From an uncultured bacterium (GTDB lineage Bacteria > Patescibacteriota > Gracilibacteria > Absconditabacterales > Absconditicoccaceae), in the NCBI GenBank assembly GCA_947168725.1, contig CAMVNA010000008.1, forward strand, positions 1 to 48,175: DNA of 48,175 bases, written 5' to 3'. The position numbers were made by a program, and so were the translations under genes. Under the pieces are notes generated by a model. That model was not told where the DNA came from. It did not search any database and saw nothing but the letters and a program-made list of their open reading frames with translations. Position 1 is the first letter of the stretch. The number at the start of each line of letters is the position of its first letter. Below are positions 1 to 48,175 of the stretch, piece by piece.

Positions 1-355
1 CATTGAAATACAATTTAATGTAGTCCTTATACTGCATATCAGGAGGTAAATCAGTTTTTCCATATAATGAAACTTTTCCAAGTCTAGATTCCTTTTTTGC
101 TCATTTCTCCTCTTTTTCTCTATTCTCGAGTTCCTCTTCGATAGTAATTACCTTAATTTTGAGTTTATCACATAAATCATAGAATTTCTCCAAAATTCTG
201 ATAGATCCTTCCATGTTGTCAAGCGAAGAGATTAAGTCTTCTTCGAGCAAGCTTCATTTTTCGGCTCATTTTAGGAGCAATTCCTGCAAATCTTCGCTTA
301 ATTCAGAAATATCCTCCATGAGGTTTTCATAGATTTTTTTTCTTTCTTCGTTCAT
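1..355 (-). CDS. rpoD: Primary RNA polymerase sigma factor, N-terminal part (runs off the window)
   Basis: The gene starts at the ATG at 355 and is still open at base 1, so only about 118 residues are visible. Residues about 20-75 match sigma-70 region 1.1 in pattern: a helix, then KGAEKGSLLEEDLISSL, then a short stretch ending in LKIKVITIEEEL, as in the RpoD pattern GxxxGYLTxxEI...GIxV. After a charged linker the frame reaches DYIKLYFN, the start of region 1.2 (compare DPVRMYLREIG in E. coli). Region 1.1 is typical of housekeeping sigma factors, which argues against an alternative sigma. In-frame TGA codons at the two glycines of KGAEKGS are needed for the match. It is transcribed away from the coiled-coil gene at 656. 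Confidence 0.82.
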
Positions 356-655
356 ATATTATGGTCTATAGTGCTAAATAATCACAAAAAATTTATTCAC
401 AAAAAACTTATCACATATTATTTTTCATATTTGAGGTATTGAGTGGAAGAGCTTTGTATTTAGGTCAAAAGCCTATTGAAATGCTATCTTTGCATTCGTT
501 TCATAGAAAAAAAGGATACCACATCGAGTACCAAAAACACTATATATCATTCCATGTATGAAAATCAAGTGAAAAAAGTCATGTTTTTTTTGCATTTTTT
601 TATGATTGTATATATAATTGTCGTAGTTTTTTTAGATTAATACCCCAAAATATAA
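356..655. other. Intergenic region between rpoD and the coiled-coil cluster
   Basis: About 300 bases without a gene, divergent between the rpoD gene (minus) and the gene at 656 (plus). The right part holds the promoter at 590-618. Near rpoD there are two copies of a short TCACAAAAA element at 391-411, which could be protein-binding sites, but I see no convincing -35/-10 pair for rpoD. No RNA gene or long ORF is visible. Confidence 0.5.
590..618 (+). promoter_or_regulatory. Promoter of the 656 gene (TTGCAT / TATAAT)
   Basis: A -35 hexamer TTGCAT at 590-595 inside a T-tract is followed by a 17-base spacer and a perfect -10 TATAAT at 613-618. The start codon lies about 38 bases further on, so the leader is about 30 bases. 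The same block recurs almost unchanged in front of the paralogous gene at 1488. Confidence 0.72.
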
Positions 656-1339
656 ATGGATAATATAGAAAAATTAAAAGCAGAGGCAGATGAAATCAAA
701 AAATCATTAAATGCATTAAAAGATAATGTTTCAATTTCTGAAGATGAGAAAAAAAATCAAGCTGAATCATTAAAAAACCGGGCAGAAATTGTTGAACAAA
801 AAGTGAAAGATGAGATTAACGTATTAAATGGCAAAACAGATGCAGAGTCAAAGAAAAAAAAAGAAGAAGCAGAAGCTCTTTTGGACAGTTTCACAGATAT
901 TATGAATTTATACACCTCTATTATTAATTCCAGCAATAATACATCAACTCAGACAAAGCAGGCTGAAACAGAGAACAAAAATATTTTTTCAAGAGCAGGA
1001 GAATGGATATGAGATCAGTGGTCAAAAGCAGGAAATTGGGTATGAGAACAACGAAATTCCATATGGGATACAAAAAAGCGAAAAGGAGAGTGACGAAAGA
1101 ACTGATTTCGTTTAGCATGATTTGCATTAACTGGAATATGAGGGGCCGCTTTAATATGTAAATGAGCAAAAAAAATGCGGGATTGGACATTTTGAGGTGA
1201 TAAAGAAGATGACTCTACAGTAGAAAATGACAATTCAAGTGAAGAAAAACAAGATGAAGATAAAGGAGAGAAAGAATCTTTATTAGAACGTTGATTTGAT
1301 GTTCTTTTGAGATTTTTAGATAAAAAATCTAAAGAATAA
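656..1339 (+). CDS. Unrecognised coiled-coil protein with a single hydrophobic segment
   Basis: 227 residues once TGA is read as Gly; I do not recognise a family. Residues 1-75 are a strongly charged heptad-like coiled coil. Residues about 112-140 are rich in Trp and Gly (EWIGDQWS, WDTKKRKG). Residues about 151-172 form one short hydrophobic, Gly-rich segment (FALTGIGGAALI) followed by Lys, and the tail is acidic. There is no signal peptide, so the protein probably inserts by this internal segment or binds a membrane peripherally. The same order of coiled coil, Trp-rich stretch, Gly-rich hydrophobic segment and acidic tail opens the 1170-residue protein at 1488, with many identical residues, so the two are tandem paralogues. 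It has its own promoter. Confidence 0.8.
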
Positions 1340-1422
1340 TATATTATTCAAATATTGATAAATAATATATTTTAACAGTTATTCTACGAAAATTATTCAA
1401 TAGAAAAAAAGTCCGATTTTTT

Positions 1423-1451
1423 TTGCATTTTTTTATGTTTTAACATATAAT
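1423..1451 (+). promoter_or_regulatory. Promoter of the 1488 gene (TTGCAT / TATAAT)
   Basis: TTGCAT at 1423-1428, a 17-base spacer that begins with a T-run, and TATAAT at 1446-1451. Hexamers, spacing and T-tract match the promoter at 590, which suggests the promoter was duplicated together with the paralogous N-terminal module. Confidence 0.72.
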
Positions 1452-1487
1452 AATAAGTAATTTATTTTAACTTTTAACAAAAACGTT

Positions 1488-4400
1488 ATGACAAAAATCG
1501 AACAATTAGAAAGTAAGACATCACAAATCAAAAGTGATTTGGATAGTTTAAAAAGTGATGTTAATCTTTCAGAAGAACAAAAAAGAGAAAAAGCTCAGGA
1601 AATTTTTAATAATGCAGAAACAGAAACAATCAAAAGAGATGTTGAACAAAAGATCAACGAATTAGAATCTCAAACATGAGAAGATTCTCAAAAAGAAATA
1701 GAAAGGGCTAAGACTTTATTAAAGAATTTAGATGAAATAACGACATTATATAACGATATAATGTGAGAAGAAATAAGGAATCAAGATCTAAATCAAAACA
1801 ATACAAATCAAATAGAGGATAAATATCAAACAACGAATACTCCAACTTCTGAAGTTCAGAATGAAGACAAATCAATTTTATGAACGATTGGAAACTGGTT
1901 CTGAAGTGCAAAAGAATGGATATGAAACCAATGGTCAGATATATGGAATACAGATAAACGAAAAGAAGATTGACTGAAGAATTGATTACGTACAGCATGA
2001 TTTGCAGTAACATGAGTATGAGCTGTAGCTCTTTTATGGAAATGAGCTAAAAAAACTTGGAATTGGTTGTTTTGAAGTGATGATGAAGAAGAGGAAGAAT
2101 CAGATAAGAAATCTGAAAAGAAAAGATGATTTTTAAGTAAAGCATGGAGCGTTATAAAATGGACAGCTGTCGGTGTATGATGAGCTTTTTGAATAAATCG
2201 ATTAGGTAAAAAATTGTGACGACGAGGTACAGAACCGAATGCTACATCATCAGCTGAAGATCAAGTTAAGGCTTCAGAGAAATTAAAAGAAGAAGATCCT
2301 GAAAAGTTTGAGAAATATCATGAACTATGAGAAAATATTGATAGTCAGTATAATCAATTAATGGGGAAAGAAATATCAGCATGACGATGAGGAGTAAGTA
2401 TAGCAGATTGATATAAAAAATATTGTGATAGTTCAAAATTATCCCTTGAAGACTTCAAAGCAACAGTACCTATGTGTGTAGATAACCAATTTTCATCCGT
2501 ATGAAACATGTTATCAGAAGCAGGATATTATGCATACTTAAGATCAAAAAATTTTAAAGAATTAAAGGATGCTCTTCTAAAAATGATAGGTGATTGATCT
2601 GATAAATTAATTTGATCAATATTTCCATTTTTTGGATGTTTAAAGTCATTTGAAAGATATAAAGATAAAGATTTCTTAGAAGGTATTAAAACATGGTTAG
2701 ACGATTGAGCTCCTACTGAAAGATGTGAAGAACTGCAACTATTTTTTAGACAATATGCCAAAGTTCTAAGTTATGCACAAGATAAGCGTTTCGCATTAAT
2801 AGAAAAAATAGCAAAAAGAAAATTAGATGCAATGAATGCAGCATGAGTTGATACATCAAAATATGCAACTATCAACGATGCTATTAATGATGAAGAATGG
2901 TTTGAAGAAAATATTAAATCAGATAGTGATTACATAAATTTCATGGAATGAAAATTAACGGGAGCAATAGACGTAATGAAAAAAGAATCTTTATTCGATG
3001 ATAAATTATCGGAATGAGTAGAAGAAATTAAAACAACAGTCGATTCTTATAGGGAAGATGTATTAAACGAACATGATTGAAAAGATGCTTTATGAAGACT
3101 AAAAGAGAATAAAAACGCACTAAATGGAAACAATTATAGTGAATGAATGGAAGTTATAGATAAGGTTTGTAAAGATGTTGACGAAAGTTTCGAAAAAGAC
3201 TGGACATACATGTACTTTTCATTTGCTCATACTTTAACAAATTCTGATGAGAAAAATATTCAAGAATTTCTTGAAAATTCGTGATTAAAAGCAGCAAAAA
3301 ATGAGCTAAAATCAAAATTATTGGAGTTTAAAACAAAATTTAAGAATAAAAGCATTACAGCAGACGAAGTAGAAGGATATTCCGACTTAGTAAACAGTTA
3401 TTTTGCAATGAAAAAGGAGATAATGGTTGCAGCTAAAGCAATACAGACAATGAAATCTGAAGATCCAAGTATAGTGAATAGAGCATTAAGTACATGAGCA
3501 GCAATCTTACATGATCTTTGGGCACAATGAAAAAAAGCATATGAATCTACAAAAAAATGAGATTTGTTCGAAGCGTGGTTATATTCAACATTTCCTCTGA
3601 TAACACTTGGATGAGTTACGAAGTTAGTATGAAAAAATAATAAACTAGCCAATAAACTTTGAAATTGTCTCTTAAAGGTCAATGCAATTGGTGCAATTCC
3701 ATGAGCAGCACAATGAGCATACAAATTATGGGGTAATGTTTTACGTAGAACAAGCCATATTAACTGATTATCGGACTGGATGTTAGTACACTGAAGATAT
3801 AATATTGAACATTGAGATGAGTTACTATTTCAAGATGTTTTAGAGTGAAGAATTTCTTGAACTAAAGCAGAAAATGTTATTAAAAAATGAAGATGGGAGA
3901 AGAAACGAAGTAAGGCTAAGAAAGTAAATTCTCTTGAAGAATTATTAAAAACAGTTTGATGATTAGATTCCTCTACTAATGGTAGAGTGTTAACAGATTT
4001 ATTTAAAACAAAAGTCCAAATTTGAGGAAAGGAAGTCGAAATATCCTTCGTGAAAAATGAAGAGATTAGAAAAATAATCTATTGAGTTCCAACATGAACA
4101 ACTTGAAAAATGAAATCAGTTTTTAATTGATACTACAGAAGAATATACGGAGATTTTTCTAAGATAGAATGAAACGCAAAACATCTATGATTTTGAGAAT
4201 TGTTTTGATGGACAGATTGAGGAGTATCAAAAATTGAAAATCTATCCGAAAATCAGCTTATATTCCTTAAAAGAATTGTAGAAGACTGAAATTTTACAGA
4301 TCCAACAAAACAGTTGAAGAATCTTTTAGATAATATAGATAAAATAGACTTAAATGGAATAACAGAGGATAATTTAATTAAAGTTATTGAAGAAATATGA

Positions 4401-5000
4401 AGCAATGCTACAGATTTAGAAGATGTTGCAAAAATACAAAATAAAGTAAACAAATTTAAGGGAGTTGATAATATTCCACAGCAACGTCTTAAACAACCTA
4501 TATTTTCTGAAATTGATAACACAAAGTGAGTACTTCAAAACGAACTGAATAAAACTTCAAATGCAGCAAAACGTCAACAGATACAGAAACAGATTAATCA
4601 ACTTGAAGATTTTAAAAATGAAATGTGAAAAATGCCAGACGCTGAATTTAAAAAGATGGATAGTTTATTAAGTTGTTTTGAATTAAATTGAACAAGAAAG
4701 AATTTAAATTGAATTATAACAGATGTAACTAAGTTGAAAAAAATAATTGATACGGGTTCTCATTTAACAGTAGGCGAAAATTGAGTTACTAAATCGATAG
4801 ATGATATAATAAAAAATCTTGATGCAGATTGATTAAGAAAAGCCATAAAGTTCAATAGTTGAATAGCAGATGAATTGGAGGATGTTGCAAAAATATTTGA
4901 ACATATAAAAGTAAAAAACATGAAAAATGTACTTTGAAATGCTGATGATGTTTTGAGGTGACTCAAGTTTTTGGTAAAAACTATAGCACAAGTATCATAA
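1488..5000 (+). CDS. Large unrecognised coiled-coil/membrane protein (1170 aa), paralogous N-terminus with the 656 gene
   Basis: The frame runs 3.5 kb from ATG 1488 to TAA 4998 with dozens of TGA codons. Residues 1-80 are a coiled coil. Residues about 130-190 repeat the module of the 656 protein: WIGNQWSDIWNTDKRK, a Gly-rich hydrophobic segment at about 164-187, KGAKKTWNWLFG, and an acidic run. A second hydrophobic segment lies at about 219-240 and two more near 698-711 and 730-752. The rest is helical, charged and without a motif I know. No signal peptide is visible. The downstream 1448-residue gene starts 28 bases later, so the two are probably one operon. A very large, helical, membrane-touching product suggests a structural or surface role, but this is inference only. 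Confidence 0.85.
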
Positions 5001-5028
5001 AAAATTTTTACCCTTAAAAAAATAAAAA

Positions 5029-8000
5029 ATGCCAGAAACTACAGAAGTATTAAAACAGGAAATTTCAGAAGCTTATTTAAAAAATTTCAAAAAAGAGTTG
5101 GGATGGCTAAAATCATTAACACTATTACCAATTGAAAAAAAAATCAAAAATATATTAGTATGAAGGATAAACCTTCCTAGTAAATTTGATGAAATTAAAG
5201 AATTTTGATGGCGAAGAAATATAATTAATTTTTTTTCACCATCAACGGGAGCTAGTATTTACAAATTTATTAAAGAGAAAAGTAGCGAAATTGAAAAAAG
5301 AAAAACAGCAAGCGAACTACTAGAATTAAAGAATAGCATAATATTAGAGGGACAAACAGGTACAGAAACGCAACCAGAGAATAGTACGGAAACGCAACCA
5401 GAGAGTAGTACGGAAACGCAACCAGAGAGTAGTACGGAAACGCAACCAGAGAATAGTACGGAAACACAACCAGAGAGTAGTACGGAAACACAACCAGAGA
5501 ATAGTACGGAAACGCAACCAGAGAGTAGTACGGAAACGCAACCAGAGAGTAGTACGGAAACGCAACCAGAGAATAGTACGGAAACACAACCAGAGAATAG
5601 TACAGAAACACAACCAGAGAATAGTACGGAAACACAACCAGATAAAGAATCTTCATCTATATCGATTTGAACAAGATTTGCACTTTATGGATCTGCATGA
5701 GTTTATTGATTATGAAAAATATCAAATAATATAGACCGTACATTAATTAAAGACTCATTAGATGCATGAAAAATTAGAGAAACAATAAATTGAGCTATCG
5801 CACAGATGAAGCATCAAAAAGATGTATTAGGAAAACGTTTGACTAAATCTCAAATTAAGACAATAGATAAGCATATAAAAAAAATGGAAGAGTGACTGCA
5901 ACTTCCTGATTCTGAATTGTCTGAAATTCTAAAAGAACGAAATAAAGTATGAAAAAAAATTCCATGAAAGTTGTTGGAATCATCATGATTGAGTGTAAAA
6001 GAAATCAACATAATACAAGATTTAGCATGAGAATTGCATGGTAAAAGTATAACAGAAATAAAATCTATTCTCAGTAAAAATTGAATTAATAATGTATGAG
6101 AAGAGTTACTTCTAACTATAAAACAGGCGAAGACTGTTGATGAAATTAAGAGTATAGCAAAAGTCTTGAGACATTGATCAAAGCTAAACAGAATTATACA
6201 GACCATGTGTTGAGCCATGCTTGTTGATGTAGCTTTTTTGTGACTTGATGTACGAATGTTTATTGAACAGAGAAAAGAAGCCGAATTGATAGCAAAAGTA
6301 AATAAGATTAGATCTAATAATAAATATCTTCAAGCGTATACACAATTATGAATATGAATATCAAGTGTTGTTCTTGAGGCAGTATGGACTATATGTGCAT
6401 GTGCATCATCATGATCAGTATGAGGCCCCTATTGAGTCTTAATATGATTAGTAATATGAGTGGCTACAACAGTTACAAGTATATGAGTGGATGCTTATTA
6501 TTTTGATGTTGTAGATTTTTATACACAAAATAGAGATGATTTTTTAAGGCAGAAAAAAAGCAGGATAACTGAAGCAATTTTGCAATGATTACACAATGAA
6601 AAAAAATGAAATACATCAACTAATGAAATAATTTGAAGTTTGTGAGTTGATTCTTGAAAGAGAAAAGATTCAACAGAAGCGGCGTTACGATCTTTAATGT
6701 TTTTAGATGAGCTTGATAGTGGAGAATTTAGAAATTATGCTCCATTCCATGAATATTTAGGTGAGTGAATAACAAAAGAAGATTATTTAAAAAAAGTAAC
6801 AAAATGATTATCTGGAGAGGAAGCCAAAGAGGTGAGGGCAAATTTTGAAGAATACTGGACAAAAATGAATAATAAAATAGAAATAAGAATGAAATATCTA
6901 GAAGAAATACTTAAAAAAGATGATGTTATAAATAGTTTAAAAACGTGAAATTGAATACAAACTATAAATGAGTTATGTTTAGAATCGAGAATTTATGCAC
7001 AAATATGACAAGAAAAACGACAGTGAGATAAGTCGAGGGAATCATACAAATTTAATTTAAACAATTATAAAAAAGATTTTTTTAAAGATTTTTCTCCAGA
7101 AAAAATTACAAAACTAGAAAACTTAAAAAAAACCGAGCCAACATTGTTTCAGGAAATGATATCATCATCAGGTTATGAAAGCTTACTGGATGAGGATGAA
7201 AATGATCCTAACTACTCAGAGAATATTAAGCTAATACAAAAATACAAAGAACGAATTGAATTAACACAAATTAATGCAGACAAAATATGATTATCTATAG
7301 AAGACACAAATAGAAATATGAGATTTATCGAATCTTTAGTAAAATCTGATTTCGACTTAAACTGAATTAGTATTTTTGAATGATATAGCGATGAAGAAGT
7401 TATTAATTTAATAAACTCAAAAGCCGAGAGAAGATGAGCATGTATGGAAGTTTCTGATGATGTTTGGCAAAATGTTTTATATAGATTAGCAAAAGAATTA
7501 TATAATTATGATTGAGAAAACTCAAAAAAATGAATTATGTCATTTTTCGATGAATGAAATGATTGAGTGCACGGGATTTATTACGGTAACAAGTGGAAAA
7601 TTAATGCAGATCGAGCCAAGGATTCAGCAGTAGGAAAAGATTGAATGGACAAAATATTTTCATCAGAAGATGAGGTAACAAAATATGTAAATGATTTTAT
7701 TAAAAATAACTTTAGCACAGTATTTTGAGTTATAGATACTGCAACAGAGTCTATTGATGATGACTTGGAAGATGAAGTTAAAACAGTATTTAGGAAGATA
7801 CTCACACAAGAATTGATGCGAAGGACTAAAAACAATCAAGAAAAAGTAAAAAATGAGATAATAGATTTTGTAAAAAAATATAGTAATTGAAACTATTTAG
7901 AACTTCCATATTATTTGGTATTAAAAGCAAGAAGAGCATGACTTTGAAATTTAGAGAGACAATTTATTAAATGCGAATGAGGTAGTCTTTCTAAAAGTAT

Positions 8001-9375
8001 AAATAGTAAAATAGTGGTCCTTAACTTACCAACAGAAATATCAAATAACCCTTTATGAGCAGAGGTAAATTACATTACAAAAGCACGTGAATCCTACACT
8101 GATGAGGAGAAAGTATATATCAGTATGGTTGAAGATGCTAGAGACAAATTAACAGATTTGTTTGCAGCCCAGTGAGGAGTTTGAGTTATTAAACAACATG
8201 AGTCTGACCTTGATCTTCCACGAGAAGTAAAATGATTATTTAGTGACAAGTGTAAAGAATGGGATGAATTTAAGGAAAGATTGTTATTGTATTCACCAGA
8301 CGTTGTTTCAGGTATGTTGGAAGAATATAATCAATATACAGAATATTTTGAAAACTTATATAGATGAATATTACTTGCTTTAACCACATATAAAGTGTCA
8401 AATGATATTGATACATATGGATTATTTCAACAAGCAGAATGATTTTGAAATTTAAATTATTTTTGAGAAAATTGAGAAATAAAGACAGATCTAGATATAG
8501 ACTTCTTTAAGAATACTGAAATAAAGTCGTTTTATAACAGTCAAATTAAAAGTCAAAAGGTTAAATTTTTAACATATGAATGAAATGAAAAAGAGGCGAC
8601 AATAGAAGAACTTCGAAAATCACAAGAAGAGCAAGAAAAACAAATAGCAAAAAGGGCAAGTAATTTAATAATCATGACTATTGCAGAGCAATGAAGGATT
8701 AATAGAGGATCTTCATGAGAAATTACATGAATATGTATTTGAGATAATCGAAAAGATTCATATACAAGGTGAGTAAAAGAGCTTAAAAACGAAACAGAGT
8801 CATTAATTTCAAATAGATTAAAAAATATAAAATGAAGGCTCTTAATAGATAAAACTAAAATCAAAACAAAGAAACAAGAAGTTAGAGCGCTAACAAAAAA
8901 AGAGTCAAAAACATCAGAAGAAATGGTAGATTTACAGAAAGAAATTGAGAATACAGCTAAGGATATAGAATGGCAAGATAAAAGATGAGATATAAAATAT
9001 GATCCAGAAAAAAAGACATTAAAAAGTCGATCACAATCAGTTAAGATTGATCTAGTAGAAAAGTGAAAATATAAAATTAAAGGCCTCGATATTGAATTTA
9101 CAGATCTCAAGGAAATGCTTTGGGTTGCTAATTTTAGGAATCGAGCCGTAAAAACTTATCCAAACGAAGTGATTGAATATGATTGGGATTTGGCAAATAC
9201 AAAATGATCACGAAGAAACACTTTGGTTGTCGATAGGTCAGTATTTGAAAGTGATACAATGTTGATTCCTAGATGAGCCCTTGAAGAGTATTATCCTGCA
9301 TGTAAGGATGATAATGTAGTCAAAAAATTAGCTAAACGGTTAAATTCAGAGGTTTGATATCCTAAGAAATCCTAA
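5029..9375 (+). CDS. Giant unrecognised protein (1448 aa) with TETQPE repeats and membrane segments
   Basis: Starts at ATG 5029, 28 bases after the previous gene, and ends at TAA 9373. Residues 1-105 are mixed helical. Residues 112-204 are twelve eight-residue repeats of the type TETQPE(N/S)S, a Thr/Pro/Glu-rich linker. Residues about 385-410 and 440-495 hold two or three hydrophobic, Gly-rich segments (GVLIGLVIGVATTVTSIG). The C-terminal 950 residues are charged and helical, with a coiled coil around 1180-1320. I recognise no enzymatic motif. Layout (linker, membrane hairpin, long helical region) resembles the 1488 protein. After the TAA the same frame stays open for 39 more codons to a TAG at 9493, so the end may be longer in relatives. 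Confidence 0.85.
5362..5643 (+). repeat. Twelve tandem 24-bp repeats inside the giant gene
   Basis: The 24-base unit encodes T-E-T-Q-P-E-(N or S)-S and is repeated twelve times without interruption and in frame; the last copy ends in P-D. Copies differ almost only at the third base of one Thr codon (ACG/ACA) and at the Asn/Ser codon (AAT/AGT). Such uniformity points to recent expansion by slippage or unequal exchange, so copy number may vary between strains and may be affected by assembly. The six-residue core is unbroken in all copies. Confidence 0.95.
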
Positions 9376-9492
9376 GGAGGGACGAGCTGAGGTATAAAGA
9401 AGGAAACAAAAAATACAGTAGAAGATATATTTAATAAGAAAGAATATTATTTCTCAATATTTTATTTCCCTAGAAGGGCTGAGGATTTTCTT

Positions 9493-9509
9493 TAGCATAT
9501 CCTATGCTA
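9493..9509 (+). terminator. Short hairpin after the giant gene
   Basis: TAGCATA, a 3-base loop and TATGCTA form a perfect 7-bp inverted repeat about 120 bases after the TAA of the giant gene. It coincides with the TAG that ends the extended reading frame. The following bases are A-rich rather than T-rich, so its strength as an intrinsic terminator is uncertain; it could also stabilise the mRNA end. Confidence 0.4.
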
Positions 9510-9537
9510 TCAAATAAAAGGATTAATTAGATTTACC

Positions 9538-9565
9538 TTGCTTTTGATGGTAATTATTGTATACA
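9538..9565 (+). promoter_or_regulatory. Promoter of the lipoprotein gene at 9596 (TTGCTT / TATACA)
   Basis: TTGCTT at 9538-9543, a 16-base spacer and TATACA at 9560-9565, about 30 bases before the start codon. The -35 belongs to the TTGC(A/T)T type seen at 590, 1423, 22827, 25671 and 26379. Confidence 0.55.
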
Positions 9566-9595
9566 TAATAAATGTTTACTATTTTATACTATTAA

Positions 9596-9985
9596 ATGAA
9601 AAAAATAGCATTTTTATTGGTAGCATTATTATTCACTATCCTATTGGGGTGTGAAACAAACCATAACTTTATGGACGTAGATAATTCAAATGCAAAAGAT
9701 GACTTAAAAAATATGATTTGAAGCTGAAATTTACCAAAAATTGATACAAAAAATATTGTACCAGATAGCCTATCTTGAAAGCGAAATGAAGCAAAATGAT
9801 ACGCAAATAAATATTATGAAGATACATTGGAAGGATATGTCGATGTGGCTAAAGACTGACTTTCATGAGCTAAAGAAAATCTGAAATGATATTATAATAG
9901 TTGAGTAGATCAGCTTAATTGAATTATTACAGATAGTATAAGTTGAATAATTTCATGAGAATTAAATAAGATTAAGGTGAAATAA
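9596..9985 (+). CDS. Small predicted lipoprotein
   Basis: 129 residues. The N-terminus MKK, a hydrophobic stretch and the lipobox LLGC (Cys about residue 20) form a type II signal peptide, so the mature protein should be lipid-anchored to the outer face of the membrane. The rest is polar, with many Asn/Asp/Lys and Gly encoded by TGA, and contains a weakly repetitive stretch (YYEDTLEGYVDVAKDGLSGA). No family recognised. It lies 21 bases upstream of the flippase gene and the two may be co-transcribed, but a functional link is not shown by the sequence. Confidence 0.78.
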
Positions 9986-10006
9986 AAATTTATCCAACAA
10001 TGATAA

Positions 10007-11548
10007 ATGGAGAAAAATTTACTAAAAGAAGAACCTCTTTCTCATAAATTAATAAATAAGTGATTCCGAGCATATATTTTTGTCGTATTTACAGCACCAC
10101 TTGGATATCTGATTAGATTGGTGGCATCTAATACATTATCTGTTGCAGATATATGAATAATTTATTGAGTAATTAGCTTGTTCGGACTTTTATCAAGTTA
10201 TAATGATCTTGGATTGACAGAGTCGATGCAATATTTTTTGCCGAAATATCGATTAGAATGAAAAAAATGACAAATAAAGAATACAATCTGACTCTCATTC
10301 TTCATGCAATTAATAACATGAGTACTTATTTTTTGTTTGTTGTTTTTTAACGCAGAGTGGTTAGCCATCCATCATTTTCATGAAATTGCAGCTACAAATG
10401 TAATTAAAATTATGTCATTTTATTTTTTGTGAACAAATTTAATACAGGTTTGTAATTCAATATTTGTAGCATTTCAAGATACATTTAATTCATGACTAAT
10501 GAGCTTTTGTAATTCGTTTTCAGTATTGATATTTTCTGTTATCTTTTGGGTTTCTGCTAGTTTTAATGTATCATTATTTGCATTAGCATGGATTATTTGA
10601 GTAGCAGTTTGAATTTGAATTTGACTAATCCAGCTTTTTAGAAAATATAACCATTTGTTAAAATTACCTAGAGATAAATTGGATAAAAAGCTGATTTTAA
10701 CCCAGTTTAAATATGCATTTTGGGTATTTTTAACCTACAATGTGTGAACCTTACTATGAAATGTAGATCAACAGTTAGTTATTAATAAACTATGAGCAGA
10801 ATCCTCATGATATTTTACAAATATGCTTTCACTGTTGAGTATATTTATAGCCATAGTGTGACCATTTTTAGCACTACTTTTCCCTATAACAACGGAACTT
10901 TCAACAAGGAAAGAGAAAGAGAAATTTAAAATGCTTGAATCAATGATGTATACACATTTTGCGTTTTTGGCGTTAGTTGCATGATGAATATTCTTAATAT
11001 TTTGACAGGAGATTTCAGTTTTATTATACGGAGAAAAGTTCAGATTTTCATGAGAATTACTCCAAATTTTATGACCATTTTTAATATTTAATTGCTTGAG
11101 TAGTTTGAATTTCTATTTGCTTGCATGACTTTGAAAAATTAAGCAAAGATTTGTTATTCTTTTAGTTTCTCTTGTAATAAATATTACATGTAATGTCTTA
11201 GCATTATTTGTATTCAATTGTGATTTACATGCTGTAATTTCAGTTTTAGCATTATCACGAATAATTCAATTTCTTTGATGACTTATTTACATCAAAAAGA
11301 AATACCCATTCAGTTTTGATCGAAAATTTTTCTTAAAAAATTTATTAATAGTCTGAATTCTATGTTTATTGTTCCAATGGATAAAAAACATTTCAACATT
11401 ATTCTATCCAGATCAAAATAGATGGCAACTATTATTTATGCTCGCATGAATTTGTATGATTTATATTTGAATAATAGCATGATTTAATCGATGAAAGATA
11501 AAAATATTACGAAAAGAAGTCCAAAAAGTTAGAAAATCAGATTCCTAA
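10007..11548 (+). CDS. MOP-superfamily flippase (Wzx-like polysaccharide exporter)
   Basis: 513 residues, the usual length for O-antigen/teichoic-acid type flippases. The protein is hydrophobic throughout, with about 12-14 membrane segments. The N-terminus has the typical pattern of a first helix then SLFGLLSSYNDLGLTESMQYFLPKY, close to the (D/N)LGL...YxP motif of the polysaccharide_synt family. The middle contains NVDQQLVINKLGAESSGYFTNMLSLLS in family style (quoted here in parts: VDQQLV, GYFTN). It would move lipid-linked oligosaccharides across the membrane. No Wzy or glycosyltransferase cluster is adjacent, although a glycosyltransferase lies at 23390-24568. Confidence 0.82.
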
Positions 11549-11566
11549 TTTATTTTTATTTTAGAT

Positions 11567-13246
11567 ATGCAGATAGACATCTCCCATATTCCACAAGAGC
11601 CATGAGTTTACCTTTTTAAAGATTCAAAAGGTACTATTTTGTATATCTGAAAAGCGAAGAATCTTCAGAAACGTGTTTCTCAATATTTCACACCGAATTC
11701 CCTTTGGAAGCAGGAGATGGTAGCAAAAGCTTCAAAAGTAGAGTTTTTCGTAGTTGCAAATGAAAGTGAATCTCTATATTTAGAGAATAACTTAATAAAA
11801 AAGCATAAACCATTTTTCAACTGTATGCTGAAATGATGAAATGGTTACACATATATAAAATTTTCAGATTCAGATTTTCCACAAGTTTTGACAACAAGAA
11901 ACAAGAGAAATGATAAGGCAACATATATTTGACCAAAACATAATACAAAAGAATTAAAAAAGCTGATGCAATATTTACGCACCATATTGAAATATCGTAC
12001 TTGTCCAAATTCACAATTTAAAGAATGAAAAATATGTTCAGATTTTTATTTCTGATTATGTGGTTGACGATGTGAAAAGTGTAAAAATAAAGCTGAATTA
12101 CCACTGTTAAAAGATGAATACAAAAATAATCTTCAGATTTTTAGTTCATTTTTTAAATGAAACACTAAACCAATAGAAAAAGTACTATTATCTCAGATAG
12201 ATGATGCAGTAGCCAAGCAAAATTTTGAGTGGGCGAGTCAAATTCGTGACATTTATATGCATATTGAAGAATTGGTAGAAAGGCAACATGTTGAATTATG
12301 AAAAAACTTAACATGATATGTATTAGCTATAAAGAAAATAGCATATTCACATATTTGTGTATTGCTAAATTTCTACGAATGAAAACTTATTGATATTATT
12401 CGCCAGGAAATTCCAATTGATGATGGAGATATTTATTGGATTAAATCGTGATTTGAAGCAGAAATATGAGATTTGAATATTCAGGAATGAAATTCGGCTT
12501 TCTCTCTTTTAGCTTATTCAAATAAAGTATCATTCAATAAAGAAGAAAAATCTGCATTAATAAATATGCTCGAATGATTCTTTGATTCATATGTCATATC
12601 TTCGACTTTACAGTGACCATGATTACATAACCAATTGCTTGAACAGCTACAAAACCGCTACAGATTCAAGAATTTCCCTAATTGGGTAGAATGTATTGAT
12701 ATATCGCATATGAATGGAGATTGGATTAGTGGATGATTATCATGTATCGTTTGAGGAATACCAGAAAAAAAGAAATATCGCAAATATAAAATCAAATCAG
12801 TTTCAGAACAGAGTGATGATTATGCTTCAATGAAAGAAGTGATGCAAAGAAGATTTTTATGAAAAGATAAGTCTGAATATCCTGATGTATTTGTTTTAGA
12901 CTGATGAATAGGGCAGTTGAATGTAGTTAAAGATTTATGTAAAGAATCATCAGAATTTTATAAAGTCTTTCAGCAAGTAGATTTTGTTTCACTATGAAAA
13001 TGAGAAGCAAGAAGAAAAAGCTGAATATGATTATCATCAAAACGTTGACATGAATGATTAGTTTGAGAAAAAATTTATCGTTTCGCTGATGATAATTTTA
13101 ATATAGAAGAAATTCCTCTAGTTTATGATCAAGCTGATAGATTTTTGGTTAAACTTCGTGATGAAGCTCATAGATTTTCAAATTCATACAGAAAACAGCA
13201 AATGAAAAATGAATTAAAACAAGAATTCAAGAAAGTTAAGAAATAA
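11567..13246 (+). CDS. uvrC: Excinuclease ABC subunit C, without the C-terminal helix-hairpin-helix domain
   Basis: 559 residues. The GIY-YIG nuclease domain opens the protein (GVY at 13-15, YIGKAKNL at 26-33, and the conserved Glu of ESLYLENNLI near 70); both glycines of the signature are TGA-coded. A Cys cluster (CPN..ICSDFY..LCGGRCEKC) fits the iron-sulfur site described in UvrC. A UVR domain for UvrB contact follows near 205-240. The RNase H-like second nuclease shows D in CIDISH (about 377), D in VLDGG (about 443) and H in EAHRF (about 533). The protein ends right after this domain, so the usual tandem HhH DNA-binding domain is missing. It makes the dual incision of nucleotide excision repair with UvrA/UvrB, which are not in the window. 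Confidence 0.93.
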
Positions 13247-13249
13247 CAT

Positions 13250-14224
13250 TTATAACGTTTCTCAAGTATTTTCTTGATTGTTATCATTTCCATTTATTTT
13301 AAATACTCTTTCATTATATTTTTCTTCAATTTCTGCTAGCTTTTCTTTTTCTCTAGTTAAAATATCTTTCAATTCGTTAATTTGGTTATCATTCATAAGA
13401 TAGTATATATCAAACCAATTTTGCTTTTCTTCACTTTTCCTTAAAGATTTTGAATTCAATATTAAAGATACGATATCAGGATATTTTTCTAAAAATTCTA
13501 CAGGAATAGAATATCATTCAGCTACTTTACTATCATTATCAGATAGAGTTTGATAAATTTGATCTATTGATGCATAATTTTGTTCTGATTCATCCTTTGT
13601 ACCTTCTGGTAAAAAGGAAAGATATATTATAAATCCAAAAAGCATAATTAGGAAAATAACGCTAGCTCTAAACGCTCTATCTAATTTCTTATTCGTTTTT
13701 TTATTTAAATTTTGATCCATTTTATTTTCGTTAATTTTTTGATTTATAAATTCTTTAAATTCTAATTCATTTCATTCTGTAAAACAATCTTTATCAATAA
13801 ATATATAAGAGTATCTAAAGATTAAACCATAAAATCATTTTTTATCAACTAATTTTATAATTTGGCTGTAAAACATTTCAGAATTTGCTCATGATGTTAA
13901 ACTTTTTATTTTTATACTATTATCAGTAAAAGATACTTCTTGTTTAATTTCTTTTGTATGATATTGTTCATCCACCATATTTACAAATTTCTCAGCTTCA
14001 ATTTTTGGTTTATTATTATACTCCATTATGATAAGTGATATACCTATTAATAAAAAAATAATTCCTAAAAATAAGTCTCATTTTATCGATAATACACAAC
14101 CATATAAACATATAAGAAGTCCCCAAAAACACGCTTCATTAATAACAAATTTTGATCTTAAATAATGTACCATCTTTTCTTTTGTATAAACTACTTTTGC
14201 TTTAAATAATATTTTCTCAGTCAT
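13250..14224 (-). CDS. Membrane protein with a YcxB-like domain
   Basis: 324 residues in one TGA-read frame. Residues about 35-70 carry two membrane helices. Residues about 90-165 match the YcxB-like C-terminal domain pattern: SFTDNSIKIKS, then a polar strand, YSQIIKLVDKKGFYGLIF, then IDKDCF and EFKEFINQKI. A third membrane helix (SVIFLIMLFGFIIYLSF) lies at about 187-203, followed by a helical, partly coiled-coil tail to residue 320. The domain's function is unknown in general; it is a small sheet domain commonly tethered to two membrane helices. The stop codon lies 4 bases from that of uvrC, tail to tail. Confidence 0.72.
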
Positions 14225-14258
14225 TTATATAATCATAAAAAAATAAAATTATATACTC

Positions 14259-14287
14259 ATTATAGCCTAAAATTATATGAAAGTCAA
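14259..14287 (-). promoter_or_regulatory. Promoter of the YcxB-like gene (TTGACT / TATAAT)
   Basis: On the minus strand, TTGACT (14287-14282), a 17-base spacer and TATAAT (14264-14259) sit about 35 bases before the ATG at 14224. This belongs to the ordinary TTGAC type of -35. Confidence 0.62.
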
Positions 14288-14402
14288 AAAATAAGACAGA
14301 TTTTTTACTATTAGTAATTTTAAGACTTATACATTTTAAATGGCTTTTATTTAATAAATCATTATTCTGATTTAGTCATTGATTTATAATCAATTAATCA
14401 TA

Positions 14403-15041
14403 ATGGAGAAAGAGAAAAATGTAATAAATTATTATGTACTATGTAATAAACTAAAAAATGTAATCAGAACAGGTTGGAAAGACTGGAATGTACAAAAAGA
14501 AAGACTTGAAAGTGTAGCTGAACATATTTTTTGAGTACAGATGCTCGCAATAGCCATGAAATCTGAATATCACTACGATATTGATATGATGAAAGTGATA
14601 TTCATGATTGCTATTCATGAGCTTTGAGAAACGATAATATGAGATCTGACAGAATTTCAGGTATCAAGAGAAGAAAAAATCAGAATAGAACATGATGCAG
14701 TTCATGAAATTTTGAAAGATTTGATAGATTGAGAGGAGATTGAAAAAATATTCTTAGAATTCGATGAACACAAAACCAAAGAAGCAAAATTTGCTTATCA
14801 ATGTGATAAATTGGAATGTGACTTACAGTGTAAGTTATATGATGAAGAATGATGTGTGGATTTAAGTAAACAACAAAGCTGTAATGCTATCGAGAATGAA
14901 AGAGTACAAAAATTATTAAAAGAAAATAAAACCTGGTCAGAAATGTGGCTACAATACGATATGGAAAATATTCCATACGATGAAAACTTTAAGGAAATAA
15001 TTAAATATGCTCTAAATAATAAGATACATAAAAAAGGCTAG
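14403..15041 (+). CDS. HD-domain phosphohydrolase (YfbR/HDDC2-like)
   Basis: 212 residues. The order of motifs fits the 5'-deoxynucleotidase YfbR/HDDC2 family: RxGW near residue 23, VAEHIFGVQMLAI near 40-52, IHELGETIIGDLT near 73-85, then KTKEAKFAYQCDKLECDLQ near 123-142, where the last Asp is the conserved metal ligand. The central HD pair reads HE here, an unusual but chemically plausible substitution. Members hydrolyse dNMPs or related nucleotides with a divalent metal; the substrate cannot be read from sequence. The TAG stop lies inside the stem of the terminator at 15032-15058. Confidence 0.78.
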
Positions 15042-15058
15042 AAAATAACTAGCCTTTT
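15032..15058. terminator. Bidirectional terminator that contains both stop codons
   Basis: AAAAGGCTAG (15032-15041) and CTAGCCTTTT (15049-15058) form a perfect 10-bp stem with A-runs on one side and T-runs on the other, so it can terminate transcripts from both directions. The TAG stops of the HD gene (15039-15041) and of the convergent gene (15040-15038) both lie in the left arm. Confidence 0.85.
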
Positions 15059-15511
15059 AAGAGATTTTAATTCATCAATAGATTGACGAGCTTCTTCGCA
15101 TTTAGATTCGAATTCTTTCACCTTGGTTGATAACCACCCGGTCCCCTTTTTTTCTTTCCAAATAAGTTGTCTAACATCTTCCGAAACAAATTTCGCCGTT
15201 CCCTGAGTTATGAAATCATTTCTCACATCCTCAAATTCAGTTTTCATCCAAGAATAGAATTCTAATTCCTTCTTCTCAACCAGAGTTTCATCTCTTATGA
15301 GTAGTTTAATATCACTCCGACGAATCAAAAGGAAAGCCTCAGAAACAAGCAAAACACCTAAAACACATGCAACAATATTTCCAAAAGTTTCGCCAAAAGC
15401 AAAGAGCAATAGAATCACAATCAGTGAAACAATAACCTCACCAGTCCGGAATACTTTTCGTAAACGAAGATACTCTCGGATTTTTGATTTTAAAAAATTA
15501 ATTCTTTTCAT
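15038..15511 (-). CDS. Small two-helix membrane protein of unknown function, without UGA codons
   Basis: 157 residues. After a basic N-terminus (MKRINFLKSKIREYLRLRK), two hydrophobic helices at about 25-45 and 50-64 are followed by a charged cytoplasmic tail with a helix to the end. No family recognised. All seven glycines are coded by GGN, whereas the neighbours write most glycines as TGA, and the coding sequence is richer in G and C than its surroundings. Either the gene is a recent acquisition from a standard-code donor or it is under unusual codon selection. It lies downstream of lepA on the same strand, 39 bases apart. Confidence 0.75.
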   Translation of the reverse strand: MKRINFLKSKIREYLRLRKVFRTGEVIVSLIVILLLFAFGETFGNIVACVLGVLLVSEAFLLIRRSDIKLLIRDETLVEKKELEFYSWMKTEFEDVRNDFITQGTAKFVSEDVRQLIWKEKKGTGWLSTKVKEFESKCEEARQSIDELKSLKRLVIF

Positions 15512-15550
15512 GATTTTTGATTTTTTGTTTTATTATTTATATAAGTTTTA

Positions 15551-17074
15551 TTAATCCCTAGTAATCATTTTCACAAAAATTTCAGTAGGTACTTCTACAT
15601 TTCAGATAGCTTTCATTCTCTTTTTTCACTCCTTCTGCTTTTGAAGTAGTTTTCTCTTTCTAGAAACATCTCAACCGTAACATTTAGCTAAGACATCTTT
15701 TTTCATAGCTGAGATTGTTTCACGAGCAATTATTTTTGTTCCAAGTCCTGCCTGAATAGGTATAGCAAAAAGCTGTCTCGGAATCAGAGTTTTTAGCTTT
15801 TCTACAGCATCACGTCAAAGATAATAGGCTTTATCCCTATGAACCACCCAAGTCAAAGCTTCGACTCTTTCATTATTGATAAAGATATCTAATTTAACTA
15901 AATCTGAAGGCTGATATCATTTAAATTCATAGTTCATGGTAGCATATCATTTCGTAGCAGATTTTAATCTATCATAGAAATCAATAATTATTTCTCACAT
16001 AGGTAAATCGTAATGCCAAACAACACGGGTTTCATCTAGATATTCCATAGATTTTAAGCTTCATCTATATTCTTGAGACAAAGCCATAACATTTCATGCA
16101 TATTCTTTTGGTCAAACTATTTCAACTTCAGCAATAGGTTCAAATATTTTATCAATCATTCATTGATCTATCATTTCAGATCATGATTTAACGACTATCC
16201 ATGGTTGAAATTCTTTAGCAAGTCTCGCCCAAAAAGTTTCTTCTTGCATTACAGAAGTAATTCATTGATTATCTTCTAAACGTTGTTTTTGACGATGAGT
16301 TAGTTTAATTCAGATTTCTTTTAGAACATACTGATACAAACCTGAAGTAACTAGACTTTTTAAGTTTGCTCAAGTTTTAATTTGTGGTATATTCAGATTT
16401 TTTGATTTCACTAAATATAGAACTGTAGGAATAGTAAATATTGTATCTAATCAATATTCTCTCCAGAGTCTCTCTTTGATGATATCCATATGAAGCATTC
16501 CCAAAAAACCACAGCGGAACCCTAATCCTAATGCTCAAGAATCCTCCATTTCATACTCGATTGCGCTATCATTCAACGAAAGCTTTTCTAGACTATCTTT
16601 CAATTTATCATATTCAGTAGAATCGATAGGATAGACTCACGCATAAACGAAAGGAGTCATTTTCTTAAATCCAGGAATTATATAGTCCTGAAAAAGTTGA
16701 TTATTTTTCTCTTCACCATCAGATTTTTGTAATTCTATTTTTTGTAGCTCTTGCTTCAGTGAACCATAACCACTCACCATTGTATCTCAGATTTTTACAT
16801 CTCTTACTGATTTTTCTCAGGTCATAATATATCAAATCTGCCCCTCTGACAATTCTTTATCTGCTTTATAATCAGGCTGAAAATATCCAACTTCTGTCGG
16901 AGAAAATTCCGTCTGCGAGTGGATTAGATAAACTGGACTTCAGGCTTTAAAATTTCAATCAACTACTTTCACATAAGCTAATACTCATTTATATGGATCA
17001 AAAACCGAATCAAAAATCAATGCTCTGGATAGAGATTTTTCAGTATTGCAATTTCAATTCAGTTCAATCATCAT
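15551..17074 (-). CDS. lepA: Elongation factor 4 (LepA) lacking the GTPase domain
   Basis: 507 residues. From residue about 12 the protein aligns with LepA beginning exactly at domain [22 protein letters not shown], as in E. coli PLQALIIDSWFDNYLGVVS. All later domains follow: [47 protein letters not shown], the [17 protein letters not shown] block, and the C-terminal [20 protein letters not shown]. There is an insertion of about 70 residues between domains III and V. The P-loop, switch regions and NKID are absent; no in-frame start exists upstream because of a TAG 13 codons before the ATG, and the gene has its own promoter. Full LepA is about 600 residues and uses GTP to back-translocate or rescue ribosomes. 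This protein could bind ribosomes but not hydrolyse GTP. Confidence 0.88.
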
Positions 17075-17099
17075 AGATCTTAAATCTAAACTAAATGAC

Positions 17100-17127
17100 A
17101 GTATAAAAATTGGCTATTTTTTTTCAA
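17100..17127 (-). promoter_or_regulatory. Promoter of the truncated lepA (TTGAAA / TATACT)
   Basis: On the minus strand, TTGAAA (17127-17122), a 16-base spacer and TATACT (17105-17100) lie 25 bases before the lepA ATG. Transcription would begin inside the remaining leader, so the mRNA cannot encode a G domain. The -35 overlaps the end of the upstream reading frame. Confidence 0.7.
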
Positions 17128-17392
17128 TTATAAATAAAAATCGTGTTCAGACATACCAAACACGATTTAAAGTTAATCAATGTCAAGATACAATAATTCG
17201 ATAGAACTCCGATTTAATTGTATCAGTCTCGAGAGTGCCAGTATCTTCATTGCCTATATTTTTAGAAGTATACCTCTTCATCAAAGTAATAAGTCTTATA
17301 CAAGCATCTCGTCCACAATTTTTGATTTGTCCTCTCTCATCAAAAACGGCATTATAAGCCTTTTGTAGGTTTTTAAAATCTTTTTTATTCAT
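17114..17392 (-). CDS. Small unknown protein whose frame runs through a terminator-like hairpin
   Basis: With TGA as Gly the frame runs 92 residues to the TAG at 17116-17114. If the first TGA (17185-17183) were a stop, the product would be 69 residues ending IIVS. In those 69 residues all four glycines are GGN, while TGA appears three times only after that point, in a stretch that overlaps the hairpin at 17138-17168. The protein is basic and helical with Cys in KNCGRDACIRL; no family is recognised. The pattern suggests a gene from a standard-code source whose TGA stop is now read through, or simply chance in a short gene. It lies 60 bases downstream of the tsaB-like gene. Confidence 0.5.
17138..17168 (-). 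terminator. Terminator-like hairpin upstream of lepA
   Basis: Minus-strand AAATCGTGTT, an 11-base loop and AACACGATTT form a perfect 10-bp stem followed by TTATTT. It should end the transcript coming from the tsaB/92-codon genes just before the lepA promoter. It lies within the last 20 codons of the extended reading frame at 17114-17392. Confidence 0.7.
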
Positions 17393-17452
17393 ATTACATA
17401 CATTTTTTTATTTTGTTTAACATATTTTGTATTTTTTATTTACATATCTTAT

Positions 17453-18103
17453 TTATTTTAACGTTACGCTCGGTTCCATCATATAATTTGGAGCAATAGA
17501 TGTTAATGGTTTTAAATCTAATTCATCTATTGAAAATCAATTTCCATCATGAGCCTTATCATCAATTATAGATATTACACCTCAATCATATAAAATATGA
17601 TGTTTCAAATATTTATCCATCCAGTCAGGATAATAATTCTCATCTTCAACATCTTCAATAAATACATTTTCAATCTCTTTCATTTTTTCCAAATCTCTCA
17701 ATTCATTGAAAGAATATTGTCAGATTCTCTCATTTTTTTCAAAATCTCGTAATCGGATATTCCTTTTTTGTCAAATATATATTACTCAATATTTAGGTAA
17801 ATATCATCTTTCGTACACTTTTTTATACAAATCTATTTTTGAAATATTATAAAAATTAAGCTGATTATCTAATAGAGTATTTAATATGTTTAAGCATAAA
17901 GTCCCAACTCTAAGATTAGTAAATCCTCCAGGTCAATTCAAAACAATAACATTTTGGAATCATTTTTCTCTGTAAAGGTTTACGAGTTCCTTTCACAATA
18001 ATCTTTCCACGTGATCACGAGGAAGGCTGATTCTATATTTATCTCATGTATCAGTCAATACAGAGTCTGATGATATATTTATAAAAATAGTTTTTCAATT
18101 CAT
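17453..18103 (-). CDS. tsaB: TsaB-like protein of tRNA t6A synthesis
   Basis: 216 residues, the family's usual length. Residues about 50-66 read NGPGGFTNLRVGTLCLN, matching the TsaB signature GPGSFTGLRIG. The C-terminus (LKPLTSIAPNYMMEPSVTLK, given as its last 20 residues) fits the TsaB ending 'L.P.YLR'. TsaB is an inactive ASKHA-fold partner that forms a dimer with TsaD for threonylcarbamoylation of A37 in ANN-decoding tRNAs. The N-terminus (IFINISSDS) resembles the ILAIDTS strand but lacks the Asp-Thr-Ser, and overall divergence is high. It lies 16 bases after the MIP18-like gene on the same strand. A general ASKHA-like protein is the alternative. Confidence 0.68.
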
Positions 18104-18119
18104 ATATTAATATCACAAA

Positions 18120-18443
18120 TTATAAAAACATTTTCTGCAAGTCTGAATCTTTAATCATGCTAGGATCTCGCATCGGTTCAAAGCTAATATTTATATTAAC
18201 TTCCCAATCAGGAATTATATCCAAGACAGCATTTTTAACCAATTCCATAATCATATCAGCCATAGGGCAAGTCGGAGTAGTGAAAGTCATAATTAAGTCA
18301 CAGACTTTTTTATTTTCTTTTAAATTTATATCATAAATCAATCCAAGAGTATACATATCAACCAATGGAAACTCTGGATCATAGACAGTTTTCAGCTTTT
18401 CAATTACTTTTTCATATAATTCATTATTCTGATTTTTTCACAT
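18120..18443 (-). CDS. MIP18/SufT-like (DUF59) iron-sulfur assembly protein
   Basis: 107 residues. The N-terminal helix leads to VYDPEFPLVDMYTLGLIYDI, the hallmark DPE....D.G.I..V of the MIP18 (DUF59, PaaD/SufT) family, and TFTTPTCPMADMI carries the single conserved Cys. Family members help mature Fe-S proteins. UvrC in this window may carry an Fe-S cluster, but any link is speculative. The start overlaps the end of the upstream membrane-protein gene by 20 bases, so the two are translated from one mRNA. Confidence 0.82.
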
Positions 18444-18825
18444 TTTTCGTGCTATCCATCATCAAGAAATAAAGTAATAGTATGAATCCTCACAAAAGAA
18501 TTAACCCTCGAGTTTTATTCCGATGTCAGAGTAATATTAAAATAATATTTAACATCGCATACATTCCAAAAAGGAACGATAATTTGTAGCTTTCAGATTC
18601 AGGGGAGTTCTGAATTTTTTTATTCTTAAATATCTTCTGAGTAAACATAAAAAAGAAAAAACTAGCTCATCGCGCTACTAAAAAACTTCCAACCAATAAA
18701 ATTCATATTGCAACGAAAGGATCCTCAAAAACATTAATTGCAGCATAATCTACGAATAATATTATTAATCCAACAACTAATTTTATCAAAGATAAATATT
18801 TATAAAAACTTGACTGAACTATCAT
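18424..18825 (-). CDS. Small multi-helix membrane protein of unknown function
   Basis: 133 residues with about four hydrophobic segments (near 12-32, 38-60, 85-100 and 108-126) separated by short basic loops (KIFKNKKIQNSPESE, HRNKTRG). No motif recognised. The reading frame ends with TAA at 18426-18424, overlapping the start of the MIP18-like gene by 20 bases, which marks a tight operon. It starts 24 bases after the next upstream gene. Confidence 0.7.
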
Positions 18826-18849
18826 TTTTTTAAATCATAACTAAATTAA

Positions 18850-19689
18850 TTATTTCATATCTACGTTTACATCTTCTTCCTCCTTTGCTTTTTTAGCCTC
18901 TTCCTTTCTGCGTTCCTCTCTAAGCTCATTTAATGAAGGTAAATAGAACGGATTATTTCACCATTCGTAGAATTTGTAATATATCGCATCCCAAATTCAT
19001 GATCAGATAACCGTCATCACATAAGCAATAACAGCAGAAGCGATAATTAATAGAATATTAAAATCAAACGTGCTAATAATTACCAAATGAACTACAACAG
19101 CTAAAATTGCTCAAAGTGTATTTCACATCAAACTTGAAGCAGAATAATTTGGCTGAGATAAAAAGTCTATTAAATTCTTTGCAATAAATAACTCAAATAT
19201 AATCTGGAATCAGAGCATTGTATATAATGCCGTTATATTTCCCATATACAGTAAATAAGGCACAAAGAAAAACACGAAAATAATCAAAGATGAAGCAAAA
19301 ATTAATCCAGCCATCTTCCCAAAGCTATAGTATCTTTTACTGAAAAAGATATTATATAGTAGAGCTAATGCTAGATTTCATACTAATCAAACTACAAATC
19401 CAACTACAGGCAAAAGCACTCAAATAATAGAATTTACACTATCATCCGTCCCTGTTAATCATCATAGGGCAGATAGAGTAGCAAACAATAATGCTGCAAC
19501 ACAAATTCAAACAACTATTCCTAAAAGGATTTTTCAAAAAAATGATCATGCAGTTACATCACTTGGAGCATTATCAAACATGGAAATATCAGGCTTTTTC
19601 ATATTATTTGAAATTTGAATAGAGCTCTGTCAGATTTGAGAATTTCCAATTGGAGGCATTTCTCATAGATTTAAATTTTGAGCAGTCAT
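18850..19689 (-). CDS. Polytopic membrane protein of unknown function
   Basis: 279 residues. A polar N-terminus of about 50 residues (Asn, Gln, Pro, Ser) precedes about seven hydrophobic helices between residues 50 and 235, then a charged C-terminal tail (LREERRKEEAKKAKEEEDV) that probably lies in the cytoplasm. There is no conserved motif that I know. It sits between a lipoprotein gene and another membrane protein gene, all on the minus strand with gaps of 30 bases or less, so it belongs to the same operon-like string. Confidence 0.7.
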
Positions 19690-19719
19690 TATTGATTAAT
19701 TATGATTAAAAGGTTTAAT

Positions 19720-20280
19720 TTATTTTATGTTTTTAAACATAGTTGAGGCATTTAAATGAGATGATTGATCCTCAGTTATGAATGACATTAATACCATATT
19801 ATTTTCATCAGGAATAAAAATCTGACTAACATATAACGGAGGTATCTCATTTATCAATCATTCAGTAATTTCATATTCAACAAGCACAGCATTTATTATC
19901 TCTCCATATCTTTCCAATCAAATTTGAGTTTTTTTCACATTTGATACAGTTAATCATTGATTCTCTAATGTATCCAGATTGTCCTGAGCAAATGCATTAG
20001 CTCAAAGTCATTGAGCATATTTTTCGGCAACCAAAAGGGAATCTTTATATTCTGAATTATCTCATATTTCCTGGTATAAATCTACAATCTCATCTAAATC
20101 ATCATTTTTTAACGCCACCCTTTCAAGATTGATTTTGCCATTATATTCTAAATCATATCAGTATAAATTCACAGAAAAATTCTCACCTCATGTTCAAGAA
20201 TCTCAGCATCAGACCAATAAACTGCAAGCCATGATTCAAAATATAATTCATATTAAGTTACATACGCAAGTTTTTATCAT
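19720..20280 (-). CDS. Predicted lipoprotein
   Basis: 186 residues. A hydrophobic N-terminus ends in the lipobox LVGC (Cys about residue 25) followed by GDSG, so the protein should be exported and lipid-anchored. The mature part begins with FSVNLYGYDLEYNGKINL and contains a Gly-coded TGA in most loops; the final third (EITEGLINEIPPLYVSQIFI) looks like a small sheet domain. No family recognised. It starts one base after the stop of the upstream gene, so translation is likely coupled. Confidence 0.72.
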
Positions 20281-20281
20281 T

Positions 20282-20584
20282 TTATGCGATAGTCAAAATA
20301 TATATTATAGCAAAAACGATACCACATACAGAGCCAATCAAAAACGACCTTGTAGCTATACGTTCTTTATTTATTTCTTCCTTAAATCTTTCGTTCCCAA
20401 CCCAAAATGTAGCAATAAGGTATCACAACATTAAACCACAAAATACCAAGTATCCAGGGATAAGTATCGATTTAATTAATTCAAAATTTCACCCAAAAAG
20501 AACTTCACCTCTCATATAGACGATTCCTGTTACGATGGTTAAAAAGTAGAAGAATCATCTTAATACTTTAAATAAAGTTCGCAT
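20282..20584 (-). CDS. Small three-helix membrane protein
   Basis: 100 residues, with hydrophobic helices near 5-24, 38-60 and 82-100 and a short charged loop (GNERFKEEINKERIATR). No family recognised. It is the first gene of the minus-strand string that continues with the lipoprotein at 20280, whose ATG follows its TAA after a single base. Confidence 0.68.
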
Positions 20585-20653
20585 TATTTTTATTTTTTAT
20601 ATAAAAATACAGATTAAATTGTAGGATTTTCACTAATAAAATCAAGTAAACAT

Positions 20654-22726
20654 TTATGCTAATATATCTCCAATTTTTTCATTCAAAAATTTTTGTAATG
20701 CAGGTAATTCATTCAGATCAGGATAATGCTTTAATAGCCATTTAGCTCACTGCTGAACTCTCTCCAAAAATTTCAAATCTGACAATATTTCAATTGGAAT
20801 ATCTGATTGTCATGACTGCATAGTTCAAAGAATCTCCCCAGAACCACGATTTTTTAAATCATATTCAGCTAATTTAAATCAATCAGAAACCTCTTCCATG
20901 ATTTTCAATCTTTTATAACTATCTCCAGACTTTTTTTCAGTTTCCAAAAAACAATAAGATTTTAATTCTGATCTTCAAATTCTTCATCTTAACTGATGCA
21001 ATTGAGAAAGTCAAAAACGTTCAGCATTCTTTATAACCATTACAGTGGCTTCAGGTATATCTACTCACACTTCAATTACAGTAGTTGAAACAAGAATCTT
21101 AGCCTTTCAATCTTTAAATCTTTGCATAACAGCATCCTTTTCTTTTGAAGATAGTCTTCAATGCAATAGTGCAATCTCAGCATTAGGTAATTCTTCAAAT
21201 AAGCCACAAATTTCTGCATGAGCCGTTACAGCTGATTGAACTTCCTCCATCTTTTCAGAATCCTCAATCAATGGCGTAACTATAAATACACGCTGTCATT
21301 GACCTATTTTTTGCAATATCCATGGTTTTAATTTCAACCACTCATTAGCAGAAATAACTTTAGTGTCAATCTTTTGTCTTCATTCAGGCAGTTGATCAAT
21401 AATACTTACATCAAATTCTCCAAAGAAAGCCAAAGCCATAGAACGAGGAATCGGAGTCGCAGTCATTTGTAAGATGTGAGGGGAATTGAATTTCTTGAAT
21501 ACAGCTCTCTGCTTAACTCAAAATTTATGCTGTTCATCGATACAAACAAACATTAAATTTTTAAAATCTACATCATCCTGTAAAACAGCATGAGTTGTTA
21601 CCAAAACATCTATCTTTCACTCCTTCAAATCAGATTTTATTTTAGTTTTCTCTCATTTCCTTAATGAACCAGTTAATAATTCCACGCGAAGTCATAGAGG
21701 TAATAAGAATTTAGCCAAAGTCTTAAAATGCTGATTAGCTAATACTTCCAAAGGAGCGAGAAGAACAGATTGGCCATGAAATTGTTTCCAAATATATCGC
21801 ATTGCTATTGTAGCCACAATAGTTTTTCAGCTACCCACATCTCATTGAAGCAGGCGTAACATAGGACTATTTCTATGAAAATCTTCCAAAATCTGAATTA
21901 TAACTTTTTTCTGAGCTACAGTTAACTGAAATGGTAACAAATCCGTAATTGGTTTTAAAATTTCTCGATGAGGATTCTCATTTACAGGTAAATCATCAAT
22001 AGTTCACTGATAATTTAATTTATTCTGCAAAGAAAAAACTTGAATCCTGAGCAATCTATCAAAAAATAATCTATACAAAGCTTTATTTTTCAATTCTTCA
22101 CTATCTGGATAATGCAGATTTTTTATTGTTTTTTTTACATCCAAAAGTTGAAACTCTTTTGCGAATTCATCAGGTAAATATTCACTAAAAATCTGATCTA
22201 TTTTTCAGAGATTATTCCAAACTTTTTGAGCAAACCATCACGGTTTAATTCACAACATTTCAGAATATATTGGAAAAATTCTTCATGAATTATACGAACT
22301 ATCTCCATCTTCGCTTTCCTCTTCAGGTGCAACAGTAGGTATTACATCTGGATGTGAAAAGGTGAGTTTTCCATATTTCATCTGAGGTTTTCAAACTATG
22401 ATATATCGACAATTTTCGGCCAATTTAGAAGCCAAAAAACCTGAATTAAAAATGCTTATATGACCTGTATTTCAATGAACATCCTGAAAAGTAATATCAT
22501 ATATAGTTTTTCAATGAACAAAAACTCTACTTTTTTTGGTGATAACTCATTTCGTAGCAGCTATTCATTTCGCATCAAAAATTAATGAATCAAGTGGCGC
22601 AATTTTCGACCTATCTTCATAGGCTCTAGGAAAATAATTGAAAAAATCCTTCATGGTAGTAATTCCATTCTGAGCAAGTATTTGAACATATCTAGGTGTA
22701 GTTTTTAGTTCATCTTTAAGAGACAT
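20654..22726 (-). CDS. recG: ATP-dependent DNA helicase RecG
   Basis: 690 residues, the normal RecG size. The N-terminal wedge domain starts with a short helix and [19 protein letters not shown] (RecG: 'L..LGI.T..DLL.Y.P..YEDR'). Helicase motifs follow in order: Walker A LLQGDVGSGKT near 297 (two of the glycines are GGT/TGA), DEQH near 394, [15 protein letters not shown], then [16 protein letters not shown] and QLHQLRGRIGRSE, the RecG TRG-like segment. The enzyme remodels stalled forks and Holliday junctions. It is divergently transcribed from the lysozyme-like gene at 22910. ruvX lies at 43262, but there is no physical link. Confidence 0.95.
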
Positions 22727-22759
22727 TAAGTTTTCATCATACAAACAAAATCTAAATTC

Positions 22760-22787
22760 AGAATATTTTTTTCTTTACCTGTTTCAA
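22760..22787 (-). promoter_or_regulatory. Promoter of recG (TTGAAA / TATTCT)
   Basis: Minus-strand TTGAAA (22787-22782), a 16-base spacer and TATTCT (22765-22760) lie about 34 bases before the recG start. The -10 departs from consensus at one base. Confidence 0.5.
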
Positions 22788-22826
22788 GTGAGAGAATACA
22801 CAATAACAATCTGTAATTTAATGCTA

Positions 22827-22854
22827 TTGCTTTTTACTTAAAAAAATATATAAT
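22827..22854 (+). promoter_or_regulatory. Promoter of the lysozyme-like gene (TTGCTT / TATAAT)
   Basis: TTGCTT at 22827-22832 leads into a T-run, with a 16-base spacer and TATAAT at 22849-22854, 55 bases before the start codon. It belongs to the TTGC(A/T)T promoter type. Confidence 0.62.
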
Positions 22855-22909
22855 ATAAAGACATAAACAAAAAAATAGATATGCTAAATTTTAATTTTTA
22901 GTGCAGTAA

Positions 22910-23380
22910 ATGTTAGGAACGATTGCAATATCTATGGCAGTGCCTTATTTAACTATTCCAAATATGTTATTGAAAAATAACCAGGAATTAGAATTTCAAT
23001 GACAAGTTCAGCAACAAGAAGAACATCAGGAACTTATCGTACATAACTGATATGCTTCAGATTCCATTATTCAAGATTATATTAATTATGCATATGATCT
23101 ATGAGGAATAGATTTTGTTAAACTTATTGAGTGTGAAAATGGTAGACGAGATCCTAAAAGGGTTTCAGAAACACACGATCATGGATTATGTCAGCTACAT
23201 TATAGTTATAACAAAGAGTTTATAAATTCTCCGGATTTTAAAGATCCATACAAGCAATTGGATTATTGTTACGAAAAATATAAGACAAATCCGAAACTTC
23301 GATATTGACCAGACAGAAAAATAAAGGGTAAAAAATGTTCTGATTACGTCAGTAATAGATTTAATATTTCTGTATCATAA
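22910..23380 (+). CDS. Exported lysozyme-like/transglycosylase-like protein
   Basis: 156 residues. A hydrophobic N-terminus (residues 1-20, weak signal peptide or anchor) is followed by a Gln-rich linker and a compact domain: FVKLIECENGRRDP near 74-87, then SETHDHGLCQLHY near 90-102, and a C-terminal DYCYEKYKTNP and C.DYV. The Glu in the first motif and the GLCQ turn fit the lysozyme-like (SLT/goose-type) fold, where the Glu is the catalytic acid and the G.xQ motif shapes the cleft. Four cysteines could form disulfides outside the cell. It would cleave peptidoglycan glycan strands. A TTGCTT-type promoter precedes it. Confidence 0.7.
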
Positions 23381-23389
23381 AAACCAGTA

Positions 23390-24568
23390 TTATTTTTGTA
23401 TGAAATGAGGAAATGATTTACATCTTTTTTCAGAAATCTTATAACTATCACGTGCAATATTAGTAATACAATCAGATGGGGATAGATGTAAATCTATCTC
23501 TTTTTTTAAAACTCTTTTTAGTGGCTGTAGCCAATAATATTTACACAAAACTGCCATTTTAGTAATCAAATTTTTTCATTTATATGCAGATATAAAGTTT
23601 TTCTTAGTTAGTGGAGTTTTGCAATCTTCTATGAAATATAATTCTGAAGGAAATGGATAGAAATATCCAAAATCATGATACATCATCCAAAATTTACAGT
23701 CAGATTTATTTTCTTTTCTCCAATTTCAGGCAGCATTTACTACATTAGGACCAAGCCAACGAAGCAAAGAATTAAACCAAACTATATCAGGCTTTTCTTT
23801 TTCTAGAACTTTATTCAAATCTCCAATACTCCAAAAATTAAAAGGAGAAAGTAGAAGTCAGAACTTCTTTTTTCGTTGTCATTTGCTTCATGATGGGAGA
23901 GTGCTTCACCGCAGAATCACTTCATGTCAGCGAGATTCCAGTAGATTTTTCACATCATGAATATATGTCTCAATTCACCCTGCTTTATTGATAAAATCAC
24001 TGATGATTAGAATTTTTTGTTTTTCATTATCTTTAACATTTGCAATTTTTAGGAATCTCTGATACCGAGCATCCTCTCTATATTCAGGCAATAATTTTTT
24101 AATTTTTCATTCTAATTCTTCTTTATCTTTAATCCTTTCTGGATTTGTCTTTTTTGCGAGTTTTTCAACCATTGATACAATTCTTTCAGCCGTAGTGTTT
24201 CACTTAGCTAGAAATAAATTACATTCCTGGAATATAAAGGGTTCAAGTCATCATTTTTTATATCAAATTACGGGGACTCATCGAGATAAAGCATTTAAAG
24301 CAGATAATCCAAAAGTTTCTAAAAATTCTGATGGCATCAAGCAATAATCTATATTTGCCAGATATTTTTTAATTTCATCTAATGGTTTCCAACCGAAAAA
24401 ATGAACATTTTTATCATGAACTTCAAAAAGTCGAGATTCTAGACTTCATTTTCAGAATATAAATATTTCAAAATCAACTTTTCTCTTATTTAATTCTTTT
24501 ACTGCCAAAACTAACTGATCAAATCATTTTTCTTTTTCTAATCTTCAATAGAATAGTAGTCAAAGCAT
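23390..24568 (-). CDS. GT-B glycosyltransferase with its two halves in swapped order
   Basis: 392 residues. Residues 1-175 are a complete GT4-type donor-binding domain: LLFYGRLEKEKGFDQLVLAV, then FIFGKGSLESRL, VHFFGWKP, and MPSEFLETFGLSALNALSRGVPVIG (E-x7-E type region, with EFLETFGLSALNAL visible). In ordinary enzymes this is the C-terminal half. From about residue 195 comes what is normally the N-terminal acceptor domain: KILIISDFINKAGGIETYIHDVK, LLESRGHEV, PDIVWFN, MMYHDFG and the final LHLSPSDCI. The ATG is fixed by a TAG two codons upstream, so no N-terminal half is missing by mis-annotation. It should transfer a sugar from a nucleotide donor; substrate unknown. The stop lies 10 bases from that of the lysozyme-like gene, tail to tail. 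Confidence 0.82.
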
Positions 24569-24712
24569 TATCTAAAGGTTAGAATTAAATACATTTTACT
24601 TGTAGAAATATGAGTTAAAAAAGCAAGTCGAGAAAAAAGTCCCCCAAAATTTGACTTCTTTTTTTTTGTGTAAGATTAAGTATTTCAATTTTATACTATA
24701 ACAAAAAATACT

Positions 24713-25613
24713 ATGACAACAGAAATGCTATGACAAAAGGAAGATTTGCAAGAAGCTGATTGGGTAAAGGAACAAACCAAATCAGCATTATTAAGTCTTC
24801 AAAAAGAAGCGCTTTATACTCAGGAGTGAGATGAAGTAAAATTTGATGTGAATACATCGCTAAATTATCTCCAAACTCTGAAAGATGCAAAAACATGGCA
24901 AGAGATGACATCAAAAAATAGTTGAGCGACAATTATGGCAATACAAATTTTGCTAAAAAATAAATGATATGATGCCTGAAAGATAGATGGAATATTGAAA
25001 TCAAAATCAAAAACAACATCACGTACAATGGAAGCGGTGAAACAATTTCAGGGGAAAGTATGATTGAAAACAGATTGAATACCATGACCCCCAAACATTA
25101 AATAAATTACTTGAGAAGTTTGGAGCAGGATGAAACAATGGTCCACAAGAGCCGATCAACCCACAACAACCAACAAATCCAGAAACTCCAGTCAAGTCTT
25201 TAGAACTGATGACTGTATCAGATCTAAAGACGCTCGATATAACAAAACTCTGAAAATTTGGCAAAAATGGATTTGAATTTATAAAGATAAAAGAACAGTC
25301 AGATAAAAAATGAAAGTATGTAGAGGTGGTAGTAAATGGTAAAAAGAAAAGGATATATGAACTAGGAAGCAATCAAGACGGAGTATATTATAATATAGAA
25401 TTTTCAGAAGCAGCCTGAGATCCATTTCGAACTGTAACATTTGGAGAGTATAAACATGGGAAAAAGGAATGACGACACACTGAAATTAGTACTCGATGAA
25501 AATCTCTATCTAAATATGTAGGCACATTTAAAAATGATAAAATGTTAACTTGAGTAATTTTGGATGATAATGGGAGAGAACATGCAGTGATAAATTGAAA
25601 GCTTAAGGATTAA
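24713..25613 (+). CDS. Peptidoglycan-binding and MORN-repeat protein, interrupted by a one-base frameshift
   Basis: The first frame (ATG 24713) gives about 100 helical residues, then a PG_binding_1 domain: IMAIQILLKNKGYDAGKIDG, T..AVKQFQ...GLKTDGIPG. It ends early at TAA 25103 just after a run of five C at 25088-25092. Dropping one C restores the family motif (GPQTLNKLLEKFG) and an open frame to TAA 25611, about 299 residues in all. The second part has a Pro/Asn/Gln linker and MORN-like units (FGEYKHGKKEGRH, YVGTFKNDKMLTG). The domain suggests a wall-associated protein. The break may be a sequencing error in the C run, a true mutation or a phase-variable tract. No signal peptide is visible. 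Confidence 0.72.
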
Positions 25614-25670
25614 AAATATCTTATTTGGGAAAGATGAACTAAAAGCAAGCATAAAAAGATCCTCGAAAAT

Positions 25671-25698
25671 TTGCATTTTTTAGGAGAGAGTGTATAAT
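25671..25698 (+). promoter_or_regulatory. Promoter of the 25711 gene (TTGCAT / TATAAT)
   Basis: TTGCAT at 25671-25676 followed by a T-run, a 16-base spacer and TATAAT at 25693-25698. The start codon is only 13 bases beyond the -10, so the transcript has almost no leader. Confidence 0.7.
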
Positions 25699-25710
25699 AA
25701 ATATGATTAT

Positions 25711-26361
25711 ATGTTTAACAAAATTGCAATGGTAGCAGAAAAATTATCAGAAAAATCAAATCGACTTTGATTGCGAGTAAGAGAGAACTTAAAAAATCTC
25801 AAAAAAGAAGTTTTACATCAAAAGAAAAAAAAAGAGAATTTAAGTGAGAAAAAAGCAGATACACTAATAAAAAAACATAAAACCACAATTGAAAAAGCTG
25901 CTAGACATTTTCATGTTGACAAGTACATTATTGCTGCAGTAATATATAAAGAGCAAGTTTCATGCAACTACCTAGACAATTTTGATACTACCGCCGGTCT
26001 CTTAGGTCTTGATACATCAGTATGAATTGGCCAAGTGAAGGTTCGCACAGCAGAAAAAGTTGAAAAAAGAAAATATATTAAAGAAATTAGTAGAGAAGAA
26101 ATAAATAGAGCTGGTTCAGAACAAAAGGCGAGAGTAGCAAGACTTGCAAATGACAAATGGAATATTGAGTATGTATCAGCATATCTAAGCAATTTACAAG
26201 ATATACGAAAGAAGGATTTCCCATCAATCTATAGCCGCCCAGATATATTAGCCACTCTATATAATATTGGGAAAGAAGAGGCACATTCAAATCCAAAATC
26301 AAATAATTATGGAAGGGACGTAGAAAATATATATTGACATATGAAGCAATTGATGTGATAA
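25711..26361 (+). CDS. Lytic-transglycosylase-like protein
   Basis: 216 residues. A basic, helical N-terminus (about 1-60, coiled coil) precedes a lysozyme-like domain: HVDKYIIAAVIYKEQVS near 70-86, TTAGLLGLDTSVGIGQVKV near 95-113, and LATLYNIGKEE near 192-202. The Glu in YKEQ fits the catalytic acid of SLT enzymes, and SVGIGQV fits their G.xQ motif (one Gly is TGA). These enzymes cut glycan strands with formation of 1,6-anhydro ends. There is no clear signal peptide, so export may need another route or the N-terminal helix may be an unusual signal. Confidence 0.72.
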
Positions 26362-26378
26362 TGTAATAATAACCATCC

Positions 26379-26406
26379 TTGCATTTATTTGTTGAATAAC
26401 TATTAT
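26379..26406 (+). promoter_or_regulatory. Promoter of ychF (TTGCAT / TATTAT), overlapping a hairpin
   Basis: TTGCAT at 26379-26384, a 16-base spacer and TATTAT at 26401-26406, about 35 bases before the ychF ATG. The -10 overlaps the left arm of the hairpin at 26394-26437. Confidence 0.5.
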
Positions 26407-26437
26407 CTAAATCAGATTTTAGTTATTCTTTTTTTTT
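26394..26437 (+). terminator. Intrinsic terminator after the transglycosylase gene
   Basis: GAATAACTA (26394-26402) pairs with TAGTTATTC (26420-26428), an inner ATCT/AGAT pair extends the stem, and nine T follow directly. It should end the transcript of the upstream gene, while the ychF promoter overlaps its left arm. Confidence 0.8.
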
Positions 26438-26440
26438 GAA

Positions 26441-27547
26441 ATGAAAATAGGAATAGTTTGATTACCTAATGTTTGAAAATCCACACTCTTCAATGCATTG
26501 ACTAAATCATATGCTGCTCCTGCAGAGAATTTTCCATTCTGCACTATAGATCCAAATGTATGAATCGTAGATGTAAAAGATCCTAGAATTGATGTGCTAG
26601 CAGAGATGTCTCATAGTCAGAAAAAAGTTTATGCAGCTACTGAATTTGTGGATATTGCATGACTAGTAAAATGAGCTTCAAAAGGGGAGTGACTTGGAAA
26701 TAAATTCTTGGCAAATATCCGTGAAACTGATGCAATCGTTCAAGTTCTCCGTTATTTCAAAGATCCTGATGTAGTTCATGTAGAGTGAAGTATCGATCCA
26801 ATGAGAGATGTAGAAATTATTAATACTGAATTAATATTTGCGGATTTAGAGCATATTGAAAGGATCTTACCAACATTACAGAAAAAAGTAAAGGCTTCAA
26901 ATTGTACTAAGGATGAGAAAAAACAGTGTGAAATTTTGGAAGTAATTTACAAAGCTCTTATGGATTGAAAATTAGCTCACACTGTTCGTGATCAGTTTTC
27001 TGCTGAAGATTTAAAAGTTTTGAAATCATACAATTTCCTTACACTTAAACCATTCATCTATGCTCTGAATGTTTCACAGGATGATTTGGTAAATGCGGAA
27101 GCAATAAAGTCTGAATATAGTGAAAAATTACATGCTCCAGTGGCTGTAGTTTGTGTAAAAATAGAAGAAGAAATGATGGATATGAGCACAGAAGAGAAGC
27201 AAGAATTTATGGCAGAAATGCTCGAAGTTCAGGCATCAAAAATCCCAACTCTTGATGATTTGATTTCTCTTGCATTCAATACACTTTGACTGATGTATTA
27301 TTTCACCACATGAGAAAAAGAAACAAAAGCCTGGACCATTCCGCAGTGATCTACAGCTCCTCAGGCAGCATGAGCTATTCATTCAGATTTTGAGAGATGA
27401 TTTATTAAAGCTGAAGTTGTTTGATATAATGATTTAGTTGAATGTGGTTCACGAGCAAAAGCCAGAGAAAAATGATTACTACGCCTAGAATGAAAAAGTT
27501 ATATCGTTCAGGATTGAGATGTGATGATATTTAAGTTTAATGTGTAA
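26441..27547 (+). CDS. ychF: Redox-regulated ATPase YchF (OLA1 family)
   Basis: 368 residues, the usual length. P-loop [14 protein letters not shown] at 7-20 (both key glycines TGA), followed by [16 protein letters not shown], the YchF switch I hallmark. DIAGLVKGASKGEGLGNKFL near 72-91 is the G3 region without a catalytic Gln, typical for the family. ALNVSQDDL replaces NKxD, explaining the ATP preference of the family. The C-terminal TGS domain has [39 protein letters not shown] and REKGLLRLEGKSYIVQDGDV. It is a universal ribosome-associated protein with a role in stress. Confidence 0.96.
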
Positions 27548-27661
27548 TCATCGAAATAAATAAAAATTCTGCCTAAAATAACAGTATAGATTTTTAAAAT
27601 AATAATTAAATATCAAAAACCAAAAAAAGGAAGGAGAAAAACAGTAAATTTATTTTCAAAA

Positions 27662-27690
27662 TTAGCATTTTTTTTAAAAAAATATATAAT
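27662..27690 (+). promoter_or_regulatory. Promoter of the EnvC-like gene (TTAGCA / TATAAT)
   Basis: TTAGCA at 27662-27667 runs into a T-tract, with a 17-base spacer and TATAAT at 27685-27690, about 35 bases before the ATG. It resembles the TTGCAT promoters with one inserted base. Confidence 0.55.
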
Positions 27691-27725
27691 AATAACTGTA
27701 TTTAATTGGGAAGAATAAACAAAAA

Positions 27726-29630
27726 ATGCGTAATAAGATTAAAGCAATATGAATTGAGTCAATTATTATAGTAATCTGACTTTTTTTTTCTTTCTCTTCA
27801 TTTGTTCATGCAACGTGAGAAGTTAGTTTGTCCAGTTTAAAAGATTCTGTTATGCTAACTAGTGATGATAATTCATTAATAAATGCAGCCATAAACAGAG
27901 TAGAAAAACTCCAAGCAGATATTGAAACTATTACAGATGAATTGTTTCAATTGGATGAAGAACAAAAAGCAAAGAATCCAGAAATGACCACAAATTATAG
28001 GCAAGCAAGAAGTGAAATTGTTAGAGTCATAACAACAATAAATTCAGCAAACAATAAACTTTCCTCATCATTGAATAAATTAATTCAATATCAGAAAAAA
28101 ACTAAAGAAGTTCTCAAGCAATTAAAGGAAGCTCAATTTTCTGAAAGAAAATCAAAAGAATATTTGGATGAATACATGACATTATTATACAAAACACAAC
28201 TTAAGATTTATGACCAAGATGGAGATAAAATCGATGATATTAGACTATTCGTAAATTCTGATAATTTTAACGAAACTTTCATTGGAAACGATTTATTATC
28301 ATCCATGACAGTCCAATTATGAGAATTAATAGAAAAATCCAATAAAGAAAAGGAGAAAAAGACCAATTTACTAACAAGACTTTGAAAATTAAAGATTGCA
28401 GCACAAGAAAATATACAAATATATCGTAATGAGATTGAAACATTAGAACAAAAGAAACAATATTTAATCAGTTTTATAAATTTATATAGAGAAAAAGCTG
28501 ATTCCAAGCTTGAATCAATTTTAACAAACAAGGAAGATGTTAATAAAATGGCGTTAGCATTTATTGATGATATAGTTAAGAAAAATTATAGGACAAACGA
28601 TAACATTCCAGAAAATATCAATGCAATGTTAGCAGCACCAGATAGTAGTGACGATGACGCATCACCAATTGCTTGGCCAATTTATCCAATAGAAAAAATT
28701 ACCCATTATTTTAATGATGCAGATTTTGAAAAAGAAAATTGATTTAAACATCAAGCTATTCAGATTGAAGCCACTCAATGAACTCCAGTATATGCAGCTA
28801 GAGATGGTGTAGTATATTATGTTTCAAATTGATTTGACTGAATTTCCTGGATTATGATTATGCATAAGGATTGATATGTTACATTATACGAATATCTGAA
28901 TCAGATTATAGCCAAAGACTGAGACATAGTTCAGCGTGGTCAATTGATTTGATATAGCGGATGAGAACCAGGAACTATGTGAGCATGATTTGCATCAGAA
29001 TGAGAAAATCTAACATTCTGAGTTTATAAAGATTGAGTTGCAATTGATCCATTAACAATATTAGACTTAAGTGTTGTAACAGATTGGGAAAATACTCTAC
29101 CAGAAGATTACAGACTAAAATATTTGAATGATCAACTTGTTAGACCTATTGATGTTTCAGATTTAAAAATTATGGAATGAAAAACTGTAGACGAAAGAGC
29201 TCAGAGATTATTAAACTGATATTGAGTTTGAATATATAGAGATTTAGATTTTTGGAATTCAGTAGTAGAATGAACAAATATAGACAGAGATGTAGTAATT
29301 TGTATTTGAGTAGCTGAATCAACTCTTTGAAAACATCTGACAACAAGCAATAATATTTGAAATGTATGAAACAATGATAGGTGAGACAGAGTGGCATATA
29401 ATACGCCATATGCATGAGCAAGGTTAATCGCAACAACATTAAATAATCAATATCTATGATGATACCATACTATCAATCAACTATCAAGATATTGAAATGA
29501 AGACTGAAAAATATATGCTTCAAGTCCAATTAATCGACAAAGAAATGTAATGAAATGTCTATCAAAGATTAAATGATACACAGTTCCAGAAGACTTTCCG
29601 TTCAGAACATGACCTAATCCAAATTTATAA
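27726..29630 (+). CDS. EnvC-like protein: coiled coil, degenerate LytM (M23) domain and lysozyme-like domain
   Basis: 634 residues. A signal peptide (about 1-34, ending SSFVHAT) directs export. Residues about 40-290 are a long coiled coil. Residues about 330-445 are a LytM/M23 domain in fold pattern: KHQAIQIEATQGTPVYAARDG, IMIMHKDGYVTLYEYL, GQLIGYSGGEPGTMGAG, NLTFGVYKDGVAIDP. The zinc ligands are largely lost: HxxxD reads HQAIQ, and the HxH site reads LTF, as in the non-catalytic LytM domain of EnvC. Residues about 475-634 look like a lysozyme-like domain with VAESTLGKHL (Glu near 528) and NIGNVGNND. EnvC activates amidases at division sites; here an activator and a possible transglycosylase are in one chain. 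Confidence 0.8.
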
Positions 29631-29688
29631 TAAAGTAAAAATGGTTTTCATAAAAGAGAGTCAATTTTTATAAAAAGTCTCCAAAAAA

Positions 29689-29716
29689 TTGACAAATAAA
29701 AAATTTTGTATATGAT
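29689..29716 (+). promoter_or_regulatory. Promoter of the 29755 gene (TTGACA / TATGAT)
   Basis: A consensus -35 TTGACA at 29689-29694, a 16-base spacer and TATGAT at 29711-29716, about 38 bases before the start codon. Confidence 0.68.
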
Positions 29717-29754
29717 TAAATATGCCAAATTTTTATTTATTAATTTTATAAAAT

Positions 29755-30300
29755 ATGGTAGATATTAATAATGCAGAGGATAGAAAAGTATGAGAGCCTT
29801 ATACAGGTAATGAAATTGAAGCTGATAATGCTATGTTCAGGCAAGAAACAATTGATTTGGCTAACAAACACAAAAATACTAACAAAGGAGATGTTCAAAA
29901 TAAGGATAATAATGTATATGTTTCTCCAAATTGAATTAAGTATATACTATATAATCAAAGTTCTTGGAGACATGAAAAACTATCAAGAAATAATGAAAAT
30001 GATAAGACAGATATACACACATTAGTGTGATACTTATCTATTTTAGATAACTTATTAGAAGAAATCGAAGACACCGAAGAGATAATTTCAAAAAAAATGC
30101 CGATCAGTAGCTTGAAAAAATTTATGCATGATGCTAAAATTAAATTAAATCAATATAAAAAACTTCTCAAAAGTAAAAAACAGACCCTACTTAAACAAAA
30201 TAGAACTAAAATTGATGATAACGATATAGCACATTTGATAGATTTACAAAAAAAAGTGAGTCAAGTGAAATGAGTTGTTAAGAAAAATAACTTATATTAA
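29755..30300 (+). CDS. Unrecognised soluble helical protein
   Basis: 181 residues, hydrophilic, without signal peptide or membrane segment. The first third is Asn/Asp/Lys-rich and probably disordered; residues about 90-181 are predicted long helices (LDNLLEEIEDTEEIISKKM) with a basic end. No family recognised. The TAA at 30298-30300 overlaps the stop of murA on the other strand by two bases, with no terminator between them. Confidence 0.7.
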
Positions 30301-31541
30301 TTATTATCAACTTGTTTAATATCGACTCCTATATTATTCAACTTTTCAATTATATTATCGTATCATCTTTCTATAATTGCCTCATTTGTGATATGAGTTG
30401 TTCATTCAGCAATAATTCATGCCAAAACCATAGCACTTCATCACCTGAGATCAGTGCTAGACACATAAGATCATTTTAACCTAGTTCTTCATAGAATCAA
30501 TGCTTCATGTGGATTGAGAATCTCAATTTTAGCTCCAAAGTTTTCAAGTTCGGCCAAATATCCAAATCTTCATTCATATAAAGTTTCAAATATCTTAGTA
30601 ATTCCATTACATTGCGTAAATAACGTTCAAAATATAGATTGCAAATCACTAGGAAATCATGGAAAAATTCTGATTTCTAATCTCTTTAAAGCTTTATAAT
30701 TCTCTTTATTATAAGAATCTACTTTAATAGTATGCTTATCCAAAATACGGAAATTAATTCAAATCTGCTCTGCCACATTATACATCGCAGAAAGATCATC
30801 AACATCCATATTTGAGATTGTTAATTCCGACTGATCAGCACATGCTCAAATAACAAAATATGTTCACGCCTCGATATAATCACTTACAATACTAAATGTA
30901 GGTTCCTTTACCTGCATTTTTTTAACAGGTTTTATGGTTACTGTATGATCAATTCACATAGTAATATCAGCTCATGCATTATTTAAAAATGCTATTAAAT
31001 TTTTTACATGAGGTTCAGTAGCAACCTGATATACAGTGATTTCATAATCTACATCCTTACAGAATGCGAGATAAGTTATCAAAGCTTCAGCTGCCGTTAC
31101 AGAAAATTGCTGCAGCATTATATTTCTCTTTGGTTTTCAAGTTACCTCATAAATCTTAAAATTTTCATCATAATTGATAGAAATTCACGCCTTCATCAAA
31201 GCATTATCAAAAGTATCCAACGGTCTTTTACCAATATTACACCCTCCACTTCATACGAATTTTACCTTTCAGTATTTAATCAATCATAAAGGAATAAGTA
31301 AAATTGATGCACGAAACTTCTTTGCTAAATCATTTGTTAAATCAAAATAATCCTTAGAAGTTTTTAAGGCCGTTATTGCCAAAGCCTCCATGTTTCTAAT
31401 ATCTGAAATATTTGGTTTATTCAATAATTCCACAGGGAAGTCTAATAAATAATTTGCAGCAACGATTGGTAAGGCTGCATTTTTTGATCATGAAATTTTT
31501 ACTTCTCATTTCAAGTTAGGAGAGTAGGAGAGTTGGAACAT
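30297..31541 (-). CDS. murA: UDP-N-acetylglucosamine 1-carboxyvinyltransferase
   Basis: 414 residues, close to the usual 420. The start gives LKGEVKISGSKNAALPIVAA, the family hallmark, with the Lys and Asn that bind substrate. The catalytic Cys is present in SGGCNIGKRPLDTF (near 100; E. coli GGCAIGARPVD), which predicts fosfomycin sensitivity at the enzyme level. Later motifs: NIMLQQFSVTAAEALITYLA, DYIEAGTYFVIGA, PGFPSDLQSIFGTLFTQ, YEGRFGYLAELENFGAKIEI and STDLRGGSAMVLAGIIAEG. It commits UDP-GlcNAc to peptidoglycan with phosphoenolpyruvate. Its presence shows that the cell makes murein precursors, in keeping with the wall-hydrolase genes upstream. Confidence 0.95.
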
Positions 31542-31578
31542 AATAAAATCTTACATATAATTAAAATCATATACATCT

Positions 31579-31606
31579 ATTTTATCATTTTAATTATCAA
31601 TTTCAA
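31579..31606 (-). promoter_or_regulatory. Promoter of murA (TTGAAA / TAAAAT)
   Basis: Minus-strand TTGAAA (31606-31601), a 16-base spacer and TAAAAT (31584-31579) lie 37 bases before the murA start. It is divergent from the promoter at 31633. Confidence 0.52.
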
Positions 31607-31632
31607 GAATTCAGAAAAAAATCGAAAAATTT

Positions 31633-31661
31633 TTGACAAATTGTGGAGGGATAAATATAAT
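31633..31661 (+). promoter_or_regulatory. Promoter of the 31697 gene (TTGACA / TATAAT)
   Basis: A perfect consensus promoter: TTGACA at 31633-31638, a 17-base spacer and TATAAT at 31656-31661. The start codon follows after about 35 bases. Confidence 0.78.
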
Positions 31662-31696
31662 TAAATATACAAGTTTTATTTTTTAAAAATTAAATC

Positions 31697-32449
31697 ATGA
31701 AAAATATAAATGGAATTGGCGAGAAATACAAAAACTTTTTAGAAAATCTATCCGACGAACAACTAGATGATATAAAAACTCAAGCAATTTTAGATGAAGA
31801 TTATGATAAAGCAAAAGAAATAAAGCAGGAACAAGAAAGAAGAAAGATGAAAAACAAAGAATGAACAGAAAGTAACGACGAAAAACTAAGACAAGAAGAA
31901 AAGATGAAAGAAATAGAAGATGAAAAAAAGACCAATGAAATACAAAAGGAAGAAAAATTAAAATCGGCAATTGATTCTTTGAAATCGACAGAGGATGAAG
32001 AAAAATTATGAGAAACTATTGAGATTTCAAATGAGGAAATTGATGCTATTATAGATTTAACAGAAAAAATACGCCAGATTAATCCTACTTATGGTGATTA
32101 TATTGATTATGGTAATGAATTTTCCGAGTTAAAAAAATTTGATATAAACCAAAAAAAAGAGTATTTTAAAAGGAATAAAATACAATCAAGGATAGATTTT
32201 TATACACATATTTTGGATTGTTTTTTAGAAGAGTTTGAACATATGAAAGAATATAATCTTAATAATCATACACACATTGATGGGTATCAACTAGACGATA
32301 CATTAAATAGCTTAAAATTGTTCTGTGAGAAATTCATAGATACAGATAAGGAATTAGCCACAAATGAGAAAATAAACGAACATTACTTTGAGATTGAAGA
32401 TGTATTAAATAGATATAAAAAACGATTAGAAGAGTATATTAATATGTAA
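31697..32449 (+). CDS. Unrecognised coiled-coil protein
   Basis: 250 residues. The N-terminal 30 residues (INGIGEKYKNFLENLSDEQL) are followed by a strongly charged coiled coil from about 30 to 110 (KEIKQEQERRKMKNKEG) and a helical C-terminal domain rich in aromatic and His residues (FYTHILDCFLEEFEHM). There is no signal peptide or membrane segment. Glycines are few and only two are TGA. The strong consensus promoter suggests high expression. No family recognised; the helical style recalls the proteins at 29755 and 34387. Confidence 0.75.
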
Positions 32450-32472
32450 TAGTTTGCATTCACCATCATCTT

Positions 32473-33906
32473 TTAACACAAATAGCTTCTATCTCTCTCT
32501 TCAATTTTTTCTGCAACAGATAGTAATAATCATTCTTGCCATTTAGCACCCATAAGCTGTATTCAAACAGGTAGAAGTTCTCCGCGATCTTCTACTTTTC
32601 ACATTGGAATAGATATTGCTGGTAATCATGCTAAATTTGCTGGGACTGTGTACAAATCTTCCAAATACATTAATAATGAATTATTCGTTTTTTCTCAAAA
32701 TTTACTTGCAGGAGTCGGAGTAGTTGGAGTAAGTACAGCATGGTAATTTTTGAAGAATTTAGAGAATTCTGATTGTAAAACTTTTCTAGCCTTATATCCA
32801 CGCAAGTAATATTTTTCATAATTCTCTTTAGTCACTACATAATTTCCAAGCAAGATTCTCTTTTTAACTTCATTTCAAAATCATTCCATTCTAATCTTTG
32901 TATAATACTCATGAAGATCTTTGATTCATTTCATATCATGTTGTAATCCATAACGAATTCCATCAAAACGTCCAAGATTACTTGTTACTTCAGCAGAAAT
33001 TAGCATATAATACATTGCTCATACATGCTTCAATAATGGAAAATCAACATAATCTACCGTATATCAAAGTGATTTTAATTCGTCAATTTTGGCTAAGAAT
33101 AACTCTTTTACTTTTGGGTCTAATGCTTCAGTAAAAGCTTCATTAGGCACTGCAATCTTTATATCACTTTCTTTCAAATTTAAGTTATCAAAATCTTTTT
33201 TATCAGCTTTTTTATTTGATTGACTATCATTTTCATCATATCAACAAATCGCATCAAGCATAATTCTAGCATCAGCCACAGTTTTACTTAGGATTCAAAC
33301 CTGATCAAAGGATGATGCCATAGATTGAACTCCATACCTAGAAACTCTTCCATATGTCGGTTTTAGTCATACAATACCACATAGAGCAGCAGGCTGACGA
33401 ATAGACCCTCATGTATCTGTTCATAAAGCCGCCAGACACAAATCATCAGCAACAGCGACAGCACTTCCACCACTAGATCCTCAAGGAATACGATCTGTTC
33501 AATATGGATTCCTTGTATTTCAGAATGCTGAATATTCTGTTGATGATCACATAGCAAATTCATCCATATTTGCTTTTCATATCATGAGTCATCATTTTTT
33601 TTCTAAATTCTCAAAACATGTAGCAGAATATGGAGCCACATAATTTTCAAGCATTTTAGAACCACATGATGAAATATATCACTTAGTCATGATATTATCT
33701 TTGATTCATATCGGTGCTCAGTGTAAGGGTAAATCCTTGAAATTATTTATATTTTTTTCTACATAATCTGGATGTAATCTGGCAAAAGCATGTAAGTTAT
33801 CTGAATCTTTCGTAGCCTTATCAAGATAAGAATTTATTACTTCAGTAGGATTTAATTTTCATTCTTCAACTTGTTGAATATAAGATTTTAAAGTAAGTGA
33901 TCCCAT
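32473..33906 (-). CDS. gatA: Glutamyl/aspartyl-tRNA amidotransferase subunit A
   Basis: 477 residues, the usual size. The amidase signature is complete: catalytic Lys in PIGIKDNI near 67, the cis-Ser in DTGGSIRQPAALCG near 166, and the nucleophile in PGGSSGGSAVAVA near 142. GKANMDEFAMGSSTEYSAFG and GLKPTYGRVSRYG are GatA-specific. The C-terminus (LYTVPANLAGLPAISIP) also fits. With GatB and GatC, absent here, it forms Gln-tRNA(Gln) or Asn-tRNA(Asn) by transamidation. Several signature glycines are TGA-coded. It is a single-gene unit on the minus strand. Confidence 0.95.
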
Positions 33907-33967
33907 ACAAAACGTTAAAATATAAATCTGACTTCTTGATACTGATTTCAATTTGAAAATAAAGAGA

Positions 33968-34002
33968 AAAAAACAAGCCCCACGAAACGTGAGACTTGTT
34001 AT
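33968..34002 (-). terminator. Terminator of the small basic gene
   Basis: On the minus strand AACAAG, a 3-base mismatch, CACG, a short loop, CGTG, another mismatch and CTTGTT form an interrupted hairpin followed by a run of seven T. It lies about 30 bases after the stop codon of the gene at 34032-34208. Confidence 0.75.
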
Positions 34003-34031
34003 CATACGAACCCTTATAAGGTAACCCCGAT

Positions 34032-34208
34032 TTATCCTTCCAAATCTTTTTTTATTCTTTTCCAGTTCCTAGATTCTCTTCTATGAGCCTTAGCCTTCTC
34101 AAAATTTTTCTTGTTTTCTCTGCGCTCACCGGTTTTACTCTTTTTATTAGATCTTTTCATCGTATAAATAGCTAGACGAATAATACTTCGTTTTCCATGC
34201 CTTATCAT
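34032..34208 (-). CDS. Small basic protein, possibly ribosomal protein bS21
   Basis: 58 residues if started at 34208, or 42 residues from the internal ATG at 34160. About a third of residues are Lys or Arg. The stretch MKRSNKKSKTGERRENKKNF, then EKAKAHRRESR, recalls bS21 ([22 protein letters not shown]...RKR) in spacing and charge, with RLAIYT in the place of the ALRRF helix; that argues for the longer start. All glycines are GGN. The gene has its own strong promoter, a structured leader and a terminator, as expected for a ribosomal protein unit. The match is by eye and short, so a general basic RNA-binding peptide is the alternative. Confidence 0.5.
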   Translation of the reverse strand: MIRHGKRSIIRLAIYTMKRSNKKSKTGERRENKKNFEKAKAHRRESRNWKRIKKDLEG

Positions 34209-34234
34209 GGGGTCTTTAAACTAGCTTAAAATAT

Positions 34235-34262
34235 ATTATACAAATAAAAAAAGAAAAATCAA
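34235..34262 (-). promoter_or_regulatory. Promoter of the small basic gene (TTGATT / TATAAT)
   Basis: Minus-strand TTGATT (34262-34257), a 16-base T-rich spacer and TATAAT (34240-34235). Transcription would begin near 34228, giving a leader of about 20 bases to the ATG at 34208 or 68 bases to that at 34160. Confidence 0.68.
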
Positions 34263-34300
34263 TATAAAACCACTTGCAACAAAAAACAACAACATTAATA

Positions 34301-34328
34301 TTGACTTTAATTAAGAAATATGTATATA
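34301..34328 (+). promoter_or_regulatory. Promoter of the 34387 gene (TTGACT / TATATA)
   Basis: TTGACT at 34301-34306, a 16-base spacer and TATATA at 34323-34328, about 58 bases before the ATG. It is divergent from the promoter at 34235-34262. Confidence 0.5.
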
Positions 34329-34386
34329 ACCATAAAATATTTTTGAAAATTTTTAGGGATTATCATTTATCCATTAATATTCAAAA

Positions 34387-35613
34387 ATGATTAAAACTTT
34401 TGATTCAAAGTTAGCTGAATTAGAAATGGAAAAATCTGAACTAGATTTAGATTTTTTACAAAATCAAAAAAAAGAATATAATGGAAAATTATGCAAAATT
34501 TTAGAAAAATCAGATAATGAATGAGATGAAAACAACGCAGCTCACGATTTATATAAAGCGAAAGAATATTTCAGAAAGATTAAGGAAATAGATCAAAAAA
34601 TTGAAAACAATTCAGACTTTTTAGAAAATATTGATAATAGAATATCTTTTTACCAAAAAAGAAAAGAAAGAGTAAAAAATATTCCTCTATATAGAGACAC
34701 TGAAGAATGAATCGCTGAAACTTTATGAGATGACCCACTTTATCAATATGCAAAAAAAATTGATAATAAAGAATTGATAAATCTTATCGAGACCAGAAAA
34801 TTGACAGAATTTGATTATGAGAAATATATGGTAAAAATGTATCAAGATACATTTAAATCAGTGTTTAATAAAGAAGAAAAGCAGATTACTAGAAAAACAA
34901 TAGCATTACCAGAATGAATGTCAGAACAAATAAAAGAAGAACTTACATGAAACAAAGAGCTTACTTCACAAGAAATAGAATCTTTTCTAAAAAAAGAACT
35001 AAAAAAGAATTCATGAGAAATTAAGCTTTCACATATCAAAAACACATTTAAATGAAAAGAAAATCAAGCTTATCAATATATAAGGAGATTAATAATCAAT
35101 TATCCAGAATTTTCAATAATTGACGCCATTGAGAATAAAGCAACAACAACTTCTACACAATCCAAACGTGATAAACTAATTTCTTCTATATCATCAGAAC
35201 CTCAAGAAATTAGAGATGAAAGAATAAAAAAAGATAAATTGTTAAAAAATTTATTCATATTATGAAACATAGAAGATTTAGAACTAAGGATTGACGGGTA
35301 TTTGGAATTATTCGAACAAATTTGATGTAAATTTTCTAACAAAGATGATTTTGCAGCAAATTTAAACGATGCTATCACAACATATACACATGTACAAATC
35401 GAAAAAGAAATCCAAAAAATTCTAACAAGTATTATAAAAGAAGATCTATATCCTATTAAAACTGAAAAATATGGGTATTTAGCATATAAATTTAGTCGCT
35501 CATGCGATAATTGGAGAATAGTTCTTTATCCAAATTGAGAAATGTTTAAAATATGCTCTCATAACGATTATGAAAGAATAATAAGTACACAACCTCCAAT
35601 TGATAAGAGATAA
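34387..35613 (+). CDS. Unrecognised soluble helical protein (408 aa)
   Basis: Residues 1-100 are a charged coiled coil (KLAELEMEKSELDLDF). The middle part is helical and Lys/Glu-rich, with LTGNKELTSQEIESFLKKEL near 180-200, and a shorter globular C-terminal domain (about 355-408) contains GYLAYKFSRSCDNWRIVLYP. No signal peptide or membrane segment is seen, and I recognise no family. It ends 31 bases before the stop of the convergent lipoprotein gene, with no clear terminator between. Confidence 0.75.
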
Positions 35614-35644
35614 AATCTAATTGCACATATTTATCATTTTTCAA

Positions 35645-36847
35645 CTAGAATTTTCATTCAGCAATAGTAAATAAGCTCTCATTCTCTATTCATCCAGAAC
35701 AATCCATTTTAAAATCTGGATATTTTCAAGTATCCATTAAAATACTTGCAATTTCACTCTCTATATCGACGATAGAGTTTTCAATTATATTATCAGAATC
35801 TGGAAATGTAGACCAATAATAGGTTTTTCAATCTCTAACCATTGTATAAACCTGATTTTTCCTATAATTATCTGAATAGTCATCCCTTTCACTATAAAAT
35901 CTGCTTTTATCAGCCATAAAAAGTGCATGAATTTGCCTTCATTGATTAGTGTAAAATAAATTACAAGATACGGCTCAATCTTTTTCCAAAATGTTCATCG
36001 CTTCATTTAAATATTCAGAATCTCACTCAACTACAAGAGCACTATTTTCACATTTTCAAAAAGTATAAGTCTCAACTAATGGAGAAGTACACGCATAACA
36101 GCCATTTTGGTAAGTTTTCCCATCGTTAGCACAAACAGGGTCATACGAACTGTTATCGCAAGCTAATTCAGGATGTTTTTTTTCAAAATCCGGATCTTTA
36201 TATAAAGGTCAACATCAATGAACATCTTCTTCAGCACCAGCATCATACATCTCACATTTATAATTTTCACATTTAACTTTATTCATAACTATACATCCAT
36301 ATACACAACGCTCATCTAAATGATTTACAAAATTTGAAACTATATTTGAAGCAATATCGATATATTTTGTATTTAATGGAATGTAACATCATAACGGACA
36401 TTCTCACATGATATATCAACAATCTGAATCTGATTCACAATAACTATAAGTCTTGAGCAAATCTTTTACAGATGCTGCATCTGGGGAATTTAAAAATCTT
36501 AATTTATCAATACTTACAACTTCATAATAATGATTTCCTGCAGCTCAATCTAAAGCTTTAACTACTCACTTTAACTTCACCGTATTTCATGGTAGATAAT
36601 CAGATTCTTCTCTTAAATATTTTTCCCAAATTCACCTACTCAAGAATACATGATCAGTATGGTCCTCAAAACCATTTCTTAACACTAAAGTTCCTTTCTC
36701 AACAGTGGGTTCAAAACTAATTTCAGATCAAACTCAGGCAATAATTAATTCTCATTCATAGATACTCTCATTTTTTCATAAATTTTTGCCGCATCATGTG
36801 AAAATAAAACAAAATAAAAGCAATCACAAGAAAATTAATTTTTTCAT
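35645..36847 (-). CDS. Cys-rich lipoprotein with a Kazal-type inhibitor domain
   Basis: 400 residues. A lipobox FTGC puts the lipidated Cys at residue 19. Residues about 40-130 are a beta-rich part. Near 145-160 lies a Cys-rich motif (CESDSDCGYIMGECPLGCY). Residues about 230-275 match the Kazal/follistatin pattern: SSYDPVCANDGKTYQNGCYA and a final GKC (family: DPVCGSDGKTYxNxC). Kazal domains bind serine proteases as substrate-like inhibitors. The last 110 residues form another domain with no known match. It follows a C39-like peptidase gene by 26 bases on the same strand, which suggests a linked role such as protecting the cell from its own or host proteases. Confidence 0.8.
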
Positions 36848-36872
36848 TTTACCCGTTAACAAAGTAAAAATA

Positions 36873-37496
36873 TTAATATTTTACAGCTATAGCATAATTA
36901 TTATATATAATTTTAGATGCTCAAATTCACCATTCCTTTAAAATGTATTTATAAGGAACCTTGATAGTTCATTTCATAGTTTCATTTTCAGTTTTCCTCT
37001 TTGTATTTGAATCATACACATAGAACATTTTTTTTCTTTCATCATATCACCATAAGGTAATATAATGTCGATGAGTTAATGCTCTTCCCCGGGAGAATCG
37101 TTTTTTCTTAGTTTGTCAGTTAGCAACCAAAAGAATTATCGGTCATTTTCTTAAATTATATTTAAGTAAATATAATTTTTCTTCATCACTCAATGTTCTA
37201 GCTTTTATTATAGAATACTTTAGTTTGTACTTTTTAAGTACTTTTGTAATTCACCAAGGAGTCATTAAATAAGTAGTTCTAGATCGCCAATCAGCAGCAT
37301 AATCTTCAATGGGTTTTTCATTTTTACTCTTTCATTCAATCACAGCTTTTAATGAATAATGTGCACATCATCAAATTTTTCTATCTCTTAAAAGGAATCA
37401 TTCTGGAGGTGTGTCTGAAATAACAAAAAAATCATCCAAAGAAACTTTATTTGGAGTATTAGAAAGTAAGTTATATAAATTCCTTTCAGTAACCAT
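36873..37496 (-). CDS. C39-like cysteine peptidase
   Basis: 207 residues. The order of motifs fits the peptidase_C39-like (papain-fold) family: IGGCAHYSLKAVIEGK with the nucleophile Cys near 44, a helical part with TPWGITKVLKKYKLKY, LRKGPIILLVANG, then HRHYITLWGYD with the catalytic His near 142, and FYVYDSNT with the Asp near 158. There is no signal peptide, so it may act in the cytoplasm or be exported by an unusual route. C39 relatives cut Gly-Gly leaders of exported peptides or serve as generic peptidases. It lies between the CNNM gene (16 bases upstream) and the Kazal lipoprotein (26 bases downstream). Confidence 0.75.
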
Positions 37497-37511
37497 ACTC
37501 TAAAATCTAAT

Positions 37512-38849
37512 TTAAATGATGGAAATTTTTAAATCTCATATCGTATTGTCCTCCACTTGTTTTACCTTAATAACTAACATCCTTTCAGGTAATTCATTTT
37601 CTTCATCCTTCTTTAAAAATTTTATCTCATCATCATTAATATTTTTTAGAGGAATTTCAATTTCCTCTCATTCACTAGGGAAATCTTCCAATAATGAAGT
37701 AATTAAATAACTAAGAGTTTCTCCATCAAACTCATCTTCATCTAATCAAAGTTCTTCAAATGTTAGTTTACTTTCTTCCAAAAATTCATCAATTCTAATA
37801 AACGGAGAAACTACCCAAGAATTTTTTCAAACTTTTCTAATCGGACTAATTTCTACATCACTTTCATCCTGAATATTTCCAAATATTTCCTCAATTATAT
37901 CTTCGAGAGAAATAATTCAATCTACTCATCCATATTCATCCATTACAAGTGCGATATGTTTGTGAGACATTTTAAATTTTTCTAAAGCAACATTAACTGG
38001 AGTAGGAGATGGAATTTTATGAATTGGATATAAAATCAAATCCTTTAACTTCACATCTCATGAATATTTTTTTGATAAATTTAATAACTCTTTCAAAGTA
38101 ACCACTCTATCAGTATCATCAATTCTTTCATGATATACAGGGATACGCGTATAGTGAAAAGTTAATAATTTTTCTATTGCTTGATCTATTGTAAGCTCAT
38201 CATTCACGGCACAAATCCCAACTCTTGGAGTCATAGCCTCTCAAACCGTAATATCGCTGAAATTTAGCATCTTTTTAATGTTTTCGTAGGTATCTTCTTC
38301 CACAGCATCTGATTCCATAGCTCTTTCAATAAAAGCTTCTATTTCTTCTTGGGAAATTTCATGTTCATCATCAGATTTTTTGTTTATTTTTTTAGTTAAC
38401 AAACTTAAACACCAAATAATTGGAGTTAATATTTTAGTTAAATAAAAATAGAAAGGTGCTATCTTCAGAGACAATTTTTCACAATTTTGTTGGGCATATG
38501 TTTTCGGTACAATTTCTCAAAAAATCAAAATAAGTATAGTTACAATTGCAGTAGCAATTCAGACTACTAATCATTGATTAAAATTTATTCATTTTGCTAT
38601 ACCAATAGAAATAGCAGTAGCTAATGATGCTGATCCAATATTTACAATATTATTTCCAATCAGAATCGCCATTAAAACTTTATCACTCTCTTTCTTGCAG
38701 TACTTTAAGTACTTTGCTCAGCGTTTGTGCTGCTTTGAAAATGTGTCTACTTTATGCTGTGGAATTGATGTTAGGGCAGTTTCACTCCCTGAAAAGAACA
38801 TAGAAAGCAGAATTAAAATAACGAGACTAATTATCGAAAACGGGTCCAT
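37512..38849 (-). CDS. CNNM/CBS-domain transporter-like protein (CorC/HlyC family)
   Basis: 445 residues. The N-terminal CNNM domain has three to four helices: MFFSGSETALTSIPQHKV near 17-34 (the SGSE(T/S)A motif of the family), LIGNNIVNIGSASLATAI near 63-80, and LIFGEIVPKTYAQ near 110-122. Two CBS domains follow (about 200-325; VTVGEAMTPRV, ALVMDEYGGVDGIISLEDII), then a CorC_HlyC domain (about 350-425). Family members are linked to Mg2+ (or Na+-coupled Mg2+) export. It is the first gene of a minus-strand trio with the C39-like peptidase and the Kazal lipoprotein. Confidence 0.88.
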
Positions 38850-38886
38850 CTTGTAATTACTAAACAATTATAAGTATAAAATCTAA

Positions 38887-39258
38887 TTAAATACCACCTG
38901 TAAAACAACCGAACGAATTTAAATTATCATGCTTTAATCCTTCTTCAAAGTCTCTTAACACTTCTGTACATTTTTTAGTTAATTCTTCCTCAGTCAGTTG
39001 TTTCCATTCTTCTTGAATCTTTTTTACATCGTTTTTAAACTCTTTTCTCATCTCTTGAGTTCGATTTTCATTAGTATCTCTATCTATAATACATTCAACT
39101 AGTTCAAAATACTTATCACAAACAGCCACATTATACTCAAAACCAGTATCTCTAACATCTATTTCAACATCATTTTCGTCATCATTTTTAAATGATATGA
39201 ATACAACTAAAGATAAAATTAATAAAAATATAGCTCAAAAGAAAACAAATTTTTTCAT
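38887..39258 (-). CDS. Small protein with an N-terminal membrane anchor
   Basis: 123 residues. MKKFVFFGAIFLLILSLVVF is a signal anchor, followed by an acidic stretch (NDDENDVEID) and a helical domain with Cys in CDKYFELVEC, KKCTEV and FGCFTGG that may form disulfides outside the cell. I chose the ATG at 39258 over the internal GTG at 39129, because it supplies the anchor. No family recognised. It is upstream of the CNNM gene on the same strand, 37 bases away. Confidence 0.7.
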
Positions 39259-39336
39259 AAAGACACAAAAAATAAATTCAACAACTTTTGTATAGGGATT
39301 TAAATAAAGATTACAAATAAATTTTTAAAAATTTTA

Positions 39337-39945
39337 TTACACATCAATCCATTTAAGAATTTGTTTCAAATAATTATGATATGGCAGATTTTTTAAGATT
39401 TCAGATATTTTATCTGACATTTCTTTATAACACTTTTCTTTTACAACTTTTTCCTCTCATATAAAATCAAAAGGAATTTTCAAAATTAAACAAGGTAATT
39501 TATATTTCAAGGCAACGAATTCAATTCCTCGACTTTCCATATCAAAATACATTTCATCACTTATTGATCATATCTTATTTTGAATATCGGATTTTTCTAA
39601 AACTACATTCTCACCACAAAAGCAGTTTTTCATTGGTGCAATTTGCAGAAATGGAGGGATTACCATCTCTTTTTGAGTATGAATGTTTACTACAGTAGCA
39701 ACTTGAAATGGGTCAGATTTTTTTTCTTTATTTTGATTTCGATAGCCACACACTCAAATATTCCAAATAAAAGTAGGTTCAGAATTCTGAGCTAAATAAT
39801 GTTCTAATGAAGATATTGTTTCATAATTTCCTATTCCACAACATAAATATTCTATATTCAAATTTGTTTTCAATTTTGCAGATTTAATTCATTCTTTAAT
39901 CGCTTTTAATTCACTAGGCATAGCAGCTACAACTAGAATTTTCAT
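39337..39945 (-). CDS. PNP/UDP-phosphorylase-family protein (MTA/SAH-nucleosidase-like)
   Basis: 202 residues, a little short for the family. MKILVVAAMPSELKAI at the start matches the nucleosidase N-terminus ('GI..AM..E...'). YLCCGIGNYE, FIWNIGVCGYRN and FDMESRGIEFVALKYKLPCL (close to the substrate-binding MES/E-(S)A region of MTA/SAH nucleosidase) follow in the normal order. The enzyme would split N-glycosidic bonds of methylthioadenosine or related nucleosides. The catalytic Asp near the C-terminus is not obvious; KIPFDFIGEE is the possible equivalent. Divergence leaves the substrate open. Confidence 0.72.
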
Positions 39946-40069
39946 TTCAAAATGGAAAAATAAAAACCTGAAAATTTTTTATGGAAAAATTCATTATTTT
40001 CAACGAAAATATTGAAAATTAATTCAAAAATAATATTAATCAAAGTAATTTAAATCAACCATAGAAGCA

Positions 40070-40456
40070 ATGCCCAAGAAAACGAATAAGATAAGAAAGA
40101 TAAGCAAAAAAGAAATTAAAAAGAATCCAAAAACTAGAAATAAGCCAAGTGACATAGATTTATCTTACGCAAAAGAGGATAAAATTTTGAAAAAAGTGGA
40201 AAAATATGTTGATAAAAACTGGGAAAAAACGTCTCAAGAAATTTTAGAAAGAAAAAGCAAAAGACCTAGTAATGATTATAAAGACGCTGATCTTGAAGTG
40301 ATGATCTCTAGAATTAATAGTGAAAGTAAACCGAAAGAAAAAGTCAAAGAACTCAGCAAATGAATAATATATATTATATATATGATAATTATTATAGCAA
40401 TCTTGATTTTTTTAATAAAATACTTCTTCGTTTGAAACTTGCCACAAATTTCATAA
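40070..40456 (+). CDS. Small basic tail-anchored protein
   Basis: 128 residues. The first 95 are highly basic and polar (KKTNKIRKISKKEIKKNPK), with a short helix. Residues about 98-120 form a C-terminal membrane helix (YIIYMIIIIAILIFLIKYFF), giving a tail-anchored layout with the basic part in the cytoplasm, suited to bind nucleic acid or acidic partners. No family recognised. Its TGA codons occur only at and after the start of the membrane helix. It lies 94 bases before the ECF sigma gene. Confidence 0.65.
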
Positions 40457-40549
40457 TTAATTCGTTATATTAATATAATCTACTTGATAATGTGATCATT
40501 TTTAATAATGTAAAAGTATATTTTAGACTTTACTTCAAATAACAAAATT

Positions 40550-41098
40550 ATGACAAAAGATGAAATTGAATTAATTTTGCAAGTGCAACAGTGAAATCTT
40601 GATAGCTTTACCCCACTTTATGAGAAGTATTTTCAAAAAGTTTATTCATTCGCTTTATTGAAATCTAATTGAAATGTTCAAGTTGCAGAAGATGTTACAG
40701 CAACAACCTTTATGAAAGTTTTTGAAAATATAAATAAATTTTCTGTAGAAAAAGAGGGGAGTAGCTTTGCAGCATGGTTATACAATATAGCATATCACTC
40801 ATTACTTGATATTCTAAAAAGAAAAGAATCTGACAGCATTGATGATGAAAATAATATTTCAAATGATTCTGATTTCGTAGATTATTTCCAGAAGCACGTC
40901 CAAACAGAACAAATTCTCGCATATCTATGAGAACTCTGAAAAGATAAAAAAGACTTATTCATACTCAGAATTCGAGAAAATTTAACATATGACGAAATTG
41001 CCGAAGTTTTATGAAAACGTAGTTCCACATGCAGAAAAGATTTTTCTAAATTAATAAAGAAAGTTGCAAATCATTTCAAATATTGGATTGAAGATTAA
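40550..41098 (+). CDS. ECF-type RNA polymerase sigma factor
   Basis: 182 residues, typical for group 4 sigma factors. Region 2 is visible as LYEKYFQKVYSFALLKSNGN near 25-45, then AEDVTATTFMKVFENINKF near 50-68 and AAWLYNIAYHSLLDILKRK near 78-96. Region 4 reads DLFILRIRENLTYDEIAEVL with GKRSSTCRKDFSKLIKK at about 135-175, a helix-turn-helix for the -35. Such factors answer envelope or stress signals. A membrane protein with a cytoplasmic N-terminus follows 42 bases later and is probably its anti-sigma partner. It may recognise the TTGCAT-type promoters listed here, but that is conjecture. Confidence 0.85.
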
Positions 41099-41140
41099 TA
41101 TCAAATAATTCAGATTTTTATATAAATTTACCAAATCTAA

Positions 41141-42598
41141 ATGACATACAAAGATCAAATCAAATCAATAGCATCAGAATTTAAATGAGATGAAAAAAAG
41201 CTCATCGAAAAATTAGCTGATGAAAAAATGTCAGAATTCTCGGCTAGAGAAGAATTTAAAAAAAAACTTGATGCTAAAATTCAGGATAAAATTAGAATCA
41301 CAAAGGAACAAAAAGCTGACCAAGCAGCAATGGATGCAGTTCCAAGAAAATTAAAATGGAGATTTTATCTCACTGGATATGGATATGCTATAGTGAGTTT
41401 TATAGCGCTTTTCTTGATATGATTCTGTACAAATATTTTTACATGAAAATTAAATATCCCAAGCAAATATACATATTTACAGGAGAGTAAAGCTTTCTGA
41501 AGTTTAGATAACTTAACATTAGCATATAGTTACGATACTGATAGAGCAAGTAATTTTACATACGATTCTGACTTTGACGACTATGAAGAGGACGCAGTTG
41601 AAACTGAAGAATCTACAGTAGATACTGTAAGATGAGCATCAATGAATTCATTCGCAAAGGTAGCAGAAACTCAAGCTTTATGAACTAGCATAAGTGCCAC
41701 TGAAAAATTTATGACAACAGCCGATGCTTGAAGTGAAGATGGCATTTATTCACCAAACTACCTACTAAGTCCAAATAGAAATTTCCTCTACAATCAGACT
41801 TATCGTTTTGCATACAAAGATAAACAATTTCCTAAATTAGCAATAGAATATCCAGTATACAAAGTTAGCTGAATTTTAATGTGATCAAGCACTCCTAATC
41901 AAGTACTAAAAAATCTAAAAATCTGAGATGTATCCTTCAAAAAATTTCAGGATTTAGAAATAGTATGACTTAACATACAACAGAATATTGAAAATTGATA
42001 TTATATCTCATTTGATGGAGACGGTCAAACTTTGAATTTTTATCCAAATGACACATGGCAAGCCCAAAAATTCGATGGAAAACTTCCATCAAAAAAACAG
42101 ATTACTAAAGCCGTTGAAAAAGATTTGAAACAATTATGAGTCTGAACTAAAAATTACTGAAATGCTGAAGTAGATTTTGATCATTATGATGAAAATATGT
42201 GAATAATAAACGTTTTCTACCCATTTATAATTCAGTGAAAAGAAGTATGGAATCCAGATACAGAAGAAAGAATCTGAATGCGAATTGCATATGATTTGAA
42301 TTTGCAAAGGGTTGTTTCAATTGATAGAATTGATATTGCAACATATGATGTTTCAAATTATCCAACAATAGATAAATCCAACATTGAAAGTGAAATTGAA
42401 AAATGATGAGAATTCTTTGACCAATGAGCTTTACACGAAAATTCAACTATAATATTGTTTGATAATATGCAAATAGTTTATATCCCAAAATATGAAAACG
42501 GAATCACATATTACGTACCAGCCATCAAATGAGAAACTGACGCTAAAGTAGAAAACTACAGATGACCTAAATACGTATTCCAAGAGATAGTAGAATAA
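41141..42598 (+). CDS. Probable membrane anti-sigma factor partner
   Basis: 485 residues. A cytoplasmic helical part of about 75 residues (FKGDEKKLIEKLADEKMSEF) precedes a single membrane helix at about 80-103 (GYAIVSFIALFLIGF). The remaining 380 residues are outside: an acidic linker with DSDFDDYEEDAVETEE, then a large beta-rich domain. The layout of short cytoplasmic domain, one helix and large sensor, immediately after an ECF sigma gene, is that of transmembrane anti-sigma factors. No zinc motif (HxxxCxxC) is seen, so assignment relies on context. Confidence 0.62.
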
Positions 42599-42600
42599 AT

Positions 42601-42694
42601 AGTCCCCCTTCGGTAAGGGGGAAGGAGCGCAGCGACAGGGGGATTTAATCCCTCCGGCTCGTTTCACTCGCCACCTCCCTTACCAAAGGGAGGC
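42601..42694. repeat. GC-rich extragenic palindromic element
   Basis: A sharply GC-rich block in an AT-rich genome. It contains two hairpins, TCCCCCTT/AAGGGGGA (603-622 in the last three digits) and CCTCCCTT/AAGGGAGG (674-693), and a central GGGATT/AATCCC pairing. It sits just after the anti-sigma gene. The layout is that of a short mobile repeat (REP- or MITE-like) that can also act as a terminator. Similar CCCCTT...AGGAGCGCAGCGAC sequences are known to me as extragenic repeats in unrelated bacteria. Confidence 0.72.
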
Positions 42695-42735
42695 TATAAC
42701 AAAAATCAGCATTTTATATCAATGATATAATACAG

Positions 42736-43200
42736 ATGAAAGAGCGGAAACTTCCACCAAAAGTAAAAATCATTGAAGCACTAAGTGTAGTGGCTGATGA
42801 AAGGATTACTATCGAAGACTTACTTTCCAAAGAATGAAAGTGTATTTCTTCAAGTACACCGTGAAAAGTTTATAAAATTATTTACAATGAAAAAGAAAAT
42901 CAGATTTCTTCAAATGATAGCTGATCGATGAATCAAGGATTCCTTTGATACCCAGCGATAGCTTTTTTGCTGAAAATATGAAAATTAAAATATGAAGAAC
43001 CAATCCTTGAAATGGTAAAAGATACTGACTGGATTAAAATCAAATGATTAGTTCACAAAGATTATGAATCATCATACCGCTTAATTCTATGAAATCTGCA
43101 CATGCAATGATATAATGTAGACTATTTTATTTCGCAGATTGAAAATATCTATAACAAAATTTCCCAGTTGCATTTAGAACATCTAGTTGAAAATTCGTAG
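42736..43200 (+). CDS. Small protein of unknown function
   Basis: 154 residues. An N-terminal winged-helix-like part (PPKVKIIEALSVVADERITI) leads to a middle section with repeated Ser and Gly (SKEGKCISSSTPGKVYKII), then a helical C-terminal half (YESSYRLILGNLHMQGYNV). No signal or membrane segment. A TATAAT at 42726-42731 lies four bases before the start codon, which would make the mRNA leaderless. Family unknown; a small DNA-binding regulator is one possible reading. Confidence 0.68.
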
Positions 43201-43261
43201 TCAATAAATATAACAAAAAATATAAATAAATCAGATTTTTTAATTATTTTTCATAAAATAA

Positions 43262-43666
43262 ATGCCAAGAGTAGAACCAGCAATTTTATGAATAGATCGA
43301 TGAAGTAAATATATCGGATTAGCTTATGCTCATGAATCGAATGATATAATTTTTCCAGTTGGGTATCTAATCAACGATCAAATGATATACTTCCATATTG
43401 CTGATTTAATCCAAAGATATCACGTAAAAACTATTGTGCTTTGATGGCCTTCTAAACAAAAGGATATTCAGGAAAAGATTACTAAATTCATGACATCATT
43501 AAATTATATTATCGAGAAAGATGAAATAACCATCGAAACTATCGAAGAAGATTATACAAGCGTGGAGAGCTGAGAAATAGTTTCAAATTTCAAGAAAAAT
43601 GAAACAACTGATACGATTAGTGCAATGCTTATTCTCGAAAGATGGAAAAATAAAAATCAAAAATAA
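43262..43666 (+). CDS. ruvX: RuvX/YqgF-family Holliday-junction resolvase-like nuclease
   Basis: 134 residues, the family length. GIDRGSKYIGLAYA at 10-23 carries the first Asp (GIDxG), VLGWPSKQKD near 60-69 is the second strand motif (VGLP in others), EEDYTSVES near 98-106 contains the Glu/Asp site, and the last Asp is in TDTISAMLILE near 120. YqgF/RuvX is essential in many bacteria, acting in 16S rRNA 5'-end maturation or as a Holliday-junction resolvase. Several glycines, including that of GxDRG, are TGA. Confidence 0.82.
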
Positions 43667-43694
43667 ATCTGATTTTACTTAGATTTATTTTATC

Positions 43695-44192
43695 ATGGAA
43701 AAGGAATCTCATATTCAATGAGCATTTTATGATGTAGATCATTATGATTACTATGTCTCTCTAAATGAAGGAACTTTAGAAAAAATCAAAGAATGAAATA
43801 TCATAAAATCAAAAATTGTATATTCTTCCTATGATTATGAACAGAATAAAAAGATGATACAGAAAAAGTTATTTATAACTTTATTATCAGAAGAAGAGCG
43901 TAGAAAAAATCGATGAGAAACAAAATTTATACGCACCGATGAAAAAGTCTGACTAAAGATTTCAAATAGACTTCTAGATATTTTGATAAATGAAAATCCA
44001 AAGGACTACGAACATCGTTATGACATGCTGTGAAATAAGATACATTTTTTGATAAAGGAAACAGAAGAACCATTCAGCGATAAATGGTGATTTGATAATA
44101 CTTTTCAATCAAGCGAAAGATTAAATAAAAAACTACCAGAACAATTAGACTTATTCGAATCAGAATATATCAATGTACACAAGCCAAAATAA
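43695..44192 (+). CDS. Small unrecognised soluble protein
   Basis: 165 residues. A short polar N-terminus (EKESHIQGAFYDVDHYDYYV) precedes a charged helical middle with KKLFITLLSEEERRKNRGET and a C-terminal helix (LPEQLDLFESEYINVHKPK). There is no membrane segment. No family recognised. It is 28 bases after ruvX and probably in the same transcript. The extragenic repeat at 44199 begins seven bases after its stop. Confidence 0.7.
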
Positions 44193-44198
44193 TATCAA

Positions 44199-44272
44199 TG
44201 TCATTCTGAACGAAGTGAAGAATCTTAAGCTTAACACACAAGATTCTTCGTCACAAACTCCTCAGAATGACA
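44199..44272. repeat. MITE/REP-like palindromic element
   Basis: Terminal inverted repeats TGTCATTCTGA (44199-44209) and TCAGAATGACA (44262-44272) enclose a second inverted repeat, GAAGAATCTT (44217-44226) and AAGATTCTTC (44240-44249). The 74-base element folds into one long interrupted hairpin. The words TGTCATTCTGA and GAAGAATCTT are characteristic of a short extragenic repeat found in many unrelated bacteria. It lies between two genes with no coding content. Confidence 0.82.
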
Positions 44273-44314
44273 GATTCTATTAAAGACAAAAATAGATAAA
44301 AATCTCATTCAGAC

Positions 44315-44342
44315 TTGAAAAAGCAATACATTTTCGTACATT
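44315..44342 (+). promoter_or_regulatory. Candidate promoter of infB (TTGAAA / TACATT)
   Basis: TTGAAA at 44315-44320, a 16-base spacer and TACATT at 44337-44342, about 40 bases before the infB ATG. The -10 is two bases from consensus, so this is a weak call. Confidence 0.38.
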
Positions 44343-44381
44343 CAAAGGCAGAAATATTTTTAATTTTATGAAAAATTGTGC

Positions 44382-46787
44382 ATGGCTGATAAAAAACAGC
44401 AAGACAAATCTGAATGAAAAGTCCTTAAGGCATGAGAACTTGGGGGATTCGGTGGGGGAGGATTCCTTTCTGGAATGTGATTTTGAGCTACTGAAACAGC
44501 TACCAAAAAAGAAACATCTAAACCTGAAAAAGAAAAAATTGATTTAGATGATTATTTCTGAACAAAGGAAGCAGAACAACCAGTTGCAACTGCAAGTGAT
44601 ATATTCAATTTCGCCTCACACTCATCAGGACAGAAAAAGAAAAAATCTTTTGATAAACCTGAAAAGAAATCATTCGACAAAGAAAAGAAAGATTCACACA
44701 AAAATTCAAAGCCAAAGTGAAATATCCAGATTGAGCATGCTGAATATGTTGCTAAAGAAAAGAATACAGAATCAGGTTCGGATTTCTTTGAATCTATTCG
44801 TCGCCAAAATACTGAAAAAGCACAAAGAGAATGAAAACGACCAGTACAATCAATAGCTAAGAAAAATAATAAATCAAAATCAGATAAAAAACATCGCTGA
44901 AATGAAAAGCCAACAAACGAAAGGGCAGTGCAAGTAATTCAAGCTTCAAAAGAACATCACGAAGCCACTACTTCTGCAAACTTGGTTAAAAAATCAGAAT
45001 TATTTATGGATGATAAAATCTCTGTTAAAGAGTTTTCTGAAAAGATGTGAGTTTCTCTTATCGAGATTATGAAGAAACTTATGGAAAATAAAATCATGAC
45101 ATGAATCAATTCTTCACTAGATTTTGATACTGCATCATTAATATGAGCTGAATTTGGAGTGGAAGTAAAAAAGAAAGAAGCTGAACTAGATATGGAGAGC
45201 TTTATGTCTGGAGATCTTCAAAAGATTCTTGACCTAGATAAAGAAGCTCCAGTTCGTTTGGAAAGAGCTCCAGTTGTTACAGTAATGGGACATGTAGATC
45301 ACTGAAAGACATCATTACTAGACTATCTTCGTAAAACATCTATGGCTGAATGAGAAGCTGGATGAATTACTCAGTCTATCTGAGCTTCAGTAGTAGAATA
45401 TAACGGAAAGAAAATTACATTCATCGATACTCCAGGACATGAATTATTTACATCTCTTAGAGCTAGATGAGCTAAACTTACAAATATCGCTGTAATCGTA
45501 GTAGCTGCTGACGACTCTGTGATGCCTCAGACTATTGAATCAATCAACCATGCAAAAGCTGCATGAGTACCTATCATTATAGCTATTACAAAGATAGATA
45601 AACCTGGACATAAAAGAGATCAGATTATAGCAGATATTGCTGCTCAATGACTTACACCAGAAGAATGGTGAGGAGATGTTCCTGTAATCTGAGTTTCTTC
45701 GAAGACAGGGGAGTGAATTGATAAATTATTAGAGAATATTCTATTACAGGCAGAAATGCTTGAATTGAAATACAATCCAAACCGTAGTGCAGTTTGAGTA
45801 GTTTTGGATTCATACAAGGATGCAAAACAATGAGTAATCGCAAGTATAATCGTTCTGACTGGTACATTACAGGTTGGAAATATTATCATGGCATATAATA
45901 CTTATGGAAAAATCAAAAGAATGCAGAACTGGAAATGAGCTCCAATTCAAAAAGCTACATGATGAGAACCAGTTCAGATTCTTTGATTTACTGAATTACC
46001 AGAAGCATGAAGAATCGTAGAAATAGTTAATAACGAAAAAGAAGCTCAGCACAAAGTTTCAGTTATCCAAGAACAAGAAGCTTCACACAAAAATGAATGA
46101 GCTGTTCAAGAATTCCTTGCACAACTTAAAGCATGATGAGCTAATAATAAAGTTTCAGAACTTAGACTTATTCTTAAAGCTGAATGAGCATCAAGTCTTG
46201 AGGCTTTACAGCAAGCTGTTCAGTGATTAGAATTACCAAAAAATGTTACAATAAAAGTAATTCATGCTGATGTATGACAATTCTCTGAATCTGATGTTTC
46301 ATTAGGTCAGGTTTCTAAAGCTTTGTTAATCTGATTTAATGTTTCAATCAATGCAATTCTCAAAAAGAAAGCAGAACAGCAAAAAGTAGAAATTAAATCA
46401 TTTGATATCATATATGAATTGACTGACTACTTACTAAACCTACTTCAATGAATGGTTGAAGTGGAGAAACAAGAAGTTACAGTTGGAAAACTTGATGTAC
46501 TTGGAATATTCTTTACTCAGAGCAAAGAAATGACTATCGGTTGAATGGTTATTGAATGAAGAGTGAAGAATAAACTTAGATTCCGTGTTCACAGATGAGA
46601 AGATATTATTTGTAACTGAGAAATCCTATCACTCCAGAGAAATAAGGATCAAGTAAAAGAAGTAATTGAATGAGAAGACTGTGGAATGAAAGTTAAGACA
46701 TGAAAGAAGATTCAAGAACACGACATCCTTGAATTCTATGAATTACAAGATGTAGTAGAAAAACCAGAAGAAAAGAAAGCTGAATAA
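44382..46787 (+). CDS. infB: Translation initiation factor IF-2
   Basis: 801 residues. The first 200 are the usual charged, low-complexity linker with Gly-rich start (GGFGGGGF) and Lys-rich middle. An IF2_N-type domain follows at about 205-250 ([20 protein letters not shown]). The G domain begins near 302: [56 protein letters not shown] and VSSKTGEGID. Domains II, III and the fMet-tRNA-binding C2 domain (EFYELQDVV) complete it. Switch I has Ser instead of His in ITQHIGA, and G4 has TKID instead of NKID. It brings initiator tRNA to the small subunit. Confidence 0.96.
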
Positions 46788-46808
46788 TTAATAACAATCA
46801 TAAATAAA

Positions 46809-46835
46809 GAACTGTCCGAAAGGGCAGTTTTTATA
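46809..46835 (+). terminator. Intrinsic terminator of infB
   Basis: AACTGTCC, a short GAAA-type loop and GGGCAGTT form an 8-bp stem (one T-G pair) followed by TTTTAT, 22 bases after the infB stop. It also reads as a weaker hairpin on the other strand, where a convergent gene ends. Confidence 0.85.
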
Positions 46836-46850
46836 TTCATCATTAAAATA

Positions 46851-47594
46851 TTAAAATCATGTTAATTTTTTAAGGCTGTAATATTCAGTTATTTTATCAT
46901 AATAATTCTCGAGATTTTCATAACTTAAAAATCTTGGACATATATCCTTATAAACTGTTTGAGAAACTTTTTTATCAAATTCTTTATGTCTTGTTTCATC
47001 TGCTACTATATAGCATCAAGTTTTTAGATTCTTTAATTCTCAAAACTTATTTAAAGAGTTTATAATATCTGTACTATGCTCAACTTCAAAAACATTCGAA
47101 GGAGTATTATCTTCATTTAGTCGAATAACATCTATAGTATCTGTCCTTTTAAACAATGTAATAGGACCTTCCAAACTTTTTTCGCTAATTATATCTTTCA
47201 AATGCATTCATTTATCACTAAAACATATTTTATTTTGGTCTTGGTGTGGTACATATGTAAAAAAATGCTTTAAATTTCATATTTCAACTAATAATCATTG
47301 ATAATAGGAGTGATTGGCTTGTTGTACTTCTGGAGAATCTTTGTTTTTATCAGTTATTTGAGTTAATCATAACTGTTCTAATCTTTCTTTTTCTTTAACT
47401 AATCAATATAATCACGGTCTAATAATGTAAATCTCTTTCGGTTTTGTTTGAACAATACCTCTAATATTAGCAAAAGGCTCTTTAGCTTTTGTTACAAAAA
47501 TAGGATTTCATACTAATTCATCTCTTAATGTTGATAATTTTGCATATCATCAATGCTTTTCTAAGACTTGTACGACAGCTTCTCGTTGCTTCAT
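46851..47594 (-). CDS. Putative winged-helix/restriction-endonuclease-like protein
   Basis: 247 residues. The N-terminal 75 residues resemble a HARE-HTH or winged-helix domain (REAVVQVLEKHGGYAKLSTL). The C-terminal part contains VFEVEHSTDIINSLNKFGEL near 170-190, close to the 'FEVEhTTgi..gL.R..dL' motif of PD-(D/E)XK restriction-like nucleases, preceded by the possible Asp in TIDVIRLN. Such proteins cut foreign DNA, alone or with partners; no methylase gene lies here. I am unsure of the family, and a regulator with a vestigial nuclease fold is the alternative. It lies next to an antitoxin-like gene. Confidence 0.5.
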
Positions 47595-47742
47595 TTAAGA
47601 GAATTTTAAATATAAATACATTATTATAATAATTTATACCGAAATATTTTCAAGAAAATTTAATTTTTAAATTCGCTTTTTAAAAACATTATAATTTAAC
47701 ATTATTTTGTTAATCAATTTTATAAAAAAAGTTTAAAAAAAC

Positions 47743-47770
47743 TTGAAATAAATTTTAATATTATTAAAAT
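47743..47770 (+). promoter_or_regulatory. Promoter of the XRE-Panacea gene (TTGAAA / TAAAAT)
   Basis: TTGAAA at 47743-47748, a 16-base spacer and TAAAAT at 47765-47770, 40 bases before the start codon. The palindrome at 47791-47807 lies downstream of it, where a repressor would block transcription. Confidence 0.55.
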
Positions 47771-47790
47771 AATCTTACTGTACAAGTTTT

Positions 47791-47807
47791 ATCTTATGTA
47801 ATAAGAT
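47791..47807. promoter_or_regulatory. Palindromic operator next to the antitoxin-like gene
   Basis: ATCTTAT, three bases and ATAAGAT form a perfect 7-bp inverted repeat ending three bases before the ATG at 47811. XRE-type antitoxins commonly bind such a site and repress their own gene. In the mRNA it could also form a small hairpin at the start codon. Confidence 0.68.
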
Positions 47808-47810
47808 ATT

Positions 47811-48175
47811 ATGGATTACAAAATCATTAAAAAACTTAGACAAGAACATAAATGGACGCAAGACCAAGTCGCAGAAATGCTTTGAGTAAGTAGAGTTACT
47901 TACAATTTAATTGAAAACTGAAAAACTCCGCGAGATCCATATATTGAACAATTTCAGGATATTTTTGATGTATCTTTTTCTGCACTTGAAAACAATAACA
48001 TTAAAAAACAAAAATCACTAGATGATGATATTTATGAAAAGTCTAAAGAATTAATTTTGTACATAATCAGTAAAACTTCTCAGCTACCAAATGTTTGAAA
48101 AACAGTTTTGTATAAGATGCTATATTTCTGTGAATTTGATTGGTATGAAAAAACTTGAGAAAGATTTACATGAAT
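47811..48175 (+). CDS. XRE-HTH/Panacea (DUF4065) antitoxin-like protein, 5' part
   Basis: About 121 residues are visible before the window ends. Residues 4-55 are an XRE helix-turn-helix (KLRQEHKWTQDQVAEMLGVS, then TYNLIENGK). From about residue 78 the sequence turns into a Panacea-type domain: LILYIISKTSQLPNVGKTVL, then KMLYFCEFDWYEKTGERFTG, matching the family pattern 'K.LYF.dF..y...G..iTG'. Panacea domains are antitoxins paired with many toxin types, and XRE-Panacea fusions repress their own promoter. The toxin gene, if any, should lie beyond 48175; none is found upstream. Confidence 0.8.

Follow-up and report, generated by a model that had tools for sequence, protein, structure and literature searches.

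A giant protein pair and exchangeable N-terminal modules shared with cell-wall enzymes in Gracilibacteria/SR1: a candidate wall-attacking protein set

We propose that the gene cluster at positions 656–9375 encodes the constant core of a polymorphic, modular protein set with which epibionts that use genetic code 25 (Gracilibacteria/SR1) attack cell walls, a reading to which we give a probability of about 0.5. Two giant proteins without prior annotation thereby gain a context linked to function in 24 of the 49 genomes of their order. The existence of a modular set of tagged cell-wall enzymes, which underlies this reading, is very probable in itself.

The giant pair and its domains

The window, that is, the whole stretch of 48,175 nucleotides that was analysed, is one entire contig, whose start falls within a flanking sigma-factor gene. 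Open reading frames were called with TGA read as glycine (code 25). Under this code, three of them are intact on the forward strand, at 656–1339 (P0001, 227 aa), 1488–5000 (P0002, 1170 aa) and 5029–9375 (P0003, 1448 aa), and all three fragment under table 11. The genes at 656, 1488 and 5029 are real. The first-pass annotation had described their products as three giant coiled-coil/membrane proteins. P0002 and P0003 are indeed giants, whereas P0001 is a single-module protein, and the membrane character of all three proved weak: a single marginal hydrophobic segment is seen in P0001 and in P0002, and three moderate ones in P0003 only (residues 389–482, 6193–6474).

P0001 consists of module A alone, which comprises a coiled coil, a W/G-rich amphipathic stretch, a marginal Gly-rich hydrophobic segment and an acidic tail. 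P0002 is built from module A (residues 1–251, 1488–2240), domain B (residues 257–799, 2256–3884) and a variable C-terminal part. The N-terminal module that the two proteins had been said to have in common was recovered, as P0001 matches residues 1–213 of P0002 (E about 1e-29, 38% identity in the alignment); it is also common to module-A proteins of another contig. P0003 starts with module D (residues 1–123, 5029–5397), an N-terminal tag found in relatives on cell-wall peptidases as well. A repeat linker follows, and then domain E (residues 246–987, 5764–7989), the core of the giant, in which the three hydrophobic segments lie. Within domain E, conservation reaches furthest at about residues 810–934 (7456–7830), a part with invariant G, Y, N and D residues that also occurs in giants from other families of the class. 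Module F (residues 1312–1439, 8962–9345) is found as a single copy in D+E giants and as two copies in separate module-A proteins. The repeats noted earlier in P0003 are a 24-bp tandem repeat of 11.8 copies (5360–5642, TETQPENS/ESS); they are not a conserved feature, since the linker that bears them is filled differently in relatives.

P0002 and P0003 are separated by 28 bp, in line with the single operon suggested for them. Domains B and E co-occur in the same genomes, either adjoining or fused. As judged from sequence, P0002 (A+B) and P0003 (D+E+F) are a constant pair, and several relatives encode the two as a single fusion. The cluster is not confined to the source genome: the domain-E giant was found in 24/49 genomes of the order, and a common subdomain in 16 genomes of the class's other families. 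A search for domain E in 380 genomes spread evenly over the phylum gave three matches, all within the class. When contigs were searched across genomes with P0003 as sole query, no match was obtained; a four-sequence alignment retrieved four loci, including one with the label candidate division SR1. Separately, the lipoprotein P0004 is kept at the syntenic locus; a flippase gene lies about 20 bp away.

As the first-pass annotation had stated, P0001–P0003 belong to no family that we could recognize. Searches against Pfam, PHROGs and NCBIfam returned only sub-threshold matches, mostly driven by coiled coils or composition, none of them above a curated cut-off or convincing by its E-value. A Prok-E2_B match of P0003 in Pfam (17.4 bits against a cut-off of 25.4) was set aside. 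No LXG or WXG100 domain, typical of T7SS substrates, was matched in the three proteins by Pfam up to E 1, and profile searches of the PDB with domain E and module A gave only weak or coiled-coil matches. Neither P0002 nor P0003 yielded a catalytic domain; in one outgroup giant, an SLT transglycosylase domain lies C-terminal to domain E. AlphaFold models were built from alignments of five rows each. The model of P0003 residues 250–1448 was unusable (pLDDT 54), and that of residues 540–1000 reached pLDDT 68 and pTM 0.62; for the latter, Foldseek gave no significant match in the PDB or among viral models, and VIA Z did not exceed 3.5.

N-terminal tags and the enzymes behind them

The module A profile matched proteins in 26/49 genomes of the order and the module D profile in 21/49, and no protein matched both. 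Matches are N-terminal or close to it in nearly all proteins, the exception being L053_4, in which module A is displaced by about 250 residues. L127_2 is a chance match. Module A precedes VanX, YkuD_2, lysozyme-like, B and F domains, and module D precedes NlpC/P60, M23, VanY and E, so that each is one N-terminal part joined to unrelated C-terminal domains. A and D are thus alternative N-terminal tags. The conservation tests draw on related, non-independent sequences.

The source genome holds three further copies of module A outside P0001 and P0002. At the DNA level, P0002 and L041_15 are 82.8% identical in module A, over 651 bp. When a YkuD_2 gene is aligned with a lysozyme-like gene, promoter and module A together show 97.1% identity over 806 bp; this identity stops at the end of module A, beyond which the sequences are unrelated. 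Promoter plus module A accordingly behaves as one DNA cassette, exchanged among genes whose 3' halves are unrelated.

All 14 complete small proteins retrieved with the D profile carry a C-terminal wall peptidase above the Pfam curated cut-off, namely NlpC/P60 (seven), M23 (four) or VanY (three). Among the proteins headed by module A are ones with Peptidase_M15/VanX (E 4e-29) and with YkuD_2 (E 5e-24), the latter of the L,D-transpeptidase type. A further, lysozyme-like set of module-A proteins has lysozymes and endolysins as its top PDB profile matches, at weak E-values (0.05–0.16). Readings by eye of L041_14, L041_15 and L057_0 as C39-like, glucosaminidase-like and GH25-like were unsupported by PDB and NCBIfam searches. 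In the source genome itself, no D-tagged enzyme was found, and the enzyme assignments of its three other A-tagged proteins are weak or made by eye. None of the tagged small enzymes checked had an obvious signal peptide or a strong transmembrane segment.

A C-terminal [LMVIA]A was present in 14 of 18 D-tagged enzymes (the 14 profile matches plus four assigned by eye), compared with 11/390 other ORFs. This short tail could be a degradation signal. Its reading as an SsrA degron was rejected, as the tmRNA tag of the source genome, read by eye, lacks an LAA end; ARAGORN found no tmRNA in this genome.

Promoters, type IV secretion and alternative readings

Both P0001 and P0002 are preceded by AAAAAAGTC-N3-TTTTTTTTGCATTTTTTTATG followed by TATAAT. 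The P0001 promoter (574–618, forward strand) contains the extended motif AAAAGTCATGTTTTTTTTGCATTTTTT (574–600) with no mismatch and TATAAT ending at 618; that of the P0002–P0003 pair (1407–1451, forward strand) contains AAAAGTCCGATTTTTTTTGCATTTTTT (1407–1433) and TATAAT ending at 1451. Their near identity, pointed out in the first-pass annotation, holds: the upstream alignment scores 61, against a maximum of 35 among 1985 random pairs of window segments. In its short form the element reads AAAAGTC...TTTTTTTTGCATTTTTT. A motif scan of four genomes, all of one genus (which the D-tagged enzymes fall outside), detected 10 to 15 sites per genome and none with the reversed control. T4SS-DNA_transf and T4SS_pilin genes are among those behind the motif: the coupling-protein gene lies directly downstream of it in G000 (at C1:124301), G003, G004 and G005, and two pilin-like genes have the module-A-type element. 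It may nevertheless be a general envelope promoter, since it also lies 5' of a PKD surface-protein gene and of other genes.

The T4SS does not depend on the giants, considering that the coupling-protein gene is present in 49/49 genomes and the giants in 24/49. In the source genome, a VirB4-type ATPase gene is encoded on contig C1, the window being C8. One cultured patescibacterial epibiont reportedly cannot grow on its host without the T4SS, according to an account that cites Wang et al. 2023 (PMC12857230).

Given that an obvious signal peptide and a strong transmembrane segment are both lacking in the small tagged enzymes that were checked, modules A and D may serve as export or docking signals. 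Non-Sec export of the tagged proteins onto the host is, in our estimate, an evenly balanced proposition. The likeliest route would be the T4SS encoded by these bacteria, which is favoured by the promoter element that its coupling-protein gene and two pilin-like genes share; it is a possible route rather than a probable one. In the contact zone, to which the proteins would be delivered, the enzymes would breach the host wall; the giants, whose helices are weakly hydrophobic, might act as a scaffold for the enzymes or become inserted into the envelope. P0001 would be either a stand-alone tag acting as an adaptor or a stripped remnant. We know of no identified effector set for a patescibacterial T4SS. 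In its fullest form, the proposal is that A and D are N-terminal T4SS export signals in code-25 Patescibacteria and that the giants and swappable wall hydrolases are the first identified effector set, breaching host cells; this form is tentative and rather doubtful. The family offers testable candidates for what these bacteria secrete, linked by a shared tag, together with enzymes whose activity is open to assay in a laboratory strain.

The same proteins might instead work on the epibiont's own envelope, A and D anchoring wall enzymes to a giant scaffold at its membrane for growth, division, pilus passage or T4SS assembly, in a VirB1-like role. VanX, VanY and L,D-transpeptidase activities are compatible with wall maintenance, the promoter element is common with T4SS pilin and coupling genes, and VirB1 hydrolases are described as assembly helpers (PMC12102498). 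We nevertheless consider this unlikely: the number and kind of enzymes vary among close relatives, the modules are missing from about half of the order, and cassette exchange between tags and catalytic domains that are unrelated fits an arsenal of effectors better than a set of housekeeping enzymes. The examined enzymes, moreover, have no obvious signal peptide. That last trait, with the lysozyme-like domain set, would suit cytosolic wall hydrolases that act as endolysins, with the weakly hydrophobic giants as holins, lysing part of the cells or releasing daughters, and the [LMVIA]A termini of D-tagged enzymes would suit tight proteolytic control. Such self-lysis is improbable, as the giants far exceed holin size and have hydrophobic segments of marginal strength, searches for phage relatives (PHROGs, phage tblastn) found none, and a tmRNA tag that, by eye, does not end in LAA weakens the degron idea.

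The first-pass annotation had listed cell-surface, attachment or predation structures as candidates. Predation is the direction to which the N-terminal modules on varied wall hydrolases and the promoter type common with type IV secretion genes point. Attachment giants, with the wall-enzyme paralogues secondary, would recall the presumed host-binding giant membrane proteins of Vampirococcus lugosii, from a related lineage (PMC8080830), and a PKD surface-protein gene has the same promoter motif; however, no adhesin or S-layer domain, Sec signal peptide, sortase domain or strong membrane anchor was found in P0001–P0003, and the complete small partners detected with the module D profile are all wall peptidases, which leaves attachment with little likelihood. 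A phage-tail remnant or derivative, the giant being a tape-measure-like protein carrying wall-hydrolase domains, is very improbable. Length, helical content, Gly-rich hydrophobic stretches and the SLT domain of the outgroup giant resemble tape-measure proteins in outline, but there was no convincing PHROGs match, no phage tblastn match and only weak Foldseek matches, and no tail genes were recognized beside the loci, whose annotated neighbours are housekeeping genes. Nor was there a strong hit to phage-tail or ribosome-bound families in Pfam, PHROGs or phage tblastn searches.

Comparison with known systems

The candidate wall-attacking protein set can be compared with four known systems. V. 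lugosii, a predatory CPR epibiont, likewise has very large proteins, but these are reported to contain WD40, PKD and similar domains and to be located in the membrane (PMC8080830); P0002 and P0003 match no such domain. The comparison is by description only. VirB1-like hydrolases of monoderm T4SSs provide SLT, NlpC/P60 or CHAP wall-hydrolase domains tied to the T4SS in Patescibacteria (PMC12102498). Unlike them, the genes of the window are not encoded together with the VirB4-type ATPase gene, and the proteins described here carry A/D tags.

X-Tfes, the bacteria-killing type IV effectors of Xanthomonadales, are dispersed in the genome and join a common non-catalytic module to varied catalytic domains (PMC6536674, PMC11253643). 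The present set would likewise attack walls; it is similarly dispersed and built on a common non-catalytic module attached to varied catalytic domains. However, the X-Tfe module is C-terminal (XVIPCD) and A or D is N-terminal, the family described here includes a giant pair with no recognized catalytic domain, and its secretion by a T4SS is hypothetical. Pfam and NCBIfam scans, run without an XVIPCD profile, gave no XVIPCD match, and the only common C-terminal trait seen was the [LMVIA]A of D-tagged enzymes. Although P0001–P0003 match no known trafficking domain above cut-off in Pfam or NCBIfam, no immunity genes were recognized and the payloads assigned so far are cell-wall enzymes, the set resembles polymorphic toxin systems (PMC3482391) in its constant N-terminal part, its variable C-terminal catalytic part and the DNA-level exchange at their junction.

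The giant pair and its relatives

The window is one entire contig (G000:C8) of the source genome, which was translated with TGA as glycine (table 25), under which P0002 and P0003 carry 69 and 72 in-frame TGA codons, respectively; under table 11, the reading frames of P0001, P0002 and P0003 break up. All three genes lie on the forward strand: P0001 (656-1339, 227 aa), P0002 (1488-5000, 1170 aa) and, after a gap of 28 bp, P0003 (5029-9375, 1448 aa). The first-pass annotation had described three giant membrane proteins of no known family, with a duplicated module and nearly identical promoters. Sequence comparison confirmed that P0001 is homologous to the first part of P0002 (module A), and the likeness of their promoters exceeds that of all 1985 random pairs of window segments. 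None of the three was named by the Pfam, PHROGs or NCBIfam libraries, and structure prediction for P0003 from five-row alignments yielded no fold assignment. However, only P0002 and P0003 are giants, and hydrophobic segments of moderate strength are confined to P0003, being absent from P0001 and P0002.

P0002 was matched in 12 and P0003 in 14 of 59 genomes, mostly fragmented assemblies and with their own genome counted. P0002-like and P0003-like genes adjoin in several of these, and four loci (L049, L051, L053 and L054) encode a single fused protein consisting of module A, domain B (from P0002) and domain E (from P0003), without module D, the front of P0003. Because the fusion retains module A and loses module D, the two act as alternative front ends. 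Domain B occurs in the genomes that have domain E. In a class-wide search, 24 genomes of the order had domain E and 16 from other families had its most conserved part, within long open frames; matches outside the order do not need TGA recoding. All conservation statistics count related sequences as independent. Phylum-wide, 380 evenly drawn genomes gave three matches, all within the class. Several outgroup giants (L152-L165) have in common an LNNWY-like motif at the C terminus, similar to the YLN-L with which module F, a further part of P0003, ends; the module F profile did not match them at the threshold used.

Downstream of the pair, a small lipoprotein, P0004 (9596-9985, 129 aa, LLGC lipobox), is kept at the same place in the related genomes G003 and G004, even beside fused giants or extra paralogues. 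A flippase-like gene starts about 20 bp after it, so P0004 may belong to that operon rather than be an immunity protein.

N-terminal modules on cell-wall enzymes

Among 49 genomes of the order, profiles matched module A in 26 and module D in 21, and no protein matched both. The matched stretch forms the N terminus or lies close to it, the exceptions being one displaced match and one hit due to chance. With domain-E giants and truncated copies left out, all 14 small D-profile proteins contain a cell-wall peptidase domain above the Pfam curated cut-off: NlpC/P60 (L048_11, L052_9, L054_6, L093_14, L099_12, L104_5 and L131_1; L052_9 barely, at 23.1 versus 23 bits), M23 (L094_9, L096_12, L120_1 and L123_2) or VanY (L046_4, L125_1 and L126_1). 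Module-D-like fronts recognized by eye, under the profile threshold, include a YkuD_2 protein (L051_3) and a second NlpC/P60 protein (L048_12). Module D is not on every NlpC/P60 protein of the order, and one without it exists in the source genome. Module A forms the front of L106_7, a VanX-type dipeptidase, and of L056_13, a YkuD_2 protein. It also heads a set whose profile has four lysozymes or endolysins as best PDB matches (E 0.05 to 0.16), which is only suggestive of a lysozyme-like identity. No supported domain assignment was found for several A-tagged proteins, including L041_14 and L041_15 of the source genome. These two and L041_11 form a second module-A cluster (G000:C4:38000-48000), which follows the genes for an S-layer-homology protein and a class V aminotransferase; in several relatives, a homologue of this aminotransferase adjoins module-A genes.

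Exchange of parts is visible at the DNA level. In the related genome G005, a YkuD_2 gene and a lysozyme-like-domain gene share an 806-bp stretch of 97.1% identity that begins 81 bp before the start codon and stops where module A ends; the remainder is unrelated. Likewise, P0002 and L041_15 share 82.8% identity over a 651-bp stretch that starts about 37 bp upstream and runs into module A, after which the two diverge. Module F occurs as one copy ending D+E giants and as two copies in separate module-A proteins, of which L051_5 and L099_9 adjoin fused giants lacking it. This exchange, together with the distribution of module F, indicates that parts mix and match. Two proteins, at L058:11744-12745 and L042:182-997, end in the same catalytic-looking part as A-tagged proteins but have different N-terminal parts, so these domains also pass to front ends of a third type.

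The small tagged enzymes examined show no obvious signal peptide at the N terminus and no strong transmembrane segment. A C-terminal hydrophobic residue (or Ala) followed by Ala ends 14 of 18 D-tagged enzymes (14 by profile, four by eye) versus 11 of 390 other ORFs, and such a tail might serve as a signal for export or for degradation. A tmRNA missed by ARAGORN was found by an Rfam model in the source genome (L193:1490-1900, contig C3); its tag reading frame, read by eye, does not end in LAA.

A promoter element shared with type IV secretion genes

The promoter element AAAAGTNNNNTTTTTTTTGNATTTTTT, scanned on both strands with at most one mismatch, has 10 to 15 sites in each of G000 (the source genome), G003, G004 and G005, and none in the reversed control. 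Of the module-A genes in these genomes, about 16 in all, nine have it upstream (Fisher test, ~1e-14, entered as 9/17 with an estimated 4400 genes, the genes being related). Other genes that follow it encode a T4SS-DNA_transf match (23.5 bits against a cut-off of 20.1), pilin-like proteins (one operon and a second, separate gene), PKD surface proteins and long unannotated proteins. The coupling-protein gene has it directly upstream in all four genomes. A VirB4-type ATPase is encoded in the source genome. The common element connects the cluster with type IV secretion but is not proof of secretion. At L228:7269-11112 (G000:C5), two T4SS_pilin-like genes stand directly 5' of an ftsK gene, behind AAAAGTNNNNTTTTTTTTGNATTTTTT. 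Many sites in the four genomes read approximately AAAAGTC-N12-GACTTTTTT, an inverted repeat across the -35 region, as if bound by a regulator.

Possible attack on the host or remodelling of the own wall

These sequences are best read as encoding wall-attacking proteins that form a polymorphic set around a giant pair which stays constant, with modules A and D as tags by which the wall-attacking proteins may be docked or exported. As far as literature searches reached, no description of an A/D-tagged protein family was found in published work. The main rival is that the enzymes remodel the cell's own wall. Attack on the host is favoured because the set varies between relatives and because of how related epibionts are known to live, two of them being cultivated predators (PMC11452946, PMC8080830). 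The patescibacterial T4SS is reported to be required for growth on the host (PMC12857230).
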